Shown here: piece by piece, positions 1 through 54,689 of the stretch | Layout of the letters: every line of letters begins with the position of its first letter | How positions within the stretch are numbered: the first letter of the stretch is position 1 | DNA from: Lacrimispora celerecrescens | GTDB lineage: Bacteria > Bacillota > Clostridia > Lachnospirales > Lachnospiraceae | Assembly (NCBI RefSeq): GCF_000732605.1 | Contig: NZ_JPME01000037.1 | Coordinates: 1-54,689 of the forward strand | Direction of reading: 5' to 3' | DNA: 54,689 nucleotides | Notes under the pieces: generated by a model | The model's input: the letters and a program-made list of their open reading frames with translations, nothing else | Told to the model about the DNA's origin: nothing | Databases searched by the model: none | Made by a program: the position numbers and the translations under genes

Positions 1-22
1 TGATAAGCAGGCAGAACTCAGA
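1..22 (+). promoter_or_regulatory. 3' half of a ribonucleic antiterminator (RAT) site
   Basis: The first bases, with GCAGGCAGAACTCAG at about 8-22, resemble the 3' half of the RAT hairpin bound by BglG/LicT-type antiterminators (family pattern GCAGGCAAAACC). It overlaps the 5' arm of the following terminator, as expected for mutually exclusive structures. The 5' half lies outside the window, so the call rests on half a site plus the downstream antiterminator gene. Confidence 0.6.
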
Positions 23-81
23 TTCCATATTAATCAGCCCATTTTTACTGGGTTAATTGGTATGTAATCTGAGTTTTTTTT
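15..81 (+). terminator. Leader terminator of the beta-glucoside operon
   Basis: The arms AACTCAGATT (15-24) and AATCTGAGTT (66-75) pair perfectly. An inner hairpin (GCCCA/TGGGT) fills the loop, and a T run extends to 81. The 5' arm overlaps the RAT remnant, so binding of the antiterminator would prevent this hairpin from forming. The operon is probably induced by phosphorylated beta-glucosides through this switch. Confidence 0.8.
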
Positions 82-98
82 CTTGAAAGGAGTACACG

Positions 99-940
99 GT
101 GCGGGTAAAAAAGATCCTGAATAATAACATTGCAATAGTTGAAAAAGGTGGCCATGAATCAATCGTCTATTCAACAGGAATTTCGTTCAAAAAAAAAGTT
201 GGCCAACAAATTACAGATTCCGAAATTGAAAAGACGTATGTATTAGATTCAAAAGACCGCCTTGAGCATTTAAGCTATTTACTCACCAATACCGATGAGA
301 AAACCATTGGACTGATCAATGATCTGGTTCATTATGGTGAAACAGTATTGGAACAAAAAGCGAATGATTATTTATATCTGGCCTTGCTCGACCATATTAC
401 TTTTGCCTGGAAACGGGGAAAGAAAAATCAGTTTATCCGAAGTCCTTTATCCTGGGAGGTTCAAAAGTTTTATCCGGTTTATTATAAAATCGGCCTCCAT
501 GCTCTGCAGATGATGAGGGAGTGCTATCAAATTGATTTTCCTGATGATGAAGCCGTTTCTATCGCCTTACACTTTGTGAATATCCAGGAAGAAAAATCTC
601 TTCTGGATGAAAAAATTAAAGATATGGAAACGCTGCAGGATATTCTAAACATTATTAAATATCATTTTAACATCTCTTTTGATGAATCTTCCATGAACTA
701 TATGCGGTTAGTAACCCATCTTCAGTATTTTATTGAACGCTTAAGAAAAGAAAAAAGTCATGGACAAAGTGATTCAATTTTATATCAGCAGGTAAAGGAG
801 ATTTACCCCTATGCCTATACCGCAGTAGAAAAAATTGATATTTATGTAAAGAAAAAGTTTAATCAGTATTTATCGCAAGATGAATATGCGTATTTAATGA
901 TACACATTAATCGCATTTTGGAAAGAAAGGAAAATGAATC

Positions 941-944
<4 letters not shown>
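99..944 (+). CDS. bglG: BglG/LicT-family transcriptional antiterminator
   Basis: This is a 281-residue RNA-binding antiterminator that would prevent termination in the bgl leader when the PTS substrate is present. Residues 1-60 form the CAT RNA-binding domain (start MRVKKILNNN). Two PTS regulation domains follow, PRD1 at about 65-170 and PRD2 at about 172-281. The four conserved PRD histidines fit H99, H158, H207 and H269, the usual targets of phosphorylation by the cognate IIB and by HPr. The GTG start follows GAAAGGAG at 85-92 with 6-nt spacing. Its stop overlaps the next start (ATGA), so the two genes are translationally coupled. The length is normal for the family. Confidence 0.93.
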
Positions 945-4242
<3,298 letters not shown>

Positions 4243-4249
4243 TTTTCAT

Positions 4250-4302
4250 AAAAGGGTCGTTGTAAATAGGAATGTAATTACCTATGGTACAGCGGCTCTT
4301 TT
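4250..4302 (+). terminator. Terminator after the beta-glucoside operon
   Basis: A long imperfect hairpin is formed by AAAAGGGTCGTTGTA... (from 4250) and ...GTACAGCGGCTCTTTT (to 4302), with several G-U pairs and a small internal mismatch. The 3' arm ends in a short T run. It sits 8 nt after the glucosidase stop. Confidence 0.65.
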
Positions 4303-4442
4303 CCATTGAAAAAAAGAACCTGAAAGCTGTTTTGGTCCAGAGTATATCACACAAGCCGATATAAAATAATATTTTACTTAAATACAGCCATATGATAAGC
4401 TTAATATGTTTTAAAAATACTTAAGAGAAAGGATATAAGTAA

Positions 4443-4562
4443 ATGGGTAAAGTATGGTATGTAAAAGTTAAAAAAAAGGAGTATCAGATTAAGCTGAATT
4501 TAAGCAAGATCCTTGTTAATGATGAAACGGAAAAGAAAATGAGATGGGGGGTAAACTTATGA
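4443..4562 (+). CDS. Small hypothetical protein, coupled to the DUF1189 gene
   Basis: A 39-codon ORF beginning MGKVWYVKVKKKEYQIKL and ending RWGVNL. AGAAAGGA lies upstream at slightly long spacing. Its TGA overlaps the ATG of the next gene (ATGA), an arrangement typical of translational coupling. It is rich in lysine and has no membrane segment. I do not recognise a family; it could be a real small protein, a leader that sets translation of the membrane protein, or a remnant. Confidence 0.4.
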   Translation: MGKVWYVKVKKKEYQIKLNLSKILVNDETEKKMRWGVNL

Positions 4563-5371
4563 ATGTATTCAGGGAACTTATATTATCGGTTTATGATTTT
4601 AAAAGTTATAGGGAATTTTTGAATAATAAACGCCGAAAGGTTTTTTTAGCAGGATTTATTCTTATGGTTATATACTTTGCTCTGACCATGATCATTCCTT
4701 TCGTTAAATTTCAGGTTAAAACAGGCGGATTTGTAAAGATTATAGAGGATTATATTCCTGACTTTGAGCTGAGTAATGGAGTGTTTTGGATTGAGAAACC
4801 GATTGAATATGAGGCAGATGGTACCTATATTTATATCACTTCAGAACCGGATAACATTTTTTATGATACAGATGAAATTGGAGAATATATTTCGGATTAT
4901 TACCAAGTATTCCTGATAGATTCAGAAAAAGTCATTGTGAAGAACAAAGGTCAAATTCAGGGACAATATTTTTCGGATCTCGGCATAGAATTCAGCAGAA
5001 ATAAACTTATGGAGTACGTGCCGCAGGCTTACTTAATCGTAGCAGGGGTTCTGGTTGCTGCCTTTATATTCATGACAGCATTCTTTTTCTTTGGGGTACT
5101 GATTGTAGCTCTTCTTGGAATGATAGCCGCTTCCTGTATGAAGTATAAACTAACTTTTGGCCAATTGTATCTAATGGGAGTCTATGCACGGACATTGCCT
5201 TTATTGATTAAAGCAGTTATGTCATTTCTTCCGTTTTCCTTACCGATGTTTGGAATCATTAATTTCGGTCTTTCCGTGCTGTACATTATACTTGCTATTC
5301 AGAAGATGAAGGAGTTTGATTCTCAGCAGCCGATAGAAATTGTTTCGGAACAGGAAGATTATTTTAGATAG
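4559..5371 (+). CDS. DUF1189-family membrane protein
   Basis: A 270-residue protein resembling DUF1189 (YvdJ-like) proteins of Firmicutes. One membrane span lies near residues 24-48, an extracytoplasmic domain follows at about 50-155, and four hydrophobic segments fill the C-terminal half, ending in an acidic tail. The start ATG at 4559 is preferred over an ATG 15 nt upstream because it overlaps the stop of the small upstream ORF. No catalytic motif is visible. Some DUF1189 genes accompany maltodextrin transport, but nothing here supports that role. Confidence 0.65.
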   Translation: MNVFRELILSVYDFKSYREFLNNKRRKVFLAGFILMVIYFALTMIIPFVKFQVKTGGFVKIIEDYIPDFELSNGVFWIEKPIEYEADGTYIYITSEPDNIFYDTDEIGEYISDYYQVFLIDSEKVIVKNKGQIQGQYFSDLGIEFSRNKLMEYVPQAYLIVAGVLVAAFIFMTAFFFFGVLIVALLGMIAASCMKYKLTFGQLYLMGVYARTLPLLIKAVMSFLPFSLPMFGIINFGLSVLYIILAIQKMKEFDSQQPIEIVSEQEDYFR

Positions 5372-5403
5372 GAGCAAGCTACCCTGGGAATTTTTTTTGG
5401 TAT

Positions 5404-5431
5404 TTGCAATAAAAAGGATTTATGATATACT
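5404..5431 (+). promoter_or_regulatory. Promoter upstream of miaB
   Basis: A -35 TTGCAA (5404-5409) and a -10 TATACT (5426-5431) are separated by 16 bp, about 48 nt before the miaB start. It probably drives the miaB-mutS-mutL-miaA group. Confidence 0.55.
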
Positions 5432-5479
5432 GTTCACTGCGGATATATGCAACAATCAAAAAATTAAGAGGTTATGTAA

Positions 5480-6928
5480 ATGAATGATATAAATATGACT
5501 TATGAAGAAGCACTCAGCCATGCCCCCCAGGAAGAACCTGCAAGACAATACTTTTTTATAGAACGCTGCCAGGATATCCTGGAAAAATTAAAGGAAGCCT
5601 CAGGAAAGGAGCAATTTACCTTTCATATCGCCACCTTCGGCTGCCAGATGAATTCCAGAGATTCCGAAAAGCTTCAAGGGATCTTAGAAGCCATCGGATT
5701 TGTAGAACATGCTACGGAAGAGGCTGACTTTGTTCTTTATAATACTTGTACTGTCAGGGAAAATGCCAATGACAGAGTCTACGGACGTCTAGGATATTTA
5801 AACAGCCTAAAAAAGAAAAATCCCCATATGATGATCGCTCTTTGCGGCTGCATGATGCAGGAAGAAGAAGTAGTTGCAAAGATTAAAAAGAGCTATCGCT
5901 TTGTGGATATTATTTTTGGTACTCATAATATCTTTAAACTGGCAGAGCTTATGTATGAACGCCTGGAAGAAAAAAAGATGGTTGTAGACATTTGGGAAGG
6001 AACGGACCGAATTGTGGAGGATCTCCCCACGGATCGGAAATATCCCTTTAAATCCGGCGTTAATATTATGTTTGGCTGCAACAATTTCTGCAGCTACTGC
6101 ATCGTACCCTATGTACGGGGCAGAGAACGGAGCCGCAGCCCAAAAGATATTCTGGAAGAAGTAAAACAGCTTGCAGATGACGGAGTTGTGGAGATTATGC
6201 TTTTAGGGCAGAATGTCAATTCCTATGGAAAAACTCTGGAAACACCCGTAAGCTTTGCAGAACTTCTGACCCAGATCGATCAGGTGGAAGGCCTGGAGCG
6301 GATTCGTTTTATGACTTCTCATCCTAAGGATTTGTCAGACGATCTGATCGAAGCCATGAAAAATTCCAAAAAGGTTTGCCGGCATCTTCACCTGCCTCTT
6401 CAGTCAGGCAGCAGCCGGATTTTAAAGGTCATGAACCGGAGATACACCAAGGAACAGTATCTGGAACTTGTAGAAAAAATCCGGACAGCCATGCCGGATA
6501 TTTCCCTGACCACAGATATTATTGTAGGCTTTCCCGGGGAGACAGAAGAAGATTTTAACGAAACTCTTGATGTGGTAAAAAAGGTACGCTTTGACAGCGC
6601 CTTTACCTTTATTTACTCCAAACGTACCGGAACACCGGCAGCAAAGATGGAGGAGCAGGTTTCGGAAGATGCGATAAAGAACCGCTTTGACCGTCTGCTG
6701 GCTGAAGTCCAGAAAATCTCCTCCGAAGTCTGCGGAAGAGAGGAACACACCGTTCAAAAGGTACTTGTAGAAGAAGTGAATGATCATGAGGAAGGCCTTT
6801 TAACCGGCCGCTTAAGTAATAACACTACCGTTCACTTTAAGGGAGATTCTTCTCTCATAGGAAAAATTGTGGACGTATATCTGGATGAATCCAAAGGATT
6901 TTACTACATGGGAACTTTAAGACCATAA
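5480..6928 (+). CDS. miaB: tRNA-2-methylthio-N6-dimethylallyladenosine synthase
   Basis: This 482-residue radical-SAM methylthiotransferase adds the 2-methylthio group to i6A37 of tRNAs. The N-terminal UPF0004 domain carries auxiliary-cluster cysteines C55 (TFGCQMN), C90 (NTCTVRE) and C124 (LCGCM). The radical SAM cluster is C200, C204 and C207 (FGCNNFCSYCIVP). A TRAM domain forms the last 65 or so residues. Its substrate is made by MiaA, encoded about 5 kb downstream in the same gene group. The start follows AAGAGG at acceptable spacing; the N-terminal extension of about 45 residues is common in clostridial MiaB. Confidence 0.96.
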   Translation: MNDINMTYEEALSHAPQEEPARQYFFIERCQDILEKLKEASGKEQFTFHIATFGCQMNSRDSEKLQGILEAIGFVEHATEEADFVLYNTCTVRENANDRVYGRLGYLNSLKKKNPHMMIALCGCMMQEEEVVAKIKKSYRFVDIIFGTHNIFKLAELMYERLEEKKMVVDIWEGTDRIVEDLPTDRKYPFKSGVNIMFGCNNFCSYCIVPYVRGRERSRSPKDILEEVKQLADDGVVEIMLLGQNVNSYGKTLETPVSFAELLTQIDQVEGLERIRFMTSHPKDLSDDLIEAMKNSKKVCRHLHLPLQSGSSRILKVMNRRYTKEQYLELVEKIRTAMPDISLTTDIIVGFPGETEEDFNETLDVVKKVRFDSAFTFIYSKRTGTPAAKMEEQVSEDAIKNRFDRLLAEVQKISSEVCGREEHTVQKVLVEEVNDHEEGLLTGRLSNNTTVHFKGDSSLIGKIVDVYLDESKGFYYMGTLRP

Positions 6929-6956
6929 TTTGGGCCGCTTTTGGGCCTGTCCATCC

Positions 6957-6989
6957 AATTATCGGAAGTATTCTTTACTTCCGATAATT
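6957..6989. repeat. Perfect 14-bp inverted repeat between miaB and mutS
   Basis: The arms AATTATCGGAAGTA (6957-6970) and TACTTCCGATAATT (6976-6989) are perfect complements around a 5-nt loop. No T run follows on the plus strand, so it is not a classical terminator. It could block or process the transcript between miaB and mutS, or be a protein site. Confidence 0.6.
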
Positions 6990-6995
6990 ACAAAA

Positions 6996-7080
6996 GAAAC
7001 GCCCTGCAGGCATACCATTACACCTGGTAATGCGATGGGCTCTGCCAAAAAACATGGGCGGTATACAGAAAAGAGGAAGT
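6996..7080 (+). repeat. Degenerate copy of the 52-nt leader repeat before mutS
   Basis: The order of blocks matches the repeats before mutL and mreD: GAAACGCCCTGCAGGCATACC, then TGCCAAAAAACATGGGCGG, then an AGAAAAGAGGAAG stretch next to the start codon. An extra hairpin (CATTAC/GTAATG) is inserted between the first two blocks. The last part supplies the mutS ribosome binding site. Confidence 0.55.
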
Positions 7081-7088
7081 AAAAGAGC

Positions 7089-9743
7089 ATGGCTGGATTA
7101 TCACCAATGATGGCTCATTACATGGAAACAAAGAAGGAATACCCGGACTGTATCTTGTTTTACAGGCTGGGAGACTTTTACGAAATGTTTTTTGAAGATG
7201 CGGTTACCGTATCAAGAGAGCTGGAAATCACCTTAACCGGAAAAGAATGCGGACTGGAGGAACGGGCACCTATGTGCGGTGTTCCCTATCATGCCGTTGA
7301 TACATATTTAAACCGTCTTGTTCAGAAAGGCTTTAAAGTTGCCATTGCCGAACAGATGGAAGACCCCAGGCTTGCCAAGGGACTGGTAAAGCGTGAGGTT
7401 ATTCGTGTGGTAACACCTGGAACCATCACAAGCGCACAGGCTCTTGATGAAACAAAGAATAATTACCTGATGGGAATCGTCTATATCGGTGAAACCTTTG
7501 GAATCGCAGTAGCGGATATCAGCACCGGCGATTTTCTTGTAACGGAGGTAGAATCGGAGCGGGAACTAATGGATGAGATCAATAAGTTTACCCCCTCTGA
7601 AATCATCTGCAACGAAGCATTTTATGTTTCTGGAGTGGATGTGGAAGAAATAAAGAACCGTCACCATGCGGTTATTTCATCTCTGGATCATCATTTCTTT
7701 TCCGATGAAGTCTGCCGGAAAATTCTAAAAGAACACTTCAAGGTAGGCGCACTCACAGGACTCGGGCTGGAAGATTATGACACCGGAGTCATAGCTGCCG
7801 GGGCAGTTATGGAGTACATGTACGAGACCCAGAAAAACAGCCTATCCCATATAACCACCATCACTCCTTATTCCACCGGGCAGTTCATGATTATTGACAC
7901 TTCTACCAGACGGAATCTGGAGCTTTTGGAGACCTTAAGGGAAAAGCAGAAGCGGGGAAGCCTTCTCTGGGTTCTGGACCGGACGAAAACAGCCATGGGC
8001 GCCAGAATGCTTCGTACCTACATAGAGCAGCCTTTGATTCATAAATCAGAGATCATAAAACGTCAGAACGCCATTGAAGAGCTGAATATGAATTTCATAT
8101 CAAGGGAAGAGATCTGTGAATATTTAAACCCGATTTATGACCTGGAGCGTCTTATCGGAAGAATCAGTTATAAGACAGCCAATCCAAGAGATATGATCGC
8201 ATTTAAAAGCTCCCTGGAAATGCTTCCGCACATCAAGAATCTCTTAGCAGAATTCACCAGTGACATGCTAAAGGACTTGTGGGGGGAACTGGATCCCTTA
8301 GAGGATGTCAGGGAATTGATTGACCGTGCCATTATTGACGATCCGCCTATTACCTTAAGGGACGGCGGGATCATTAAGGATGGTTTTCATGAAGAAGCCG
8401 ACAAGCTGAGAAGTGCCAAAACAGAGGGAAAAAACTGGCTTGCTGACTTGGAATTACGGGAAAAAGAAAAAACAGGGATCAAAAACCTGAAAGTAAAATT
8501 TAATAAGGTATTCGGCTATTATTTTGAAGTGACCAATTCCTTTAAGGATCTTGTGCCCGATTACTTTATCCGTAAACAGACTCTTGCCAATGCAGAGCGC
8601 TATACCACAGACGAGTTAAAGGAACTTGAAAATGTAATACTGGGAGCTGAGGACAAGCTGTTTTCTCTGGAATACAGTTTATTTTGTCAGGTCCGGGATT
8701 CGGTGGCAGACCAGGTTCTCCGGATACAGAAGACTGCCAGGGCTATAGCAGGGATCGATGTCCTGGCCTCCTTATCCTCTGTTGCCACAAGGAACAACTA
8801 TGTAAAGCCCCAGGTTAATGAAAAGGGACTGATCGATATTAAGAACGGACGCCATCCGGTAGTGGAAAAAATGATGCGGGATGATCTGTTTGTTTCCAAT
8901 GATACTTATCTGGACAACGGGAAAAACCGGGTTTCCATTATCACCGGCCCAAACATGGCAGGAAAGTCTACCTACATGCGCCAGACTGCGTTAATTGTTC
9001 TGATGGCCCAAATCGGAAGCTTTGTTCCTGCAGAGGAAGCAAGCATTGGAATCTGCGACCGGATTTTCACCCGGGTAGGTGCATCCGATGATCTGGCTTC
9101 CGGCCAGAGTACTTTTATGGTGGAGATGACGGAGGTTGCCAACATCCTTCGGAACGCCACAAAAAACAGTTTGATTGTCTTAGATGAAATCGGCCGCGGC
9201 ACCAGCACCTTTGACGGACTCAGCATTGCCTGGGCTGTGGTAGAGCACATCAGTAATCCGAAGATCCTGGGAGCAAAAACCTTGTTTGCGACACACTATC
9301 ATGAGTTGACCGAACTGGAAGGAACCATGAGCGGTGTAAATAATTACTGCATCGCAGTAAAAGAACAGGGCGATGACATTGTTTTCTTAAGAAAGATTAT
9401 AAAGGGCGGAGCCGATAAAAGCTACGGCATACAGGTGGCAAAGCTGGCCGGCGTCCCGGACTCCGTCATTATCAGGGCCAAGGAGCTGTTGGAAGAATTA
9501 AGGGATGCAGACATCACAGCCAAAGCCCGGGAAATTGCCGAAATCAACGCCAATATCACCCAAAGAAAGGCTGTTCCAAAGCCCGACGAAGTGGATTTAC
9601 AGCAGATGTCCATCTTTGATACTGTAAAGGATGATGATATCATCAAGGAATTGGGTGATTTAGAGCTGGGGAATATGACTCCCATTGACGCGCTCAATAC
9701 CCTGTACCGTTTGCAGACAAAGCTAAAGAACCGTTGGCAGTAG
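7089..9743 (+). CDS. mutS: DNA mismatch repair protein MutS
   Basis: This 884-residue protein recognises mismatches and small loops and then recruits MutL in an ATP-dependent way. The mismatch-reading Phe-Tyr-Glu is at residues 30-32 (GDFYEMF). The ATPase domain holds Walker A GPNMAGKST (620-628), Walker B around D699 (VLDEIGRGTS) and the downstream FATHYHELTEL. The C-terminal end (LYRLQTKLK) is the usual dimerisation helix. Length and order are typical of MutS1, not MutS2. mutL follows after 91 nt of repeat-containing leader, so both are probably on one transcript. Confidence 0.97.
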   Translation: MAGLSPMMAHYMETKKEYPDCILFYRLGDFYEMFFEDAVTVSRELEITLTGKECGLEERAPMCGVPYHAVDTYLNRLVQKGFKVAIAEQMEDPRLAKGLVKREVIRVVTPGTITSAQALDETKNNYLMGIVYIGETFGIAVADISTGDFLVTEVESERELMDEINKFTPSEIICNEAFYVSGVDVEEIKNRHHAVISSLDHHFFSDEVCRKILKEHFKVGALTGLGLEDYDTGVIAAGAVMEYMYETQKNSLSHITTITPYSTGQFMIIDTSTRRNLELLETLREKQKRGSLLWVLDRTKTAMGARMLRTYIEQPLIHKSEIIKRQNAIEELNMNFISREEICEYLNPIYDLERLIGRISYKTANPRDMIAFKSSLEMLPHIKNLLAEFTSDMLKDLWGELDPLEDVRELIDRAIIDDPPITLRDGGIIKDGFHEEADKLRSAKTEGKNWLADLELREKEKTGIKNLKVKFNKVFGYYFEVTNSFKDLVPDYFIRKQTLANAERYTTDELKELENVILGAEDKLFSLEYSLFCQVRDSVADQVLRIQKTARAIAGIDVLASLSSVATRNNYVKPQVNEKGLIDIKNGRHPVVEKMMRDDLFVSNDTYLDNGKNRVSIITGPNMAGKSTYMRQTALIVLMAQIGSFVPAEEASIGICDRIFTRVGASDDLASGQSTFMVEMTEVANILRNATKNSLIVLDEIGRGTSTFDGLSIAWAVVEHISNPKILGAKTLFATHYHELTELEGTMSGVNNYCIAVKEQGDDIVFLRKIIKGGADKSYGIQVAKLAGVPDSVIIRAKELLEELRDADITAKAREIAEINANITQRKAVPKPDEVDLQQMSIFDTVKDDDIIKELGDLELGNMTPIDALNTLYRLQTKLKNRWQ

Positions 9744-9750
9744 AAATAAG

Positions 9751-9830
9751 CATGGGCGTGAAAGTGGAAACACCCTGCGGGCATACCTTTATGCCCAAAA
9801 AGCGTGGGCGTGAAAGTGGAAAGGAGCAGG
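9751..9830 (+). repeat. Tandem 52-nt leader repeat before mutL
   Basis: The blocks CATGGGCGTGAAAGTGGAAA (from 9751) and CGTGGGCGTGAAAGTGGAAA (from 9803) recur with a period of exactly 52 nt. Between them lies CACCCTGCGGGCATACC followed by TTTATGCCCAAAAAG. The second copy runs into the mutL ribosome binding site (GGAAAGGAG). The same period and block order occur before mreD with different stem bases. Confidence 0.8.
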
Positions 9831-9834
9831 TGCT

Positions 9835-11754
9835 ATGCCGAATATAACCGTACTGGATCAAAATACCATCAATAAAATAGCGGCAGGTGAGGTCATAGAA
9901 CGTCCGGCCTCTGTTGTAAAGGAGCTCTTAGAAAACGCCATTGATGCCAAATCCACCGCAGTTACTGTGGAGATCAAAGAAGGGGGAACCTCCTTTATCC
10001 GGGTGACCGACAATGGATGCGGAATTCCCAAAGAGGAAGTCCCTCTGGCTTTTCTGCGCCATTCTACAAGCAAGATCAAATCCGTAGAGGATCTGTTTAC
10101 CATTTCCTCTCTTGGATTCCGTGGAGAAGCTCTTGCAAGCATCGCCGCTGTCTCTCAGGTGGAGCTGATTACAAAGACCAGCATTGGGCTTACCGGAACC
10201 AGATTTCAGATTGAGGGAGGCGAGGAACGGTCCCTGGAAGAGATCGGAGCACCTGAAGGAACTACTTTCATCGCCAGGAACTTATTTTACAATACTCCGG
10301 CCAGGAAGAAGTTCTTAAAAACTCCTTCCACGGAAGGTGCCCATGTGGCTGAGCTGGTGGAAAAGCTGGCTCTGTCTCATCCGGAAGTATCCATTCGCTT
10401 TATCCAGAACAACCAGAACAAGCTTCACACTTCCGGAAACCACAATTTAAAGGATATTGTATACACAGTATTTGGTCGGGAAATTGCATCAAACCTTTTG
10501 GAGGTTACGGTCAATAAGCCCCAGGTTTCCATTCATGGCTACATCGGAAAACCGGTGATCGCCAGAGGCAACCGGAATTACGAAAACTATTTCATCAATG
10601 GCAGGTACATTAAAAGCAGCATTATTTCCAGGGCTATAGAAGAAGCCTACCGGCCATTTATGATGCAGCATAAATATCCCTTTACCATGCTTCATTTCAC
10701 CATTGAATCGGAAATGCTTGATGTAAATGTCCACCCAACCAAGATGGAGCTTCGGTTCCGGGATGGGGAAATGGTCTATCACATGGTGTATCAGGCAGTA
10801 TCAAGCGCTTTGGCCCACAAAGAGCTGATCCCTGAGGTAGAGTTAGAGAAAAAGGAAGAGGGAAAGCAAAACTTTTCCGTGAAAAAACACGAGCCCAGCC
10901 CGGAGCCATTTGAAAGACGCAGGCTTATGGCTATGGAGCAGCAGTCTGCCATTGAAGAAAAGAAAGATGTGGCCATTACTTTTCCAAAAAGATTAACTCC
11001 GTCCCAGCCTTCCTTTGTTAAGGAAATGGATGATCTGGCGGAAAACTGGATAAAACCGCAGGCCCCAGTTGTAGAAAGACTGCCGGAAGCTCCATCAAAA
11101 GATGAGGTTCCAAAGAAGGAAAAGGGACCGGAACAGCTGGATCTGTTTGACGGAAAACTCTTAGAACCAAAGGCCCGGTCCATGCATAAACTCATTGGAC
11201 AGCTGTTTGATACTTACTGGCTGGTTGAATTTAATGAACAGCTTTTTATTATTGACCAACATGCTGCCCATGAAAAGGTTTTATATGAAAAAACCATGGG
11301 AACACTTAAGACGATGGAATGCATTTCCCAGATGGTGAGCCCTCCCATTATCCTGACTTTAAACCAAAATGAAGAGGTTTTATTAAAACACCATTTAAAG
11401 TATTTTACTGATATGGGCTTTGAAATCGAACCATTTGGCGGCAGAGAATATGCGGTCAGAGGAGTTCCTGCAAACCTTTTTTCCATTGCAAAAAAGGATC
11501 TTCTGATTGAGATGATTGATGGACTGTCAGAAGACGGATCTTCCCATAACCCGGATATTATTTATGAGCGGGTCGCCTCCTTATCCTGTAAGGCAGCGGT
11601 TAAAGGAGGAAATCGTTTATCTGCTGCGGAAGCAAACGAGCTTATTGACCAGCTTTTAAGTCTGGAAAATCCCTATGCCTGCCCTCACGGAAGGCCAACG
11701 ATCATTTCCATGAGCAAATATGAGTTAGAGAAGAAATTTAAGAGGATCGTATGA
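9835..11754 (+). CDS. mutL: DNA mismatch repair protein MutL
   Basis: This 639-residue protein couples mismatch recognition by MutS to strand removal. The N-terminal GHKL ATPase shows E33 (LLENAIDAKS), D59 (DNGCGI) and GFRGEALASI. A charged, proline-rich linker covers about 335-440. The C-terminal domain carries the latent endonuclease motif DQHAAHEKVLYE, starting at D474, plus SCKAAVKGG and CPHGRPT. The endonuclease motif implies MutL itself nicks the strand, as in bacteria lacking MutH. The stop overlaps the miaA start. The ATG follows GGAAAGGAGCAGG. Confidence 0.96.
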   Translation: MPNITVLDQNTINKIAAGEVIERPASVVKELLENAIDAKSTAVTVEIKEGGTSFIRVTDNGCGIPKEEVPLAFLRHSTSKIKSVEDLFTISSLGFRGEALASIAAVSQVELITKTSIGLTGTRFQIEGGEERSLEEIGAPEGTTFIARNLFYNTPARKKFLKTPSTEGAHVAELVEKLALSHPEVSIRFIQNNQNKLHTSGNHNLKDIVYTVFGREIASNLLEVTVNKPQVSIHGYIGKPVIARGNRNYENYFINGRYIKSSIISRAIEEAYRPFMMQHKYPFTMLHFTIESEMLDVNVHPTKMELRFRDGEMVYHMVYQAVSSALAHKELIPEVELEKKEEGKQNFSVKKHEPSPEPFERRRLMAMEQQSAIEEKKDVAITFPKRLTPSQPSFVKEMDDLAENWIKPQAPVVERLPEAPSKDEVPKKEKGPEQLDLFDGKLLEPKARSMHKLIGQLFDTYWLVEFNEQLFIIDQHAAHEKVLYEKTMGTLKTMECISQMVSPPIILTLNQNEEVLLKHHLKYFTDMGFEIEPFGGREYAVRGVPANLFSIAKKDLLIEMIDGLSEDGSSHNPDIIYERVASLSCKAAVKGGNRLSAAEANELIDQLLSLENPYACPHGRPTIISMSKYELEKKFKRIV

Positions 11755-12707
11755 TGAGACCGCTGATTATTATTACCGGGCCGACGGCAGTGGGAAAGAC
11801 CGCTTTGTCGGTCCGTCTTGCGAAAGCAATCGGAGGAGAAATTATAAGCGCTGATTCCATGCAGGTATACCGCCATATGGATATCGGTTCCGCAAAGATC
11901 AAAAAGGAAGAAATGGAAGGAGTTCCTCATTACCTGATCGATGCTCTTGATCCGGAAGAGGAATTTAATGTGACAGTTTTTCAAAAAATGGCCAAGGAGG
12001 CCGTGGAAGAGATTTATTCCCACGGTCATATTCCCATTGTGGCCGGAGGAACCGGTTTTTACATCCAGGCCCTCCTTTATGACATTGATTTTACGGAAAA
12101 TGGAGAAGACACCTCCATACGCATGGAACTGGAAAAACTGGGTCAGGAGAGGGGAGCAGAGTATCTTCATAACCTTCTTCGGGACATTGACCCGGATTCC
12201 GCAGAAGAGATCCATGAAAATAATTTGAAACGGGTGATCCGGGCAATTGAATATTACCGGCAGACCGGGGAACGGATCTCGGAACACAACAAACGGGAAA
12301 GAGAAAAGAATTCTCCTTATAATTTCCTCTATTATGTAGTAAATACAGACCGGGCCCGTCTCTATGAACGGATTGACCGGCGTGTGGACTTAATGCTTGA
12401 GCAGGGGCTTGTGGAAGAGGTTATGCACTTAAAAGATATGGGCTTAACCAGGGACATGGTTTCTATGCAGGGCCTTGGATATAAGGAAATCCTGGATTAT
12501 TTACAGGGGATATGTACACTGGAAGAGGCCATTTATGTTTTAAAGCGCGACACCAGACATTTTGCAAAGCGCCAGATTACCTGGTTTAAACGGGAACGGG
12601 ATGTCAGATGGCTGAATCTTCCGGATTTTAACAATGACCTGGATCAGGTGCAATTAAAAATGTTGCAGGACATAAATGAGATATACGGATTGGAGAATAA
12701 TAAATAA
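11751..12707 (+). CDS. miaA: tRNA dimethylallyltransferase
   Basis: This 318-residue enzyme transfers a dimethylallyl group to N6 of A37 in tRNAs reading UNN codons, the step before MiaB. It shows the P-loop GPTAVGKT (10-17), the DSMQVYR substrate motif and the RDTRHFAKRQITWFKR C-terminal region. It overlaps the end of mutL by 4 nt, and its stop overlaps the next start by 1 nt, so mutL, miaA and the PLP enzyme gene form a tight operon. A second ATG 3 nt downstream is an equally possible start. Confidence 0.96.
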   Translation: MMRPLIIITGPTAVGKTALSVRLAKAIGGEIISADSMQVYRHMDIGSAKIKKEEMEGVPHYLIDALDPEEEFNVTVFQKMAKEAVEEIYSHGHIPIVAGGTGFYIQALLYDIDFTENGEDTSIRMELEKLGQERGAEYLHNLLRDIDPDSAEEIHENNLKRVIRAIEYYRQTGERISEHNKREREKNSPYNFLYYVVNTDRARLYERIDRRVDLMLEQGLVEEVMHLKDMGLTRDMVSMQGLGYKEILDYLQGICTLEEAIYVLKRDTRHFAKRQITWFKRERDVRWLNLPDFNNDLDQVQLKMLQDINEIYGLENNK

Positions 12708-13987
12708 TGGAAATAAATGAAATGTACGAAAGCCTGGGAATCAGCAGTCAGGTAATGGATTTCGGAAAAGAGATCGAAGCAGCTTTAAAGGAGCGTTTTA
12801 AAGAAATCGATGAAACGGCCGAATATAATCAGATGAAAGTCATTAAGGCCATGCAGGAAAACCGGGTCAGCGACATCCATTTTGCGGCAACCACGGGCTA
12901 TGGATATAACGACTTAGGCCGTGATACTTTGGAAGCAGTTTATGCCAGCGTATTTCATACGGAAACCGCTCTCGTAAGACCGAATCTGATCAGCGGAACC
13001 CATGCACTGACCGTTGCCCTTTCCGGAAATCTCCGTCCAGGGGATGAACTTCTTTCACCTGTAGGTAAACCCTATGATACCCTGGAAGAAGTGATCGGCA
13101 TCAGGGACAGTGTTGGTTCTTTAAAAGAATACGGAGTCGTATACCGGCAGGTGGACCTTCTTGCCGATGGAACCTTTGACTATGAATCTATTGAAAAAGC
13201 GGTGAATGAAAAAACGAAGCTGGTTACCATTCAACGTTCTAAAGGATACGATACCCGTCCTACTTTTTCTGTTTCCCAGATCGGCGAGCTGATCTCCTTT
13301 GTGAAAAAGATAAAACCGGATGTGATCTGTATGGTTGATAACTGTTACGGAGAATTCGTTGAAAGGATTGAACCGTCTGACGTGGGAGCCGATATGGTGG
13401 TAGGATCTCTCATAAAAAATCCAGGAGGAGGCATTGCCCCCATCGGCGGTTACATTGCGGGAAGGGCAGACTGCATTGACCGTGCTTCCTACCGGCTGAC
13501 AGCACCTGGTCTTGGAAAGGAAGTCGGAGCCACTCTGGGTCTTAACCAGTCCTTTTTTCAGGGGCTATTTTTATCTCCTACCGTAGTGTCAGGAGCATTA
13601 AAAGGCGCAGTATTCGCTGCCAATGTCTATGAAAAGCTAGGCTATTCGGTGGTGCCTAACGGGTCCGAGTCCCGCCATGACATCATTCAGGCCGTTACCT
13701 TTGGAATACCGGAAGGAGTCATTGCCTTCTGTCAGGGAATTCAGGCGGCAGCCCCTGTTGACAGCTTTGTCACACCAGAACCTTGGGATATGCCGGGTTA
13801 TGACGCTCCCGTTATTATGGCTGCCGGTGCTTTTGTACAAGGTTCATCCATTGAGCTGAGCGCCGATGGTCCGATCAAACCGCCTTATGCGGTTTATTTC
13901 CAGGGAGGGCTTACCTGGTACCACGCAAAGCTTGGAATTTTAATGTCAGTACAAAAGCTTTTGGATGCCGGTCTGATCCGTTTATAA
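12707..13987 (+). CDS. PLP-dependent aluminium-resistance / YnbB-family protein (methionine gamma-lyase-like)
   Basis: This 426-residue fold-type I PLP enzyme belongs to the group annotated as methionine gamma-lyase family or aluminium resistance protein (YnbB in Bacillus). The PLP lysine is probably K237 in GSLIKNPGGG and the pyridine-nitrogen aspartate D211 in MVDNCYGEF. A typical Cys/Met-metabolism active site is only partly conserved, and the physiological reaction is not known for this family. Position directly after miaA is conserved in Firmicutes. The ATG overlaps the TAA of miaA. Confidence 0.85.
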   Translation: MEINEMYESLGISSQVMDFGKEIEAALKERFKEIDETAEYNQMKVIKAMQENRVSDIHFAATTGYGYNDLGRDTLEAVYASVFHTETALVRPNLISGTHALTVALSGNLRPGDELLSPVGKPYDTLEEVIGIRDSVGSLKEYGVVYRQVDLLADGTFDYESIEKAVNEKTKLVTIQRSKGYDTRPTFSVSQIGELISFVKKIKPDVICMVDNCYGEFVERIEPSDVGADMVVGSLIKNPGGGIAPIGGYIAGRADCIDRASYRLTAPGLGKEVGATLGLNQSFFQGLFLSPTVVSGALKGAVFAANVYEKLGYSVVPNGSESRHDIIQAVTFGIPEGVIAFCQGIQAAAPVDSFVTPEPWDMPGYDAPVIMAAGAFVQGSSIELSADGPIKPPYAVYFQGGLTWYHAKLGILMSVQKLLDAGLIRL

Positions 13988-14084
13988 AAAATATTTTTTT
14001 CATAATCGCACTTGCGGGCCAATGGAAGAGCAAGCTATCGCACTTTTTTGCACTTGTACCTTGGAGGCAAATTGTAAAAAACGG

Positions 14085-14113
14085 TATACACAACTGCAAA
14101 ACTATGTTAGAAT
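14085..14113 (+). promoter_or_regulatory. Possible promoter for the DUF4321-radC-mre-min block
   Basis: A weak -35 TATACA (14085-14090) and a -10 TAGAAT (14108-14113) are spaced by 17 bp, in the 180-nt gap before the DUF4321 gene. The -35 matches the consensus at four of six positions. The rest of this gap holds a repeated ATCGCACTT and no clear terminator. Confidence 0.35.
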
Positions 14114-14167
14114 GATTTGATAGGTATGGACAATCCTGTCATAAAATCAAAAGGGGTAGCAAAGCAG

Positions 14168-14419
14168 ATGAAATACAAAAACTGCTGGGTACTGCTTCTT
14201 CTTATGCTGGCCGGCGTAGTTCTAGGAGGCTTTGTCGGAGATCTGACCCGGGGAATTTCCTGGCTGTCCTGGTTAAATGCAGGACAATCCTTTGGATTTG
14301 ATACCCCATTAATCGTCAATCTCGGCATTCTGGTAATTACCTTTGGCATAAACATTAAAATCACCATGGCTGGCATTATAGGAGTGGCAGCAGCCCTCAT
14401 TACATATCGGTTAATTTGA
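14168..14419 (+). CDS. DUF4321-family small membrane protein
   Basis: An 83-residue protein with two hydrophobic spans (roughly residues 6-26 and 50-80) and a glycine-rich GGFVGDLTRG between them, matching the DUF4321 family found upstream of radC/mre genes in Clostridia. The ATG at 14168 is preferred over frame extensions further upstream because AAGGGG precedes it and the protein then starts MKYKNCWVLLLL, a normal membrane start. The function is unknown; its place beside cell-shape genes suggests a link to the envelope. Confidence 0.7.
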   Translation: MKYKNCWVLLLLMLAGVVLGGFVGDLTRGISWLSWLNAGQSFGFDTPLIVNLGILVITFGINIKITMAGIIGVAAALITYRLI

Positions 14420-14525
14420 ACGCCTGCGTTCTATGAGCACGTAGCGGAGCAAAGTGATTGCAAATATCCGCTCTGCCCTACATATGTCTTTTTTACGTAC
14501 CTGGAGAGTAACGGTCAGGAGGCAT

Positions 14526-15221
14526 ATGAAACGAATAACAATGAAAGACATTCCTGCGGATGAACGACCCTATGAAAAGTGTTTAAAGGAAGGTCCGGAA
14601 GGCTTAAGCGATGCGGAGCTTTTATCTATTATCATCCGCACAGGCTCCAGGGAGAATAATTCTCTGGCGCTGGCACAGAAGATACTGGCCTTAAATTATC
14701 CCAAAGAGGGTATTTTAGGGCTTTTGCATCTTTCAATGCCGGAACTTATGCAGGTTAAGGGAATCGGAGCCGTGAAGGGCGCCCAGCTTTTATGCGTGGG
14801 AGAGCTTTCCAGACGTATCTGGAAAAGAACCGCCCGCTCCGATGGGGAGTCATTCCGTAATCCCCTTGATATTGTTAATTACTTTGTGGAGGACATGCGC
14901 CATAAAGAACAGGAGCTGGTTTATATCGTGCTTCTGAATACAAAAGGAGCCCTGATAAGGGACATTATGATCTCTCAGGGAACAGTGAATACTTCCGCTG
15001 TTTCTCCCAGGGAGATTTTCATTGAGGCTATGAAATATCATGCAGTAAGTCTGGTACTGGTTCATAACCATCCAAGCGGAGATCCGTCTCCCAGCAGGGA
15101 AGACTTAAGCTTCACCCGCAGGGTAAAAGAAGCAGGGGATCTGGTTGGCATCCGGTTGCTGGACCACATTATCATAGGAGATAATTCCTATATCAGTTTG
15201 AAGGAACGGGGAATCTTATAG
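14526..15221 (+). CDS. radC: RadC / JAB-domain DNA repair-like protein
   Basis: A 231-residue RadC (UPF0758) protein. The helix-hairpin-helix region at about 50-90 includes VKGIGAVKGAQL. The JAMM metalloprotease-like motif is intact: HNHPSGDPSPS followed by the metal-ligand aspartate. Its cellular role remains unclear despite the old radiation-repair name. The start at 14526 is chosen because AGGAGG ends 3 nt before it; an internal ATG 15 nt downstream has worse spacing. mreC begins directly after the stop codon, with no mreB in between. Confidence 0.9.
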   Translation: MKRITMKDIPADERPYEKCLKEGPEGLSDAELLSIIIRTGSRENNSLALAQKILALNYPKEGILGLLHLSMPELMQVKGIGAVKGAQLLCVGELSRRIWKRTARSDGESFRNPLDIVNYFVEDMRHKEQELVYIVLLNTKGALIRDIMISQGTVNTSAVSPREIFIEAMKYHAVSLVLVHNHPSGDPSPSREDLSFTRRVKEAGDLVGIRLLDHIIIGDNSYISLKERGIL

Positions 15222-16139
15222 ATGGAATCAAAGCGCAGCAAATATGTTCTTATTGCCTTAACGGTATTTTGTGTCCTGTTAATCGGGTTGACATCCATTC
15301 ATGACGAATGGCTGACCCCCCTGAGGACTGGGGTAGGATATTTTCTGATTCCGGTGCAATCGGGTGTCAATGCGGTTGGCTCGGCCATTTATGATGAAAT
15401 TATTGATTATTCAAAGCTTCACGACGCACTGAAAGAAAATAAAGAGATGAAGGATATTATCACACAGCTGACCGAGGAAAACACCAGGCTTCAGTCAGAA
15501 GAATTTGAGTTGAAACGGCTTCGCCAGCTTTACAGCCTGGATCAGGATTATGGCCAATATCCAAAAGTGGGGGCAAGGGTCATTGCCAATGACTCAAGCA
15601 ACTGGTTCCAGATATTCCGTATCGACAAAGGCTCAAAGGATGGGATTGCCCCGGATATGAATGTTGTGGCCGGAGGCGGTCTGGTTGGCATAGTCACGGA
15701 TGTGGGAGCAAACTATGCAACCGTCCGTTCCATTATTGATGATTCCAGCCGTGTAAGCGGCATGGCCATGCAGTCCGGAAACAGCTGTATCGTTGCCGGT
15801 GACTTAACCCTGTTTAAAGAAGGAAGGCTCCGGATCACCAATGTATTAAAGGAAAGCGATGTGAAAGACGGAGATAAGATCGTGACCTCCAATATCAGTT
15901 CCGTATTTCTTCCCGGCATCCTGGTTGGTTATGCTTCCGGCATTACCAATGATACCAACAACGTTACCAAATCAGGGTATTTAATTCCTGCGGCAAAGTT
16001 TGACAGCCTGCAGGAGGTTCTGGTCATCACGAAACTGAAAGCTGATATGATGAAGGAAGAAGCTTCTGCTCAGGATGAATCCGCTCCCCAGGAGACGGAT
16101 TCCACTGGAGCAGAAACAGCAGAAAGCGCTTCTCAATAA
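15222..16139 (+). CDS. mreC: Rod shape-determining protein MreC
   Basis: This 305-residue bitopic protein organises the elongation machinery outside the membrane. It has one N-terminal membrane span (about 8-25), a coiled coil with heptad-like charged residues at about 58-105, and then the beta-barrel MreC core (GSKDGIAPDMNVVAGGGLVG, VRSIIDDSSRVSG). The last 35 residues are an acidic Ser/Ala/Glu tail. Its ATG follows the radC stop immediately. It is followed by mreD, mrdA and rodA, its usual partners. Confidence 0.93.
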   Translation: MESKRSKYVLIALTVFCVLLIGLTSIHDEWLTPLRTGVGYFLIPVQSGVNAVGSAIYDEIIDYSKLHDALKENKEMKDIITQLTEENTRLQSEEFELKRLRQLYSLDQDYGQYPKVGARVIANDSSNWFQIFRIDKGSKDGIAPDMNVVAGGGLVGIVTDVGANYATVRSIIDDSSRVSGMAMQSGNSCIVAGDLTLFKEGRLRITNVLKESDVKDGDKIVTSNISSVFLPGILVGYASGITNDTNNVTKSGYLIPAAKFDSLQEVLVITKLKADMMKEEASAQDESAPQETDSTGAETAESASQ

Positions 16140-16147
16140 ATAAAGTC

Positions 16148-16288
16148 ATGTCCAAAAAGCATGGACAGGAAAGAGGAAACACCCTTCGGGTATACCTTTA
16201 TGTCCAAAATGCATGGACAGGAAAGAGGAAACACCCTTCGGGTATACCTTTATGTCCAAAATGCATGGACAGGAAAGAGGAAAGGAGT
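16148..16288 (+). repeat. Triple tandem 52-nt leader repeat before mreD
   Basis: ATGTCCAAAA begins at 16148, 16200 and 16252, an exact 52-nt period. Each unit reads ATGTCC, GCATGGACAGGAAAGAGGAAA, CACCCTTCGGGTATACCTTT. The third unit is cut after the GGAAAGAGGAAA block and continues into the mreD ribosome binding site AAAGGAG. Units 1 and 2 differ at one base. Open frames cross the repeats, but the 52-nt period is not a multiple of three and no coding signal is seen. Confidence 0.88.
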
Positions 16289-16291
16289 AAC

Positions 16292-16810
16292 ATGAGACGG
16301 ATACTTTTTAATGTGCTGATGATGATTCTGGCATTTACTATTCAAAATTGCCTTTTTCCGTTGCTGCCGTTTTTATCGGCTTCTCCCAACCTGCTCTTAA
16401 TCCTCACCTTTTCCTTTGGCTTCATGCATGGAAAAGAGGCCGGGATGTATTATGGGCTTTTGGCCGGGCTCCTCATGGATTTATTTTACAGCGGGCCATT
16501 TGGTTTTTACACCCTGATTTTTATCTATGTAGGCTATATCAACGGAATCTGTACGAAATACTATTATGAAGATTACATTACGCTGCCCTTGATCTTAAGT
16601 GTACTGAACGAGTTGGCTTACAATCTGTATATATATGTTTTCCGGTTCCTGATCCGCCAGAAAATCAACATTGGGTATTATTTTATCAATCTGATGCTTC
16701 CGGAAATCATCTTTACTGTTGTAACGACCCTGCTTCTTTATCGGGTATTCCTGATTTTGAATCGGCACTTGGAAGAGATAGGAAAAAGAGGTGATTCAGC
16801 AATTGTTTAG
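16292..16810 (+). CDS. mreD: Rod shape-determining protein MreD
   Basis: A 172-residue integral membrane protein with five to six hydrophobic segments and the MreD pattern MHGKEAGMYYGLLAGLLMDLFYSGPFG. It works with MreC, RodA and PBP2 in lateral wall synthesis. The start MRRILFNVLMM at 16292 is chosen because AAAGGAG precedes it. Upstream in-frame codons lie inside the tandem repeats and would add about 48 unlikely residues. Its end overlaps the PBP2 start by 20 nt. Confidence 0.9.
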   Translation: MRRILFNVLMMILAFTIQNCLFPLLPFLSASPNLLLILTFSFGFMHGKEAGMYYGLLAGLLMDLFYSGPFGFYTLIFIYVGYINGICTKYYYEDYITLPLILSVLNELAYNLYIYVFRFLIRQKINIGYYFINLMLPEIIFTVVTTLLLYRVFLILNRHLEEIGKRGDSAIV

Positions 16811-19666
16811 TGACTTGTTTGACATTATAAAAGAATTCTTTAAAAAAACAATATCATCACGGCTTTTTATACTTGGAATCATCTGCTTTTTCATGTATGC
16901 CGGATTAATTAATAAACTTTTCATCATGCAGATCGTTAATGGAGAAGAGGCTCTTAACGAATACTTACAGCTTACGGAACAAACGATTACAACCGCCGGA
17001 ACAAGAGGCAATATCTATGACCGGAACGGCAAGGTCCTGGCTTATAACAAGCTGGCTTATTCCGTTACCGTACAGGATACCGGAGCATACAAGAATTCAA
17101 ACTCCAGAAATAACATGTATTTAAGGTTAGTGCAGATCCTTGAAAAGCACGGGGAAACCATACAGGGGAAATTTGAAGTCGCCATTGATCCCAACGGAGA
17201 CATTGTTTACACCTCCTCCACCGAGCCTCCAGAAAGCGCTTTCTGCGGGACTATTATGGTCTGAAGAAGGTAGAAGAATTAGATGATGAAAAAGGCGCCT
17301 ATCCCTCTAATTTAAACGCAAGGGAGCTGTTTGAGAAGGCCTGCAAGGACAATGGTCTCACAGATATGAAAGATCAGGACGGAAAGCCCGTTACCCTGAC
17401 AGACCAGGAAGCCCTGGATATTATCAATATCAAATATGCCCTTCGCCTCATGTCCTACCGCAAATACGAAGCCACCACGGTTGCCAGCCAGGTAGCCGAT
17501 GAAACCGTAGCGGATATTTTAGAGCATATTGGGGACATGCAGGGAGTGAATGTAGAGGAAACCACAATCCGTGCTTATAATGACAGCATTTCCTTAGCTC
17601 CTGTCGTCGGTTATACCGGAAAGGTACCGGAGGACCAGCTGGAGGGCCTTCAAAAGAGGAAAGACGATTACGACATCAATGACATCGTAGGACGGGCTGG
17701 AATTGAATATACGATGGAGCATGAGCTTCAGGGAACAAAAGGGAAAAAAACGATTTATAAAGACAGTGTAGGACGAATACGCGAAACGAAAGATGAAACC
17801 GATGCTACTGCTGGAAATGATGTGTATCTGACTCTGGATGCAGATCTTCAAAAAGGCATTTACCACCTGATCGAACAGTCTTTAGCCGGAGTTCTCATTA
17901 AGACCATTGTAAACAGTGATTACCGTACCAGTGGCTCTACCGATGGTTCCAATATGAAGATACCTGTTAAGGATGCCTATTACCAGCTGATTAACAACAA
18001 TGTCCTTTCCCTGAAGGAAATGGAAGGGGAGGACGCTTCTGAAACCGAAAAAAACATATACCGGAAATATATGTCTTCCCAACAGCAGATTTTTACCAGT
18101 CTTAACAATGAACTGATGAGCACCCATGCCACATCTATGAAGGATCTTTCGGAAGACATGAAAGCCTATATGTTTTATATCTATACTTATCTTTCCGGTC
18201 CTACCGTGGGAATTATCAAGGAAGATGCCATTGATACCTCCAGCGCAGAATATCAGGCTTGGAAAGCGGATGAAATCAGCTTAAGAGACTATCTGTATTA
18301 TGGAATAGCCAATGGCTGGGTGGATACAACCAAGCTGGGAACCAGTTCCAAATATTCAAATGCGGATGACACCTTTGAAGCCCTTGTGGCTTATTCTCTG
18401 GACAAGCTAAAGGATGACCGGAACTTTACAAAAAAGATATACCGGTATCTGATTAATGACGATGTCATTACTGGGCAGGAACTTTGCCTTGCGTTATATG
18501 ATCAGGGAGTTTTAACAGACAACGGACAGGATGCCGCAGAACTGAGAGCAACAGGAGATGCTTACACCTTCCTGATTAAAAAGCTGTCATCTCTGGAGAT
18601 TACCCCTGCCCAGCTGGCATTATCCCCCTGTAACGCAGGAGTAGTTGTTACAAACGACAAAACAGGAGAGGTGCTTGCGCTGGTATCCTATCCTGGATAT
18701 GACAACAACAGGATTGGTGACGGAACCTATTTCAGCCAGCTGCAGGCGGACTTGTCCCTTCCGCTATACAACAATGCAACCCAGACAAGAAAAGCGCCTG
18801 GTTCCACCTTCAAACCCATTACTGCAGTGGCCGCTCTGGAAGAGCATGTCGTCACAATGGATGAATCGATTACCTGTACCGGTATTTATACAGATGTAGA
18901 ACCGCCCATTAAGTGCTGGATCTATCCAGGCCAGCATGGCCCTCTGAACATTGTAGGAGGAATTGGGAACTCCTGTAACTATTTCTTTGCTGATCTGGGA
19001 CACCGCTTGTCAATGGATGCCAATGGAGTATATTCTCCTGATCTGGGACTTGATGTACTGCGAAAATACGCAACGATGTTCGGCTTGGATCACAAGTCTG
19101 GAGTGGAGATCGCAGAGCTTGATCCCCAGATTTCAAAAGAAGCGCCGGAGCGTTCTGCCATGGGACAGGGAAGCCACGCTTACACAAATGTACAGCTGTC
19201 CAGATATGTAGCTGCCATTGCAAACCGGGGAACCGTATTTGAACTCAGCTTATTGGACAAGACAACAGATTCTGAAGGCAATCTGATACAAGATTATACC
19301 CCTAAGATTTCTTCTCATATTGACGCGGCGGCTTCAACGTGGGATACTGTACAACAGGGAATGAGAGAGGTGATTGCAAACGGTTCAAGTAAAAGGCTGT
19401 TTACCGACCTTGAAGTGGAAATTGCTGCTAAGACCGGTACTGCACAAGAGGCCCGTAACAAGCCTAATCACGCATTCTTTATTTCTTATGCGCCATATGA
19501 CAATCCGGAAATTTGTGTTACCGTGAATATTCCGTATGGCTATTCATCATCCAACGCCGCCAATATTGCGAAGAACGTCTATAAGTATTATTACGGCTAT
19601 ACGGACTTAGAATCCATTATAAATGCCGGTGCCCTGGATGCAGCGAAGGTCAACATTCGCGATTAA
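16791..19666 (+). pseudogene. mrdA: Penicillin-binding protein 2 (MrdA-type transpeptidase), broken by a 1-nt frameshift
   Basis: The first 147 codons give the cytoplasmic start, the membrane anchor (about 22-45) and the GTRGNIYDRNGK motif. The frame is lost near 17232, and the plus-one-base frame continues with KRFLRDYYGLKK and runs to 19666. Restoring one A in the run at 17233-17235 (GAAAG to GAAAAG) rejoins a 958-residue protein. All transpeptidase motifs then stand: S672-x-x-K675 (GSTFKP), S728-C-N730 and K881TG. A long insert before the catalytic domain is usual for clostridial class B PBP2. Being essential for elongation in most rods, it is probably intact in the living cell. The GTG start overlaps mreD. 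Confidence 0.88.
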
Positions 19667-19683
19667 CTAGGATAAGAGGTGAT

Positions 19684-20352
19684 ATGATGCATAATACCGT
19701 AGTAATTAAAAGCAACAGAGCAGGTATGACTGTCATCCTGGACCCAGACACCCCCTTCCCTCAGCTCCTTTCTGATATTGGGAAAAAATTCGGGGATCAT
19801 GCGAAATTCTGGGGATCCGCACAAATGACCCTGACCCTGGAGGGTAGGGAACTGAATTCCGAGGAAGAGTTCGCAATCATCAACCAGATCACAGAAAACT
19901 CCAATGTGGAGATCATCTGCCTGGTTGATACGGATATAAACCGTATGGAGCGCTGCGAAAAAGCACTGAACGAGAAACTCATGGAGCTGTCCTGTCAGAC
20001 AGGGCAGTTCTTCAAAGGCAATCTACAAAGCGGAGAGACTTTGGAATCCGAAGCCAGCATTGTTATCATCGGAGATGTATGCAAAGGTGCAAAGGTTTTG
20101 GCAAAGGGCAATGTGATCGTTCTTGGTAAGCTTTCCGGAACGGTATGTGCAGGTGTGGCAGGCAACCGGGGAGCGCTCATTACCGCCCTTGATATGGCAC
20201 CGATCCAGCTGCGCATCGCAGATTGTACCTCAGGCCTTGACGGAAGAGGAAAGCGGCTGGGAAGAGGTCCTATGAAGGCTTATATGGAAAATAACAAGGT
20301 TATAATCAAACCAATGAAAAAAAGTGTGGAAATATTCCAAAAACTAAGGTAG
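19684..20352 (+). CDS. minC: Septum site-determining protein MinC
   Basis: A 222-residue FtsZ assembly inhibitor. The N-terminal half (1-100) carries the FtsZ-interacting domain. The C-terminal half is the glycine-rich beta-helix that binds MinD (GDVCKGAKVLAKGNVIVLGKL, GALITALDMAPIQLRIAD). The start follows AAGAGGTGAT; an ATG 3 nt later is an alternative. minD follows after 43 nt. Together with MinD and MinE it places the septum at midcell. Confidence 0.92.
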   Translation: MMHNTVVIKSNRAGMTVILDPDTPFPQLLSDIGKKFGDHAKFWGSAQMTLTLEGRELNSEEEFAIINQITENSNVEIICLVDTDINRMERCEKALNEKLMELSCQTGQFFKGNLQSGETLESEASIVIIGDVCKGAKVLAKGNVIVLGKLSGTVCAGVAGNRGALITALDMAPIQLRIADCTSGLDGRGKRLGRGPMKAYMENNKVIIKPMKKSVEIFQKLR

Positions 20353-20395
20353 AATATAAAAAGGAAGTCATCCCTAAAAATCAGGAGGATATGGT

Positions 20396-21187
20396 ATGAG
20401 CGAGATTATCGTAATCACTTCTGGAAAAGGCGGGGTAGGCAAGACAACAACCTCTGCCAATGTTGGTACCGGACTGGCGATTCTGGGTAAAAAAGTAGTT
20501 CTGATCGATACAGATATAGGACTTCGGAACCTGGACGTTGTTATGGGTCTGGAAAACCGCATTGTCTACAATTTAGTAGACGTGGTAGAGGGCAACTGCC
20601 GTATGAAGCAGGCCCTGATAAAAGACAAAAGATACCCAAACTTATTTTTACTTCCCTCAGCACAGACCAGGGACAAGACGGCAGTCACTCCCGAACAAAT
20701 GGTAAAGCTTGTTGATGATTTACGGGAAGAGTTTGATTACATCCTGCTGGATTGTCCCGCAGGCATTGAACAAGGCTTTCAAAACGCCATTGCAGGCGCT
20801 GACAGAGCCATTGTTGTTACCACTCCGGAGGTTTCTGCTATCCGGGATGCAGACCGGATCATCGGGCTTTTAGATGCCGCTGATATGGGAGCCATTGAAC
20901 TCATCGTAAACCGGATCCGTGCGGATATGGTGAAAAGAGGAGACATGATGTCTTTGGATGATGTCATGGACATCCTTGCCGTTGATATTATCGGCGCTGT
21001 GCCGGATGACGAGGATATCGTCATTTCCACAAACCAGGGAGAACCTCTGGTAGGTATGGGAACTCCGGCCGGACAAGCCTATATGGATATCTGCAGGCGG
21101 ATTACCGGGGAAAACGTACCGCTGCAAAATCCGGCAGTGCGTGAAGGCCTTTTCTTTAAACTCTCCCATCTACTAAAGAGAGCATAG
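20396..21187 (+). CDS. minD: Septum site-determining ATPase MinD
   Basis: A 263-residue membrane-associated ParA-type ATPase that recruits MinC and is displaced by MinE. The deviant Walker A is SGKGGVGKTTT, with the signature lysine K11 and K16. Other signatures are VVLIDTDIGLRNLDVVMGLE and DYILLDCPAGIE. The C-terminal amphipathic membrane-targeting helix is visible as FFKLSHLLKRA. AGGAGG precedes the start. Length and order (minC-minD-minE) are standard. Confidence 0.96.
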   Translation: MSEIIVITSGKGGVGKTTTSANVGTGLAILGKKVVLIDTDIGLRNLDVVMGLENRIVYNLVDVVEGNCRMKQALIKDKRYPNLFLLPSAQTRDKTAVTPEQMVKLVDDLREEFDYILLDCPAGIEQGFQNAIAGADRAIVVTTPEVSAIRDADRIIGLLDAADMGAIELIVNRIRADMVKRGDMMSLDDVMDILAVDIIGAVPDDEDIVISTNQGEPLVGMGTPAGQAYMDICRRITGENVPLQNPAVREGLFFKLSHLLKRA

Positions 21188-21198
21188 GAGGGTGTGAA

Positions 21199-21477
21199 AT
21201 GAGGCTGTTTCCTGTATTCCGCAAGAAGAATTCAGGAGAAATTGCAAGAAATCGTCTGAAACTTTTGCTGGTTGCGGACAAGGCTGATTGTTCTCCTGAG
21301 ATCATGCAGATGATAAAAGACGATATGGTCCGTGTTGTTTCAAGATACATGGATATAGATTCCGACAGAATAGAGATACAGATGAAGAAGCTTAAACAGC
21401 CGGATTGCGAACGCTTTATACCGGTTCTTTATGCAAACATCCCTATTCGAGACGTACCTGACAAGGGGATATACTAA
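21199..21477 (+). CDS. minE: Cell division topological specificity factor MinE
   Basis: A 92-residue MinE. It shows the N-terminal membrane-binding stretch, the ARNRLKLLLVADKA MinD-interacting region and the C-terminal topological domain (IQMKKLKQPDCERFIPVLYANIP). MinE stimulates MinD ATPase and drives pole-to-pole oscillation. Its presence implies an oscillating Min system rather than a DivIVA-only arrangement. It starts 11 nt after minD and ends 2 nt before rodA. Confidence 0.92.
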   Translation: MRLFPVFRKKNSGEIARNRLKLLLVADKADCSPEIMQMIKDDMVRVVSRYMDIDSDRIEIQMKKLKQPDCERFIPVLYANIPIRDVPDKGIY

Positions 21478-21479
21478 TT

Positions 21480-22604
21480 ATGTTTTCTGATTACAATTTT
21501 AAATATTATAATTACCGGTTAGTTTTGTACATGCTGTCGCTGTCCGTTATCGGAATTCTTGTGGTAGCCAGCGCCTCCAACCAGGATTCCAGTACAGTGA
21601 CAAAACAGATTATCGGCGTAATGACGGGATTTGCCATGGCTATCGGGCTTTCCATCATAGACTATCGTAAAATTATTAAGCTTTATGCTCTGATTTATGC
21701 GGGCTGCATCATCATGCTGGGTGCCGTTCTTGTAATGGGCCATACGGCTGGAGGAGCCACCAGATGGATCAACATCCCTGGTATCGGACGGATACAGCCG
21801 TCTGAATTTGTAAAGATCGGTTTAATCGTGTTCTTTTCCTGGTATTGGAACAAATACCAGGAAAGGCTGAACACGCCGATTATGATAGGGTTGGCCGCTT
21901 TGCTTGCGGCCATACCAATCGGCCTCATTTTTGCGGAGCCGAATTTATCCACCAGCCTTGTGGTTTCCATTATTATCCTGTGTATGGTATTTTCTGCAGG
22001 AATCAGTTACCGCTGGATCGGGGGCGTCCTTGCCGTAGCAATACCGGCAGGAGCGCTTTTCATATTTTTGCTGACCAAAGGACTGATCCCTTTTATACAC
22101 GATTATCAGGCGCGACGGATCCTTGCATGGATTTATCCCCATGCAGAGCAGTATGCAGAGAATCTGTACCAGCAAAAAAATTCAATTATGGCAATCAGTT
22201 CCGGACAGCTTCAAGGGAAAGGACTTTTTAATACAACCATTGCATCGGTGAAAGATGGAAACTTCTTATCAGCCGGGGAAACCGACTTTATTTTCGCCAT
22301 TATCGGCGAAGAAATGGGATTTCGAGGCAGCGTTATCGTCATTACTCTTATTGGTTTGGTTGTATTTGAATGCCTTTATTTGGCATCCAAAGCCAAAGAT
22401 ATGTCAGGAAAACTGATTTGTACCGGCATGGCCGCCTTAATCGGCTTCCAGGCCTTTGCCAATATCGCCGTGGCAACGCAGATATTTCCCAATACAGGCC
22501 TTCCTCTCCCTTTTATCAGCTCGGGAGTCAGTTCGCTCATCAGTATCTTTATGGGTATGGGACTAGTGCTGAATGTTGGACTGCAGCGTAAAATCGGTAA
22601 TTAA
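21480..22604 (+). CDS. rodA: Rod shape-determining glycosyltransferase RodA (SEDS family)
   Basis: A 374-residue SEDS peptidoglycan polymerase with about ten membrane spans. Family motifs include GGATRWINIPGIGRIQPSEFVKIG, the GLFNTTIASVKDGNFLSAGETDFIFAIIGEE loop and the C-terminal NTGLPLPFISSGVSSL. It is assigned to RodA rather than FtsW because of its place with mreCD, mrdA and minCDE. It would polymerise glycan strands that PBP2, encoded upstream, crosslinks. It starts 2 nt after the minE stop. Confidence 0.9.
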   Translation: MFSDYNFKYYNYRLVLYMLSLSVIGILVVASASNQDSSTVTKQIIGVMTGFAMAIGLSIIDYRKIIKLYALIYAGCIIMLGAVLVMGHTAGGATRWINIPGIGRIQPSEFVKIGLIVFFSWYWNKYQERLNTPIMIGLAALLAAIPIGLIFAEPNLSTSLVVSIIILCMVFSAGISYRWIGGVLAVAIPAGALFIFLLTKGLIPFIHDYQARRILAWIYPHAEQYAENLYQQKNSIMAISSGQLQGKGLFNTTIASVKDGNFLSAGETDFIFAIIGEEMGFRGSVIVITLIGLVVFECLYLASKAKDMSGKLICTGMAALIGFQAFANIAVATQIFPNTGLPLPFISSGVSSLISIFMGMGLVLNVGLQRKIGN

Positions 22605-22621
22605 TAAGGAGGTATATCGTC

Positions 22622-23017
22622 ATGAATATAGGACTAGTTGCACACGATTCAAAGAAAAAACTTATGCAGAACTTCTGCATTGCCTACAGGGGAATTTTAA
22701 GTAAACACATGTTATATGCTACAGGAACCACCGGACGTTTAATCGAAGAGGTAACCAATTTAAATGTTCATAAATATCTGGCCGGCCATCTGGGCGGAGA
22801 ACAGCAGTTAGGATCCCAGATTGAACACAATGAGATCGACCTGGTTATCTTTTTAAGAGACCCTCTTACTCCCAAGTCTCATGAACCGGATATCGTAAAC
22901 ATCATGAGCACCTGTGATATGCATAACATTCCTCTTGCAACCAATCTGGCTACCGCAGAGCTTATGATTAAGTCTCTGGAACGCGGTGACATGGAATGGC
23001 GTGAGATGTACAAATAA
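22622..23017 (+). CDS. mgsA: Methylglyoxal synthase
   Basis: A 131-residue enzyme converting dihydroxyacetone phosphate to methylglyoxal and phosphate, a bypass of lower glycolysis. Recognisable are AHDSKK near the start, the phosphate-binding ATGTTG, GGEQQLG, and H87/D90 in SHEPD. At the catalytic position that is Asp71 in the E. coli enzyme (GGDQQVG), this protein has Glu (E60). AAGGAGG precedes the ATG. It closes the shape/division block, as in related Clostridia. Confidence 0.9.
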   Translation: MNIGLVAHDSKKKLMQNFCIAYRGILSKHMLYATGTTGRLIEEVTNLNVHKYLAGHLGGEQQLGSQIEHNEIDLVIFLRDPLTPKSHEPDIVNIMSTCDMHNIPLATNLATAELMIKSLERGDMEWREMYK

Positions 23018-23031
23018 CAGAGGTAGATTCC

Positions 23032-24000
23032 GTGAAGAAAAGAGTTTTTGTAAAATTAGGCTGCATTGCCTTATGTACCGTATTTCTGACAGGCTGCGCC
23101 GGTCTGAAGGCCCTGGACAATCCTTATGTGTATTCGGAAAGAACCGCCCTTTACCAGTCCAGTGCAGTATCTGGCAGAGCAGAACCCTTTGCTCATGATC
23201 TCTGTATCGTTTCGGAGGATCCTTCCAGCCAGGACAATGCGGTCACTGCCGAAGCTGCCGCTGTCTTTGACTTAACGGATAAGAAAGTCCTGTTTGCAAA
23301 GAATCCTTTTGAGCGTTTGTATCCTGCAAGCATCACAAAAACCATGACAGCTCTTATTGCTCTAAAATACGGAAATTTATCTGATGAAGTCACGGTTACC
23401 AAAGATGCCGTTATTACGGAAGCCGGGGCTACTTTATGTGGGATAAAGCCAGGAGACAAGCTGACTATGGAACAGCTTTTATATGGTCTTATGCTCCCAT
23501 CCGGTAATGATGCCGGGGCTGCCATTGCAACCCATATGGCCGGAGGGATAGACCAGTTTGCACAGATGATGAACGAAGAAGCGTTGAAGGTCGGAGCTAC
23601 AGGGACTCATTTCCTTAATCCCCACGGATTAAGTGATGATGATCACTACACCACAGCTTATGACCTGTATTTAATCTTCAATGAAGCGTTAAAATATCCC
23701 GAATTTCGCAAGATCGTTGGTACAACCGAGTACACCACCACCTATCAGGATGGAGCGGGGAAGCCGGTTAATGCAACCTGGAAAGGTACCAACTGGTATA
23801 TGACAGGAGAACGTCAGATGCCGGAAGGACTTACCGTACTGGGTGGAAAAACAGGTACGACAAAGGCGGCTGGAAGCTGCCTGATCATGGGAAGCTCGGA
23901 TTCCTCTAAGCGGGAATATATTACCGTAGTTTTAAAGGCACCGAATCATGCAGGCCTTTACGATAATATGACAAATATATTGAATAAAATTGTAGAATAG
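23032..24000 (+). CDS. D-alanyl-D-alanine carboxypeptidase (lipoprotein, peptidase S11)
   Basis: A 322-residue penicillin-binding carboxypeptidase that trims the terminal D-Ala of muropeptides outside the cell. The signal has a lipobox FLTGC with C22 as the lipid anchor. Active-site motifs are S-I-T-K (PASITKTMTAL), S-G-N (LPSGNDAGAA) and KTG (GGKTGTTKAAG). The C-terminal domain of larger DacA proteins is absent. The GTG start follows AGAGG at 23018-23026. It lies 14 nt after mgsA, so both may share a transcript. Confidence 0.88.
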   Translation: MKKRVFVKLGCIALCTVFLTGCAGLKALDNPYVYSERTALYQSSAVSGRAEPFAHDLCIVSEDPSSQDNAVTAEAAAVFDLTDKKVLFAKNPFERLYPASITKTMTALIALKYGNLSDEVTVTKDAVITEAGATLCGIKPGDKLTMEQLLYGLMLPSGNDAGAAIATHMAGGIDQFAQMMNEEALKVGATGTHFLNPHGLSDDDHYTTAYDLYLIFNEALKYPEFRKIVGTTEYTTTYQDGAGKPVNATWKGTNWYMTGERQMPEGLTVLGGKTGTTKAAGSCLIMGSSDSSKREYITVVLKAPNHAGLYDNMTNILNKIVE

Positions 24001-24003
24001 TCA

Positions 24004-24032
24004 TTGCCTTTCTTATGGATTTGTACTATAAT
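24004..24032 (+). promoter_or_regulatory. Promoter of the P-loop protein gene
   Basis: A -35 TTGCCT (24004-24009), 17-bp spacer and perfect -10 TATAAT (24027-24032) lie about 58 nt before the next start codon. Confidence 0.7.
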
Positions 24033-24089
24033 TATATTAATCCGAATAGACTTTTTATACAAATTATATAACGCAAGGAGGAGATTGCT

Positions 24090-24509
24090 ATGGTGCAGAT
24101 AATAGCAGGAAAAAAGGGTAAGGGGAAAACAAAACATCTGTTAGACAGAGCTAATTCCATTGTTAAAGAATCATCAGGTTCTATAGCCTACCTGGACAAA
24201 AGTTCCAAGCACATGTACGAATTAAGCAACAAGATCCGCCTCATTAATGTCAATGAGTATCCGATTACATCAAGCGAAGGATTTATTGGTTTTATCTGTG
24301 GTATTATATCTCAAGATCATGATTTAGAGATGATGTTCTTTGACAGCTTTTTGAAGCTGGCCTGCCTTGAAGGGGAAGATATATCTGAGACCATTGCAAC
24401 TTTGGAAAAAATCGGTGAAAAGTATCACGTAACCTTTGTTCTCAGCGTTTCTATAGATGCAGAGAATATGCCTGAGAATGCCAGGGCTAATGTGGTTGTT
24501 TCATTATAA
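24090..24509 (+). CDS. Small P-loop protein of unknown function
   Basis: A 139-residue protein with an N-terminal Walker A, GKKGKGKTK (residues 7-15), and a hydrophobic strand ending in an acidic residue (MMFFDS, near 84-89) that could act as Walker B. It resembles the small ATP-binding proteins annotated loosely as PilT-like in Lachnospiraceae, but has no visible partner motor genes. It has its own promoter and terminator, so it is monocistronic. The ribosome binding site is AAGGAGGAG. The function is not known to me. Confidence 0.65.
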   Translation: MVQIIAGKKGKGKTKHLLDRANSIVKESSGSIAYLDKSSKHMYELSNKIRLINVNEYPITSSEGFIGFICGIISQDHDLEMMFFDSFLKLACLEGEDISETIATLEKIGEKYHVTFVLSVSIDAENMPENARANVVVSL

Positions 24510-24522
24510 TCATACATGAAGA

Positions 24523-24556
24523 TAAGGGGGCTGCACGGCAGTCCCCTTTGTTTTGC
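24523..24556 (+). terminator. Terminator after the P-loop gene
   Basis: The hairpin AAGGGGGCTGC - ACG - GCAGTCCCCTT is followed by TGTTTTG. All pairs hold except one G-T wobble. Confidence 0.8.
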
Positions 24557-24585
24557 TTGAATTTTTTGGATTTTCCTCTTATAAT
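24557..24585 (+). promoter_or_regulatory. Promoter of the HlyD-like / yggS group
   Basis: A -35 TTGAAT (24557-24562), 17-bp spacer and perfect -10 TATAAT (24580-24585) begin directly after the preceding terminator. Confidence 0.7.
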
Positions 24586-24592
24586 ACTAAAA

Positions 24593-24633
24593 GATATACC
24601 CAAAGTACGTGGGCGATAATAAGGAAAGGAGGC
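24593..24633 (+). repeat. Partial copy of the 52-nt leader repeat
   Basis: GATATACCCAAAGTACGTGGGCG then GATAATAAGGAAAGGAGG has the same block order as the second half of the mutL repeat (CCC, A-rich loop, GTGGGCG, purine-rich binding site). CCCA and TGGG can pair. It directly supplies the ribosome binding site of the next gene. Confidence 0.45.
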
Positions 24634-24639
24634 GTCAGG

Positions 24640-26078
24640 TTGGCTAAACAAAAGGCAGCGCAGCCATTAAAACGGGCTGCTCATCCAAAGAAGAATAAAA
24701 AAATTATCCGATACCGGCGGCCTCTGAATATTAATGTTGGCATGATCATCTTTGCGTTGATCTTTGTTTATATGGTGTTCAGTGTAACCGCTACATCCGT
24801 AGAGATAAGGTACAGTTTTACGAAGTACAAGAAGGCAGCATTGTCAATAATAAAAATTACACAGGAATTATCCTCCGGCAGGAAGAAGTAAAAAATGCAG
24901 ACCGATCCGGCTATGTCAATTACTATGTAAGGGAAGGAAAGCGGGCTTCTAACGGCACCCGGGTCTATTCCATTGATGAGACAGGAAATCTCACTTCATT
25001 TCTGGCGGAAAATACAGAGGATAAGGTAACACTGACACCGGAAAATCTAGCTGAACTGAAAAAGCAGCTGACCACATTCAGCCTTACCTATGACAACGAC
25101 CAGTTCCGTTCTGTTTATGATACTAAATACGCTTTAGAGGCTGAAGTCATGGAATATATGAATTTCAATGCTTTGGACAACCTCGGTGGCATGATGGATC
25201 AGGCAGGCATTAACTTTGAACAGGTAAAAGCTGACCGGGCAGGCATCGTTTCTTACGGAGTGGATTCTTATGAAGGACTTCAGCCATCGGGAGTTTCAGA
25301 TGCCGTATTTAACCGCAGCAACTATACGAAAACCATTACAAAATCAGGAAAGCTTATAGAAAAGGGCTCGCCAGTTTATAAGGTTATTACATCCGATTTA
25401 TGGTCAATCGTGTTTCCAATGGAAGAGGAAGATACCAAATCTTATGGAGACAAGACGAATCTTACCGTAGAATTTTCCGGAAAGGATTTAAAGGCTACAG
25501 GAAGCTTTTCCGTGTTTTCCGGGACAGATGGAAAAACTTTTGGAAAATTGGATTTTGATAAATATATGATTCAATTTGCTTCCGACCGGTACGTTGATTT
25601 TGAAATTGTTTCAGACCGGGTAGATGGTTTAAAGATTCCCGTAACATCTGTTACGAAAAAAGATTTTTACCTGGTCCCCATGGACTACGTCACCCAGGGC
25701 GGAGACAGCCAGTCCACCGGTTTCAACAAGGAAGTGTATTCCGGTTCAGGAACCTCAGTGGTATTTGTCCCTACCGAGATTTACTATTCCGAAGGGGATA
25801 ATTATTATATCGAAATGGGTACGGAAGACGGTTTTAAAGCAGGAGACTATATTGTAAAGCCTAATTCCACGGAACGTTATCAGATTGGGACAAGCGCATC
25901 TCTTCAGGGCGTATATAATATTAACAAAGGGTACGCGGTCTTTAAACAGATTGATGTGCAGGCTTCCAATGATGAATATTACACAGTAAAAAAGAACATG
26001 ACCTATGGATTGGCAGTATACGATCATATCGTTCTCAAAGCAGAGACTGTCAGTGAAGGGGAATTAATTTATCAATAA
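24640..26078 (+). pseudogene. HlyD-like membrane-anchored protein, broken by a 1-nt frameshift
   Basis: The TTG start follows AAAGGAGG at 7-nt spacing. A basic N-terminus (residues 1-30) precedes one membrane span (about 35-52). The frame is lost near 24787, where GTAACCGCTAC would read on as VTRYIRRDKVQFYEVQEG if one C were restored. The repaired protein is about 479 residues, with a short biotinyl/lipoyl-like segment (YEVQEGSIV) and a large extracytoplasmic domain. It resembles the HlyD-type adaptor-like proteins found next to yggS and sepF in Lachnospiraceae. No partner ABC exporter is present, so transport is doubtful and a division or envelope role is possible. Confidence 0.7.
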
Positions 26079-26090
26079 GAGGTGATTGGT

Positions 26091-26786
26091 TTGGTTAAAG
26101 AAAATCTGGAAGAAGTGAATAACCGGATTTTAGCCGCTTGTAAGAGGGCTGGAAGAAATCCGGAAGAAGTAACCCTGATAGCAGTAAGCAAAACAAAACC
26201 CGCTGACATGATATCAGAAGCATATTCTGCCGGTGTCCGGGATTTTGGAGAAAATAAAGTGCAGGAACTTTGCGAAAAGCACCTTGCCCTTCCAAATGAT
26301 ATCCGCTGGCATATGATTGGACATTTACAGAGAAACAAAGTCAAACAGGTCATTGATAAAGCCGTGCTGATCCATAGTGTAGACTCTGTCCGCCTGGCGG
26401 AGCAGATTGAAGAGGAAGCAGCCAGAAAAGACTTGATTGTGGACATCCTTTTGGAAGTGAATGTAGCAGAAGAGGAAAGCAAGTACGGGTTTAAATTGGA
26501 GGAGACGGAAAGCGCGATTCGCAGAATCGCCAGCCTTCCCCATGTAAAGATAAAAGGTCTTATGACTATTGCACCTTTTGTAGAAAAATCTGAAGAAAAT
26601 CGTCCAGTTTTTAAAAAATTAAGACAATTTTATGTTGACATGCAAAGCAAAAACGTTGATAATGTTAGTATGAATATGCTCTCAATGGGTATGACCGGAG
26701 ACTATGAGATTGCCATAGAAGAAGGTGCTACTCTGGTAAGAGTCGGTACCGGAATTTTCGGTACAAGATATTATATGAACACTTAA
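26091..26786 (+). CDS. YggS-family pyridoxal phosphate homeostasis protein
   Basis: A 231-residue PLP-binding protein (YggS/YlmE/PLPBP) that buffers PLP and affects amino acid and vitamin B6 balance. It has the alanine-racemase-like single barrel. The PLP lysine lies in VTLIAVSKTKP, and GENKVQEL, WHMIGHLQRNK and LSMGMTGDYEIAI are diagnostic. I choose the TTG at 26091, since AGAGGTGA then has suitable spacing; a GTG three codons upstream sits inside that site. In Firmicutes it commonly precedes sepF, as here. Confidence 0.9.
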   Translation: MVKENLEEVNNRILAACKRAGRNPEEVTLIAVSKTKPADMISEAYSAGVRDFGENKVQELCEKHLALPNDIRWHMIGHLQRNKVKQVIDKAVLIHSVDSVRLAEQIEEEAARKDLIVDILLEVNVAEEESKYGFKLEETESAIRRIASLPHVKIKGLMTIAPFVEKSEENRPVFKKLRQFYVDMQSKNVDNVSMNMLSMGMTGDYEIAIEEGATLVRVGTGIFGTRYYMNT

Positions 26787-26916
26787 TGATTGCAGGAGAT
26801 GTGAGGCAAAGTCTGCCCCGCATGATTAGGCATGACTTTAGTGAGAATATATGCCTGGCCCCTGAAAGTTTTATTTTCACTCAGGAACCATGGTATAAGA
26901 TTGGAGAGAATGAAGT

Positions 26917-27435
26917 ATGAGCATTTTAGGCAAACTGATGGATAGCATGCGCTTAAATGATACAGATGATGATGATTACTATTTAGATGACGACTACGAG
27001 GATGAAAGCGATAAACCTGCTAAAAGAAACCTTTTCTCGAAAAAGAGTGAAGAGGATTACTACGAGGAAGAGGATGATTTTGAACAAAAGCCTCGTTTCC
27101 TATCCCGGTCTCCTAAAGTGGTGCCCATGAAGCAGTCCCGTATTATGGAGGTATCCATGATAAAACCAACCTCCATTGAAGATGCAAAGGAAATTTGTGA
27201 TCATATGCTGGCCGGAAAGGCAGTTGTCCTCAATATGGAAGGCATCCATACAGAAGTCGCCCAGAGAATCATTGACTTTACCTCAGGTGCCACTTACTCC
27301 ATGAATGGTAATTTGCAGAAAATATCAAATTACATATTCATAGCGACCCCGGAATCCGTAGAGCTCTCCGGTGATTTTCAGGACCTGTTAAATAATGGAA
27401 GCCTGGATATGGGCGGAATGAATTTACGCCTTTAA
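26917..27435 (+). CDS. sepF: Cell division protein SepF
   Basis: A 172-residue protein that anchors and bundles FtsZ at the division ring. An N-terminal amphipathic membrane-binding helix (MSILGKLMDSMRL) is followed by a very acidic, tyrosine-rich linker (about 17-60). The DUF552 core follows from about 75 onward (SRIMEVSMIKPTSIEDAKEI, VVLNMEG, RIIDFTSGATYSMNG). The strongly charged linker is usual. The 130-nt gap to yggS holds a short hairpin-like stretch and the binding site GGAGAG. The Bacillus neighbours ylmG and ylmH are missing here. Confidence 0.92.
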   Translation: MSILGKLMDSMRLNDTDDDDYYLDDDYEDESDKPAKRNLFSKKSEEDYYEEEDDFEQKPRFLSRSPKVVPMKQSRIMEVSMIKPTSIEDAKEICDHMLAGKAVVLNMEGIHTEVAQRIIDFTSGATYSMNGNLQKISNYIFIATPESVELSGDFQDLLNNGSLDMGGMNLRL

Positions 27436-27622
27436 TAGAATTTTCGTACAAGACATCATACATTTCTTAGAATGGTACAAGCAGACGATTTTCCACATTT
27501 CACGCTTCCTCAAATCGTTGCAGCATTGCAATGCAGGAAGCGGGACGGAAGATTGTTTGCTTTCTTCCATGATATAGGAATATAACATGTTCAAAAGCAC
27601 GGACAGGAAAGAGGAGAATACC
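27436..27622. other. Intergenic region sepF-aroB with inverted repeat and a leader-repeat fragment
   Basis: CGCTTCCT (about 27506-27513) and AGGAAGCG (about 27534-27541) form an 8-bp stem around GCATTGCAATGC, itself a palindrome. No T run follows at once. At 27589-27618, GTTCAAAAGCACGGACAGGAAAGAGGAG minus a few bases matches half of the 52-nt leader repeat and supplies the aroB ribosome binding site. Confidence 0.5.
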
Positions 27623-28711
27623 ATGGGATATAGAATTCCGGTACACATGAACGGTGCCTTCATTTATGAGATTGTCATGGAAACTGGGTTTGACGGACTA
27701 AAAGAAGAACTGAAAAAGCTGAACCTGGGAGAACGCAAGGTCTGTATTGTCACGGATTCCAATGTGGCACCCCTTTACCTTGAGGAAGTGGAAACCATTG
27801 TTTCATCTTGCTGTAAAAAAGCAGAACATTTTATCTTTCCTGCCGGAGAAGAATATAAGAATCTGGATACTGTCAGAAATTTATATGAAACCCTTATTTT
27901 AAAACAATTTGACCGCCACGATTATTTGCTTGCATTAGGCGGAGGCGTTGTGGGAGATTTATGCGGTTTTGGAGCAGCCACCTATTTGCGTGGAATCTCC
28001 TTTATCCAGGTACCTACAACCCTGCTGTCTCAGGTTGACTCCAGCATCGGAGGAAAAACCGGCGTTGATTTTGATTCCTATAAAAATATGGTAGGCGCCT
28101 TCCACATGCCGAAGCTGGTATATTCCAATACCGCCGCTTTAAAAACTCTTTCTGAAGAACAATTTTCCTCAGGAATGGGAGAGATTATTAAGCACGGATT
28201 GATCAAAGACGCTTCCTATTACCAATGGCTTATGGAGCATTCCTCCGAAATCCGGAGCAGGGATTTAGCGGTATTAAGCGAAATGGTTCTTGTAAGCAAC
28301 CAGATCAAACGGGATGTGGTAGAAAAGGATCCAACGGAACAGGGAGAACGTGCTCTTTTAAACCTGGGTCACACCCTGGGACATGCCATTGAAAAGCTAT
28401 CGGATTTTCGGCTTGTACACGGTCACTGTGTAGGGCTTGGCTGCATTGCTGCCATGGCAATTTCTATAAATAGAGGATTGATCCGTTCCGAAGAGCTTCC
28501 GAGACTTGTATCGGTAATGAAACAATTTGACATGCCTGTTACGGTTAATGGGCTTTCCGCTGAACAAATTATTCTCACAACAAAAAGTGATAAAAAAATG
28601 GATTCCGGTACCATCCGGTTTATCCTGTTAGAACAGATTGGTAAAGCCTTTACCTGCAAGACTGTCACTGAAACAGAAATGGCAGAAGCGCTTCACCACA
28701 TCTTAACTTAA
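27623..28711 (+). CDS. aroB: 3-dehydroquinate synthase
   Basis: This 362-residue enzyme makes 3-dehydroquinate from DAHP, step two of the shikimate pathway, using NAD and a divalent metal. Signatures are the NAD-binding GGGVVGDLCGFGAATYLRGI, the PTTLLSQVDSSIGGKTGVDF region, MGEIIKHGLI and the metal-binding LNLGHTLGHAIEKL with H in VHGHCVGLG. The start at 27623 is supported by GAGGAG upstream; codons further upstream in frame lie in the repeat fragment. lspA follows after 10 nt. No other shikimate gene is in the window. Confidence 0.95.
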   Translation: MGYRIPVHMNGAFIYEIVMETGFDGLKEELKKLNLGERKVCIVTDSNVAPLYLEEVETIVSSCCKKAEHFIFPAGEEYKNLDTVRNLYETLILKQFDRHDYLLALGGGVVGDLCGFGAATYLRGISFIQVPTTLLSQVDSSIGGKTGVDFDSYKNMVGAFHMPKLVYSNTAALKTLSEEQFSSGMGEIIKHGLIKDASYYQWLMEHSSEIRSRDLAVLSEMVLVSNQIKRDVVEKDPTEQGERALLNLGHTLGHAIEKLSDFRLVHGHCVGLGCIAAMAISINRGLIRSEELPRLVSVMKQFDMPVTVNGLSAEQIILTTKSDKKMDSGTIRFILLEQIGKAFTCKTVTETEMAEALHHILT

Positions 28712-28721
28712 GGAGATTTTC

Positions 28722-29240
28722 ATGAATCAAAAAATAAAACTGATCATCGGGATGATCATCGGCTTCTTTCTTTCCATTGGCTTAGATCAATGGACAAAGC
28801 TTCTTGTTGTTAAGCATCTCATGGACCGGCCTCCGTTTGTGATCTGGAATGGAGTGTTTGAACTTTATTATTCCGAAAACCGGGGGGCAGCATTTGGAAT
28901 GCTTCAGGGTAAACAGGCATTTTTCCTGCTGGTCGCTTTGGTAGTACTGTCAGTAGCAGCGTTTTCTGTCAGCCGTATGCCTGCAGACAGAAAATACCTA
29001 CCCCTGCACCTTATTGCCATGTTTCTTTCGGCGGGAGCGGTAGGAAACATGATCGACCGCTTTACCAGAGGCTATGTGGTAGACTTTTTATATTTTAAAC
29101 TGATCGATTTTCCGATTTTTAATGTTGCAGACTGTTACGTCACGATTTCCATGTTCGTTTTTATGCTCCTGTTTCTGTTTTATTACAAAGAGGAGGACTT
29201 ATCCTGTCTTTCCCTTCATAAAAAGGAGGAGCTGGGTTGA
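28722..29240 (+). CDS. lspA: Lipoprotein signal peptidase (signal peptidase II)
   Basis: A 172-residue aspartyl protease with four membrane spans that cleaves prolipoprotein signal peptides. The catalytic aspartates lie in the two diagnostic motifs, GNMIDRFTRGYVVDF and FNVADCYVTI. The N-terminal QWTKLLV and ENRGAAFGML are also typical. It overlaps the rluD start by 4 nt, a conserved lspA-rluD arrangement in Firmicutes. Substrates in this window include the carboxypeptidase and the ABC solute-binding protein. Confidence 0.95.
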   Translation: MNQKIKLIIGMIIGFFLSIGLDQWTKLLVVKHLMDRPPFVIWNGVFELYYSENRGAAFGMLQGKQAFFLLVALVVLSVAAFSVSRMPADRKYLPLHLIAMFLSAGAVGNMIDRFTRGYVVDFLYFKLIDFPIFNVADCYVTISMFVFMLLFLFYYKEEDLSCLSLHKKEELG

Positions 29241-30150
29241 GTCAAGAGTTTGTAGTCGCTCCTGAGGATGCCGGTGTCCGCATCGACCGGTATTTATCCG
29301 ACCAATGCCAGGATATTTCCCGTTCTTACCTTCAGAAGCTTTTAAAGGAAGAATCCGTGCTGGTTGAAGAAAAGCCGGTAAAAAGCAATTATAAAGTAAA
29401 TACAGGGGACCGGATTTCCCTGACCCTTCCTGAAATAAGGGAACCGGAAATCGTACCGGAGGATATCCCCCTTGATATTATCTATGAAGATAAGGATATC
29501 ATTCTCATTAATAAACCAAAGGGGATGGTGGTCCATCCTGCCGCAGGTCATTACAGCGGAACCCTGGTCAATGGGCTGATGTCTCATTGCCGCAGCGAGT
29601 TATCTGGAATAAATGGAGTTATGCGCCTGGGATCGTCCATCGAATTGACATGGATACCACCGGGGTTCTTATTGTATGTAAAAATGATATGGCTCACAAT
29701 TCTATTTCCCAGCAGCTGAAGGAACATTCCATTACCAGAAGATATGCTGCAATCGTACACGGAGTCTTAAAGGATGACGAGGGAACGATCAACGCTCCCA
29801 TAGGCCGTCATCCCATAGACCGGAAGAAAATGAGCATAAATGAAAAAAATGGAAGAGATGCAATAACCCATTACCGTGTCCTTGAGCGGTTTAGACAGTA
29901 TACCTATATAGAATGTCAGCTTGAAACAGGGCGGACCCATCAGATCAGAGTTCATATGGCAAGCACTGGCCATCCTCTTTTAGGAGACTCTGTCTATGGT
30001 CCTGCAAAGTGCCCATTCCGTCTTAACGGGCAGACCCTTCATGCCGGTGTATTGGGAATTATCCATCCCAGAACCGGTGAATATATGGAATTTTCAGCGC
30101 CTCTTCCTGACTATTTTGAAGAATTATTGAGAAAACTGCGGACAACTTAA
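29237..30150 (+). pseudogene. RluD-family 23S rRNA pseudouridine synthase, broken by a 1-nt frameshift
   Basis: The TTG start follows AAAAGGAGG at 7-nt spacing and overlaps the lspA stop. An N-terminal S4 RNA-binding domain (about 12-75) and INKPKGMVVHPAAGH of the catalytic domain lie in the first frame. The frame is lost near 29625, where ATGCGCCTGG would be ATGCGCCCTGG. The next frame then gives PGIVHRIDMDTTGVL with the catalytic aspartate, and GRTHQIRVHMASTGHPLLGD. The repaired protein is 304 residues, normal for RluD/YlyB. Loss of one C in a C run suggests a sequence error or a very recent mutation. Confidence 0.88.
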
Positions 30151-30202
30151 CAGGCTAGATAAAAGCTCCTTTTCAAAAAACAGTTAAATCGAAATAAAAA
30201 TA

Positions 30203-30231
30203 TAGATTTTTCAGATATTTTAAGGTATAAT
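30203..30231 (+). promoter_or_regulatory. Promoter of the cytidylate-kinase-like gene
   Basis: A perfect -10 TATAAT (30226-30231) lies in an A+T-rich stretch 33 nt before the start. The -35 (TAGATT, 30203-30208) is weak, with 17-bp spacing. Confidence 0.5.
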
Positions 30232-30263
30232 ATAATTACAAGATACCGGAAGGAGCTGTCTAT

Positions 30264-30902
30264 ATGAGTGGAAATTTAGTGATTGCAATTGGAAGACAAT
30301 GCGGAAGTTCTGGAAAAATCATCGGACAGAAATTGGCAGAAGAACTGGGTATTAAATGCTATGACAAGGAGCTTTTGGCACTTGCAGCAAAAAACAGTGG
30401 GTTATGTGAAGAATTGTTCAAGACTCACGATGAGAAGCCAACCAACAGTTTTCTGTATTCCCTTGTGATGGATACATATTCCATGGGATTCACAACCTCT
30501 GGTTACATGGATATGCCAATAAATCATAAGATCTTTTTAGCACAGTTTGATACCATCAAACAGCTGGCGGATGAAGAATCCTGTGTGATCGTTGGAAGAT
30601 GTGCCGATTATGCTCTGGCGGAATATCCCAACCTTGTTTCCGTATTCATTACTGCCGATGAAGAAGACAAAGTGAAATCCATAAAAGAACTTTATCATGT
30701 CGATGATACCAAAGCAAAAGATATTATGGTCAAAACGGACAAAAAGCGTTCCAGCTACTATAATTACTATTCCAATAAAAAATGGGGAGATGTAAGAAGC
30801 TACGATTTATGTATTAATCGGAGCTCCGTAGGTGTAGATGGTACCGTTAAGCTGATTCACAATTTTGTTGATGCGAAAATGGAGTGGAATAAGACAAAGT
30901 AA
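30264..30902 (+). CDS. Cytidylate kinase-like family protein
   Basis: A 212-residue P-loop kinase of the AAA_26/cytidylate-kinase-like group. It starts with AIGRQCGSSGKIIGQKLAEEL, a P-loop-type stretch, and has CVIVGRCADYAL and a lid-like basic region (KTDKKRSSYYNYYS). It differs clearly from canonical Cmk, and many Clostridia carry several such paralogues of unknown substrate. GGAAGGAG precedes the ATG. It is monocistronic, bounded by its own promoter and terminator. Confidence 0.8.
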   Translation: MSGNLVIAIGRQCGSSGKIIGQKLAEELGIKCYDKELLALAAKNSGLCEELFKTHDEKPTNSFLYSLVMDTYSMGFTTSGYMDMPINHKIFLAQFDTIKQLADEESCVIVGRCADYALAEYPNLVSVFITADEEDKVKSIKELYHVDDTKAKDIMVKTDKKRSSYYNYYSNKKWGDVRSYDLCINRSSVGVDGTVKLIHNFVDAKMEWNKTK

Positions 30903-30913
30903 TTGATAGGAAG

Positions 30914-30952
30914 ACGGACATTTCAGTGATACAACGGAAATGTCCGTTTTTC
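30914..30952 (+). terminator. Terminator after the cytidylate-kinase-like gene
   Basis: ACGGACATTTC (30914-30924) pairs perfectly with GAAATGTCCGT (30937-30947), followed by TTTT. Confidence 0.88.
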
Positions 30953-31006
30953 GTTCATAAAATTGTATTTTCTGTACATAAAATAAAGATATAAAAAATA
31001 ATATTG

Positions 31007-31035
31007 TTGACATTGCACATATCCTATGATATTGT
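31007..31035 (+). promoter_or_regulatory. Promoter of the yhf-like cluster
   Basis: A perfect -35 TTGACA (31007-31012) and -10 TATTGT (31030-31035) are separated by 17 bp. The repeated TACAAAATAATGTA element lies just downstream, over the likely transcription start. Confidence 0.7.
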
Positions 31036-31042
31036 GTGAATA

Positions 31043-31056
31043 TACAAAATAATGTA
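31043..31056 (+). promoter_or_regulatory. Candidate regulator site 1 of the yhf-like cluster
   Basis: TACAAAATAATGTA has palindromic ends (TACA/TGTA) and lies about 8 nt after the -10, a position suited to repression. The same 14-mer recurs at 32038. The adjacent gene encodes a GntR-type DNA-binding protein, the obvious candidate to bind it. Confidence 0.55.
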
Positions 31057-31079
31057 AATTGCAAAAAGTGAGAGAACTC

Positions 31080-32015
31080 ATGAAAAACAAACATTTAGAA
31101 GCAGGAAACCTATATCAAAAAATAGGCCTGGTTAAAAATCTGCTGGCACTGGATTTAATGTCCCGGAATGCGGGAGACCGGATTCTGCCCATCTCAGAGT
31201 ATCAGGATAAATTCGGGGTATCAAGGGGAACTATTCAGAACGCATTTGCCTGTTTAAAGGAATGTAAAGCAGTGACACTGGAGAATCATGGACATCAGGG
31301 AACCTGCATCAAAGAGATTGATTATAAGAAGCTGCAGGAAAACTGCATGCGCAAAGAAATTCTGGGAATCATGCCCCTTCCATATTCCGTGACTTATGAG
31401 GGGTTCGCCACGGCTATGTATACCCAATTTGCACCGCTTAACTTTAATATGGCTTATGCCAGAGGCGCAGTGGGACGTATTGATCTGGTAGAATCAGGAA
31501 CCTATCAATTTGCTATCTGCTCCCAGTACGCGGCAGAACAATCCATAAGAGAAGGAAAGCAGATTGAAGTTGCAATTAATTTCGGACCGGGCAGCTTCCT
31601 TTCCAGGCACGTGCTTCTTTTAGGGAATTCCAAATTTCATGGCATTCAGGATGGCATGCGGGTAGCATACGACAGCAGCTCCATTGACCAGAGCTGTATT
31701 ACCCAAAATATTATCCACGGTAAAAAGGTTACCCTGGTCCCGATCCGGACCCAGCAGACCGTAAGCGCCTTGATGGATGGTATGATAGATGCAGGAGTAT
31801 GGAACTATGACGATATCCTGGAGCATAAGTACGAACCACTGAATGTAGCCTTTTTAGATGAATCTGATTACAACAATCTGTTTTCGACGGCTGTTATGGT
31901 TATTAGAAAGGAGGATGAATATCTAAAGGCACTATTGGATAAGTATGTCAGCATACCGAAGGTTGTGGAGATTATCCGGGAGGTAAGGGAGAAAAAAAGA
32001 GAACCCTATTTCTAG
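31080..32015 (+). CDS. yhfZ: YhfZ-like GntR-type transcriptional regulator
   Basis: A 311-residue regulator. The N-terminal winged helix (about 20-80: GDRILPISEYQDKFGVSRGT, then an HGHQGT wing) is followed by a C-terminal domain (about 95-300) like a periplasmic-binding protein, with GIQDGMRVAYDSSSIDQ. This layout matches E. coli YhfZ. The ligand is unknown; the small-molecule-binding fold suggests it senses the cluster substrate. The ATG at 31080 is preferred over an in-frame TTG 21 nt upstream because it leaves GAGAG as binding site. It is followed by a second copy of its presumed site. Confidence 0.78.
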   Translation: MKNKHLEAGNLYQKIGLVKNLLALDLMSRNAGDRILPISEYQDKFGVSRGTIQNAFACLKECKAVTLENHGHQGTCIKEIDYKKLQENCMRKEILGIMPLPYSVTYEGFATAMYTQFAPLNFNMAYARGAVGRIDLVESGTYQFAICSQYAAEQSIREGKQIEVAINFGPGSFLSRHVLLLGNSKFHGIQDGMRVAYDSSSIDQSCITQNIIHGKKVTLVPIRTQQTVSALMDGMIDAGVWNYDDILEHKYEPLNVAFLDESDYNNLFSTAVMVIRKEDEYLKALLDKYVSIPKVVEIIREVREKKREPYF

Positions 32016-32037
32016 AAATTGTCTTTTTAGAGCAAAG

Positions 32038-32051
32038 TACAAAATAATGTA
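32038..32051 (+). promoter_or_regulatory. Candidate regulator site 2 of the yhf-like cluster
   Basis: A second exact TACAAAATAATGTA, here flanked by G and TATTG, lies between the regulator gene and the PRD gene. Both copies share about 17 of 20 bases including flanks. No strong promoter is seen beside it, so it could act on elongation or on a weak internal promoter. Confidence 0.5.
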
Positions 32052-32074
32052 TATTGAAACTGGGAGGGAATCCA

Positions 32075-32434
32075 ATGGATTTAAGAGATATTTTAAACCA
32101 GCGTCTGGATATTCTGGAGGAAAATCACGTGATTTGCAAAAAGGTTGCGGATTACTCCAGAAACATAGTGGACCGGATACTGGAAGAAAAGCCTGACGCA
32201 GAAGAGAATAAGGCAGCAATGTTCATCACTCATCTGGCCATGGCCGGACAAAGAGTTTTAGACGGGGTTGTAGAACACCCTCTGGATAACACGCTTCTCG
32301 ATGGGATAAAAAAGGAGCCGGTTTATCAAAGGGCGGAAATGTTAAAAGAGGAACTGTTAAAGGAAACAGATATCCAGTTCCCGGAAGCAGAGCGGAACTT
32401 TCTGACCGTTCATCTTTGCAATCTGCTTTCATAA
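32075..32434 (+). CDS. yhfY: YhfY-like single PRD-domain protein
   Basis: A 119-residue free-standing PTS regulation domain. The helical pattern matches one PRD, and a candidate phospho-histidine stands in MFITHLAMAGQR, with a second in NFLTVHLCNLL. It has no DNA- or RNA-binding domain, so it probably acts by protein contact, perhaps with the neighbouring GntR-type regulator or transporter. E. coli has the same pair (yhfY next to yhfZ). GGGAGG lies upstream of the ATG. It hints at control of this cluster by PTS phosphorylation state. Confidence 0.75.
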   Translation: MDLRDILNQRLDILEENHVICKKVADYSRNIVDRILEEKPDAEENKAAMFITHLAMAGQRVLDGVVEHPLDNTLLDGIKKEPVYQRAEMLKEELLKETDIQFPEAERNFLTVHLCNLLS

Positions 32435-32499
32435 TAAGGTATCATGGCCAATTGGCCTTTATTAAGCAATGATACAAGGATAAAAGGAGGATAGAAGCA

Positions 32500-32871
32500 A
32501 TGAAGATTGTGGTTGGTGGTCAGATTGACAAGGAAGAAATTGCCAGACTGGTAGCACTGCAGATGAACGGCAGGGCGGAGATCGAGATCAAGGGGGATCT
32601 AGATGCTGCACTTGGCGTGAAAAACGGAACGTATGATTATTATGTAGGTGCCTGCAATACTGGCGGCGGCGGAGCGCTGGCCATGGCTATGGCCATGCTG
32701 GGTTCCGGACTCTGTTCTACGATTTCCATGCCCGGAATGATAAAGAGCGGAGATTTTATCAGAGAAGAGGTACAAAAGGGGAAAAAAGCATACGGATTTA
32801 CAGCACAGCACAAAGAAGAGGTACTTCCGGTTCTGTTGCAGGCAATCATTGAGAAAGAGGAGGTTTCATAG
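32500..32871 (+). CDS. yhfU: YhfU-like DUF2620 protein
   Basis: A 123-residue protein matching DUF2620/YhfU. Its centre has a glycine-rich loop, GACNTGGGGALAMAMAMLG, followed by a hydrophobic run, which could bind a phosphate or act as a membrane-facing component. It starts MKIVVGGQIDKEEI behind AAAAGGAGG. It always seems to travel with YhfT; a role as a cytoplasmic transporter subunit is an inference. The 65-nt gap before it holds a hairpin (GTATCAT/ATGATAC with GGCCAATTGGCC inside). Confidence 0.75.
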   Translation: MKIVVGGQIDKEEIARLVALQMNGRAEIEIKGDLDAALGVKNGTYDYYVGACNTGGGGALAMAMAMLGSGLCSTISMPGMIKSGDFIREEVQKGKKAYGFTAQHKEEVLPVLLQAIIEKEEVS

Positions 32872-32873
32872 GT

Positions 32874-34184
32874 ATGAAATACATAGTTATTGCATTAATC
32901 GGGGCATTGGCTTCTGTTTTATCCAATCAGGGGATTGCAGTTTTTAATGACGGTTTCCGGCCAATTGTGGGGCAGTATTTTAACGGAGAGATCAATCGAA
33001 AAGAATTAGCGGCCATGAGCTTTGCCATCAGCTTCGGCCTGGTCATCGGTTTTGGTATACCGACCTCCATTGCAGCAAGCATTATTTTGATCCACTGCCT
33101 GCTGCTGACTACTGATATCATCGGATCATTTTGTAATAACAGCAGAAACGGTATGATCCTATCCGCTGTCATCGGAGCCGCTTATGGCCTGGCGATTCTG
33201 GCTGGTTTAGAGTTTGTTGTAAAACTGTTCAGCTATATGCCATATAACTTCACCAGTGACTTAGGAAGCGTTTCCGGCTATATAACGGTTGCATTTGCCG
33301 TATTCCCGGCAGTGGGCATTGCTTACCAGCACGGCTTTAAAAAAGGCATGACCGCAGGAATCGTTACCCTGCTAGTCTATTTTCTTGTTAAAAAATTCGG
33401 TACCTTTACCATCGGTGCAGGCAAGGTTTCTTTAAATGCAGAGGGTATGGCAATGCTTGCAGGCATGATTATGATGATCGTCTATGCTGCACAGAAGAAA
33501 GGAACGGAACATACCAATGAAGGGCTGACCAAGGGCTTTGAGGGCAATATTTTACGTATTAGAAAAAATTGGCTGCTGTTAGCTATTATGGGCGGTCTGA
33601 TCGCAGCCGGAACCAGCCTTGCCATTATTGCCGGCGATCCTGCTTCCCTGGCTCTTTTGGCCAACCAGGAATACAGCAATGCCGGATTAACCGCACTGGC
33701 AAGAGCCATTGGCTTCATACCTCTGGTATTTACAACAGCCATTGTAACAGGCGTGTACGGCGCGGCCGGTTGTACCTTTGTATTTGTAGTCGGACTATTC
33801 CTTCATGGAAACCCGTTCTTTGCATTTATACTCGGATTTGCAGTTATGGTGGCAGAGATTTTCCTTATTAACATTTTTGCAAAATACATGGATAAATTCC
33901 CGGGAGTCAAAGATATGGGAGAGTATGTGAGAACCTCCATGAACAAGGTTCTGGAAATTTCCTTGCTCGCAGGCGGTATTGTTGCAGCAGAAAAAATGGC
34001 AGTTGCCTCTTCCGGATACACTGGAATCGGAGCACTGTTTGTAATCGGGGGCTTCCTGTTAAATAAGAAAGCGAAAAAACCGATTGTTGACCTGGCTGTT
34101 GGTCCTGTAGCATGTATCATTTTCGGAGTGCTGTTAAATCTGCTTCTCATCATAGGCCTTATTGCAGTCCCGGCAGCAAAGTAA
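32874..34184 (+). CDS. yhfT: YhfT-like membrane transporter
   Basis: A 436-residue integral membrane protein with about 11-12 hydrophobic segments, the size of E. coli YhfT. It starts 2 nt after the YhfU gene, so the two are likely made together. No known transporter signature is visible to me. By position it would import the compound processed by the downstream hydrolases and PLP enzymes. Confidence 0.8.
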   Translation: MKYIVIALIGALASVLSNQGIAVFNDGFRPIVGQYFNGEINRKELAAMSFAISFGLVIGFGIPTSIAASIILIHCLLLTTDIIGSFCNNSRNGMILSAVIGAAYGLAILAGLEFVVKLFSYMPYNFTSDLGSVSGYITVAFAVFPAVGIAYQHGFKKGMTAGIVTLLVYFLVKKFGTFTIGAGKVSLNAEGMAMLAGMIMMIVYAAQKKGTEHTNEGLTKGFEGNILRIRKNWLLLAIMGGLIAAGTSLAIIAGDPASLALLANQEYSNAGLTALARAIGFIPLVFTTAIVTGVYGAAGCTFVFVVGLFLHGNPFFAFILGFAVMVAEIFLINIFAKYMDKFPGVKDMGEYVRTSMNKVLEISLLAGGIVAAEKMAVASSGYTGIGALFVIGGFLLNKKAKKPIVDLAVGPVACIIFGVLLNLLLIIGLIAVPAAK

Positions 34185-34195
34185 CTGGAATTGAT

Positions 34196-35179
34196 ATGGA
34201 AAGACTTGAAACCTATGCAAAGAAAACATTTTTGGCACTTAAAAATCCCTATTGCACGGTAAACCAGGTAAATCCCCGCGTCATCGATCTGGTTGCTCCA
34301 TCTCTCGAAAAGCATGGGTTTGCCTGGTATACCGGAGTCAAGGATACTTCGGTCATACCAGGGGAGCTAAAAGAGCGCCTCAATGAAAATGGCTTTTTAT
34401 TTCATACAGCCGATAAAATGGCTCTTGGCGGAAGAGCGGTGGATTTACAGCTTATCAATCCCATTACCGGAAAATGGATGACCGGCTCCAGCAGCGGTAC
34501 GGCACTCAACGTATTCTATGGAATCAACGATGCCGGAATCGGAACAGACGGCGGCGGCAGTGTACTGGCACCTGCTGCTGCCCTCAACCTATATGGATTT
34601 ATCTCTCCATTAATCGAGCAGGAACATATGAAGCAATATGCAAAAACTTCTACGGATGGAATTGTATTTTCTCCCAGCCTTGGTACCATTACCAGAGATT
34701 TAAAGACCCTGGAACAGGTTCTAAATCCTTTGCTTGGAATTAATCTGAAAGAGGAATCCATGAATTGGGAGGACGGCCTGGAATGGAAAGAAGTTTCCAA
34801 TGAAAACCCGCCGGATATTTATGGGCACCGGGAACCATTGATCCAGTTCTTAAATCAGATCACGGGTCCGGGAACCATACTCATCTCAAAGGAAGGACCG
34901 GTGGATGTGAATGCCATGGGTGACAGCATTTACGGCCATTTTGATAAGGAGACAGAAACGTGCCAGGCTCGTTCGGGAAAAGGACTGATGCGGGTAGTCA
35001 ATATGTGCGGAAAATCCGCACTGACCATTCCGGCCAGTAAATTGGGGTGCTGTACCCTTCTGATCTGCGAAAGTAAAAAAGAAGACATTGAAGCAATGTT
35101 CCGAAAGGCCAGATTAATGGTCTGTCAAAGATCCCAGTTGATCGAGCGGTACTTTATGAATTTTGATATGTATTTCTAG
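34196..35179 (+). CDS. Compact amidase-signature protein in the yhf-like cluster
   Basis: A 327-residue protein with an amidase-signature core: TGSSSGTALNVFYG and GIGTDGGGSVLAPAA correspond to the GGSSGG and GTDTGGSIR blocks. A Ser-cisSer-Lys triad can be placed as K74 (ADKMALGG), S99 and S122. The spacing from serine to serine (23) is normal, but K74 lies only 25 residues before S99, against about 70 in usual amidases, so the region between is much shortened. The whole protein is also well below the usual 450-500 residues. The ATG at 34196 lies 11 nt after the transporter stop with a weak GGAA. It has no counterpart in the E. coli yhf operon. Substrate unknown. Confidence 0.7.
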   Translation: MERLETYAKKTFLALKNPYCTVNQVNPRVIDLVAPSLEKHGFAWYTGVKDTSVIPGELKERLNENGFLFHTADKMALGGRAVDLQLINPITGKWMTGSSSGTALNVFYGINDAGIGTDGGGSVLAPAAALNLYGFISPLIEQEHMKQYAKTSTDGIVFSPSLGTITRDLKTLEQVLNPLLGINLKEESMNWEDGLEWKEVSNENPPDIYGHREPLIQFLNQITGPGTILISKEGPVDVNAMGDSIYGHFDKETETCQARSGKGLMRVVNMCGKSALTIPASKLGCCTLLICESKKEDIEAMFRKARLMVCQRSQLIERYFMNFDMYF

Positions 35180-35238
35180 TGCATAATGACGGGGCAAATG
35201 TGAGAATTACTTCTCCCTTTGTCCCTTGGAGGCAAAAC

Positions 35239-36108
35239 ATGGAAAAAGGTTATACTTTGATGCATGAACACATTACCATAGACTTATCCGGGGTAAAAAA
35301 AGACCTGGATTGCCGGCTTGACTGCTTTGAGGAAACAAAAGCAGAGCTTTGCTCTCTGTATCAGCTTGGCGTCAGGCGCATTCTGGATGTGACGAATATG
35401 GGTATGGGAAGGAATCCGAAATACGTAAGCCGGATGGAAAAAGCCACCGGCATCCGGATCTTGCAGTCGACCGGTTTTTATAAAGAGCCGTTTCTTCCGG
35501 ACTTTGTTTATTCCATGTCTGAAATGGAACTTGCTGAACTTGCAGAAAAGGAATTGACGGAAGGAATTGGGGATTCCGGCATCAAAGCAAGGGTCATCGG
35601 AGAGTTTGGAACCAGCAAAAACATCATGACGGATATGGAAAAAAAGGTGTTTCATTCCATGGCTTTGGCAGCGGTGCGTACCGGTGCCGTAGTAACTACC
35701 CATACAACCCTTGGAACCATGGCTCTGGAACAGGCCGAATATTTAAAACAGGCCGGGGTTAAGCCGGAAAAGATCATTATCGGTCATTTAGACCTTTCCC
35801 AAGACCCGGATTATATTCTTTCGGTTCTGAAGGAAGGCGTCAATATCGGATTTGATACTGTGGGCAAAAATAATTACTGTCCGGACCAGTTCCGTGCAGA
35901 AACATTAAAACGAATCGCAAAAGAAGGTTTTCTGGGACAGGTGGTATTATCGATGGATATAACCAGAAAAACTCATTTAAAAGAGTGGGGAGGCTTAGGT
36001 TATACCTATTTGTTTGAGACCTTTCTTCCCATGCTTCGGGATTATGGTTTATCTGAGGAACAAATCGATATGCTGCTGATTAATAATCCGGACCGGATTC
36101 TGAAATAA
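35239..36108 (+). CDS. php: Php-like phosphotriesterase-homology amidohydrolase
   Basis: A 289-residue metal-dependent hydrolase of the phosphotriesterase-homology family, the size of E. coli Php (YhfV). Metal ligands are visible in order: H9 and H11 (MHEH), bridging E122 (GEFGTS), H155 (TTHTT), H183 (GHLD) and D240 (SMDITRK). Glu replaces the carboxylated lysine of true phosphotriesterase, as in Php. The ATG at 35239 is chosen because GGAGG lies 6 nt before it and the protein then begins EKGYTLMHEH; an upstream GTG would add 20 unlikely residues. True substrate unknown. Confidence 0.83.
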   Translation: MEKGYTLMHEHITIDLSGVKKDLDCRLDCFEETKAELCSLYQLGVRRILDVTNMGMGRNPKYVSRMEKATGIRILQSTGFYKEPFLPDFVYSMSEMELAELAEKELTEGIGDSGIKARVIGEFGTSKNIMTDMEKKVFHSMALAAVRTGAVVTTHTTLGTMALEQAEYLKQAGVKPEKIIIGHLDLSQDPDYILSVLKEGVNIGFDTVGKNNYCPDQFRAETLKRIAKEGFLGQVVLSMDITRKTHLKEWGGLGYTYLFETFLPMLRDYGLSEEQIDMLLINNPDRILK

Positions 36109-36121
36109 GGAGGAAGAACGT

Positions 36122-37216
36122 ATGCAGACTTATCCATTATCCAGCATCTCAGTAGAGGAGGCCGCCAGGCTGCAATTTAAAGTGATTGATTGTATCACAA
36201 AAACATTCAGCGGCCGCGAGATTTTAAACCGTGGAGATTTAGGGGTTGTTCCAGGTCTTAATAAGCCGTTAACCACAAAAAAGGCGGAACGGGTTATTGC
36301 GGATCTGTTTGATGGGGAAGCCTGTATCCTGGTGAGAGGCGCCGGAAGCGGAGCCATAAGATTGGGGCTCCATACCATATTAAAACCGACAGAAAAAATT
36401 CTGGTACACAAGGCACCTGTTTACAGTACGACTGCCACATCTTTAGAAATGTTATACATTTCGACGGTAGAGGCTGATTATAATGATCCGGACGATATAC
36501 GCCGGGTAATAAAAGAAAACAATGATATTAAGGGCGCTCTCATCCAATACACCAGGCAAAAGCCGGATGACCGCTATGACATGACCCAGGTGATAAAAAC
36601 AATTAAGGAATGCATTGATATTCCCATATTAACCGATGATAATTATGCCGCCATGAAAGTGAACCAGATTGGCATCCAGTGCGGAGCAGACCTTTCCTGT
36701 TTTTCTTCCTTTAAGCTGTTGGGCCCGGAAGGCGTAGGCATAATCGTTGGAAAAGCATGTTATATTGAAAAGCTAGTGAAAGAAAGTTATTCCGGAGGCA
36801 CCCAGGTCCAGGGGCATGAAGCCTTGGATGTACTTCATGGCCTTGCCTATGCGCCTGTGGCCTTAGCCATCCAGGCCCAGGTAAATGAAGTATGTGTAAA
36901 ACGGCTGAACGCAGGTGAGATCCCTAAAGTAAAGCAGGCATTTCTGGCAAATGCCCAGTCAAAAGTACTTTTGGTTGAGTTTTATGAGAACATTGCAGAA
37001 AAAGTCCTTAGGGAAGCCGAAAAGCTGGGAGCAGCACCGAATCCAGTGGGAGCAGAATCAAAATACGAACTGGTTCCCATGTTTTATCGGGTATCCGGTA
37101 CCTTCCGGAGTACGGATCCTACACTGGAAAGCCGTATGATCCGGATCAACCCCATGCGGTCCGGGGCGGATACCATTATGCATATTATAAAAGAAGCTGT
37201 AGAAAGAGTGATATAA
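36122..37216 (+). CDS. yhfS: YhfS-like PLP-dependent aminotransferase-fold protein
   Basis: A 364-residue fold-type I PLP enzyme like YhfS. The PLP lysine is probably K198 in SSFKLLGPEGVG, with a preceding ILTDDNYAA aspartate and a RGAGSGAIRLGLH phosphate-binding region. It could be an aminotransferase, lyase or selenocysteine-synthase-like enzyme; sequence alone does not decide. AAGGAGG precedes the start. It ends directly before the next gene with no gap. Confidence 0.8.
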   Translation: MQTYPLSSISVEEAARLQFKVIDCITKTFSGREILNRGDLGVVPGLNKPLTTKKAERVIADLFDGEACILVRGAGSGAIRLGLHTILKPTEKILVHKAPVYSTTATSLEMLYISTVEADYNDPDDIRRVIKENNDIKGALIQYTRQKPDDRYDMTQVIKTIKECIDIPILTDDNYAAMKVNQIGIQCGADLSCFSSFKLLGPEGVGIIVGKACYIEKLVKESYSGGTQVQGHEALDVLHGLAYAPVALAIQAQVNEVCVKRLNAGEIPKVKQAFLANAQSKVLLVEFYENIAEKVLREAEKLGAAPNPVGAESKYELVPMFYRVSGTFRSTDPTLESRMIRINPMRSGADTIMHIIKEAVERVI

Positions 37217-38374
37217 ATGTTTTTAGAGCAGACCTTAAAACGAAACCCGGAATTAATCAAAGCCTCCTTTGAGCTTCACCAGAGCGGGCAGATCCAGCCG
37301 GATTCTTATGTAATAGACGTGGATACCTTTCTGGATAATGCATCGCTTATGTTAAAAGAAGCAAAAGAAAAGGAGATCAGGCTGTTTTTTATGCTGAAAC
37401 AGGCCGGAAGAAATCCTTATCTGGCAAGGAAACTGGTGGAACTGGGCTACGAAGGGGCCGTTGTAGTGGATTATAAAGAAGCCAAAGTGATGATGGAGCA
37501 CCAGATCCCCATCGCAAACGTAGGACATCTGGTACAGATTCCTACTGCACAGGTGGAGGAGATCGTAGCATACCGTCCTCAGATGATCACGGTATATTCC
37601 GAAGAAAAAATCTGTCAGATCCATCAGGCAGCTAAGAAACTGGGGCTTTTTCAGGAGATCATTCTCCGTGTTACCAGCGATTCGGACATGATCTACTCAG
37701 GACAGACGGCAGGGTTCCATCTCGATGCGTTAAAAGATCTGGCAGAACGGATCAAAACACAGTATCCCTGTGTAAAAATCACAGGTGTCACATCTTTCCC
37801 CTGTTTTTTATATGAAGAAACAGCCCATGACCTGATCCCTACCAGGAATATGGATACCGTAAAACAGGCGGCTGAGATTTTAAAGGAGTGCGGATTCCAG
37901 GTAACCATCATCGATACACCTTCCGGTTCCTGTACCTACGCTCTGAATAAGATCAGAGAAATGGGAGGAAACTGCGCCGAGCCGGGCCATGGCCTATCCG
38001 GTACCACGCCCATGCATGCGGACCATGTGCTGGAGGAAATCCCTTGTGTTACTTATGTAAGTGAAATTTCTCACAATTTTAAAAAGCATGCCTATTGCTA
38101 CGGCGGCGGCCATTACCGGCGTTCCCACGTAAAATCAGCCCTGGTTGGAACTGCTTTTGACCATTTCACTGTAATGGAGGTTATTCCGCCTACCAATGAA
38201 AGCATTGATTATCATTTCGGCCTGACCGAAGAAGGGACGGTAGGAGATACTGTAATCATGGCATTCCGCTATCAAATCTTCGTTACCCGTTCGGATGTGG
38301 TGCTGTTGGAAGGGTTGAAAAAGAAGAAGCCGCAAATTGTTGGAATCTATGACAGCATGGGGAAAAAGTTATGA
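37217..38374 (+). CDS. yhfX: YhfX-like PLP enzyme (alanine-racemase N-terminal fold)
   Basis: A 385-residue PLP enzyme of the alanine racemase / D-threonine aldolase barrel type, matching YhfX. The PLP lysine is probably K61 in FFMLKQAGRNP. Other features are TGVTSFPCF, a Cys- and Gly-rich AEPGHGLSGTTP and the CYGGGHYRRSH stretch. Its ATG follows the YhfS stop with no gap, and its end overlaps the next start by 4 nt. Racemisation, epimerisation or aldol cleavage of an amino compound is plausible. Confidence 0.8.
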   Translation: MFLEQTLKRNPELIKASFELHQSGQIQPDSYVIDVDTFLDNASLMLKEAKEKEIRLFFMLKQAGRNPYLARKLVELGYEGAVVVDYKEAKVMMEHQIPIANVGHLVQIPTAQVEEIVAYRPQMITVYSEEKICQIHQAAKKLGLFQEIILRVTSDSDMIYSGQTAGFHLDALKDLAERIKTQYPCVKITGVTSFPCFLYEETAHDLIPTRNMDTVKQAAEILKECGFQVTIIDTPSGSCTYALNKIREMGGNCAEPGHGLSGTTPMHADHVLEEIPCVTYVSEISHNFKKHAYCYGGGHYRRSHVKSALVGTAFDHFTVMEVIPPTNESIDYHFGLTEEGTVGDTVIMAFRYQIFVTRSDVVLLEGLKKKKPQIVGIYDSMGKKL

Positions 38375-39584
38375 AAAAAAGATTGATTGTCATTGTTTTG
38401 GATGGATTCGGCATCGGAGCCATGGAAGATGCACGTCTTGCCAGGCCTGGAGATGAAAAGGCTAATACCTTAAGAAGCATTCTGAAGGACTACCCCGATC
38501 TAAAGCTCCCGACACTGGAAAAGCTGGGGCTTATGAATGCCTATGGAGAGGAAAGCACCTCCATGAAATTCTCACTTAAAGCAAATTTCGGAAGCTGCGG
38601 GCTCATGCATTATGGAGCAGACACGTTTATGGGCCACCAGGAAATTATGGGAACACTCCCGAAAAAACCGGAAGTCCATCCCTTCCAGGAAAAAGCAGAA
38701 GCAGTAAAAGTACATTTGGAGGCAAATGGACATCAGGTAAAAGTCATCGAACGGCAGGGGCTGCGCTATTTACTGGTAGACCAATACGTAACTGTAGCAG
38801 ATAATCTAGAAGCAGACTTGGGGATGTGCTATAACGTAACAGCTCCTTTGGATCTGATCTCCTTTGAAGAGGAATATGCCATAGCAAGAAAGGTTCGGGA
38901 AGTAGTAACCGTAGGCCGGGTAATTGTGTTTGGCGGAACCGGAAATACCATAGAAGACCTCTGGAATGCTGAAGAGGTGAAACAAGGCCGTTTCATCGGC
39001 ATTGCGTCTGCAAAATCCAAATCCTACGATCATGGCTACCAATGCAGGCACTTAGGCTATGGGGTGGATCAAAAGGTACAGGCCCCCACGATTCTGACAA
39101 ATGCAGGGTTTGACTGTACCTGATTGGAAAAGTAGCGGATATTGTATCCAATGATAAGGGACTGAGTATTTCCTGCGTGCCCACACAGGAAGTAATGGAC
39201 CTTACCTTCCGGGAAACAGAAGCCATAACTCAGGGCTTTTTATGTACCAATGTACAGGAAACGGACTTAGCCGGACATTCCCAGTCCACTATGACCTATA
39301 AAAAAATCCTGGAAATAGCAGATCAGGGAATCAGCAGACTTTTACCAGAGCTGACTGCCCAGGACATTCTGGTGATCATGGCCGACCATGGAAATGATCC
39401 CAATATCGGTCACAGTAAGCATACCAGGGAGCGTGTCCCGCTTCTTGTTTATAAAAAAGGAATAACAGGAAGAAACCTGGGAAAAAGAAAAACCCTCTCT
39501 GACATAGGTGCAACCGTTTGTGATTATTTTGGCACAGGCGCTCCGCAAAACGGAGAATCCTTCCTGCCGCTTTTAAAAGATTAA
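38371..39584 (+). pseudogene. yhfW: YhfW-like phosphopentomutase-family protein, broken by a 1-nt frameshift
   Basis: An alkaline-phosphatase-superfamily mutase. The first frame has VLDGFGIGAMEDA and the nucleophile threonine T85 in DTFMGHQEIMG, the same number as in Bacillus phosphopentomutase. The frame ends early at 39123. If one G is restored between 39114 and 39115 (GAC-GTG-TAC), it reads through as GFDVYLIGKVADIV and into the metal-binding part (MADHGNDPNIGHSKHTRERVP). The repaired protein is 404 residues. It resembles DeoB but sits in the yhf context, so another sugar- or amino-phosphate is likely the substrate. Confidence 0.82.
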
Positions 39585-39598
39585 TACTAGATATTTAA

Positions 39599-39649
39599 AA
39601 AAGAACCATGAGGGGAGACGGCTAATGCCGCTCCCCTCATGGTTCTTTT
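39599..39649. terminator. Bidirectional terminator between the yhf-like cluster and glmS
   Basis: AAAAGAACCATGAGGGGAG (39599-39617) pairs perfectly with CTCCCCTCATGGTTCTTTT (39631-39649). T runs face both ways, serving the convergent genes on each side. Confidence 0.95.
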
Positions 39650-39671
39650 CAAGTTTTCTTACCCGATAAGA

Positions 39672-41489
39672 TTACTCAACTGTCACGGACTTCGCTAAAT
39701 TCCTTGGCTGATCCACATCCAAATCTTTTCCCACAGAAGCATAATATGCAATAAGCTGCAGCACGACTGCTATGGGAAATACAGTAAACCGGTCGCCGAT
39801 ATCCGGAATGTTGATCTGAACATCAGCGATCCCAGGTTCGATCTTTGATTTCTCCTTTGTCAATAAAATAACAAATGCACCTCTTGCTTTTACTTCCCTG
39901 ATATTGGAGACGGTTTTTGAAAAGATCTTCTCCTGGGTTGCAATGGCGATTACAGGAACCTGATCCGTTATAAGAGCAATGGTTCCGTGTTTCAATTCTC
40001 CTGCTGCATAGGCATCTGCATGGATATAGGAAATTTCTTTTAATTTCAAAGCACCTTCCAAGGAAAAGGCGTAATCCAGACCACGTCCGATAAAAAAGGC
40101 ATCCGGCTTATTGATCAAGTGTGTCACCAAAGCCTTTACCTCATCCCTTTTTTCAATCATGGCTTCCATGGCGGGTATGGCGTCAAGCAGCTGCTTTATA
40201 AAGTCCCCGGCTTCCTCCCGGTCATAATTGCCCCGGACAAAGGCCATGCGGCAGCATACCATATAAAGAGCAGCCAGCTGGACAGAATATGCTTTGGTGC
40301 TGGCAACCGCAATTTCAGGGCCTGCATGGGTATAAAGAACGTAATCGCTTTCCCTGGCTATGGTAGACCCCTTAACATTGACCACAGAAAGAGTCGCAGC
40401 CCCACAGGCCTTCGCCAGCCGTAGAGCTGCCAGGGTATCAATGGTTTCCCCGGACTGGGATATGATGATGACCAGGGTTTTACTGTCGATGAGCGGAGTG
40501 TCATAACGGAATTCAGAAGCGATGGAAACCGTAACAGGGATCCGAAGGAGCGGTTCCATAAGAGCTCTGGCCACCATCCCTGCATGCATGGCAGTACCGC
40601 AGGCCACAATATGAACCTGACTGCACTGTTTTAATACGGTATCAGGTATTCCGTCATCGCCAAAATCCGGAAGCCCTTTTACCAGACGTGGCAATATGGT
40701 GTTCTTAAGAGCCTCAGGCTGCTCGTGGATCTCCTTCAGCATAAAATGGGGAAATCCATTCTTCATAGCCGCATCCATATTCCAGTTTACCTCCATCAGT
40801 TCCGGTACCTCTTCCTGATGCTTAAGGTTATAAAGATGTACCTTATAGGAGGTGAGTTTTACAATATGATTTTCCGGAACCACAAAATACTGCCTGGTAT
40901 AAGGAATGAGGGCAGTTAAGTCTGAGGCTACAAAAGAACCGGATCTTGTATAGGCCACCACCAGTGGGCTGACATTACGGATCGCATAAATATCCCCTGG
41001 ATGATCCTCAAACATTACACAAAAGCTGAAAGAGCCTTTTAAATAGGCAGCTAGTTTTGAAATAGCTTCTACAGGATCTCCCTGATAAATGCTTTCTAAA
41101 ACCCAGGCAGCTACCTCACTGTCGGTTTCAGAGCGGAGTTTTCCTTCCAGATGAAAATCCACGGTCAGCTGATGATAATTTTCTATGATGCCGTTATGAA
41201 CCAGCGTGATCCGTCCGGCCCGATGAGGATGAGTGTTCTCGGTCGTTACACCACCATGAGTTGCCCACCTGGTATGTCCAAGACCGCAATGGGACACCCC
41301 TGTGATTCCTTTGCATTCTTCTTTTAAATTCGATACTTTTCCTGTATGTCTGATCAGACGGGTATGGGAATTCTCCATAAAGAGAGCAATGCCGGCACTG
41401 TCATAGCCCCGGTATTCCAGCTGAGATAATCCATCAAGTAATATTTTTTTAGAGTCTAAAGGTCCGGTATATCCAATTATTCCACACAT
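39672..41489 (-). CDS. glmS: Glutamine-fructose-6-phosphate aminotransferase (isomerising)
   Basis: A 605-residue enzyme making glucosamine-6-phosphate, the entry to amino-sugar and peptidoglycan synthesis. The N-terminal glutaminase begins MCGIIGYTG, with Cys2 as nucleophile, and carries HTRWATHG. Two SIS sugar-binding domains follow (SQSGETIDTLAALR), and the C-terminus DQPRNLAKSVTVE is diagnostic. AAGGAG lies 10 nt before the ATG. Expression is controlled by the upstream ribozyme. It is convergent with the yhf-like cluster and shares its terminator. Confidence 0.97.
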   Translation of the reverse strand: MCGIIGYTGPLDSKKILLDGLSQLEYRGYDSAGIALFMENSHTRLIRHTGKVSNLKEECKGITGVSHCGLGHTRWATHGGVTTENTHPHRAGRITLVHNGIIENYHQLTVDFHLEGKLRSETDSEVAAWVLESIYQGDPVEAISKLAAYLKGSFSFCVMFEDHPGDIYAIRNVSPLVVAYTRSGSFVASDLTALIPYTRQYFVVPENHIVKLTSYKVHLYNLKHQEEVPELMEVNWNMDAAMKNGFPHFMLKEIHEQPEALKNTILPRLVKGLPDFGDDGIPDTVLKQCSQVHIVACGTAMHAGMVARALMEPLLRIPVTVSIASEFRYDTPLIDSKTLVIIISQSGETIDTLAALRLAKACGAATLSVVNVKGSTIARESDYVLYTHAGPEIAVASTKAYSVQLAALYMVCCRMAFVRGNYDREEAGDFIKQLLDAIPAMEAMIEKRDEVKALVTHLINKPDAFFIGRGLDYAFSLEGALKLKEISYIHADAYAAGELKHGTIALITDQVPVIAIATQEKIFSKTVSNIREVKARGAFVILLTKEKSKIEPGIADVQINIPDIGDRFTVFPIAVVLQLIAYYASVGKDLDVDQPRNLAKSVTVE

Positions 41490-41550
41490 AATTTCGCAAT
41501 CTCCTTAATCAATTCTTTTATGTCTGCATCTGTTCTTAAAAATGGCAAAC

Positions 41551-41597
41551 AAAAAACAAGCTGTCTGGCTCCAGATTTTAAAAACGGCAGCTTTTTT
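41551..41597. other. Hairpin between the glmS ribozyme and glmS
   Basis: AAGCTG (41558-41563) and CAGCTT (41588-41593) pair, flanked by A and T runs so that it resembles a weak terminator on either strand. It lies in the glmS 5' untranslated region, between the ribozyme and the start codon, and could attenuate transcription. Confidence 0.35.
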
Positions 41598-41609
41598 ATC
41601 ACATTCAGT

Positions 41610-41791
41610 TCTATGTCTCCGGTTCCAACGCGTTTGTTTTGCAGTTACCCGCATATTTCACGTAGGATACACGCCCGGAGGGGCATGGAAGGGCATCCGC
41701 CGAATATTCGATAACCCTTCACCTCGTCAACCTTTGATGCCATTTTTCTATAGAAAAATGTTCACGATCGCATCAACTGGTGCATGGCGCT
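41610..41791 (-). ncRNA. glmS self-cleaving ribozyme
   Basis: On the minus strand the cleavage site A|GCGCC falls between 41791 and 41790. The conserved core GACGAGGTGAAGGGTTATCG (about 41728-41709) and CGGCGGATGCCC follow, as in known glmS ribozymes. Glucosamine-6-phosphate acts as cofactor for cleavage, which destabilises the mRNA and lowers GlmS. The 3' limit is approximate, since the peripheral stems are variable. Confidence 0.92.
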
Positions 41792-41809
41792 TAGCTTTGC
41801 TATTGTCAT
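41762..41809 (-). CDS. Candidate 15-codon leader ORF overlapping the glmS ribozyme
   Basis: On the minus strand AGGAGG is followed after 5 nt by an ATG and an open frame MTIAKLSAMHQLMRS ending in TGA. Codon 7 (AGC) contains the ribozyme cleavage site after its first base. The binding site is as strong as any in the window. No family is recognisable; a regulatory rather than protein role is likelier. Confidence 0.4.
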   Translation of the reverse strand: MTIAKLSAMHQLMRS

Positions 41810-41835
41810 TTATGCCTCCTTCATAAATCTAGTTT

Positions 41836-41864
41836 ATTATAGCCTTTGATCGTTTGTGCGTCAA
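41836..41864 (-). promoter_or_regulatory. Promoter of glmS
   Basis: On the minus strand a -35 TTGACG (41864-41859), 17-bp spacer and perfect -10 TATAAT (41841-41836) place the transcription start near 41829, about 38 nt before the ribozyme cleavage site. Confidence 0.85.
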
Positions 41865-41960
41865 TACCATGATTTACAATCATTTTACGAAAAGCTTCTT
41901 TTTCATTTTACATCAATTCTATAAAATGAGTTTTAGATATGCAGAAAGGAACAGTGACCT

Positions 41961-43061
41961 ATGGCAAGTTTGTCTTTTGTAAATGTATGCAAAACCTATA
42001 AAAACGGCCTCACCGTTGTTAAGGATTTTAATCTTGATATCAAAGACAGGGAATTTTTAATCCTGGTTGGCCCATCCGGCTGCGGGAAATCTATGACACT
42101 TCGCATGATCGCAGGGCTAGAAGACATTACTTCCGGCGAATTGTGGATAGACGGGCAGCTTATGAATATGACAAGCCCCCAAAGCAGGGACTTATCCATG
42201 GTATTCCAGTCTTACGCCCTTTATCCCCATTTAACGGTCTACCAGAATATGGCCTTCGGCTTAAAGGTACATAAAGTCCCGAAGGACGAAATAGAAAAAC
42301 GAGTAGGGCGTGCGGCGGAAATCCTTCATATCAGCCATTTGCTTGACCGGAAGCCTTCTGCCTTATCAGGAGGGCAGAAGCAGCGGGTTGCCATTGGAAG
42401 CGTGATTGTCCGCCAGCCAAAAGCTTATTTAATGGACGAACCTCTGTCCAATCTGGATGCCAAGCTGCGGTCACAGATGCGCGTAGAGCTTGCTAAAATC
42501 CACAGAGAACTGGGAGCAACCATCATTTACGTCACCCATGACCAGGTAGAGGCAATGACCCTTGGAACCAGGATTGTAGTCATGAACAGCGGGGTAATCC
42601 AGCAGGCTGCATCTCCGAATGACATCTATGAGAATCCTGTTAATAAATTTGTGGCTGGCTTTATCGGTTCCCCTTCCATGAATTTCTTCCCTGTCTGGGT
42701 AGCGCGAAGAGGAGAGAAGATCTGCCTGGAATTTGGTAAAAACAAGCTGATTGCCAACGAAATCTGCTCAAAACGGCTGGTGGAAGACGGTTATGTGGGA
42801 AGGCGTGTTTACTTAGGGATCCGGCCAGAAGACTTCCATGAAGAAGGACCAGAAGAACAGAAGATCTTATTCGATGTGGAGATGAAAGAGGTCCTTGGGG
42901 CGGAGATATTATTCCATGGCCGAATCAACAGAGAGGAGATCTGTGTACGGTTAAGTCCCAATGTTAAGGCAGAACCCGGAGAACGTTTACCGGTTTATGT
43001 AGATATGGACCGGATTAAACTGTTCGATATGGATACAGAGCAAAATATTATATACGTTTAA
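41961..43061 (+). CDS. ugpC: ABC transporter ATP-binding protein, UgpC/MsmK type
   Basis: A 366-residue sugar-type ABC ATPase. Walker A is GPSGCGKS (with Met where Thr usually follows), the signature is LSGGQKQRVAIG, and Walker B is AYLMDEPLSNLD with the following switch histidine in VTHDQ. The C-terminal third is a regulatory TOBE/MOI-like domain (YLGIRPEDF). With the three downstream genes it forms a complete importer. The substrate glycerol-3-phosphate or a related phosphodiester is inferred from the solute-binding protein and the ugpQ remnant. It is divergent from glmS. Confidence 0.85.
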   Translation: MASLSFVNVCKTYKNGLTVVKDFNLDIKDREFLILVGPSGCGKSMTLRMIAGLEDITSGELWIDGQLMNMTSPQSRDLSMVFQSYALYPHLTVYQNMAFGLKVHKVPKDEIEKRVGRAAEILHISHLLDRKPSALSGGQKQRVAIGSVIVRQPKAYLMDEPLSNLDAKLRSQMRVELAKIHRELGATIIYVTHDQVEAMTLGTRIVVMNSGVIQQAASPNDIYENPVNKFVAGFIGSPSMNFFPVWVARRGEKICLEFGKNKLIANEICSKRLVEDGYVGRRVYLGIRPEDFHEEGPEEQKILFDVEMKEVLGAEILFHGRINREEICVRLSPNVKAEPGERLPVYVDMDRIKLFDMDTEQNIIYV

Positions 43062-43072
43062 GGAGCCTTCTT

Positions 43073-43939
43073 ATGAACATAAAAACCTTTGTGAAGAAAG
43101 CAGGGCCTTATGTCTATATGGTCCCGGCTATGGCAGTATTTGCAGTATTCTTGTTTTTCCCGTTTTTCAAGACTATATATTTAAGTCTATATAAAACCAA
43201 TAAAATGGGCCAGGCCAAGCTTTACGTCGGTCTTTTAAACTATGCTGACTTATTAAATTCCCCGTCTTTTTTCAACAGCCTCTTAGTGACAGCGATATTT
43301 GTTGTAATCGTCGTATCAGTAAGCATGCTTTTAGGGCTCATTGCTGCTGTCCTTTGCAGCAAAACCTTTCCCGGGATCCGGATCTTCAGCACTGCATACG
43401 CACTTCCAATGGCCATTGCTTCCAGTTCCGCGGCCATGATATTTAAAATCATGCTTCATCCTTCCATAGGAATTGTTAATAAGATCCTGGGATTCCATAT
43501 TAACTGGATCAGCGACCCCAAGTATGCACTGGCCTGTGTTGCCCTGCTGACAGCCTGGTTAAACAGCGGAATTAACTTTCTTTATTTCAGTGCAGGGCTT
43601 AGCAATATTGATGAGACTATTTATGAAAGAGCCTCTGTGGATGGGGCAAATTCCATTCAACGATTTTTCTTCCTGACCCTTCCCGGCTTAAGCCCTATTA
43701 TGTTTTACACCCTGGTGGTCAATATTATCCAGGCATTCCAGTCCTTTGGCCAGGTTAAGGTCCTCACTCAGGGCGGACCCGGAGAATCTACTAATTTAAT
43801 CGTTTACTCCATATACCGGGACGCCTTTTTTAACTACCGCTTCGGGAGCGCAGCCGCCCAGTCCGTGCTGTTGTTCCTCATCATCATGATCCTCACCTTA
43901 TGTATGTTCCGTCTGGAAAAGAAGGGGGTAAGCTATTGA
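43073..43939 (+). CDS. ugpA: ABC transporter permease, UgpA type
   Basis: A 288-residue inner-membrane permease with six predicted spans. The EAA loop that docks onto the ATPase reads ERASVDGANSIQRFFFLTLP. The order ATPase-permease-permease-binding protein and the TQGGPGESTNLIVYSIY motif fit the carbohydrate uptake (CUT1) group. It starts 11 nt after the ATPase stop and overlaps the next start by 1 nt. Confidence 0.87.
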   Translation: MNIKTFVKKAGPYVYMVPAMAVFAVFLFFPFFKTIYLSLYKTNKMGQAKLYVGLLNYADLLNSPSFFNSLLVTAIFVVIVVSVSMLLGLIAAVLCSKTFPGIRIFSTAYALPMAIASSSAAMIFKIMLHPSIGIVNKILGFHINWISDPKYALACVALLTAWLNSGINFLYFSAGLSNIDETIYERASVDGANSIQRFFFLTLPGLSPIMFYTLVVNIIQAFQSFGQVKVLTQGGPGESTNLIVYSIYRDAFFNYRFGSAAAQSVLLFLIIMILTLCMFRLEKKGVSY

Positions 43940-44847
43940 TGGATTCCGTAATTACTACCGCAGCCAAAGAAATAAACCGGGACGAACTGGAGAAACTGAA
44001 ACGGTCCGCCACTCAGAAGGCACTTTTTCGCAGAAGGGCAGGAAAGTTTGCTCTGGTCATCGTAAATCTGGCCATGTCCATTTTTGTACTGCTTCCGCTT
44101 TTATATGCGGTCAGCATTGCATTCATGCCTTCCAGTGAGCTGTTCACAACAGAGATGAACTTAATCCCCGGAAATCCGACCCTTGAGAATTTTCGTCAAG
44201 CCATGGTTAAAATTCCTTTAAACCGGTTTATTGTCAATTCCTTTTTCGTGGCAGGCTGTATCACATTTGGACAGATCCTGTCCTGCTCCCTGGCGGCATT
44301 TTCCTTCTCGTTTCTGGATTTTAAGGGTAAAAACCTTTTGTTCATGGTTGTCATGGCTACCATGATGATACCGGGAGAGGCCACCATCATCTCAAACTAT
44401 TTAACTGTAAGCGGGCTGCATTGGCTTGACAGCTATAATGTTTTAATCATTCCTTATCTTACCTCAGCAATGGGTATTTTCCTATTTCGTCAGTTTTATA
44501 AATCTTTTCCAATATCCTTATATGAGTCAGCAAGGATTGACGGTTGTTCCAACTTAAGATTTATTTACAGCATCCTGATCCCACTTACCAAGTCTGCAAT
44601 CGGTGCTATGGCAGTCTATACCTTTATCAATGCTTGGAACATGTATATGTGGCCTCTTCTCGTTACCGGTTCCGACCGTATGAGAACGGTTCAGATTGGA
44701 ATTGGAATGTTAGACAGCGTGGACTCTCAGTCCATCTCTATGATGATCGCAGGTGTTGTCATGATCATCATTCCATCTATCTCTGTTTTTATCGCAGGGC
44801 AGAGACAGTTGATCCGTGGAATGTTCTCAGGAGCAGTCAAAGGCTGA
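43939..44847 (+). CDS. ugpE: ABC transporter permease, UgpE type
   Basis: A 302-residue permease with six spans and the EAA loop ESARIDGCSNLRFIYSILIP. A cytoplasmic N-terminal tail of about 35 residues precedes the first span. The ATG at 43939, sharing its A with the previous TGA and preceded by AAGGGGG, is preferred over in-frame codons inside the previous gene. It pairs with the UgpA-type subunit to form the channel. Confidence 0.87.
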   Translation: MDSVITTAAKEINRDELEKLKRSATQKALFRRRAGKFALVIVNLAMSIFVLLPLLYAVSIAFMPSSELFTTEMNLIPGNPTLENFRQAMVKIPLNRFIVNSFFVAGCITFGQILSCSLAAFSFSFLDFKGKNLLFMVVMATMMIPGEATIISNYLTVSGLHWLDSYNVLIIPYLTSAMGIFLFRQFYKSFPISLYESARIDGCSNLRFIYSILIPLTKSAIGAMAVYTFINAWNMYMWPLLVTGSDRMRTVQIGIGMLDSVDSQSISMMIAGVVMIIIPSISVFIAGQRQLIRGMFSGAVKG

Positions 44848-44913
44848 CCTGATTCAGAGGTTCGATAAGCCAAGGCTATCGAATATACAAAAAAAAAATT
44901 TGGAGGAAAGAAG

Positions 44914-46308
44914 ATGAAGAAAAGAACACTTGCCATGTGTATGGCAGTCATGATGGCAGCAGGAGCATTGTCCGGCTGTGCCAAGCAGACAGGAACAGAG
45001 ACGAATAGTGCCAGCTCACCGGCTGCGGAAACTCAGACAACTGCTGCCCAGATTGCTGAAAGCTCTGACAGCCCGAAAGACACCACCATAACATTCTGGC
45101 ATTCCATGGGAGGCGTAAACGGAGAAGCCATCGATACTCTTGTAAAGAAGTTCAATAAAGAAAACACTTCCGGAATAACCGTAGAAGCCCAGTATCAGGG
45201 CAGCTATGACGATGCCATCAACAAGCTGAAAAGTGCTCAGATCGGCAATATGGGCGCTGATCTGGTTCAGATTTATGACATCGGTACCCGTTTCATGATC
45301 GATTCCGGCTGGGTCATTCCCATGCAGGAGCTGATCGACGAGGACCATTGGGATTTAACTCAGGTGGAACCAAACATTGCAGCCTATTACACAGTAAGCG
45401 GAAATTTGTATTCCATGCCTTTTAATTCCTCCACCCCAATTCTTTATTATAATAAAGATATCTTTACGAAAGCCGGTATTGCGGATATTCCTGACAGCCT
45501 TCCGGGGATTGAAAGAATCGGTGACGATCTTATAAACAAGGGCGGAGCCGGAGAGGTGATTTCCTTAGGTATTTATGGCTGGTTCTTCGAGCAATTCACC
45601 TGCAAACAGCAGGCTTATTATGCCGACAATGGAAATGGAAGAGAAGATGCGGCAACGGCAGTCGATTTCGATAAAAACGGAGCTGGTGTAAAGACCTTAG
45701 CAGCATGGAAAGACTTATCGGATAAGGGTTATGCACCGAATGTGGGTCGAGGCGGTGATGCAGGGCTTGCTGACTTCAGTGCAGGAAAAGCAGCCATGAC
45801 TCTGGGCTCCACCGCATCTTTAAAACAGATATTAAACGATGTGAACGGCAAATTTGAAGTGGGAACTGCATATTTTCCTAAAGTAAGCGACGATGATAAA
45901 GGCGGCGTTTCCATTGGCGGAGGTTCCTTATGGGCATTAAACAATGAGGATCCTGCAAAGCAGCAGGCTGTATGGAAATTTGTAAAATTTCTGGTTTCCC
46001 CGGAAAGCCAGGCCTACTGGAACTCCCAGACCGGTTATTTCCCTGTCACGGTTGCCGCTCATAATGAAGCCGTGTTCAAAGACAACATTGCAAAATACCC
46101 TCAGTTTAAAACAGCCATTGACCAGCTTCATGATTCCACACCTCAGTCTGCCGGAGCACTCCTTAGTGTATTCCCTGAAGCAAGGCAGATCGTGGAAACA
46201 GAGATCGAGAACATGATCAACAACAAAGGGACCCCGGAAGATACCGTTGCTAAGATGGCAGAAAGCATCAATAAGTCCATTGAAGACTATAATCTTATTA
46301 ACAACTAG
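44914..46308 (+). CDS. ugpB: Extracellular solute-binding lipoprotein, UgpB type
   Basis: A 464-residue cluster B binding protein. The signal peptide ends in the lipobox LSGC with lipidated C22, followed by a Ser/Thr/Ala-rich linker to about residue 50. The mature domain starts TITFWHSMGGVNGEAIDTL, characteristic of UgpB-like glycerol-3-phosphate binders, and has PFNSSTPILYYNKDIF. The ribosome binding site GGAGG follows an A9 run at 44890-44898 that could be slippery for replication. The remnant of a glycerophosphodiesterase gene directly downstream supports a glycerophosphodiester role. Confidence 0.86.
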   Translation: MKKRTLAMCMAVMMAAGALSGCAKQTGTETNSASSPAAETQTTAAQIAESSDSPKDTTITFWHSMGGVNGEAIDTLVKKFNKENTSGITVEAQYQGSYDDAINKLKSAQIGNMGADLVQIYDIGTRFMIDSGWVIPMQELIDEDHWDLTQVEPNIAAYYTVSGNLYSMPFNSSTPILYYNKDIFTKAGIADIPDSLPGIERIGDDLINKGGAGEVISLGIYGWFFEQFTCKQQAYYADNGNGREDAATAVDFDKNGAGVKTLAAWKDLSDKGYAPNVGRGGDAGLADFSAGKAAMTLGSTASLKQILNDVNGKFEVGTAYFPKVSDDDKGGVSIGGGSLWALNNEDPAKQQAVWKFVKFLVSPESQAYWNSQTGYFPVTVAAHNEAVFKDNIAKYPQFKTAIDQLHDSTPQSAGALLSVFPEARQIVETEIENMINNKGTPEDTVAKMAESINKSIEDYNLINN

Positions 46309-46334
46309 ATAACACTTAGGAAGGATATTGACAG

Positions 46335-46625
46335 ATGAGAACAAAAAACTGGATATACAGATGACAAAAGATGGAAGACTGGCTGCGATACACGATCTTC
46401 CGCTACAAAGGAATTGAGAAGGAATAAAAAAAGCTGGATTGGAGGGTAGAGTCATCTATTCCTCCTTCCATCACCCCAGCATTGTGAAAGTAAAGAAATT
46501 AAATCCAAAACGTTTGGACCGTAAATGATAAAAGCATGATGGAAAACCTTGCAGAACAGGGAATTGAAGCGATCATTACTAATTACCCAGATATTGCAAA
46601 AGAAATTGTAGAAAAGAAAGGATGA
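46335..46625 (+). pseudogene. ugpQ: Decayed glycerophosphodiester phosphodiesterase (ugpQ) remnant
   Basis: Three pieces of a GDPD protein survive out of about 240 residues. The first (from 46346) reads KLDIQMTKDGRLAAIHD and then meets a stop at 46415. The second (from 46442) reads GRVIYSSFHHPSIVKVKKLN. The third, in another frame (from 46515), reads WTVNDKSMMENLAEQGIEAI, then IITNYPD, and ends at 46625. The conserved GDPD order is kept while the central part, including catalytic residues, is deleted. This is a true degraded gene, unlike the single-base breaks elsewhere. It would have cleaved glycerophosphodiesters to glycerol-3-phosphate for the adjacent transporter system. Confidence 0.82.
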
Positions 46626-46629
46626 TCAT

Positions 46630-47487
46630 ATGATACGATTAGTCGCATCTGATATGGATGGAACTCTTTTAAACCGGTATGGAAAGGTTTCCCCCTTAAA
46701 TATTGCCGCCATTGAAGCACTTAGGCGGAAGAACATCGGTTTTGTCGTCTGCACAGGCAGAAACTTTGCCGATGCTTCCGCCCCCCTAAAGGAAGCTGGA
46801 ATTTCCTGTGACATCATTTGCATGAACGGAGCCGCCGTTTTTGATAGCTGTGGAAGACAATTGAGAAAACAACCGCTGTTTAAAGCCCAGGTAAACCGCA
46901 TTCTTAACATTTGCCGGCCGTTTTCAGTTCTATATGATTTTATGACAGAAGAGGGGAGTTACACCACCTCTACTATGGAAGAATTTCGGAAAAGCTTTGA
47001 GGATAAGATTTTTCTCCCCATGGTTTCCGATGAGCATACCTATGAGACCATTGCGAAGCGGTTTCGTTTTACAACGGAGGATGTACTGCTTGGATCATCA
47101 TGGGAGATTTATAAAATGTCTGTTGTCCATGAAAACCCAGAGGTCTTAAGGCAGATTCGCTATGCTTTAGATAGAGAAGAAGGAATCTCAGTTGCTTCAT
47201 CGGCCCCTTCCAATCTGGAGCTGACGCACATCGGTGCGCAAAAGGGATCTGTTCTGATGGAATATGCAGCAAGCACCAACATCCATCCAAGAGAAATCCT
47301 TGCCATTGGAGACAGTGAAAACGACCTTTCCATGCTCACCCTTCCCCTGGGATATACCATTGCCATGGGCAATGCCTCGGAAATAATAAAACGCAGTGCA
47401 CGCCTTATAACCCGAACGAATGATGAGGATGGGGTTGCTATTGCCATAGACGCCTTGGTCATTTCTGAAGCAGCCGCAATCTATTGA
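46630..47487 (+). CDS. HAD-superfamily Cof-type sugar phosphatase
   Basis: A 285-residue haloacid-dehalogenase phosphatase of the Cof/YidA group. Motif I is DMDGTLL with nucleophile D8 and acid D10. Motif II is VVCTGR. Motifs III/IV are the lysine-containing GAQKGSVLMEYA and AIGDSENDLSML. A C2-type cap lies at about 85-190. Such enzymes dephosphorylate sugar phosphates or flavin/PLP compounds; the specificity is unknown. It starts 4 nt after the ugpQ remnant and probably belongs to the ugp operon. Confidence 0.87.
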   Translation: MIRLVASDMDGTLLNRYGKVSPLNIAAIEALRRKNIGFVVCTGRNFADASAPLKEAGISCDIICMNGAAVFDSCGRQLRKQPLFKAQVNRILNICRPFSVLYDFMTEEGSYTTSTMEEFRKSFEDKIFLPMVSDEHTYETIAKRFRFTTEDVLLGSSWEIYKMSVVHENPEVLRQIRYALDREEGISVASSAPSNLELTHIGAQKGSVLMEYAASTNIHPREILAIGDSENDLSMLTLPLGYTIAMGNASEIIKRSARLITRTNDEDGVAIAIDALVISEAAAIY

Positions 47488-47711
47488 TTCTTTACCAATC
47501 TTAATCACTATCAAATTTTAATTTCTTTTTACTTCCCAATTATAGGTTCAAATAAACCTGGCTGATAATCGCCATTACCTTGCCAAGCTTTTCGTTGAGC
47601 ATTTCCATCTGTACAGCTGTTATAACAAAAATGGTAGGGATGATATTTTTATTGCGCTCTAATTTTGTAAAAGGTATTTGAATAAAGATTTCCACGAGTA
47701 ATTTTTAACAC
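47488..47711. other. Intergenic region before the LCP gene
   Basis: This A+T-rich stretch holds no gene I can support. On the minus strand a 51-codon open frame (47695-47540) without a ribosome binding site is present and may be chance. No strong terminator hairpin is visible after the phosphatase gene. Confidence 0.4.
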
Positions 47712-47740
47712 TGGTCAAGGGAAATATTTTGTGTTACAAT
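47712..47740 (+). promoter_or_regulatory. Promoter of the LCP gene
   Basis: A -35 TGGTCA (47712-47717), 17-bp spacer and -10 TACAAT (47735-47740). The -35 matches four of six consensus bases. Confidence 0.5.
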
Positions 47741-47854
47741 AAAAAGCTGATTGACTGATAAAATTAAGAGAAAAGCAAGATATCATAGGCCTATTTTTGA
47801 TAGAATGAATAGGATCTGCCAAAGAAAATATTGGAAAGGATTGATGATTCGATC

Positions 47855-49390
47855 ATGGATTATGAGGATGAATTAGACCGTATGCGGGATCGCAAAAGTC
47901 GGGAGGGCAGTAAAAGGACGGGAAGTGCAGACAGAACGCCACCGACAGAAAAAAAGCGCCAGTCGCAGACGGTAAGAGGAGATAGAACTTATTATAGTGC
48001 AGGTGATGGAAGAAACCCACGTGTACGCTATAATGGACCGCAAAATGGCAACAAACATAAAGCAAATAAGAAACGAAAACGAAAACACAAGCAGCGTGTC
48101 ATATTAATGGAGCTTGCAATTTTGGCGTTGGTACTGATAGCCGGAGTGTTCCTGTTCAAACAGCGTACTCATCAGAAAGGTTATTGGACCATTGCAGTTT
48201 TTGGCGTAGATTCCCGGGATGGGAAAGTGGAAAAGGGAGCCTTATCCGATGTGGAAATGATCTGCAACATCGATAAAGCTACCGGTGAGATAAAACTGGT
48301 ATCGGTTTTCAGGGATACATATTTAAAGATTGACAGCAAAGGAACCTATCACAAGATCAATGAGGCCTATTTTAAAGGCGGCCATAAACAGGCAGTGGAT
48401 GCACTAAATGAGAATCTGGATCTTGCCATTGACGATTATGCAACCTTTAACTGGAAAGCCGTTGCTGATGCCATTAACATTCTGGGTGGGGTTGATTTGG
48501 AAATTACAGATGCAGAATTCGCCTATATCAATGGTTTTATTACAGAAACTGTTAATTCCACGGGAATCGGTTCCTATCAGCTGAAAAAACCGGGGATGAA
48601 CCATTTGGATGGAGTACAAGCTGTGGCTTATTCCAGGCTCCGTCTCATGGATACGGATTTTAACCGGACAGAGCGCCAGCGCAAGGTAATTGGCCTTGCA
48701 ATGGAGAAAGCGAAAAAAGCTGATTTTGGTACATTAAGCACTCTGGTTTCTACCGTATTTCCACAGATATCTACCAGCATTGGCATGAATGATGTTCTGT
48801 CCATTGCCAAAGGAATCAACAAGTACCACATAGGAGAAACAAACGGTTTCCCATTTTCACGTACTACCATGAAGATCGGCAAAATGGATTGCGTTATCCC
48901 TACCACATTAGAGAGCAACGTCATCCAGCTCCACCAGTTTCTCTATAATCAGGCTGATTATTCTCCTTCATCAGCAGTAAAAAAGATCAGTGACAAGATC
49001 GCCCAGGAAAGCGGCATCAAAGATCCTGGAAAGAATGCTCCAACCGGTGGAAGTTCAGGCGGTAAGAAAAAAGAGAATTCGTCATCTAAAGATACCGCTC
49101 CTGCACAAACGGAAGCTGCCACAGAGGAAAGTGTAGCAGAGACCACCGCAGAAAATACGAAAGAAGTGATTCCGGAAACAACCGAGCAGGAGACGGAAGT
49201 TCCTACCAACGATGACGGAAGCCTGATCGGGCCTGGGGCCAATATAAAGGAAACAAAGGAAGAGAAGAAACCGGAGAAAGAAACAGAAAAGGAAACAGAA
49301 AAGGAAACAAAACCGGAAAAAGAAACCGAAGAAAATCCGGGAATACAGGAAGGTCCAGGATCTGGCGGAGCGATCGGTCCGGGCGTATAG
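47855..49390 (+). CDS. LytR-CpsA-Psr (LCP) family cell-wall ligase
   Basis: A 511-residue LCP protein that probably attaches wall polymers such as teichoic acid-like glycans to peptidoglycan. A very basic cytoplasmic N-terminus (about 1-80) precedes one membrane span (81-101). The LCP domain (about 115-285) shows FGVDSRD, VFRDTYLKI and the arginine-rich YSRLRLMDTDFNRTERQRKV. The C-terminal 110 residues are low-complexity Ser/Thr/Glu with EKET repeats and a Gly/Pro-rich end. The ATG at 47855 is used; GGAAAGGA lies rather far upstream and a TTG at 47831 is an alternative start. Confidence 0.85.
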   Translation: MDYEDELDRMRDRKSREGSKRTGSADRTPPTEKKRQSQTVRGDRTYYSAGDGRNPRVRYNGPQNGNKHKANKKRKRKHKQRVILMELAILALVLIAGVFLFKQRTHQKGYWTIAVFGVDSRDGKVEKGALSDVEMICNIDKATGEIKLVSVFRDTYLKIDSKGTYHKINEAYFKGGHKQAVDALNENLDLAIDDYATFNWKAVADAINILGGVDLEITDAEFAYINGFITETVNSTGIGSYQLKKPGMNHLDGVQAVAYSRLRLMDTDFNRTERQRKVIGLAMEKAKKADFGTLSTLVSTVFPQISTSIGMNDVLSIAKGINKYHIGETNGFPFSRTTMKIGKMDCVIPTTLESNVIQLHQFLYNQADYSPSSAVKKISDKIAQESGIKDPGKNAPTGGSSGGKKKENSSSKDTAPAQTEAATEESVAETTAENTKEVIPETTEQETEVPTNDDGSLIGPGANIKETKEEKKPEKETEKETEKETKPEKETEENPGIQEGPGSGGAIGPGV

Positions 49391-49408
49391 GAGAAAGGAA
49401 ATTATGTT

Positions 49409-49942
49409 ATGATTTTATCTGATAAAACAATTCTTGGTATGCTAGAGGATAAAACGCTGATCATATCACCTATGGAAAAACACCAGATTCAGCCTGCCAG
49501 CGTAGATATCAGGCTTGGGAATACGTTTTGTGTTGTAGAAGACACAAGCAATGGAATTATTTCCTTAAATGATGAGATACGTTATAAAACCATTGAAACG
49601 GATCGGTATTTGCTTCTGCCTGGACAGTTTGTACTTGCCACCACCATGGAATATTTCTCTTTGCCAGATAATCTGACTGCCTTTGTGGAGGGCCGCAGTT
49701 CCTTGGGACGGCTGGGGTTGTTCATACAAAATGCAGGCTGGGTGGATCCAGGATTTAAAGGTGAAATCACATTAGAGCTTTTTAACGCAAATAGATGCGC
49801 GATCGAGCTAAGTGCAGGCCGCCGCGTAGGACAGCTTGTTTTTGCACAATTAGATGATCATGCTTTAAATCCATACAATGGAAAATACCAGGGACAAAAG
49901 GGTGCAACTGCTTCAAAGGTTTTTATGGATATGGATTTATAA
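49409..49942 (+). CDS. dcd: dCTP deaminase
   Basis: A 177-residue trimeric enzyme converting dCTP to dUTP for thymidylate synthesis. Diagnostic blocks are IQPASVDIRLG, the FVEGRSSLGRLGLF active-site arginine/serine region, NAGWVDPGFKGEITLELFN with the catalytic glutamate, and AGRRVGQLVFAQL. The length matches monofunctional or bifunctional (Dcd-Dut) forms, which sequence inspection alone does not separate. GAGAAAGGA precedes the start. It lies 18 nt after the LCP gene and is followed by a strong terminator. Confidence 0.93.
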   Translation: MILSDKTILGMLEDKTLIISPMEKHQIQPASVDIRLGNTFCVVEDTSNGIISLNDEIRYKTIETDRYLLLPGQFVLATTMEYFSLPDNLTAFVEGRSSLGRLGLFIQNAGWVDPGFKGEITLELFNANRCAIELSAGRRVGQLVFAQLDDHALNPYNGKYQGQKGATASKVFMDMDL

Positions 49943-49947
49943 CGATA

Positions 49948-49995
49948 AAAGAGATCAAGGTCAGCCGAACTTATCGGCGGCCTTGATCTCTTTTT
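49948..49995. terminator. Bidirectional terminator between dcd and the AI-2E family gene
   Basis: AAAGAGATCAAGG (49948-49960) pairs with CCTTGATCTCTTT (49981-49993), and an inner GCCG/CGGC stem extends it. T runs on both strands suit the convergent genes. Confidence 0.93.
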
Positions 49996-50025
49996 AGGGT
50001 GAATCACTTATATCTATTACGCTTT

Positions 50026-51048
50026 CTACTGATTATTAGTCTCTACTTTAATATCTAAAATATCCAGGAAAAACATGAATAACGGAATACCAAAAAGCAG
50101 TCCCCAGACTCCAATATAATGTTCGCTCACCATCAGAATAAGAAATACCAAAAATACGGGAATCTTTGTTTTTGCAGACATTAATTTAGGGTTTAACACA
50201 TAGGTTTCCAAGGAATGGAGAACCGCTATCATTACAATTACTTCTACGATTTTTATGGCGCCTCCAATGTTAAATGCAATGATTGTTAGGGGAATCATAG
50301 ATATAATCACCCCGGCAACGGGAATCAGTCCCAGAATAAAAATCATGGCCCCAAGTCCCAATGTTTGCGGAAATCCCATAACTGTCAGGGCTAATACAGA
50401 CAGAAAAGAGTTAATGAACGCAATTACTATCTGTAATTCAATTACTTTTCCAAAAGAATTTAAAAACTTTTTCCCATAGAACGTAAAATATTCATACAGG
50501 AAGGAAACTTTGCTCTGTTCCATGTGCTTTAAAAACGCAACGATTTCATCCTTCTCCAGTAAGAAAAGAAAGCTTATCAAAAAGGACATTAATAAATTGA
50601 TACTAAACGTACCTGCTGTTGCAACAAATCCCAAAAGATGGCTTTCCGCTAACCGGATGTAAGCATCGATCTGATCCTCCGGTATGATATTCATCAGATT
50701 CATGTCGAATTTTGACTGAACCTGGCTCAAGTCAAAGGTAGAGATCAAATTTATGATATCAAATAACTGCTGGGTGACCTTTGGAATATAGACAATTCCG
50801 GATATGGTGAAAAACAGTAGAATTATTATGTACATGAAAATAGTAATCAGTTTTCGGCTGATTCTCATACGGGTATTTACCTTCTCATATAGAAACCTTT
50901 GCAGCTGACCAAATATAAATGTAACTATAAATATGAGTAAAAGCTGATTCAGCATTCCTCGAAAGAAATACATAAACAAAACCAGCAAAACAATACTTAA
51001 GATCTTTTTTACAAGTGTATTATTGATAATTCCATCAAACTTATCCAT
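50026..51048 (-). CDS. AI-2E family transporter / PerM-type permease
   Basis: A 340-residue membrane protein of the AI-2E (UPF0118) family with seven to eight spans. Typical are the N-terminal pair of spans, the amphipathic central segment (about 75-150) and the C-terminal GLIPVAGVIISMIPL and VLNPKLMSAKTKIPVF motifs. Members export autoinducer-2 or act in Na+/H+ exchange; the substrate here is not deducible. AAAGG lies just before the ATG. A possible minus-strand promoter (TTGAAA, 16 bp, TATAAA) lies upstream near 51085-51112. Confidence 0.82.
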   Translation of the reverse strand: MDKFDGIINNTLVKKILSIVLLVLFMYFFRGMLNQLLLIFIVTFIFGQLQRFLYEKVNTRMRISRKLITIFMYIIILLFFTISGIVYIPKVTQQLFDIINLISTFDLSQVQSKFDMNLMNIIPEDQIDAYIRLAESHLLGFVATAGTFSINLLMSFLISFLFLLEKDEIVAFLKHMEQSKVSFLYEYFTFYGKKFLNSFGKVIELQIVIAFINSFLSVLALTVMGFPQTLGLGAMIFILGLIPVAGVIISMIPLTIIAFNIGGAIKIVEVIVMIAVLHSLETYVLNPKLMSAKTKIPVFLVFLILMVSEHYIGVWGLLFGIPLFMFFLDILDIKVETNNQ

Positions 51049-51230
51049 TCCTTTTACCTTTCAATCTTCAAGACATGTATTTATAAATCATGTACCATTT
51101 ATTTCAATTTAGGCCTGTATTCCAATTATAATATAAGAATAACGCTTTGGAAATACCCGGACATAAATTTGTAAAATCCATAATGACTTCTTAACAACGC
51201 CATGCGGTTAAAATTTTATTTATAGCATAA

Positions 51231-51252
51231 CATATTGACATTTATCGATATG
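51231..51252. promoter_or_regulatory. Inverted-repeat operator in the MFS-arsR promoter
   Basis: CATATTGA (51231-51238) and TCGATATG (51245-51252) form an 8-bp inverted repeat with one mismatch and a 6-bp spacer. It overlaps the -35 box, the usual placement for an ArsR-family repressor site. The operon encodes an ArsR-type regulator, so autoregulation is likely. Confidence 0.6.
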
Positions 51253-51263
51253 AAACTTATAAT
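51235..51263 (+). promoter_or_regulatory. Promoter of the MFS-arsR operon
   Basis: A perfect -35 TTGACA (51235-51240), 17-bp spacer and perfect -10 TATAAT (51258-51263), 33 nt before the MFS start. So strong a promoter implies repression under normal conditions. Confidence 0.9.
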
Positions 51264-51296
51264 GTTTTCTTAGCTACTAAATTAGGGGAGAATATT

Positions 51297-52523
51297 ATGA
51301 AAACATCCGTAACAAATTGGAAACGAAATTTTTATACGATATGGGCAGGTCAGGCATTTTCGCAATTCTCAAGTTCTGTTCTGCAGTTTGCGATCGTATG
51401 GCATTTAACTGACAAAACCGGTTCCGCTTTGGTTTTATCTGCCGCCATGATGATGGGGTTCCTGCCGCAAGGAATCTTAGGTCCTTTCATCGGTGTTTTC
51501 ATTGACCGTTACAATAGAAAAATGATTATGGCAGTCTCCGATTTAATTATTGCAGCGGCCAGTTTTATCATGGTTATCGCAGGGCAGATGGGCGTTTTAT
51601 CCACAGAACTGATTTTATTGGTTCTACTGATCCGTTCCATAGGATCTGCCTTTCATACGCCTTGTCTTCAGGCAGTGACACCTCAGATTGTACCGGAGGA
51701 TCAACTAACAAGATGTTCCGGATATTCACAGGCTCTGGAATCTATTTCTCAATTATTTAGTCCTGCGTTAGCTGCAGTTCTCTATCAGTCATGGAGCTTA
51801 AGCGGTATCATCTTCCTTGATGTTATAGGAGCATTAATTGCAGTTTTTATGTTGGTAATATCAGTAATCCCGGAATTAAATCATAATGAGAACATAGGAA
51901 AAATACACGTTTTAAGAGAGGCAAAAGAAGGTTTTCAAATACTTCGAACAAAAAAAGGAATGCTGGGTTTAGTTTTAATAGGTACTCTTTATACCTTAGC
52001 AATGATGCCGACCAGTGCATTGTTTCCATTAATGAGTATGTCATATTTTCATGGAACCAGCACAAATGCAAGTGTTGTTGAAATTGTATTTTCCATTGGT
52101 CTGCTGATTGGCTCTTTGATATTGGGCAGATGGGGAGGAACTAAAAATAGAATTTATACCATAATCGGTTCTTTTCTGTTAATGAGCTTTAGTTTGTTTG
52201 TCTCAGGATTCTTGCCGCCTGGCGGCTTTTTAGTATTTGCTGTATGCTCCTGGTTAATGGGAATTTCCGGCCCATTTTATTGGGGAATGTATACACCTTT
52301 GCTGCAAAATAAATTTGAAGCGAAGTATTTAGGGCGGGTTATATCGCTATCCAGCAGTATCCGGTTAATCAGCGGCCCATTAGGACTTTCTGTTTCCGGA
52401 GTTTTTGCAGAGAGATATGGGGTGGAAAAGTGGTTTCTGATTGCAGGAGCACTGGTTTTATTTGCCTCATTTTTATGTCTGGTCATACCTTCAATAAGGA
52501 ATTGTGATGCAAAGGAGGAGTGA
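51297..52523 (+). CDS. MFS transporter
   Basis: A 408-residue major facilitator with 12 hydrophobic segments, related to the MFS_3 / macrolide-efflux-like group. The cytoplasmic loop motif A is recognisable as GVFIDRYNRKMIM. The N-terminal WAGQAFSQFSSSVLQFAIVW is typical of that group. GGGGAG lies 7 nt before the start. It is co-transcribed with an ArsR regulator whose start overlaps the operon end, so it may export a thiol-reactive metalloid compound or a drug; substrate unknown. Confidence 0.83.
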   Translation: MKTSVTNWKRNFYTIWAGQAFSQFSSSVLQFAIVWHLTDKTGSALVLSAAMMMGFLPQGILGPFIGVFIDRYNRKMIMAVSDLIIAAASFIMVIAGQMGVLSTELILLVLLIRSIGSAFHTPCLQAVTPQIVPEDQLTRCSGYSQALESISQLFSPALAAVLYQSWSLSGIIFLDVIGALIAVFMLVISVIPELNHNENIGKIHVLREAKEGFQILRTKKGMLGLVLIGTLYTLAMMPTSALFPLMSMSYFHGTSTNASVVEIVFSIGLLIGSLILGRWGGTKNRIYTIIGSFLLMSFSLFVSGFLPPGGFLVFAVCSWLMGISGPFYWGMYTPLLQNKFEAKYLGRVISLSSSIRLISGPLGLSVSGVFAERYGVEKWFLIAGALVLFASFLCLVIPSIRNCDAKEE

Positions 52524-52525
52524 TT

Positions 52526-52828
52526 ATGGATAAATACAAGAAAAATGCTAAAATATTGAAAGCTTTCTGTGATGAGCAAAGGCTTGCCATATTAGAGTTA
52601 TTACAAGAGGGAGAGAAGTGTGCCTGTGAATTGCTTGATAAACTGGACATCTCCCAGTCAACCTTGTCCCACCATATGAAAATTCTTTGTGATTCAGGGA
52701 TAGTAGCAGGCCGTAAGGATGGGAAATGGATGCATTATTCAATCAGTGAGTCCGGGGCAGAACATGTTAAAAAGCTCATAAATGAAATAACTATGGTAAA
52801 TCCGAATAAGCCAAATCGTTGTAGTTAA
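52526..52828 (+). CDS. ArsR-family transcriptional regulator
   Basis: A 100-residue winged-helix repressor. The recognition region reads CELLDKLDISQSTLSHHMK, followed by the wing GRKDGKWMHYSI. A vicinal cysteine pair, C-A-C, precedes helix 3 (EKCACELL), resembling the ELCVCDL metalloid-binding motif of ArsR, so As(III)/Sb(III) or a related thiophile is a plausible effector. The ATG at 52526 has AAAGGAGG upstream and lies 2 nt after the transporter stop. It likely represses the promoter upstream of the transporter. Confidence 0.88.
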   Translation: MDKYKKNAKILKAFCDEQRLAILELLQEGEKCACELLDKLDISQSTLSHHMKILCDSGIVAGRKDGKWMHYSISESGAEHVKKLINEITMVNPNKPNRCS

Positions 52829-52853
52829 AGATACCTTTTAATTTTAAATTACT

Positions 52854-52927
52854 AAAAAGCATAGATGGAATGCTAGCAAGTAACTAACAAAGTAGTCATC
52901 TTGTCCGGCATTCCATCTATGCTTTTT
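52854..52927. terminator. Bidirectional terminator between arsR and the aminomutase gene
   Basis: A perfect 20-bp stem is formed by AAAAAGCATAGATGGAATGC (52854-52873) and its complement (52908-52927), with a 34-nt loop. T runs serve both converging genes. Confidence 0.93.
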
Positions 52928-52949
52928 GTGAATCTCGATATCTGCTTAC

Positions 52950-54212
52950 TTAGGACTCCAGATAATTCCGGATATCCTTTGTTTCATGATCTTCATATTT
53001 AACAATATTTCCTTCCCAGGTTCTTAACTGAACATAGCCTGGCCCTCGGGATACAATGTAATTAGGAAAAATAGGAGTTTTTCCCAATCCCTTGGGTGCA
53101 TTTACTATAAACGTTGGGATCGCCATGCCTGAAGTATAGCCTCGTAAATATTCCATGATCTCTATGCCGTCTTCAATGGAAGTATTAAAATGAGCGGTTC
53201 CCTGAACATGTTTTGCATGAAAGATATAATAAGGTCTTACCCTGCATTTAAGCAACTCATGATTGAGCACCCGCATGATATACTTATCATTGTTAATTCC
53301 ATTTAACAATACGGCCTGATTTCCCAAAACGATCCCGGAATCAGCCAATTTTTCACATGCTGCTTTTGACGCTTCCGTAATTTCTATGGGATGATTGAAA
53401 TGTGTATTTATATAGATCGGATGATATTTCTTCAGCATGGAGCATAATTGATCCGTGATCCTTTGAGGCATGGTCACCAGACATCTGGTGCCCAGGCGGA
53501 TATAATCAACATGAGGGATCTCTTTTAACTGCTTTATGATCCACTCAAGGTAATCATCAGGAAGGCATAAGGCGTCCCCGCCGGTGATTAACACATCCCT
53601 GATTTCTTCATTTTCTCTTATATAATCAATGGATTCCTGAATCATTTTACGGGATCGATGGACATCTTCCTCCCCGATATTCCTTCTTCTCTGACAGTGC
53701 CTGCAGTACATGGCACACTCATTTGTCACATTAATAATCAGCCTGTCCGGATATCGTCTTGTAATACAGCCTGCAGGATTTGTAAATTCTTCCCCCATAG
53801 GATCAAGATCCATACAGGTATCCTCCAATTCTTTATAGGTTGGAATGGATAATAAGCGTATAGGATCATATTTGTCATCCGGATCTGCCAGACTTAAGTA
53901 ATATGGAGAAACCGCCCATCTGAATTCTTTCTCCACCTTTTTGATACGCATTTTTTCTGTTTCACTTAATAAAATGATTTTACTTAAGGTCTCAACATCC
54001 GTTATCCTATGAGTTAACTGCCACTGATAATCATTCCAGTTTTCTTCTGTGGCATCCAGTACCTCTAATATTTTGTTTTTCCTCTTAATGAATTCTGCCT
54101 CTAAATCCATTCCTTTTGGAATCCTCTTGCGAGCCTCTAAAAAATCTTCGATCCGCCCCTTTAATTCCTCTGCCCGTTCAATTGATACCTGTTGATTTTT
54201 GCTTTTTCCCAT
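52950..54212 (-). CDS. eam: Glutamate 2,3-aminomutase (KamA-family radical SAM)
   Basis: A 420-residue radical SAM/PLP aminomutase. The iron-sulfur motif is C166-x3-C170-x2-C173 (NECAMYCRHC), and the PLP lysine is K378 (GLGKTP). Lysine 2,3-aminomutase binds its substrate side chain with two aspartates, in the contexts YQCDLSLG and FVVDAPGG. Here the same positions are K334 (FHAKHVQG) and N371 (FIVNAPKG), the exchange known for glutamate 2,3-aminomutase. The product beta-glutamate serves as a compatible solute or antimetabolite. AAGGAG precedes the ATG. The gene is monocistronic. Confidence 0.88.
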   Translation of the reverse strand: MGKSKNQQVSIERAEELKGRIEDFLEARKRIPKGMDLEAEFIKRKNKILEVLDATEENWNDYQWQLTHRITDVETLSKIILLSETEKMRIKKVEKEFRWAVSPYYLSLADPDDKYDPIRLLSIPTYKELEDTCMDLDPMGEEFTNPAGCITRRYPDRLIINVTNECAMYCRHCQRRRNIGEEDVHRSRKMIQESIDYIRENEEIRDVLITGGDALCLPDDYLEWIIKQLKEIPHVDYIRLGTRCLVTMPQRITDQLCSMLKKYHPIYINTHFNHPIEITEASKAACEKLADSGIVLGNQAVLLNGINNDKYIMRVLNHELLKCRVRPYYIFHAKHVQGTAHFNTSIEDGIEIMEYLRGYTSGMAIPTFIVNAPKGLGKTPIFPNYIVSRGPGYVQLRTWEGNIVKYEDHETKDIRNYLES

Positions 54213-54481
54213 ATGATTTCTCCTTACTTATTTTATTCACTCCGTAAAAAACAAACTTCCTATGGAGATTTTTGCAACGAAAAACGAAAGCTTCTCTACT
54301 TTTATGAAACAATCAGTTTATGTCTAAGTTTTATTTTAAGTACTACTGCGGGATGATTGGATAATACATGTGTTTTTTCCACCACCAGCCGGAATAAGGC
54401 TTTGCATGTTGGAAAATGAAACGTTATTGGTATTAATAAGTTTAAGATATGATAATGAATTATAATGTCAGATTAGCTAAA
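54213..54481. other. Long A+T-rich leader region upstream of eam
   Basis: About 270 nt between the best minus-strand promoter and the eam start codon hold no gene I can support. A 23-codon minus-strand frame starting MQSLIPAGGG has no ribosome binding site. The region could be a long untranslated leader; no known riboswitch is recognisable. Confidence 0.4.
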
Positions 54482-54523
54482 GCAACAACTTCATTATACC
54501 AGTAAAGTTGTTGCCTAGTCAAC
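54482..54523 (-). promoter_or_regulatory. Promoter with overlapping inverted repeats, facing eam
   Basis: On the minus strand a -35 TTGACT (54522-54517) and perfect -10 TATAAT (54498-54493) are 18 bp apart. A perfect 10-bp inverted repeat, GCAACAACTT (54482-54491) with AAGTTGTTGC (54505-54514), is centred on the -10. A second palindrome, GTTGCCTAGTCAAC (54510-54523), covers the -35 and resembles MarR-family sites. This suggests tight repression. Confidence 0.55.
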
Positions 54524-54689
54524 CGTATGAATAGGCCAATTTTATAAAATTTATGTTAATTCTTTATTTGTGTGATGTATTTAAATGAATAAATTCGATT
54601 ATTAAAACTGTTACTTTTTCCGCAAATAATACATCTTTTACAAAAATAATATAAAATTAAATTTAAAATTATTAAAAATATGAATATAA
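54524..54689. other. A+T-rich right end of the window
   Basis: This stretch is very rich in A and T with several poly-A/T runs. I see no open frame with a ribosome binding site. It probably belongs to the promoter region of a gene beyond the right edge. Confidence 0.4.

Follow-up and report, generated by a model that had tools for sequence, protein, structure and literature searches.

The window (the whole 54,689-nucleotide stretch analysed here, contig 37 of a 5.0-Mb assembly in 89 contigs) carries nine co-directional genes that constantly co-occur, an amidase among them, with conserved catalytic motifs and a conserved operator-like site. They are best explained as a catabolic pathway under YhfZ control whose substrate would be an amide-linked conjugate, perhaps of an amino sugar, and we put the probability of the whole chain at about 0.3. 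That the nine genes form one co-regulated system is, taken by itself, highly probable. Together with a promoter-like site they span positions 31007–39584 on the plus strand, in the order yhfZ, yhfY, yhfU, yhfT, amidase, php, yhfS, yhfX and yhfW (Table 1). Every one of the nine passed a curated Pfam or NCBIfam family cut-off (yhfW frame by frame), and these profiles bear out the original prediction of a cluster with counterparts of the eight enterobacterial yhf families, all present in the same direction, with yhfW as two frames. Packing by overlaps or gaps of a few bases, also predicted, was found from yhfU onward (2, 11, −1, 13, 0 and −4 bases) but not between yhfZ and yhfY (59 bases) or yhfY and yhfU (65 bases).

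Table 1. Features of the yhf cluster, in positions of the window.
Feature	Position	Strand	Remarks
Promoter-like site TTGACA-17-TATTGT	31007..31035	+	10/12 matches, TG before second hexamer
Operator candidate 1, TACAAAATAATGTA	31043..31056	.	Just past promoter-like site, ahead of yhfZ
yhfZ, regulator	31080..32015	+	Frame open from TTG 31059, ATG 31080 preferred; NF041241 365.4 bits (cut-off 260)
Operator candidate 2, same 14-mer TACAAAATAATGTA	32038..32051	.	Upstream of yhfY
yhfY, single PRD domain protein	32075..32434	+	PRD profile 42 bits (cut-off 23)
yhfU, DUF2620, RpiB-like fold, invariant Cys52	32500..32871	+	DUF2620 136 bits
yhfT, presumed membrane carrier	32874..34184	+	YhfT profile 488 bits
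Amidase-signature protein, 327 aa	34196..35179	+	PF01425 35 bits (cut-off 27)
php, phosphotriesterase-family hydrolase	35179..36108	+	PTE profile; GTG start, later start possible
yhfS, fold-type I PLP enzyme	36122..37216	+	YhfS-like_C 152 bits
yhfX, alanine-racemase-like PLP enzyme	37217..38374	+	YhfX-like_C 124 bits
yhfW, first frame	38371..39123	+	PRK12383 347 bits (cut-off 254)
yhfW, second frame	39177..39584	+	PRK12383 204 bits (cut-off 254); passes PF01676; after one-base shift

The description of the cluster as complete does not hold for the DNA as read, in which a one-base shift near 39120 divides yhfW into two frames. This shift, along with the lack of clusters in 11 of the 25 genomes of the genus searched, could mean that the operon is decaying in this particular genome and that yhfW is truly broken, which we consider improbable: the remaining eight genes of the cluster are all open, and a second frameshift lies near 29630, in a neighbouring housekeeping-type (rluD-like) gene. 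Because of this second shift, an assembly error is the likelier explanation for yhfW. Among the Lacrimispora-type loci, L029 also has a split yhfW, and in L030, L039 and L040 the gene reads through as a single frame.

Co-occurrence of the families was analysed by scanning a YhfT alignment against one genome per species (84,980 species), which gave 381 relatives; frames at the best 80 of these 381 loci were labelled by profiles seeded with the window and E. coli proteins. Without the window and E. coli, 74 loci were full in the sense of lying entirely within the retrieved stretches, and their counts are those of loci picked by YhfT, with close relatives among them: YhfU was present in 74, Php, YhfS and YhfW in 73 each, YhfX and YhfY in 72 each, YhfZ in 70 and the amidase in 61. 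The predicted co-occurrence across genomes was thus confirmed, with each partner family, amidase included, in 61–74 of the 74. One full locus (L060) consists of U-T-amidase alone, and YhfX was not found in its 1.5-Mb genome. Neither the amidase nor Php is indispensable, since 13 of the 74 loci lack the former and L118 lacks both. The Gallicola assembly of L056 is divided, with U-T-amidase and Z on one contig and the rest on another (L138), where a single frame matching both YhfY and Php is followed by S, X and W.

The original prediction regarded the amidase as an extra gene added to the yhf set, a view at odds with its presence in 64 of the 80 YhfT loci, as a separate gene in 63 and as a continuation of the YhfT frame in L031 ([Clostridium] citroniae; one 768-aa frame, a single case and possibly an artefact), with none in the other 16. 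In an even draw of the phylum (398 genomes; profile matches limited to E 0.001 and 1e-10 (YhfT or amidase)), YhfT was over the cut-off in 12 genomes, and the 12 stretches around the hits were labelled in the same way as the 80 loci. A thirteenth YhfT match (G202) was a fragment of 22.7 bits, and no gene near it received a label. The amidase occurred in nine genomes of this sample, all among the 12 with YhfT and less than 2 kb away from it by coordinates (Fisher p 3.5e-16). YhfT and the amidase were also both present in the same 14 of 61 relatives. We rejected a window-specific insertion of the amidase, given its regular presence at YhfT loci and next to YhfT in the phylum sample.

The amidase is nonetheless sometimes lost. 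We searched for it genome-wide in 15 genomes whose loci have neither a separate nor a fused copy, and found none in 12 of them. The genome of L087 encodes it away from the locus, in a frame of 359 aa. That of L065 retains a fragment interrupted by two stops, which sits between T and P provided that the numbering of locus and contig corresponds, and that of L059 gave a match at E 4e-4 only. Depending on the locus, the gene follows T, P or W or diverges from U. Among five members compared over 63 loci, the amidase varies most, with a mean identity of 0.38 versus 0.49–0.59 for the others, and its distances correlate with theirs at 0.71–0.77.

The PF01425 match covers 44 of 445 profile positions, and the nearest named proteins are from Lacrimispora (83–86% identity). 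Residues K49, S98, S99 and S122, presumably the catalytic Lys and Ser residues of the amidase signature, are kept in all 64 aligned amidases (65 rows, the window twice). At the last of these serines, S122, the aryl acylamidases 4yj6 and 4yji differ (Ser versus Ala) in the stretch shown. The window amidase thus has the Lys, Ser-Ser and nucleophile Ser motif in common with amidase-signature hydrolases (aryl acylamidase 4yj6, GatA); it differs from them in its 327-aa length, its own conserved motifs EGP-D and GD and its tie to YhfT. The enzyme looks active, and it perhaps acts early in the pathway. A first cut made by the amidase would be compatible both with its frequent loss and with the one fused YhfT-amidase frame.

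Php scored 244.7 bits with PF02126, and H29, H31, E142, H175, H203 and D260, which we take to be metal ligands, are each conserved at 97% or more over 89 rows. It fell below the NCBI equivalog cut-off of E. coli Php (NF007373, 304.9 bits versus 486) and also scored with a phospho-furanose lactonase model (117.9 bits, cut-off 630). YhfW was far under the DeoB equivalog cut-off of 341.2 (TIGR01696, 54.5 and 80.6 bits for the two frames scanned apart). Structures of YhfX, YhfS and a YhfZ domain are in the PDB.

YhfT and YhfU had been predicted to form an importer. YhfT stays a presumed membrane carrier; its model gave no confident match to any solved fold, the EIIC fold of a PTS permease being one candidate. 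YhfU has the fold of the RpiB sugar isomerases, with its invariant cysteine on their catalytic Cys, an assignment drawn mainly from the fold. A soluble relative of these isomerases fits it better than a transport subunit does, and given this fold we set the importer role of YhfU aside. As a single sequence YhfU had no PDB match, and Foldseek gave just two matches at E 0.001. The best match of its profile against the PDB was an RpiB-family chain (E 0.063), followed by a luciferase (E 0.35). Comparison with RpiB by hhalign gave E 0.04 with a shallow alignment and E 5e-4, at a probability of 31%, with a broader one. Cys52, invariant in 48 YhfU rows, stood in register with the catalytic Cys of RpiB in four comparisons, which are not independent of one another.

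RpiB works through His residues. In E. coli RpiB we take Asp9-His10 and His99 to be the functional residues, and Asp9-His10 fall into an alignment gap versus YhfU. The YhfU alignment has no invariant His, PF02502 does not match, and DUF2620 was the sole family found up to E 1. Because of the PF02502 mismatch and the missing His, YhfU may not be an isomerase, and we consider the chances of that activity to be even. YhfU thus shares the fold and the register of the catalytic Cys with the RpiB/LacAB ketol-isomerases but is shorter and without the PF02502 match and the invariant His; since it lacks the His residues of RpiB, we describe it as a relative and do not file it as a member. A phosphotransferase-type importer, in which an EIIB-like YhfU would be phosphorylated on Cys52, YhfT would serve as permease and YhfY, with its PRD domain, would do the sensing, appears unlikely to us.

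The prediction of a TTGACA promoter ahead of the cluster stands insofar as such a site is present. It is weak when taken alone: the region has 21 promoter-like sites, against 15.7 expected in shuffles, and two of them reach 10/12 matches, that of Table 1 included. The candidate operator is likewise not striking within the window alone, where two matches at no more than two mismatches arose in 23 of 100 shuffles. Genome G000 has two exact copies of TACAAAATAATGTA only, at 31043 and 32038. Eight genomes of the genus together hold 16 exact copies of the 14-mer, and the coordinates place 15 of them at the yhf cluster, against none for the reversed pattern; one copy, in G006, falls away from its cluster, within or next to unrelated frames. 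Of 67 loci, 44 carry the general form TACA-N6-TGTA in the gaps ahead of yhfZ, yhfY or yhfU, versus 0.7 expected (fixed spacing, first-order Markov model; 21 loci dropped as near relatives or for having no cluster), and the other 23 have no such site. With a looser pattern and mononucleotide shuffles, a site precedes U in many U-led loci. We detected no distal regulon in 19 genomes searched with a 16-mer, where the 11 sites outside the clusters had no recurring gene (reversed pattern, 8). YhfZ would be the natural reader of the candidate operator.

Among the 109 of 177 adjoining proteins that were scanned (22 entries dropped), the commonest families were PF00144 (9), ABC_tran (5) and Glucosamine_iso (5). 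Three PF00144 neighbours score best with PBP4B (221–273 bits, cut-off 385), and four NagB neighbours pass the nagB cut-off; NagB adjoins yhfW in several lineages. The operator pattern occurs upstream of 4 of 12 PBP4B-like hydrolase or GlcN6P deaminase genes (PF00144 in L050, L055 and L097, NagB in L094), a count that has no control of its own. A minority of loci have PBP4B-like or NagB genes as neighbours, and neither was seen beside the window's cluster. The MurNAc etherase MurQ did not appear among the assignments of the ten window frames or among the top 25 neighbour families. In E. coli, PBP4B is encoded in the murQ-murP operon (PMC5061867).

These data support the predicted catabolic layout. 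In the pathway that we propose, a PBP4B-like hydrolase with a signal-like N-terminus would, in some species, release the substrate outside the cell, YhfT would import the polar conjugate and the amidase would cut its amide bond near the membrane, after which Php could open a second bond (lactone, ester or amide). Of the PLP enzymes, YhfX would then racemise or epimerise the amino-bearing carbon, and YhfS would remove or transfer the amino group. YhfU, with its RpiB fold, may interconvert aldose and ketose forms and YhfW may move the phosphate within the product, so that the chain would end in the phosphate of a sugar or amino sugar, which in some species the adjoining GlcN6P deaminase (NagB) would take over. 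YhfZ would act at TACA-N6-TGTA until an intermediate is bound, and YhfY would report the state of the phosphotransferase system. Tentatively, then, this would be a bacterial route for amide-linked, likely wall-derived amino-sugar conjugates, with a membrane-coupled amidase, YhfU as a new RpiB-type isomerase, YhfW as a non-pentose phosphomutase and one YhfZ operator, E. coli being an amidase-less branch.

An amide-linked substrate, as in the original prediction, is plausible, and our analysis shifts it towards conjugates of amino sugars. The leading candidate class, at somewhat less than even odds, is that of amino-sugar/amino-acid conjugates with an amide link, for example fragments derived from the cell wall. 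We would rate no differently a pathway run by the same operon on an amide, ester or lactone of an amino acid or sugar acid, with YhfX and YhfS as the main chemistry and YhfW acting on another phosphate ester. Such a substrate agrees with a set made up in bulk of two hydrolases and two PLP enzymes, with the lactonase score of Php, with the distance of YhfW from DeoB and with the minority of loci that have NagB or PBP4B-like genes; it agrees less well with the RpiB-like YhfU and with the NagB genes next to yhfW, one of them with the operator. A phosphorylated sugar-like product, also part of the prediction, would be compatible with YhfW and the NagB neighbours. Against the proposed pathway, the conserved set has neither a kinase nor a recognised PTS permease to supply the phosphate, and the reduced set of L060 and the missing His of YhfU lower our confidence in the whole chain. 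Overall, the observation behind the original prediction is confirmed, and its interpretation is partly supported.

The yhf operon belongs to the best-studied bacterium and has structures for YhfX, YhfS and a YhfZ domain, yet we found no assigned pathway for it in the literature searched. The same search, outside which most subscription journals fall, returned no study that deals with the yhf pathway, the amidase partner or an RpiB-like DUF2620. The gene yhfZ is listed among E. coli knockouts resistant to peptide N-104 (PMC12147183). What our comparison contributes is a ninth enzyme regularly present in the set, a reading of DUF2620 as RpiB-type and a conserved candidate operator, with two neighbours of known family sharing the site. 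An annotation gap is thereby turned into specific questions: which ligand releases YhfZ, what the amidase cuts, and whether YhfU is an isomerase.

Two known systems can be compared with the cluster. The MurNAc operons (E. coli murQ-murP-yfeW; B. subtilis murQRP-amiE-nagZ) resemble it in the PBP4B-type hydrolase near some yhf loci, in amide hydrolysis and in an amino-sugar phosphate as the proposed end product; they differ in their core enzymes, and no counterpart of murQ or murP was assigned in the window. The E. coli K-12 yhfS-yhfZ operon (b3376-b3383) has all eight families in one direction, as in the window, and its YhfT is 36% identical. Its gene order is different (Z-Y-X-W-php-U-T-S), the locus itself has no amidase gene, and it offers no gap usable for the operator test. 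The eight-gene operon is thus already known from E. coli, and the window holds a variant of it with a regular amidase.

Two of the loci taken from other genomes carry fused frames. In [Clostridium] citroniae (L031), YhfT and the amidase are joined in a single frame. In L138, a frame with matches to YhfY, the PRD protein, as well as to the phosphotriesterase-family hydrolase Php is followed by yhfS, yhfX and yhfW. Gene content also varies: L118 is ordered yhfZ-yhfY-yhfU-yhfT-yhfS-yhfX-yhfW, lacks php and the amidase, and has one internal stop in yhfT, and L054 holds an additional gene between yhfZ and yhfY.

Neighbouring genes include PTS genes in L071 and an HPr-family phosphocarrier in L115 (Table). 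Upstream of the cluster in the window, a frameshift near 29630 splits an rluD-like gene; relatives, L040 among them, have this gene as a single frame. In L179, from the same genome as L089, a 16-mer resembling the candidate operator (the putative YhfZ target) lies about 75 bases upstream of an aldose 1-epimerase-like gene, and may be a chance occurrence.

Table. Coordinates of fused, inserted and neighbouring genes, within each locus.
Locus	Position	Feature
L031	10001-12307	YhfT + amidase, 768 aa
L138	84-1322	YhfY + Php
L054	8403-9173	257-aa protein; resembles tyrosine phosphatase by eye
L071	8399-9163	YdjC-like protein, ahead of cluster
L071	17679-20503	PTS EIIA and EIICB genes, second PRD match, beyond cluster
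L115	16670-16999	HPr-family phosphocarrier, downstream of yhfW, same strand
Window	29237-30150	rluD-like gene
L179	378-1427	resembles aldose 1-epimerase by eye
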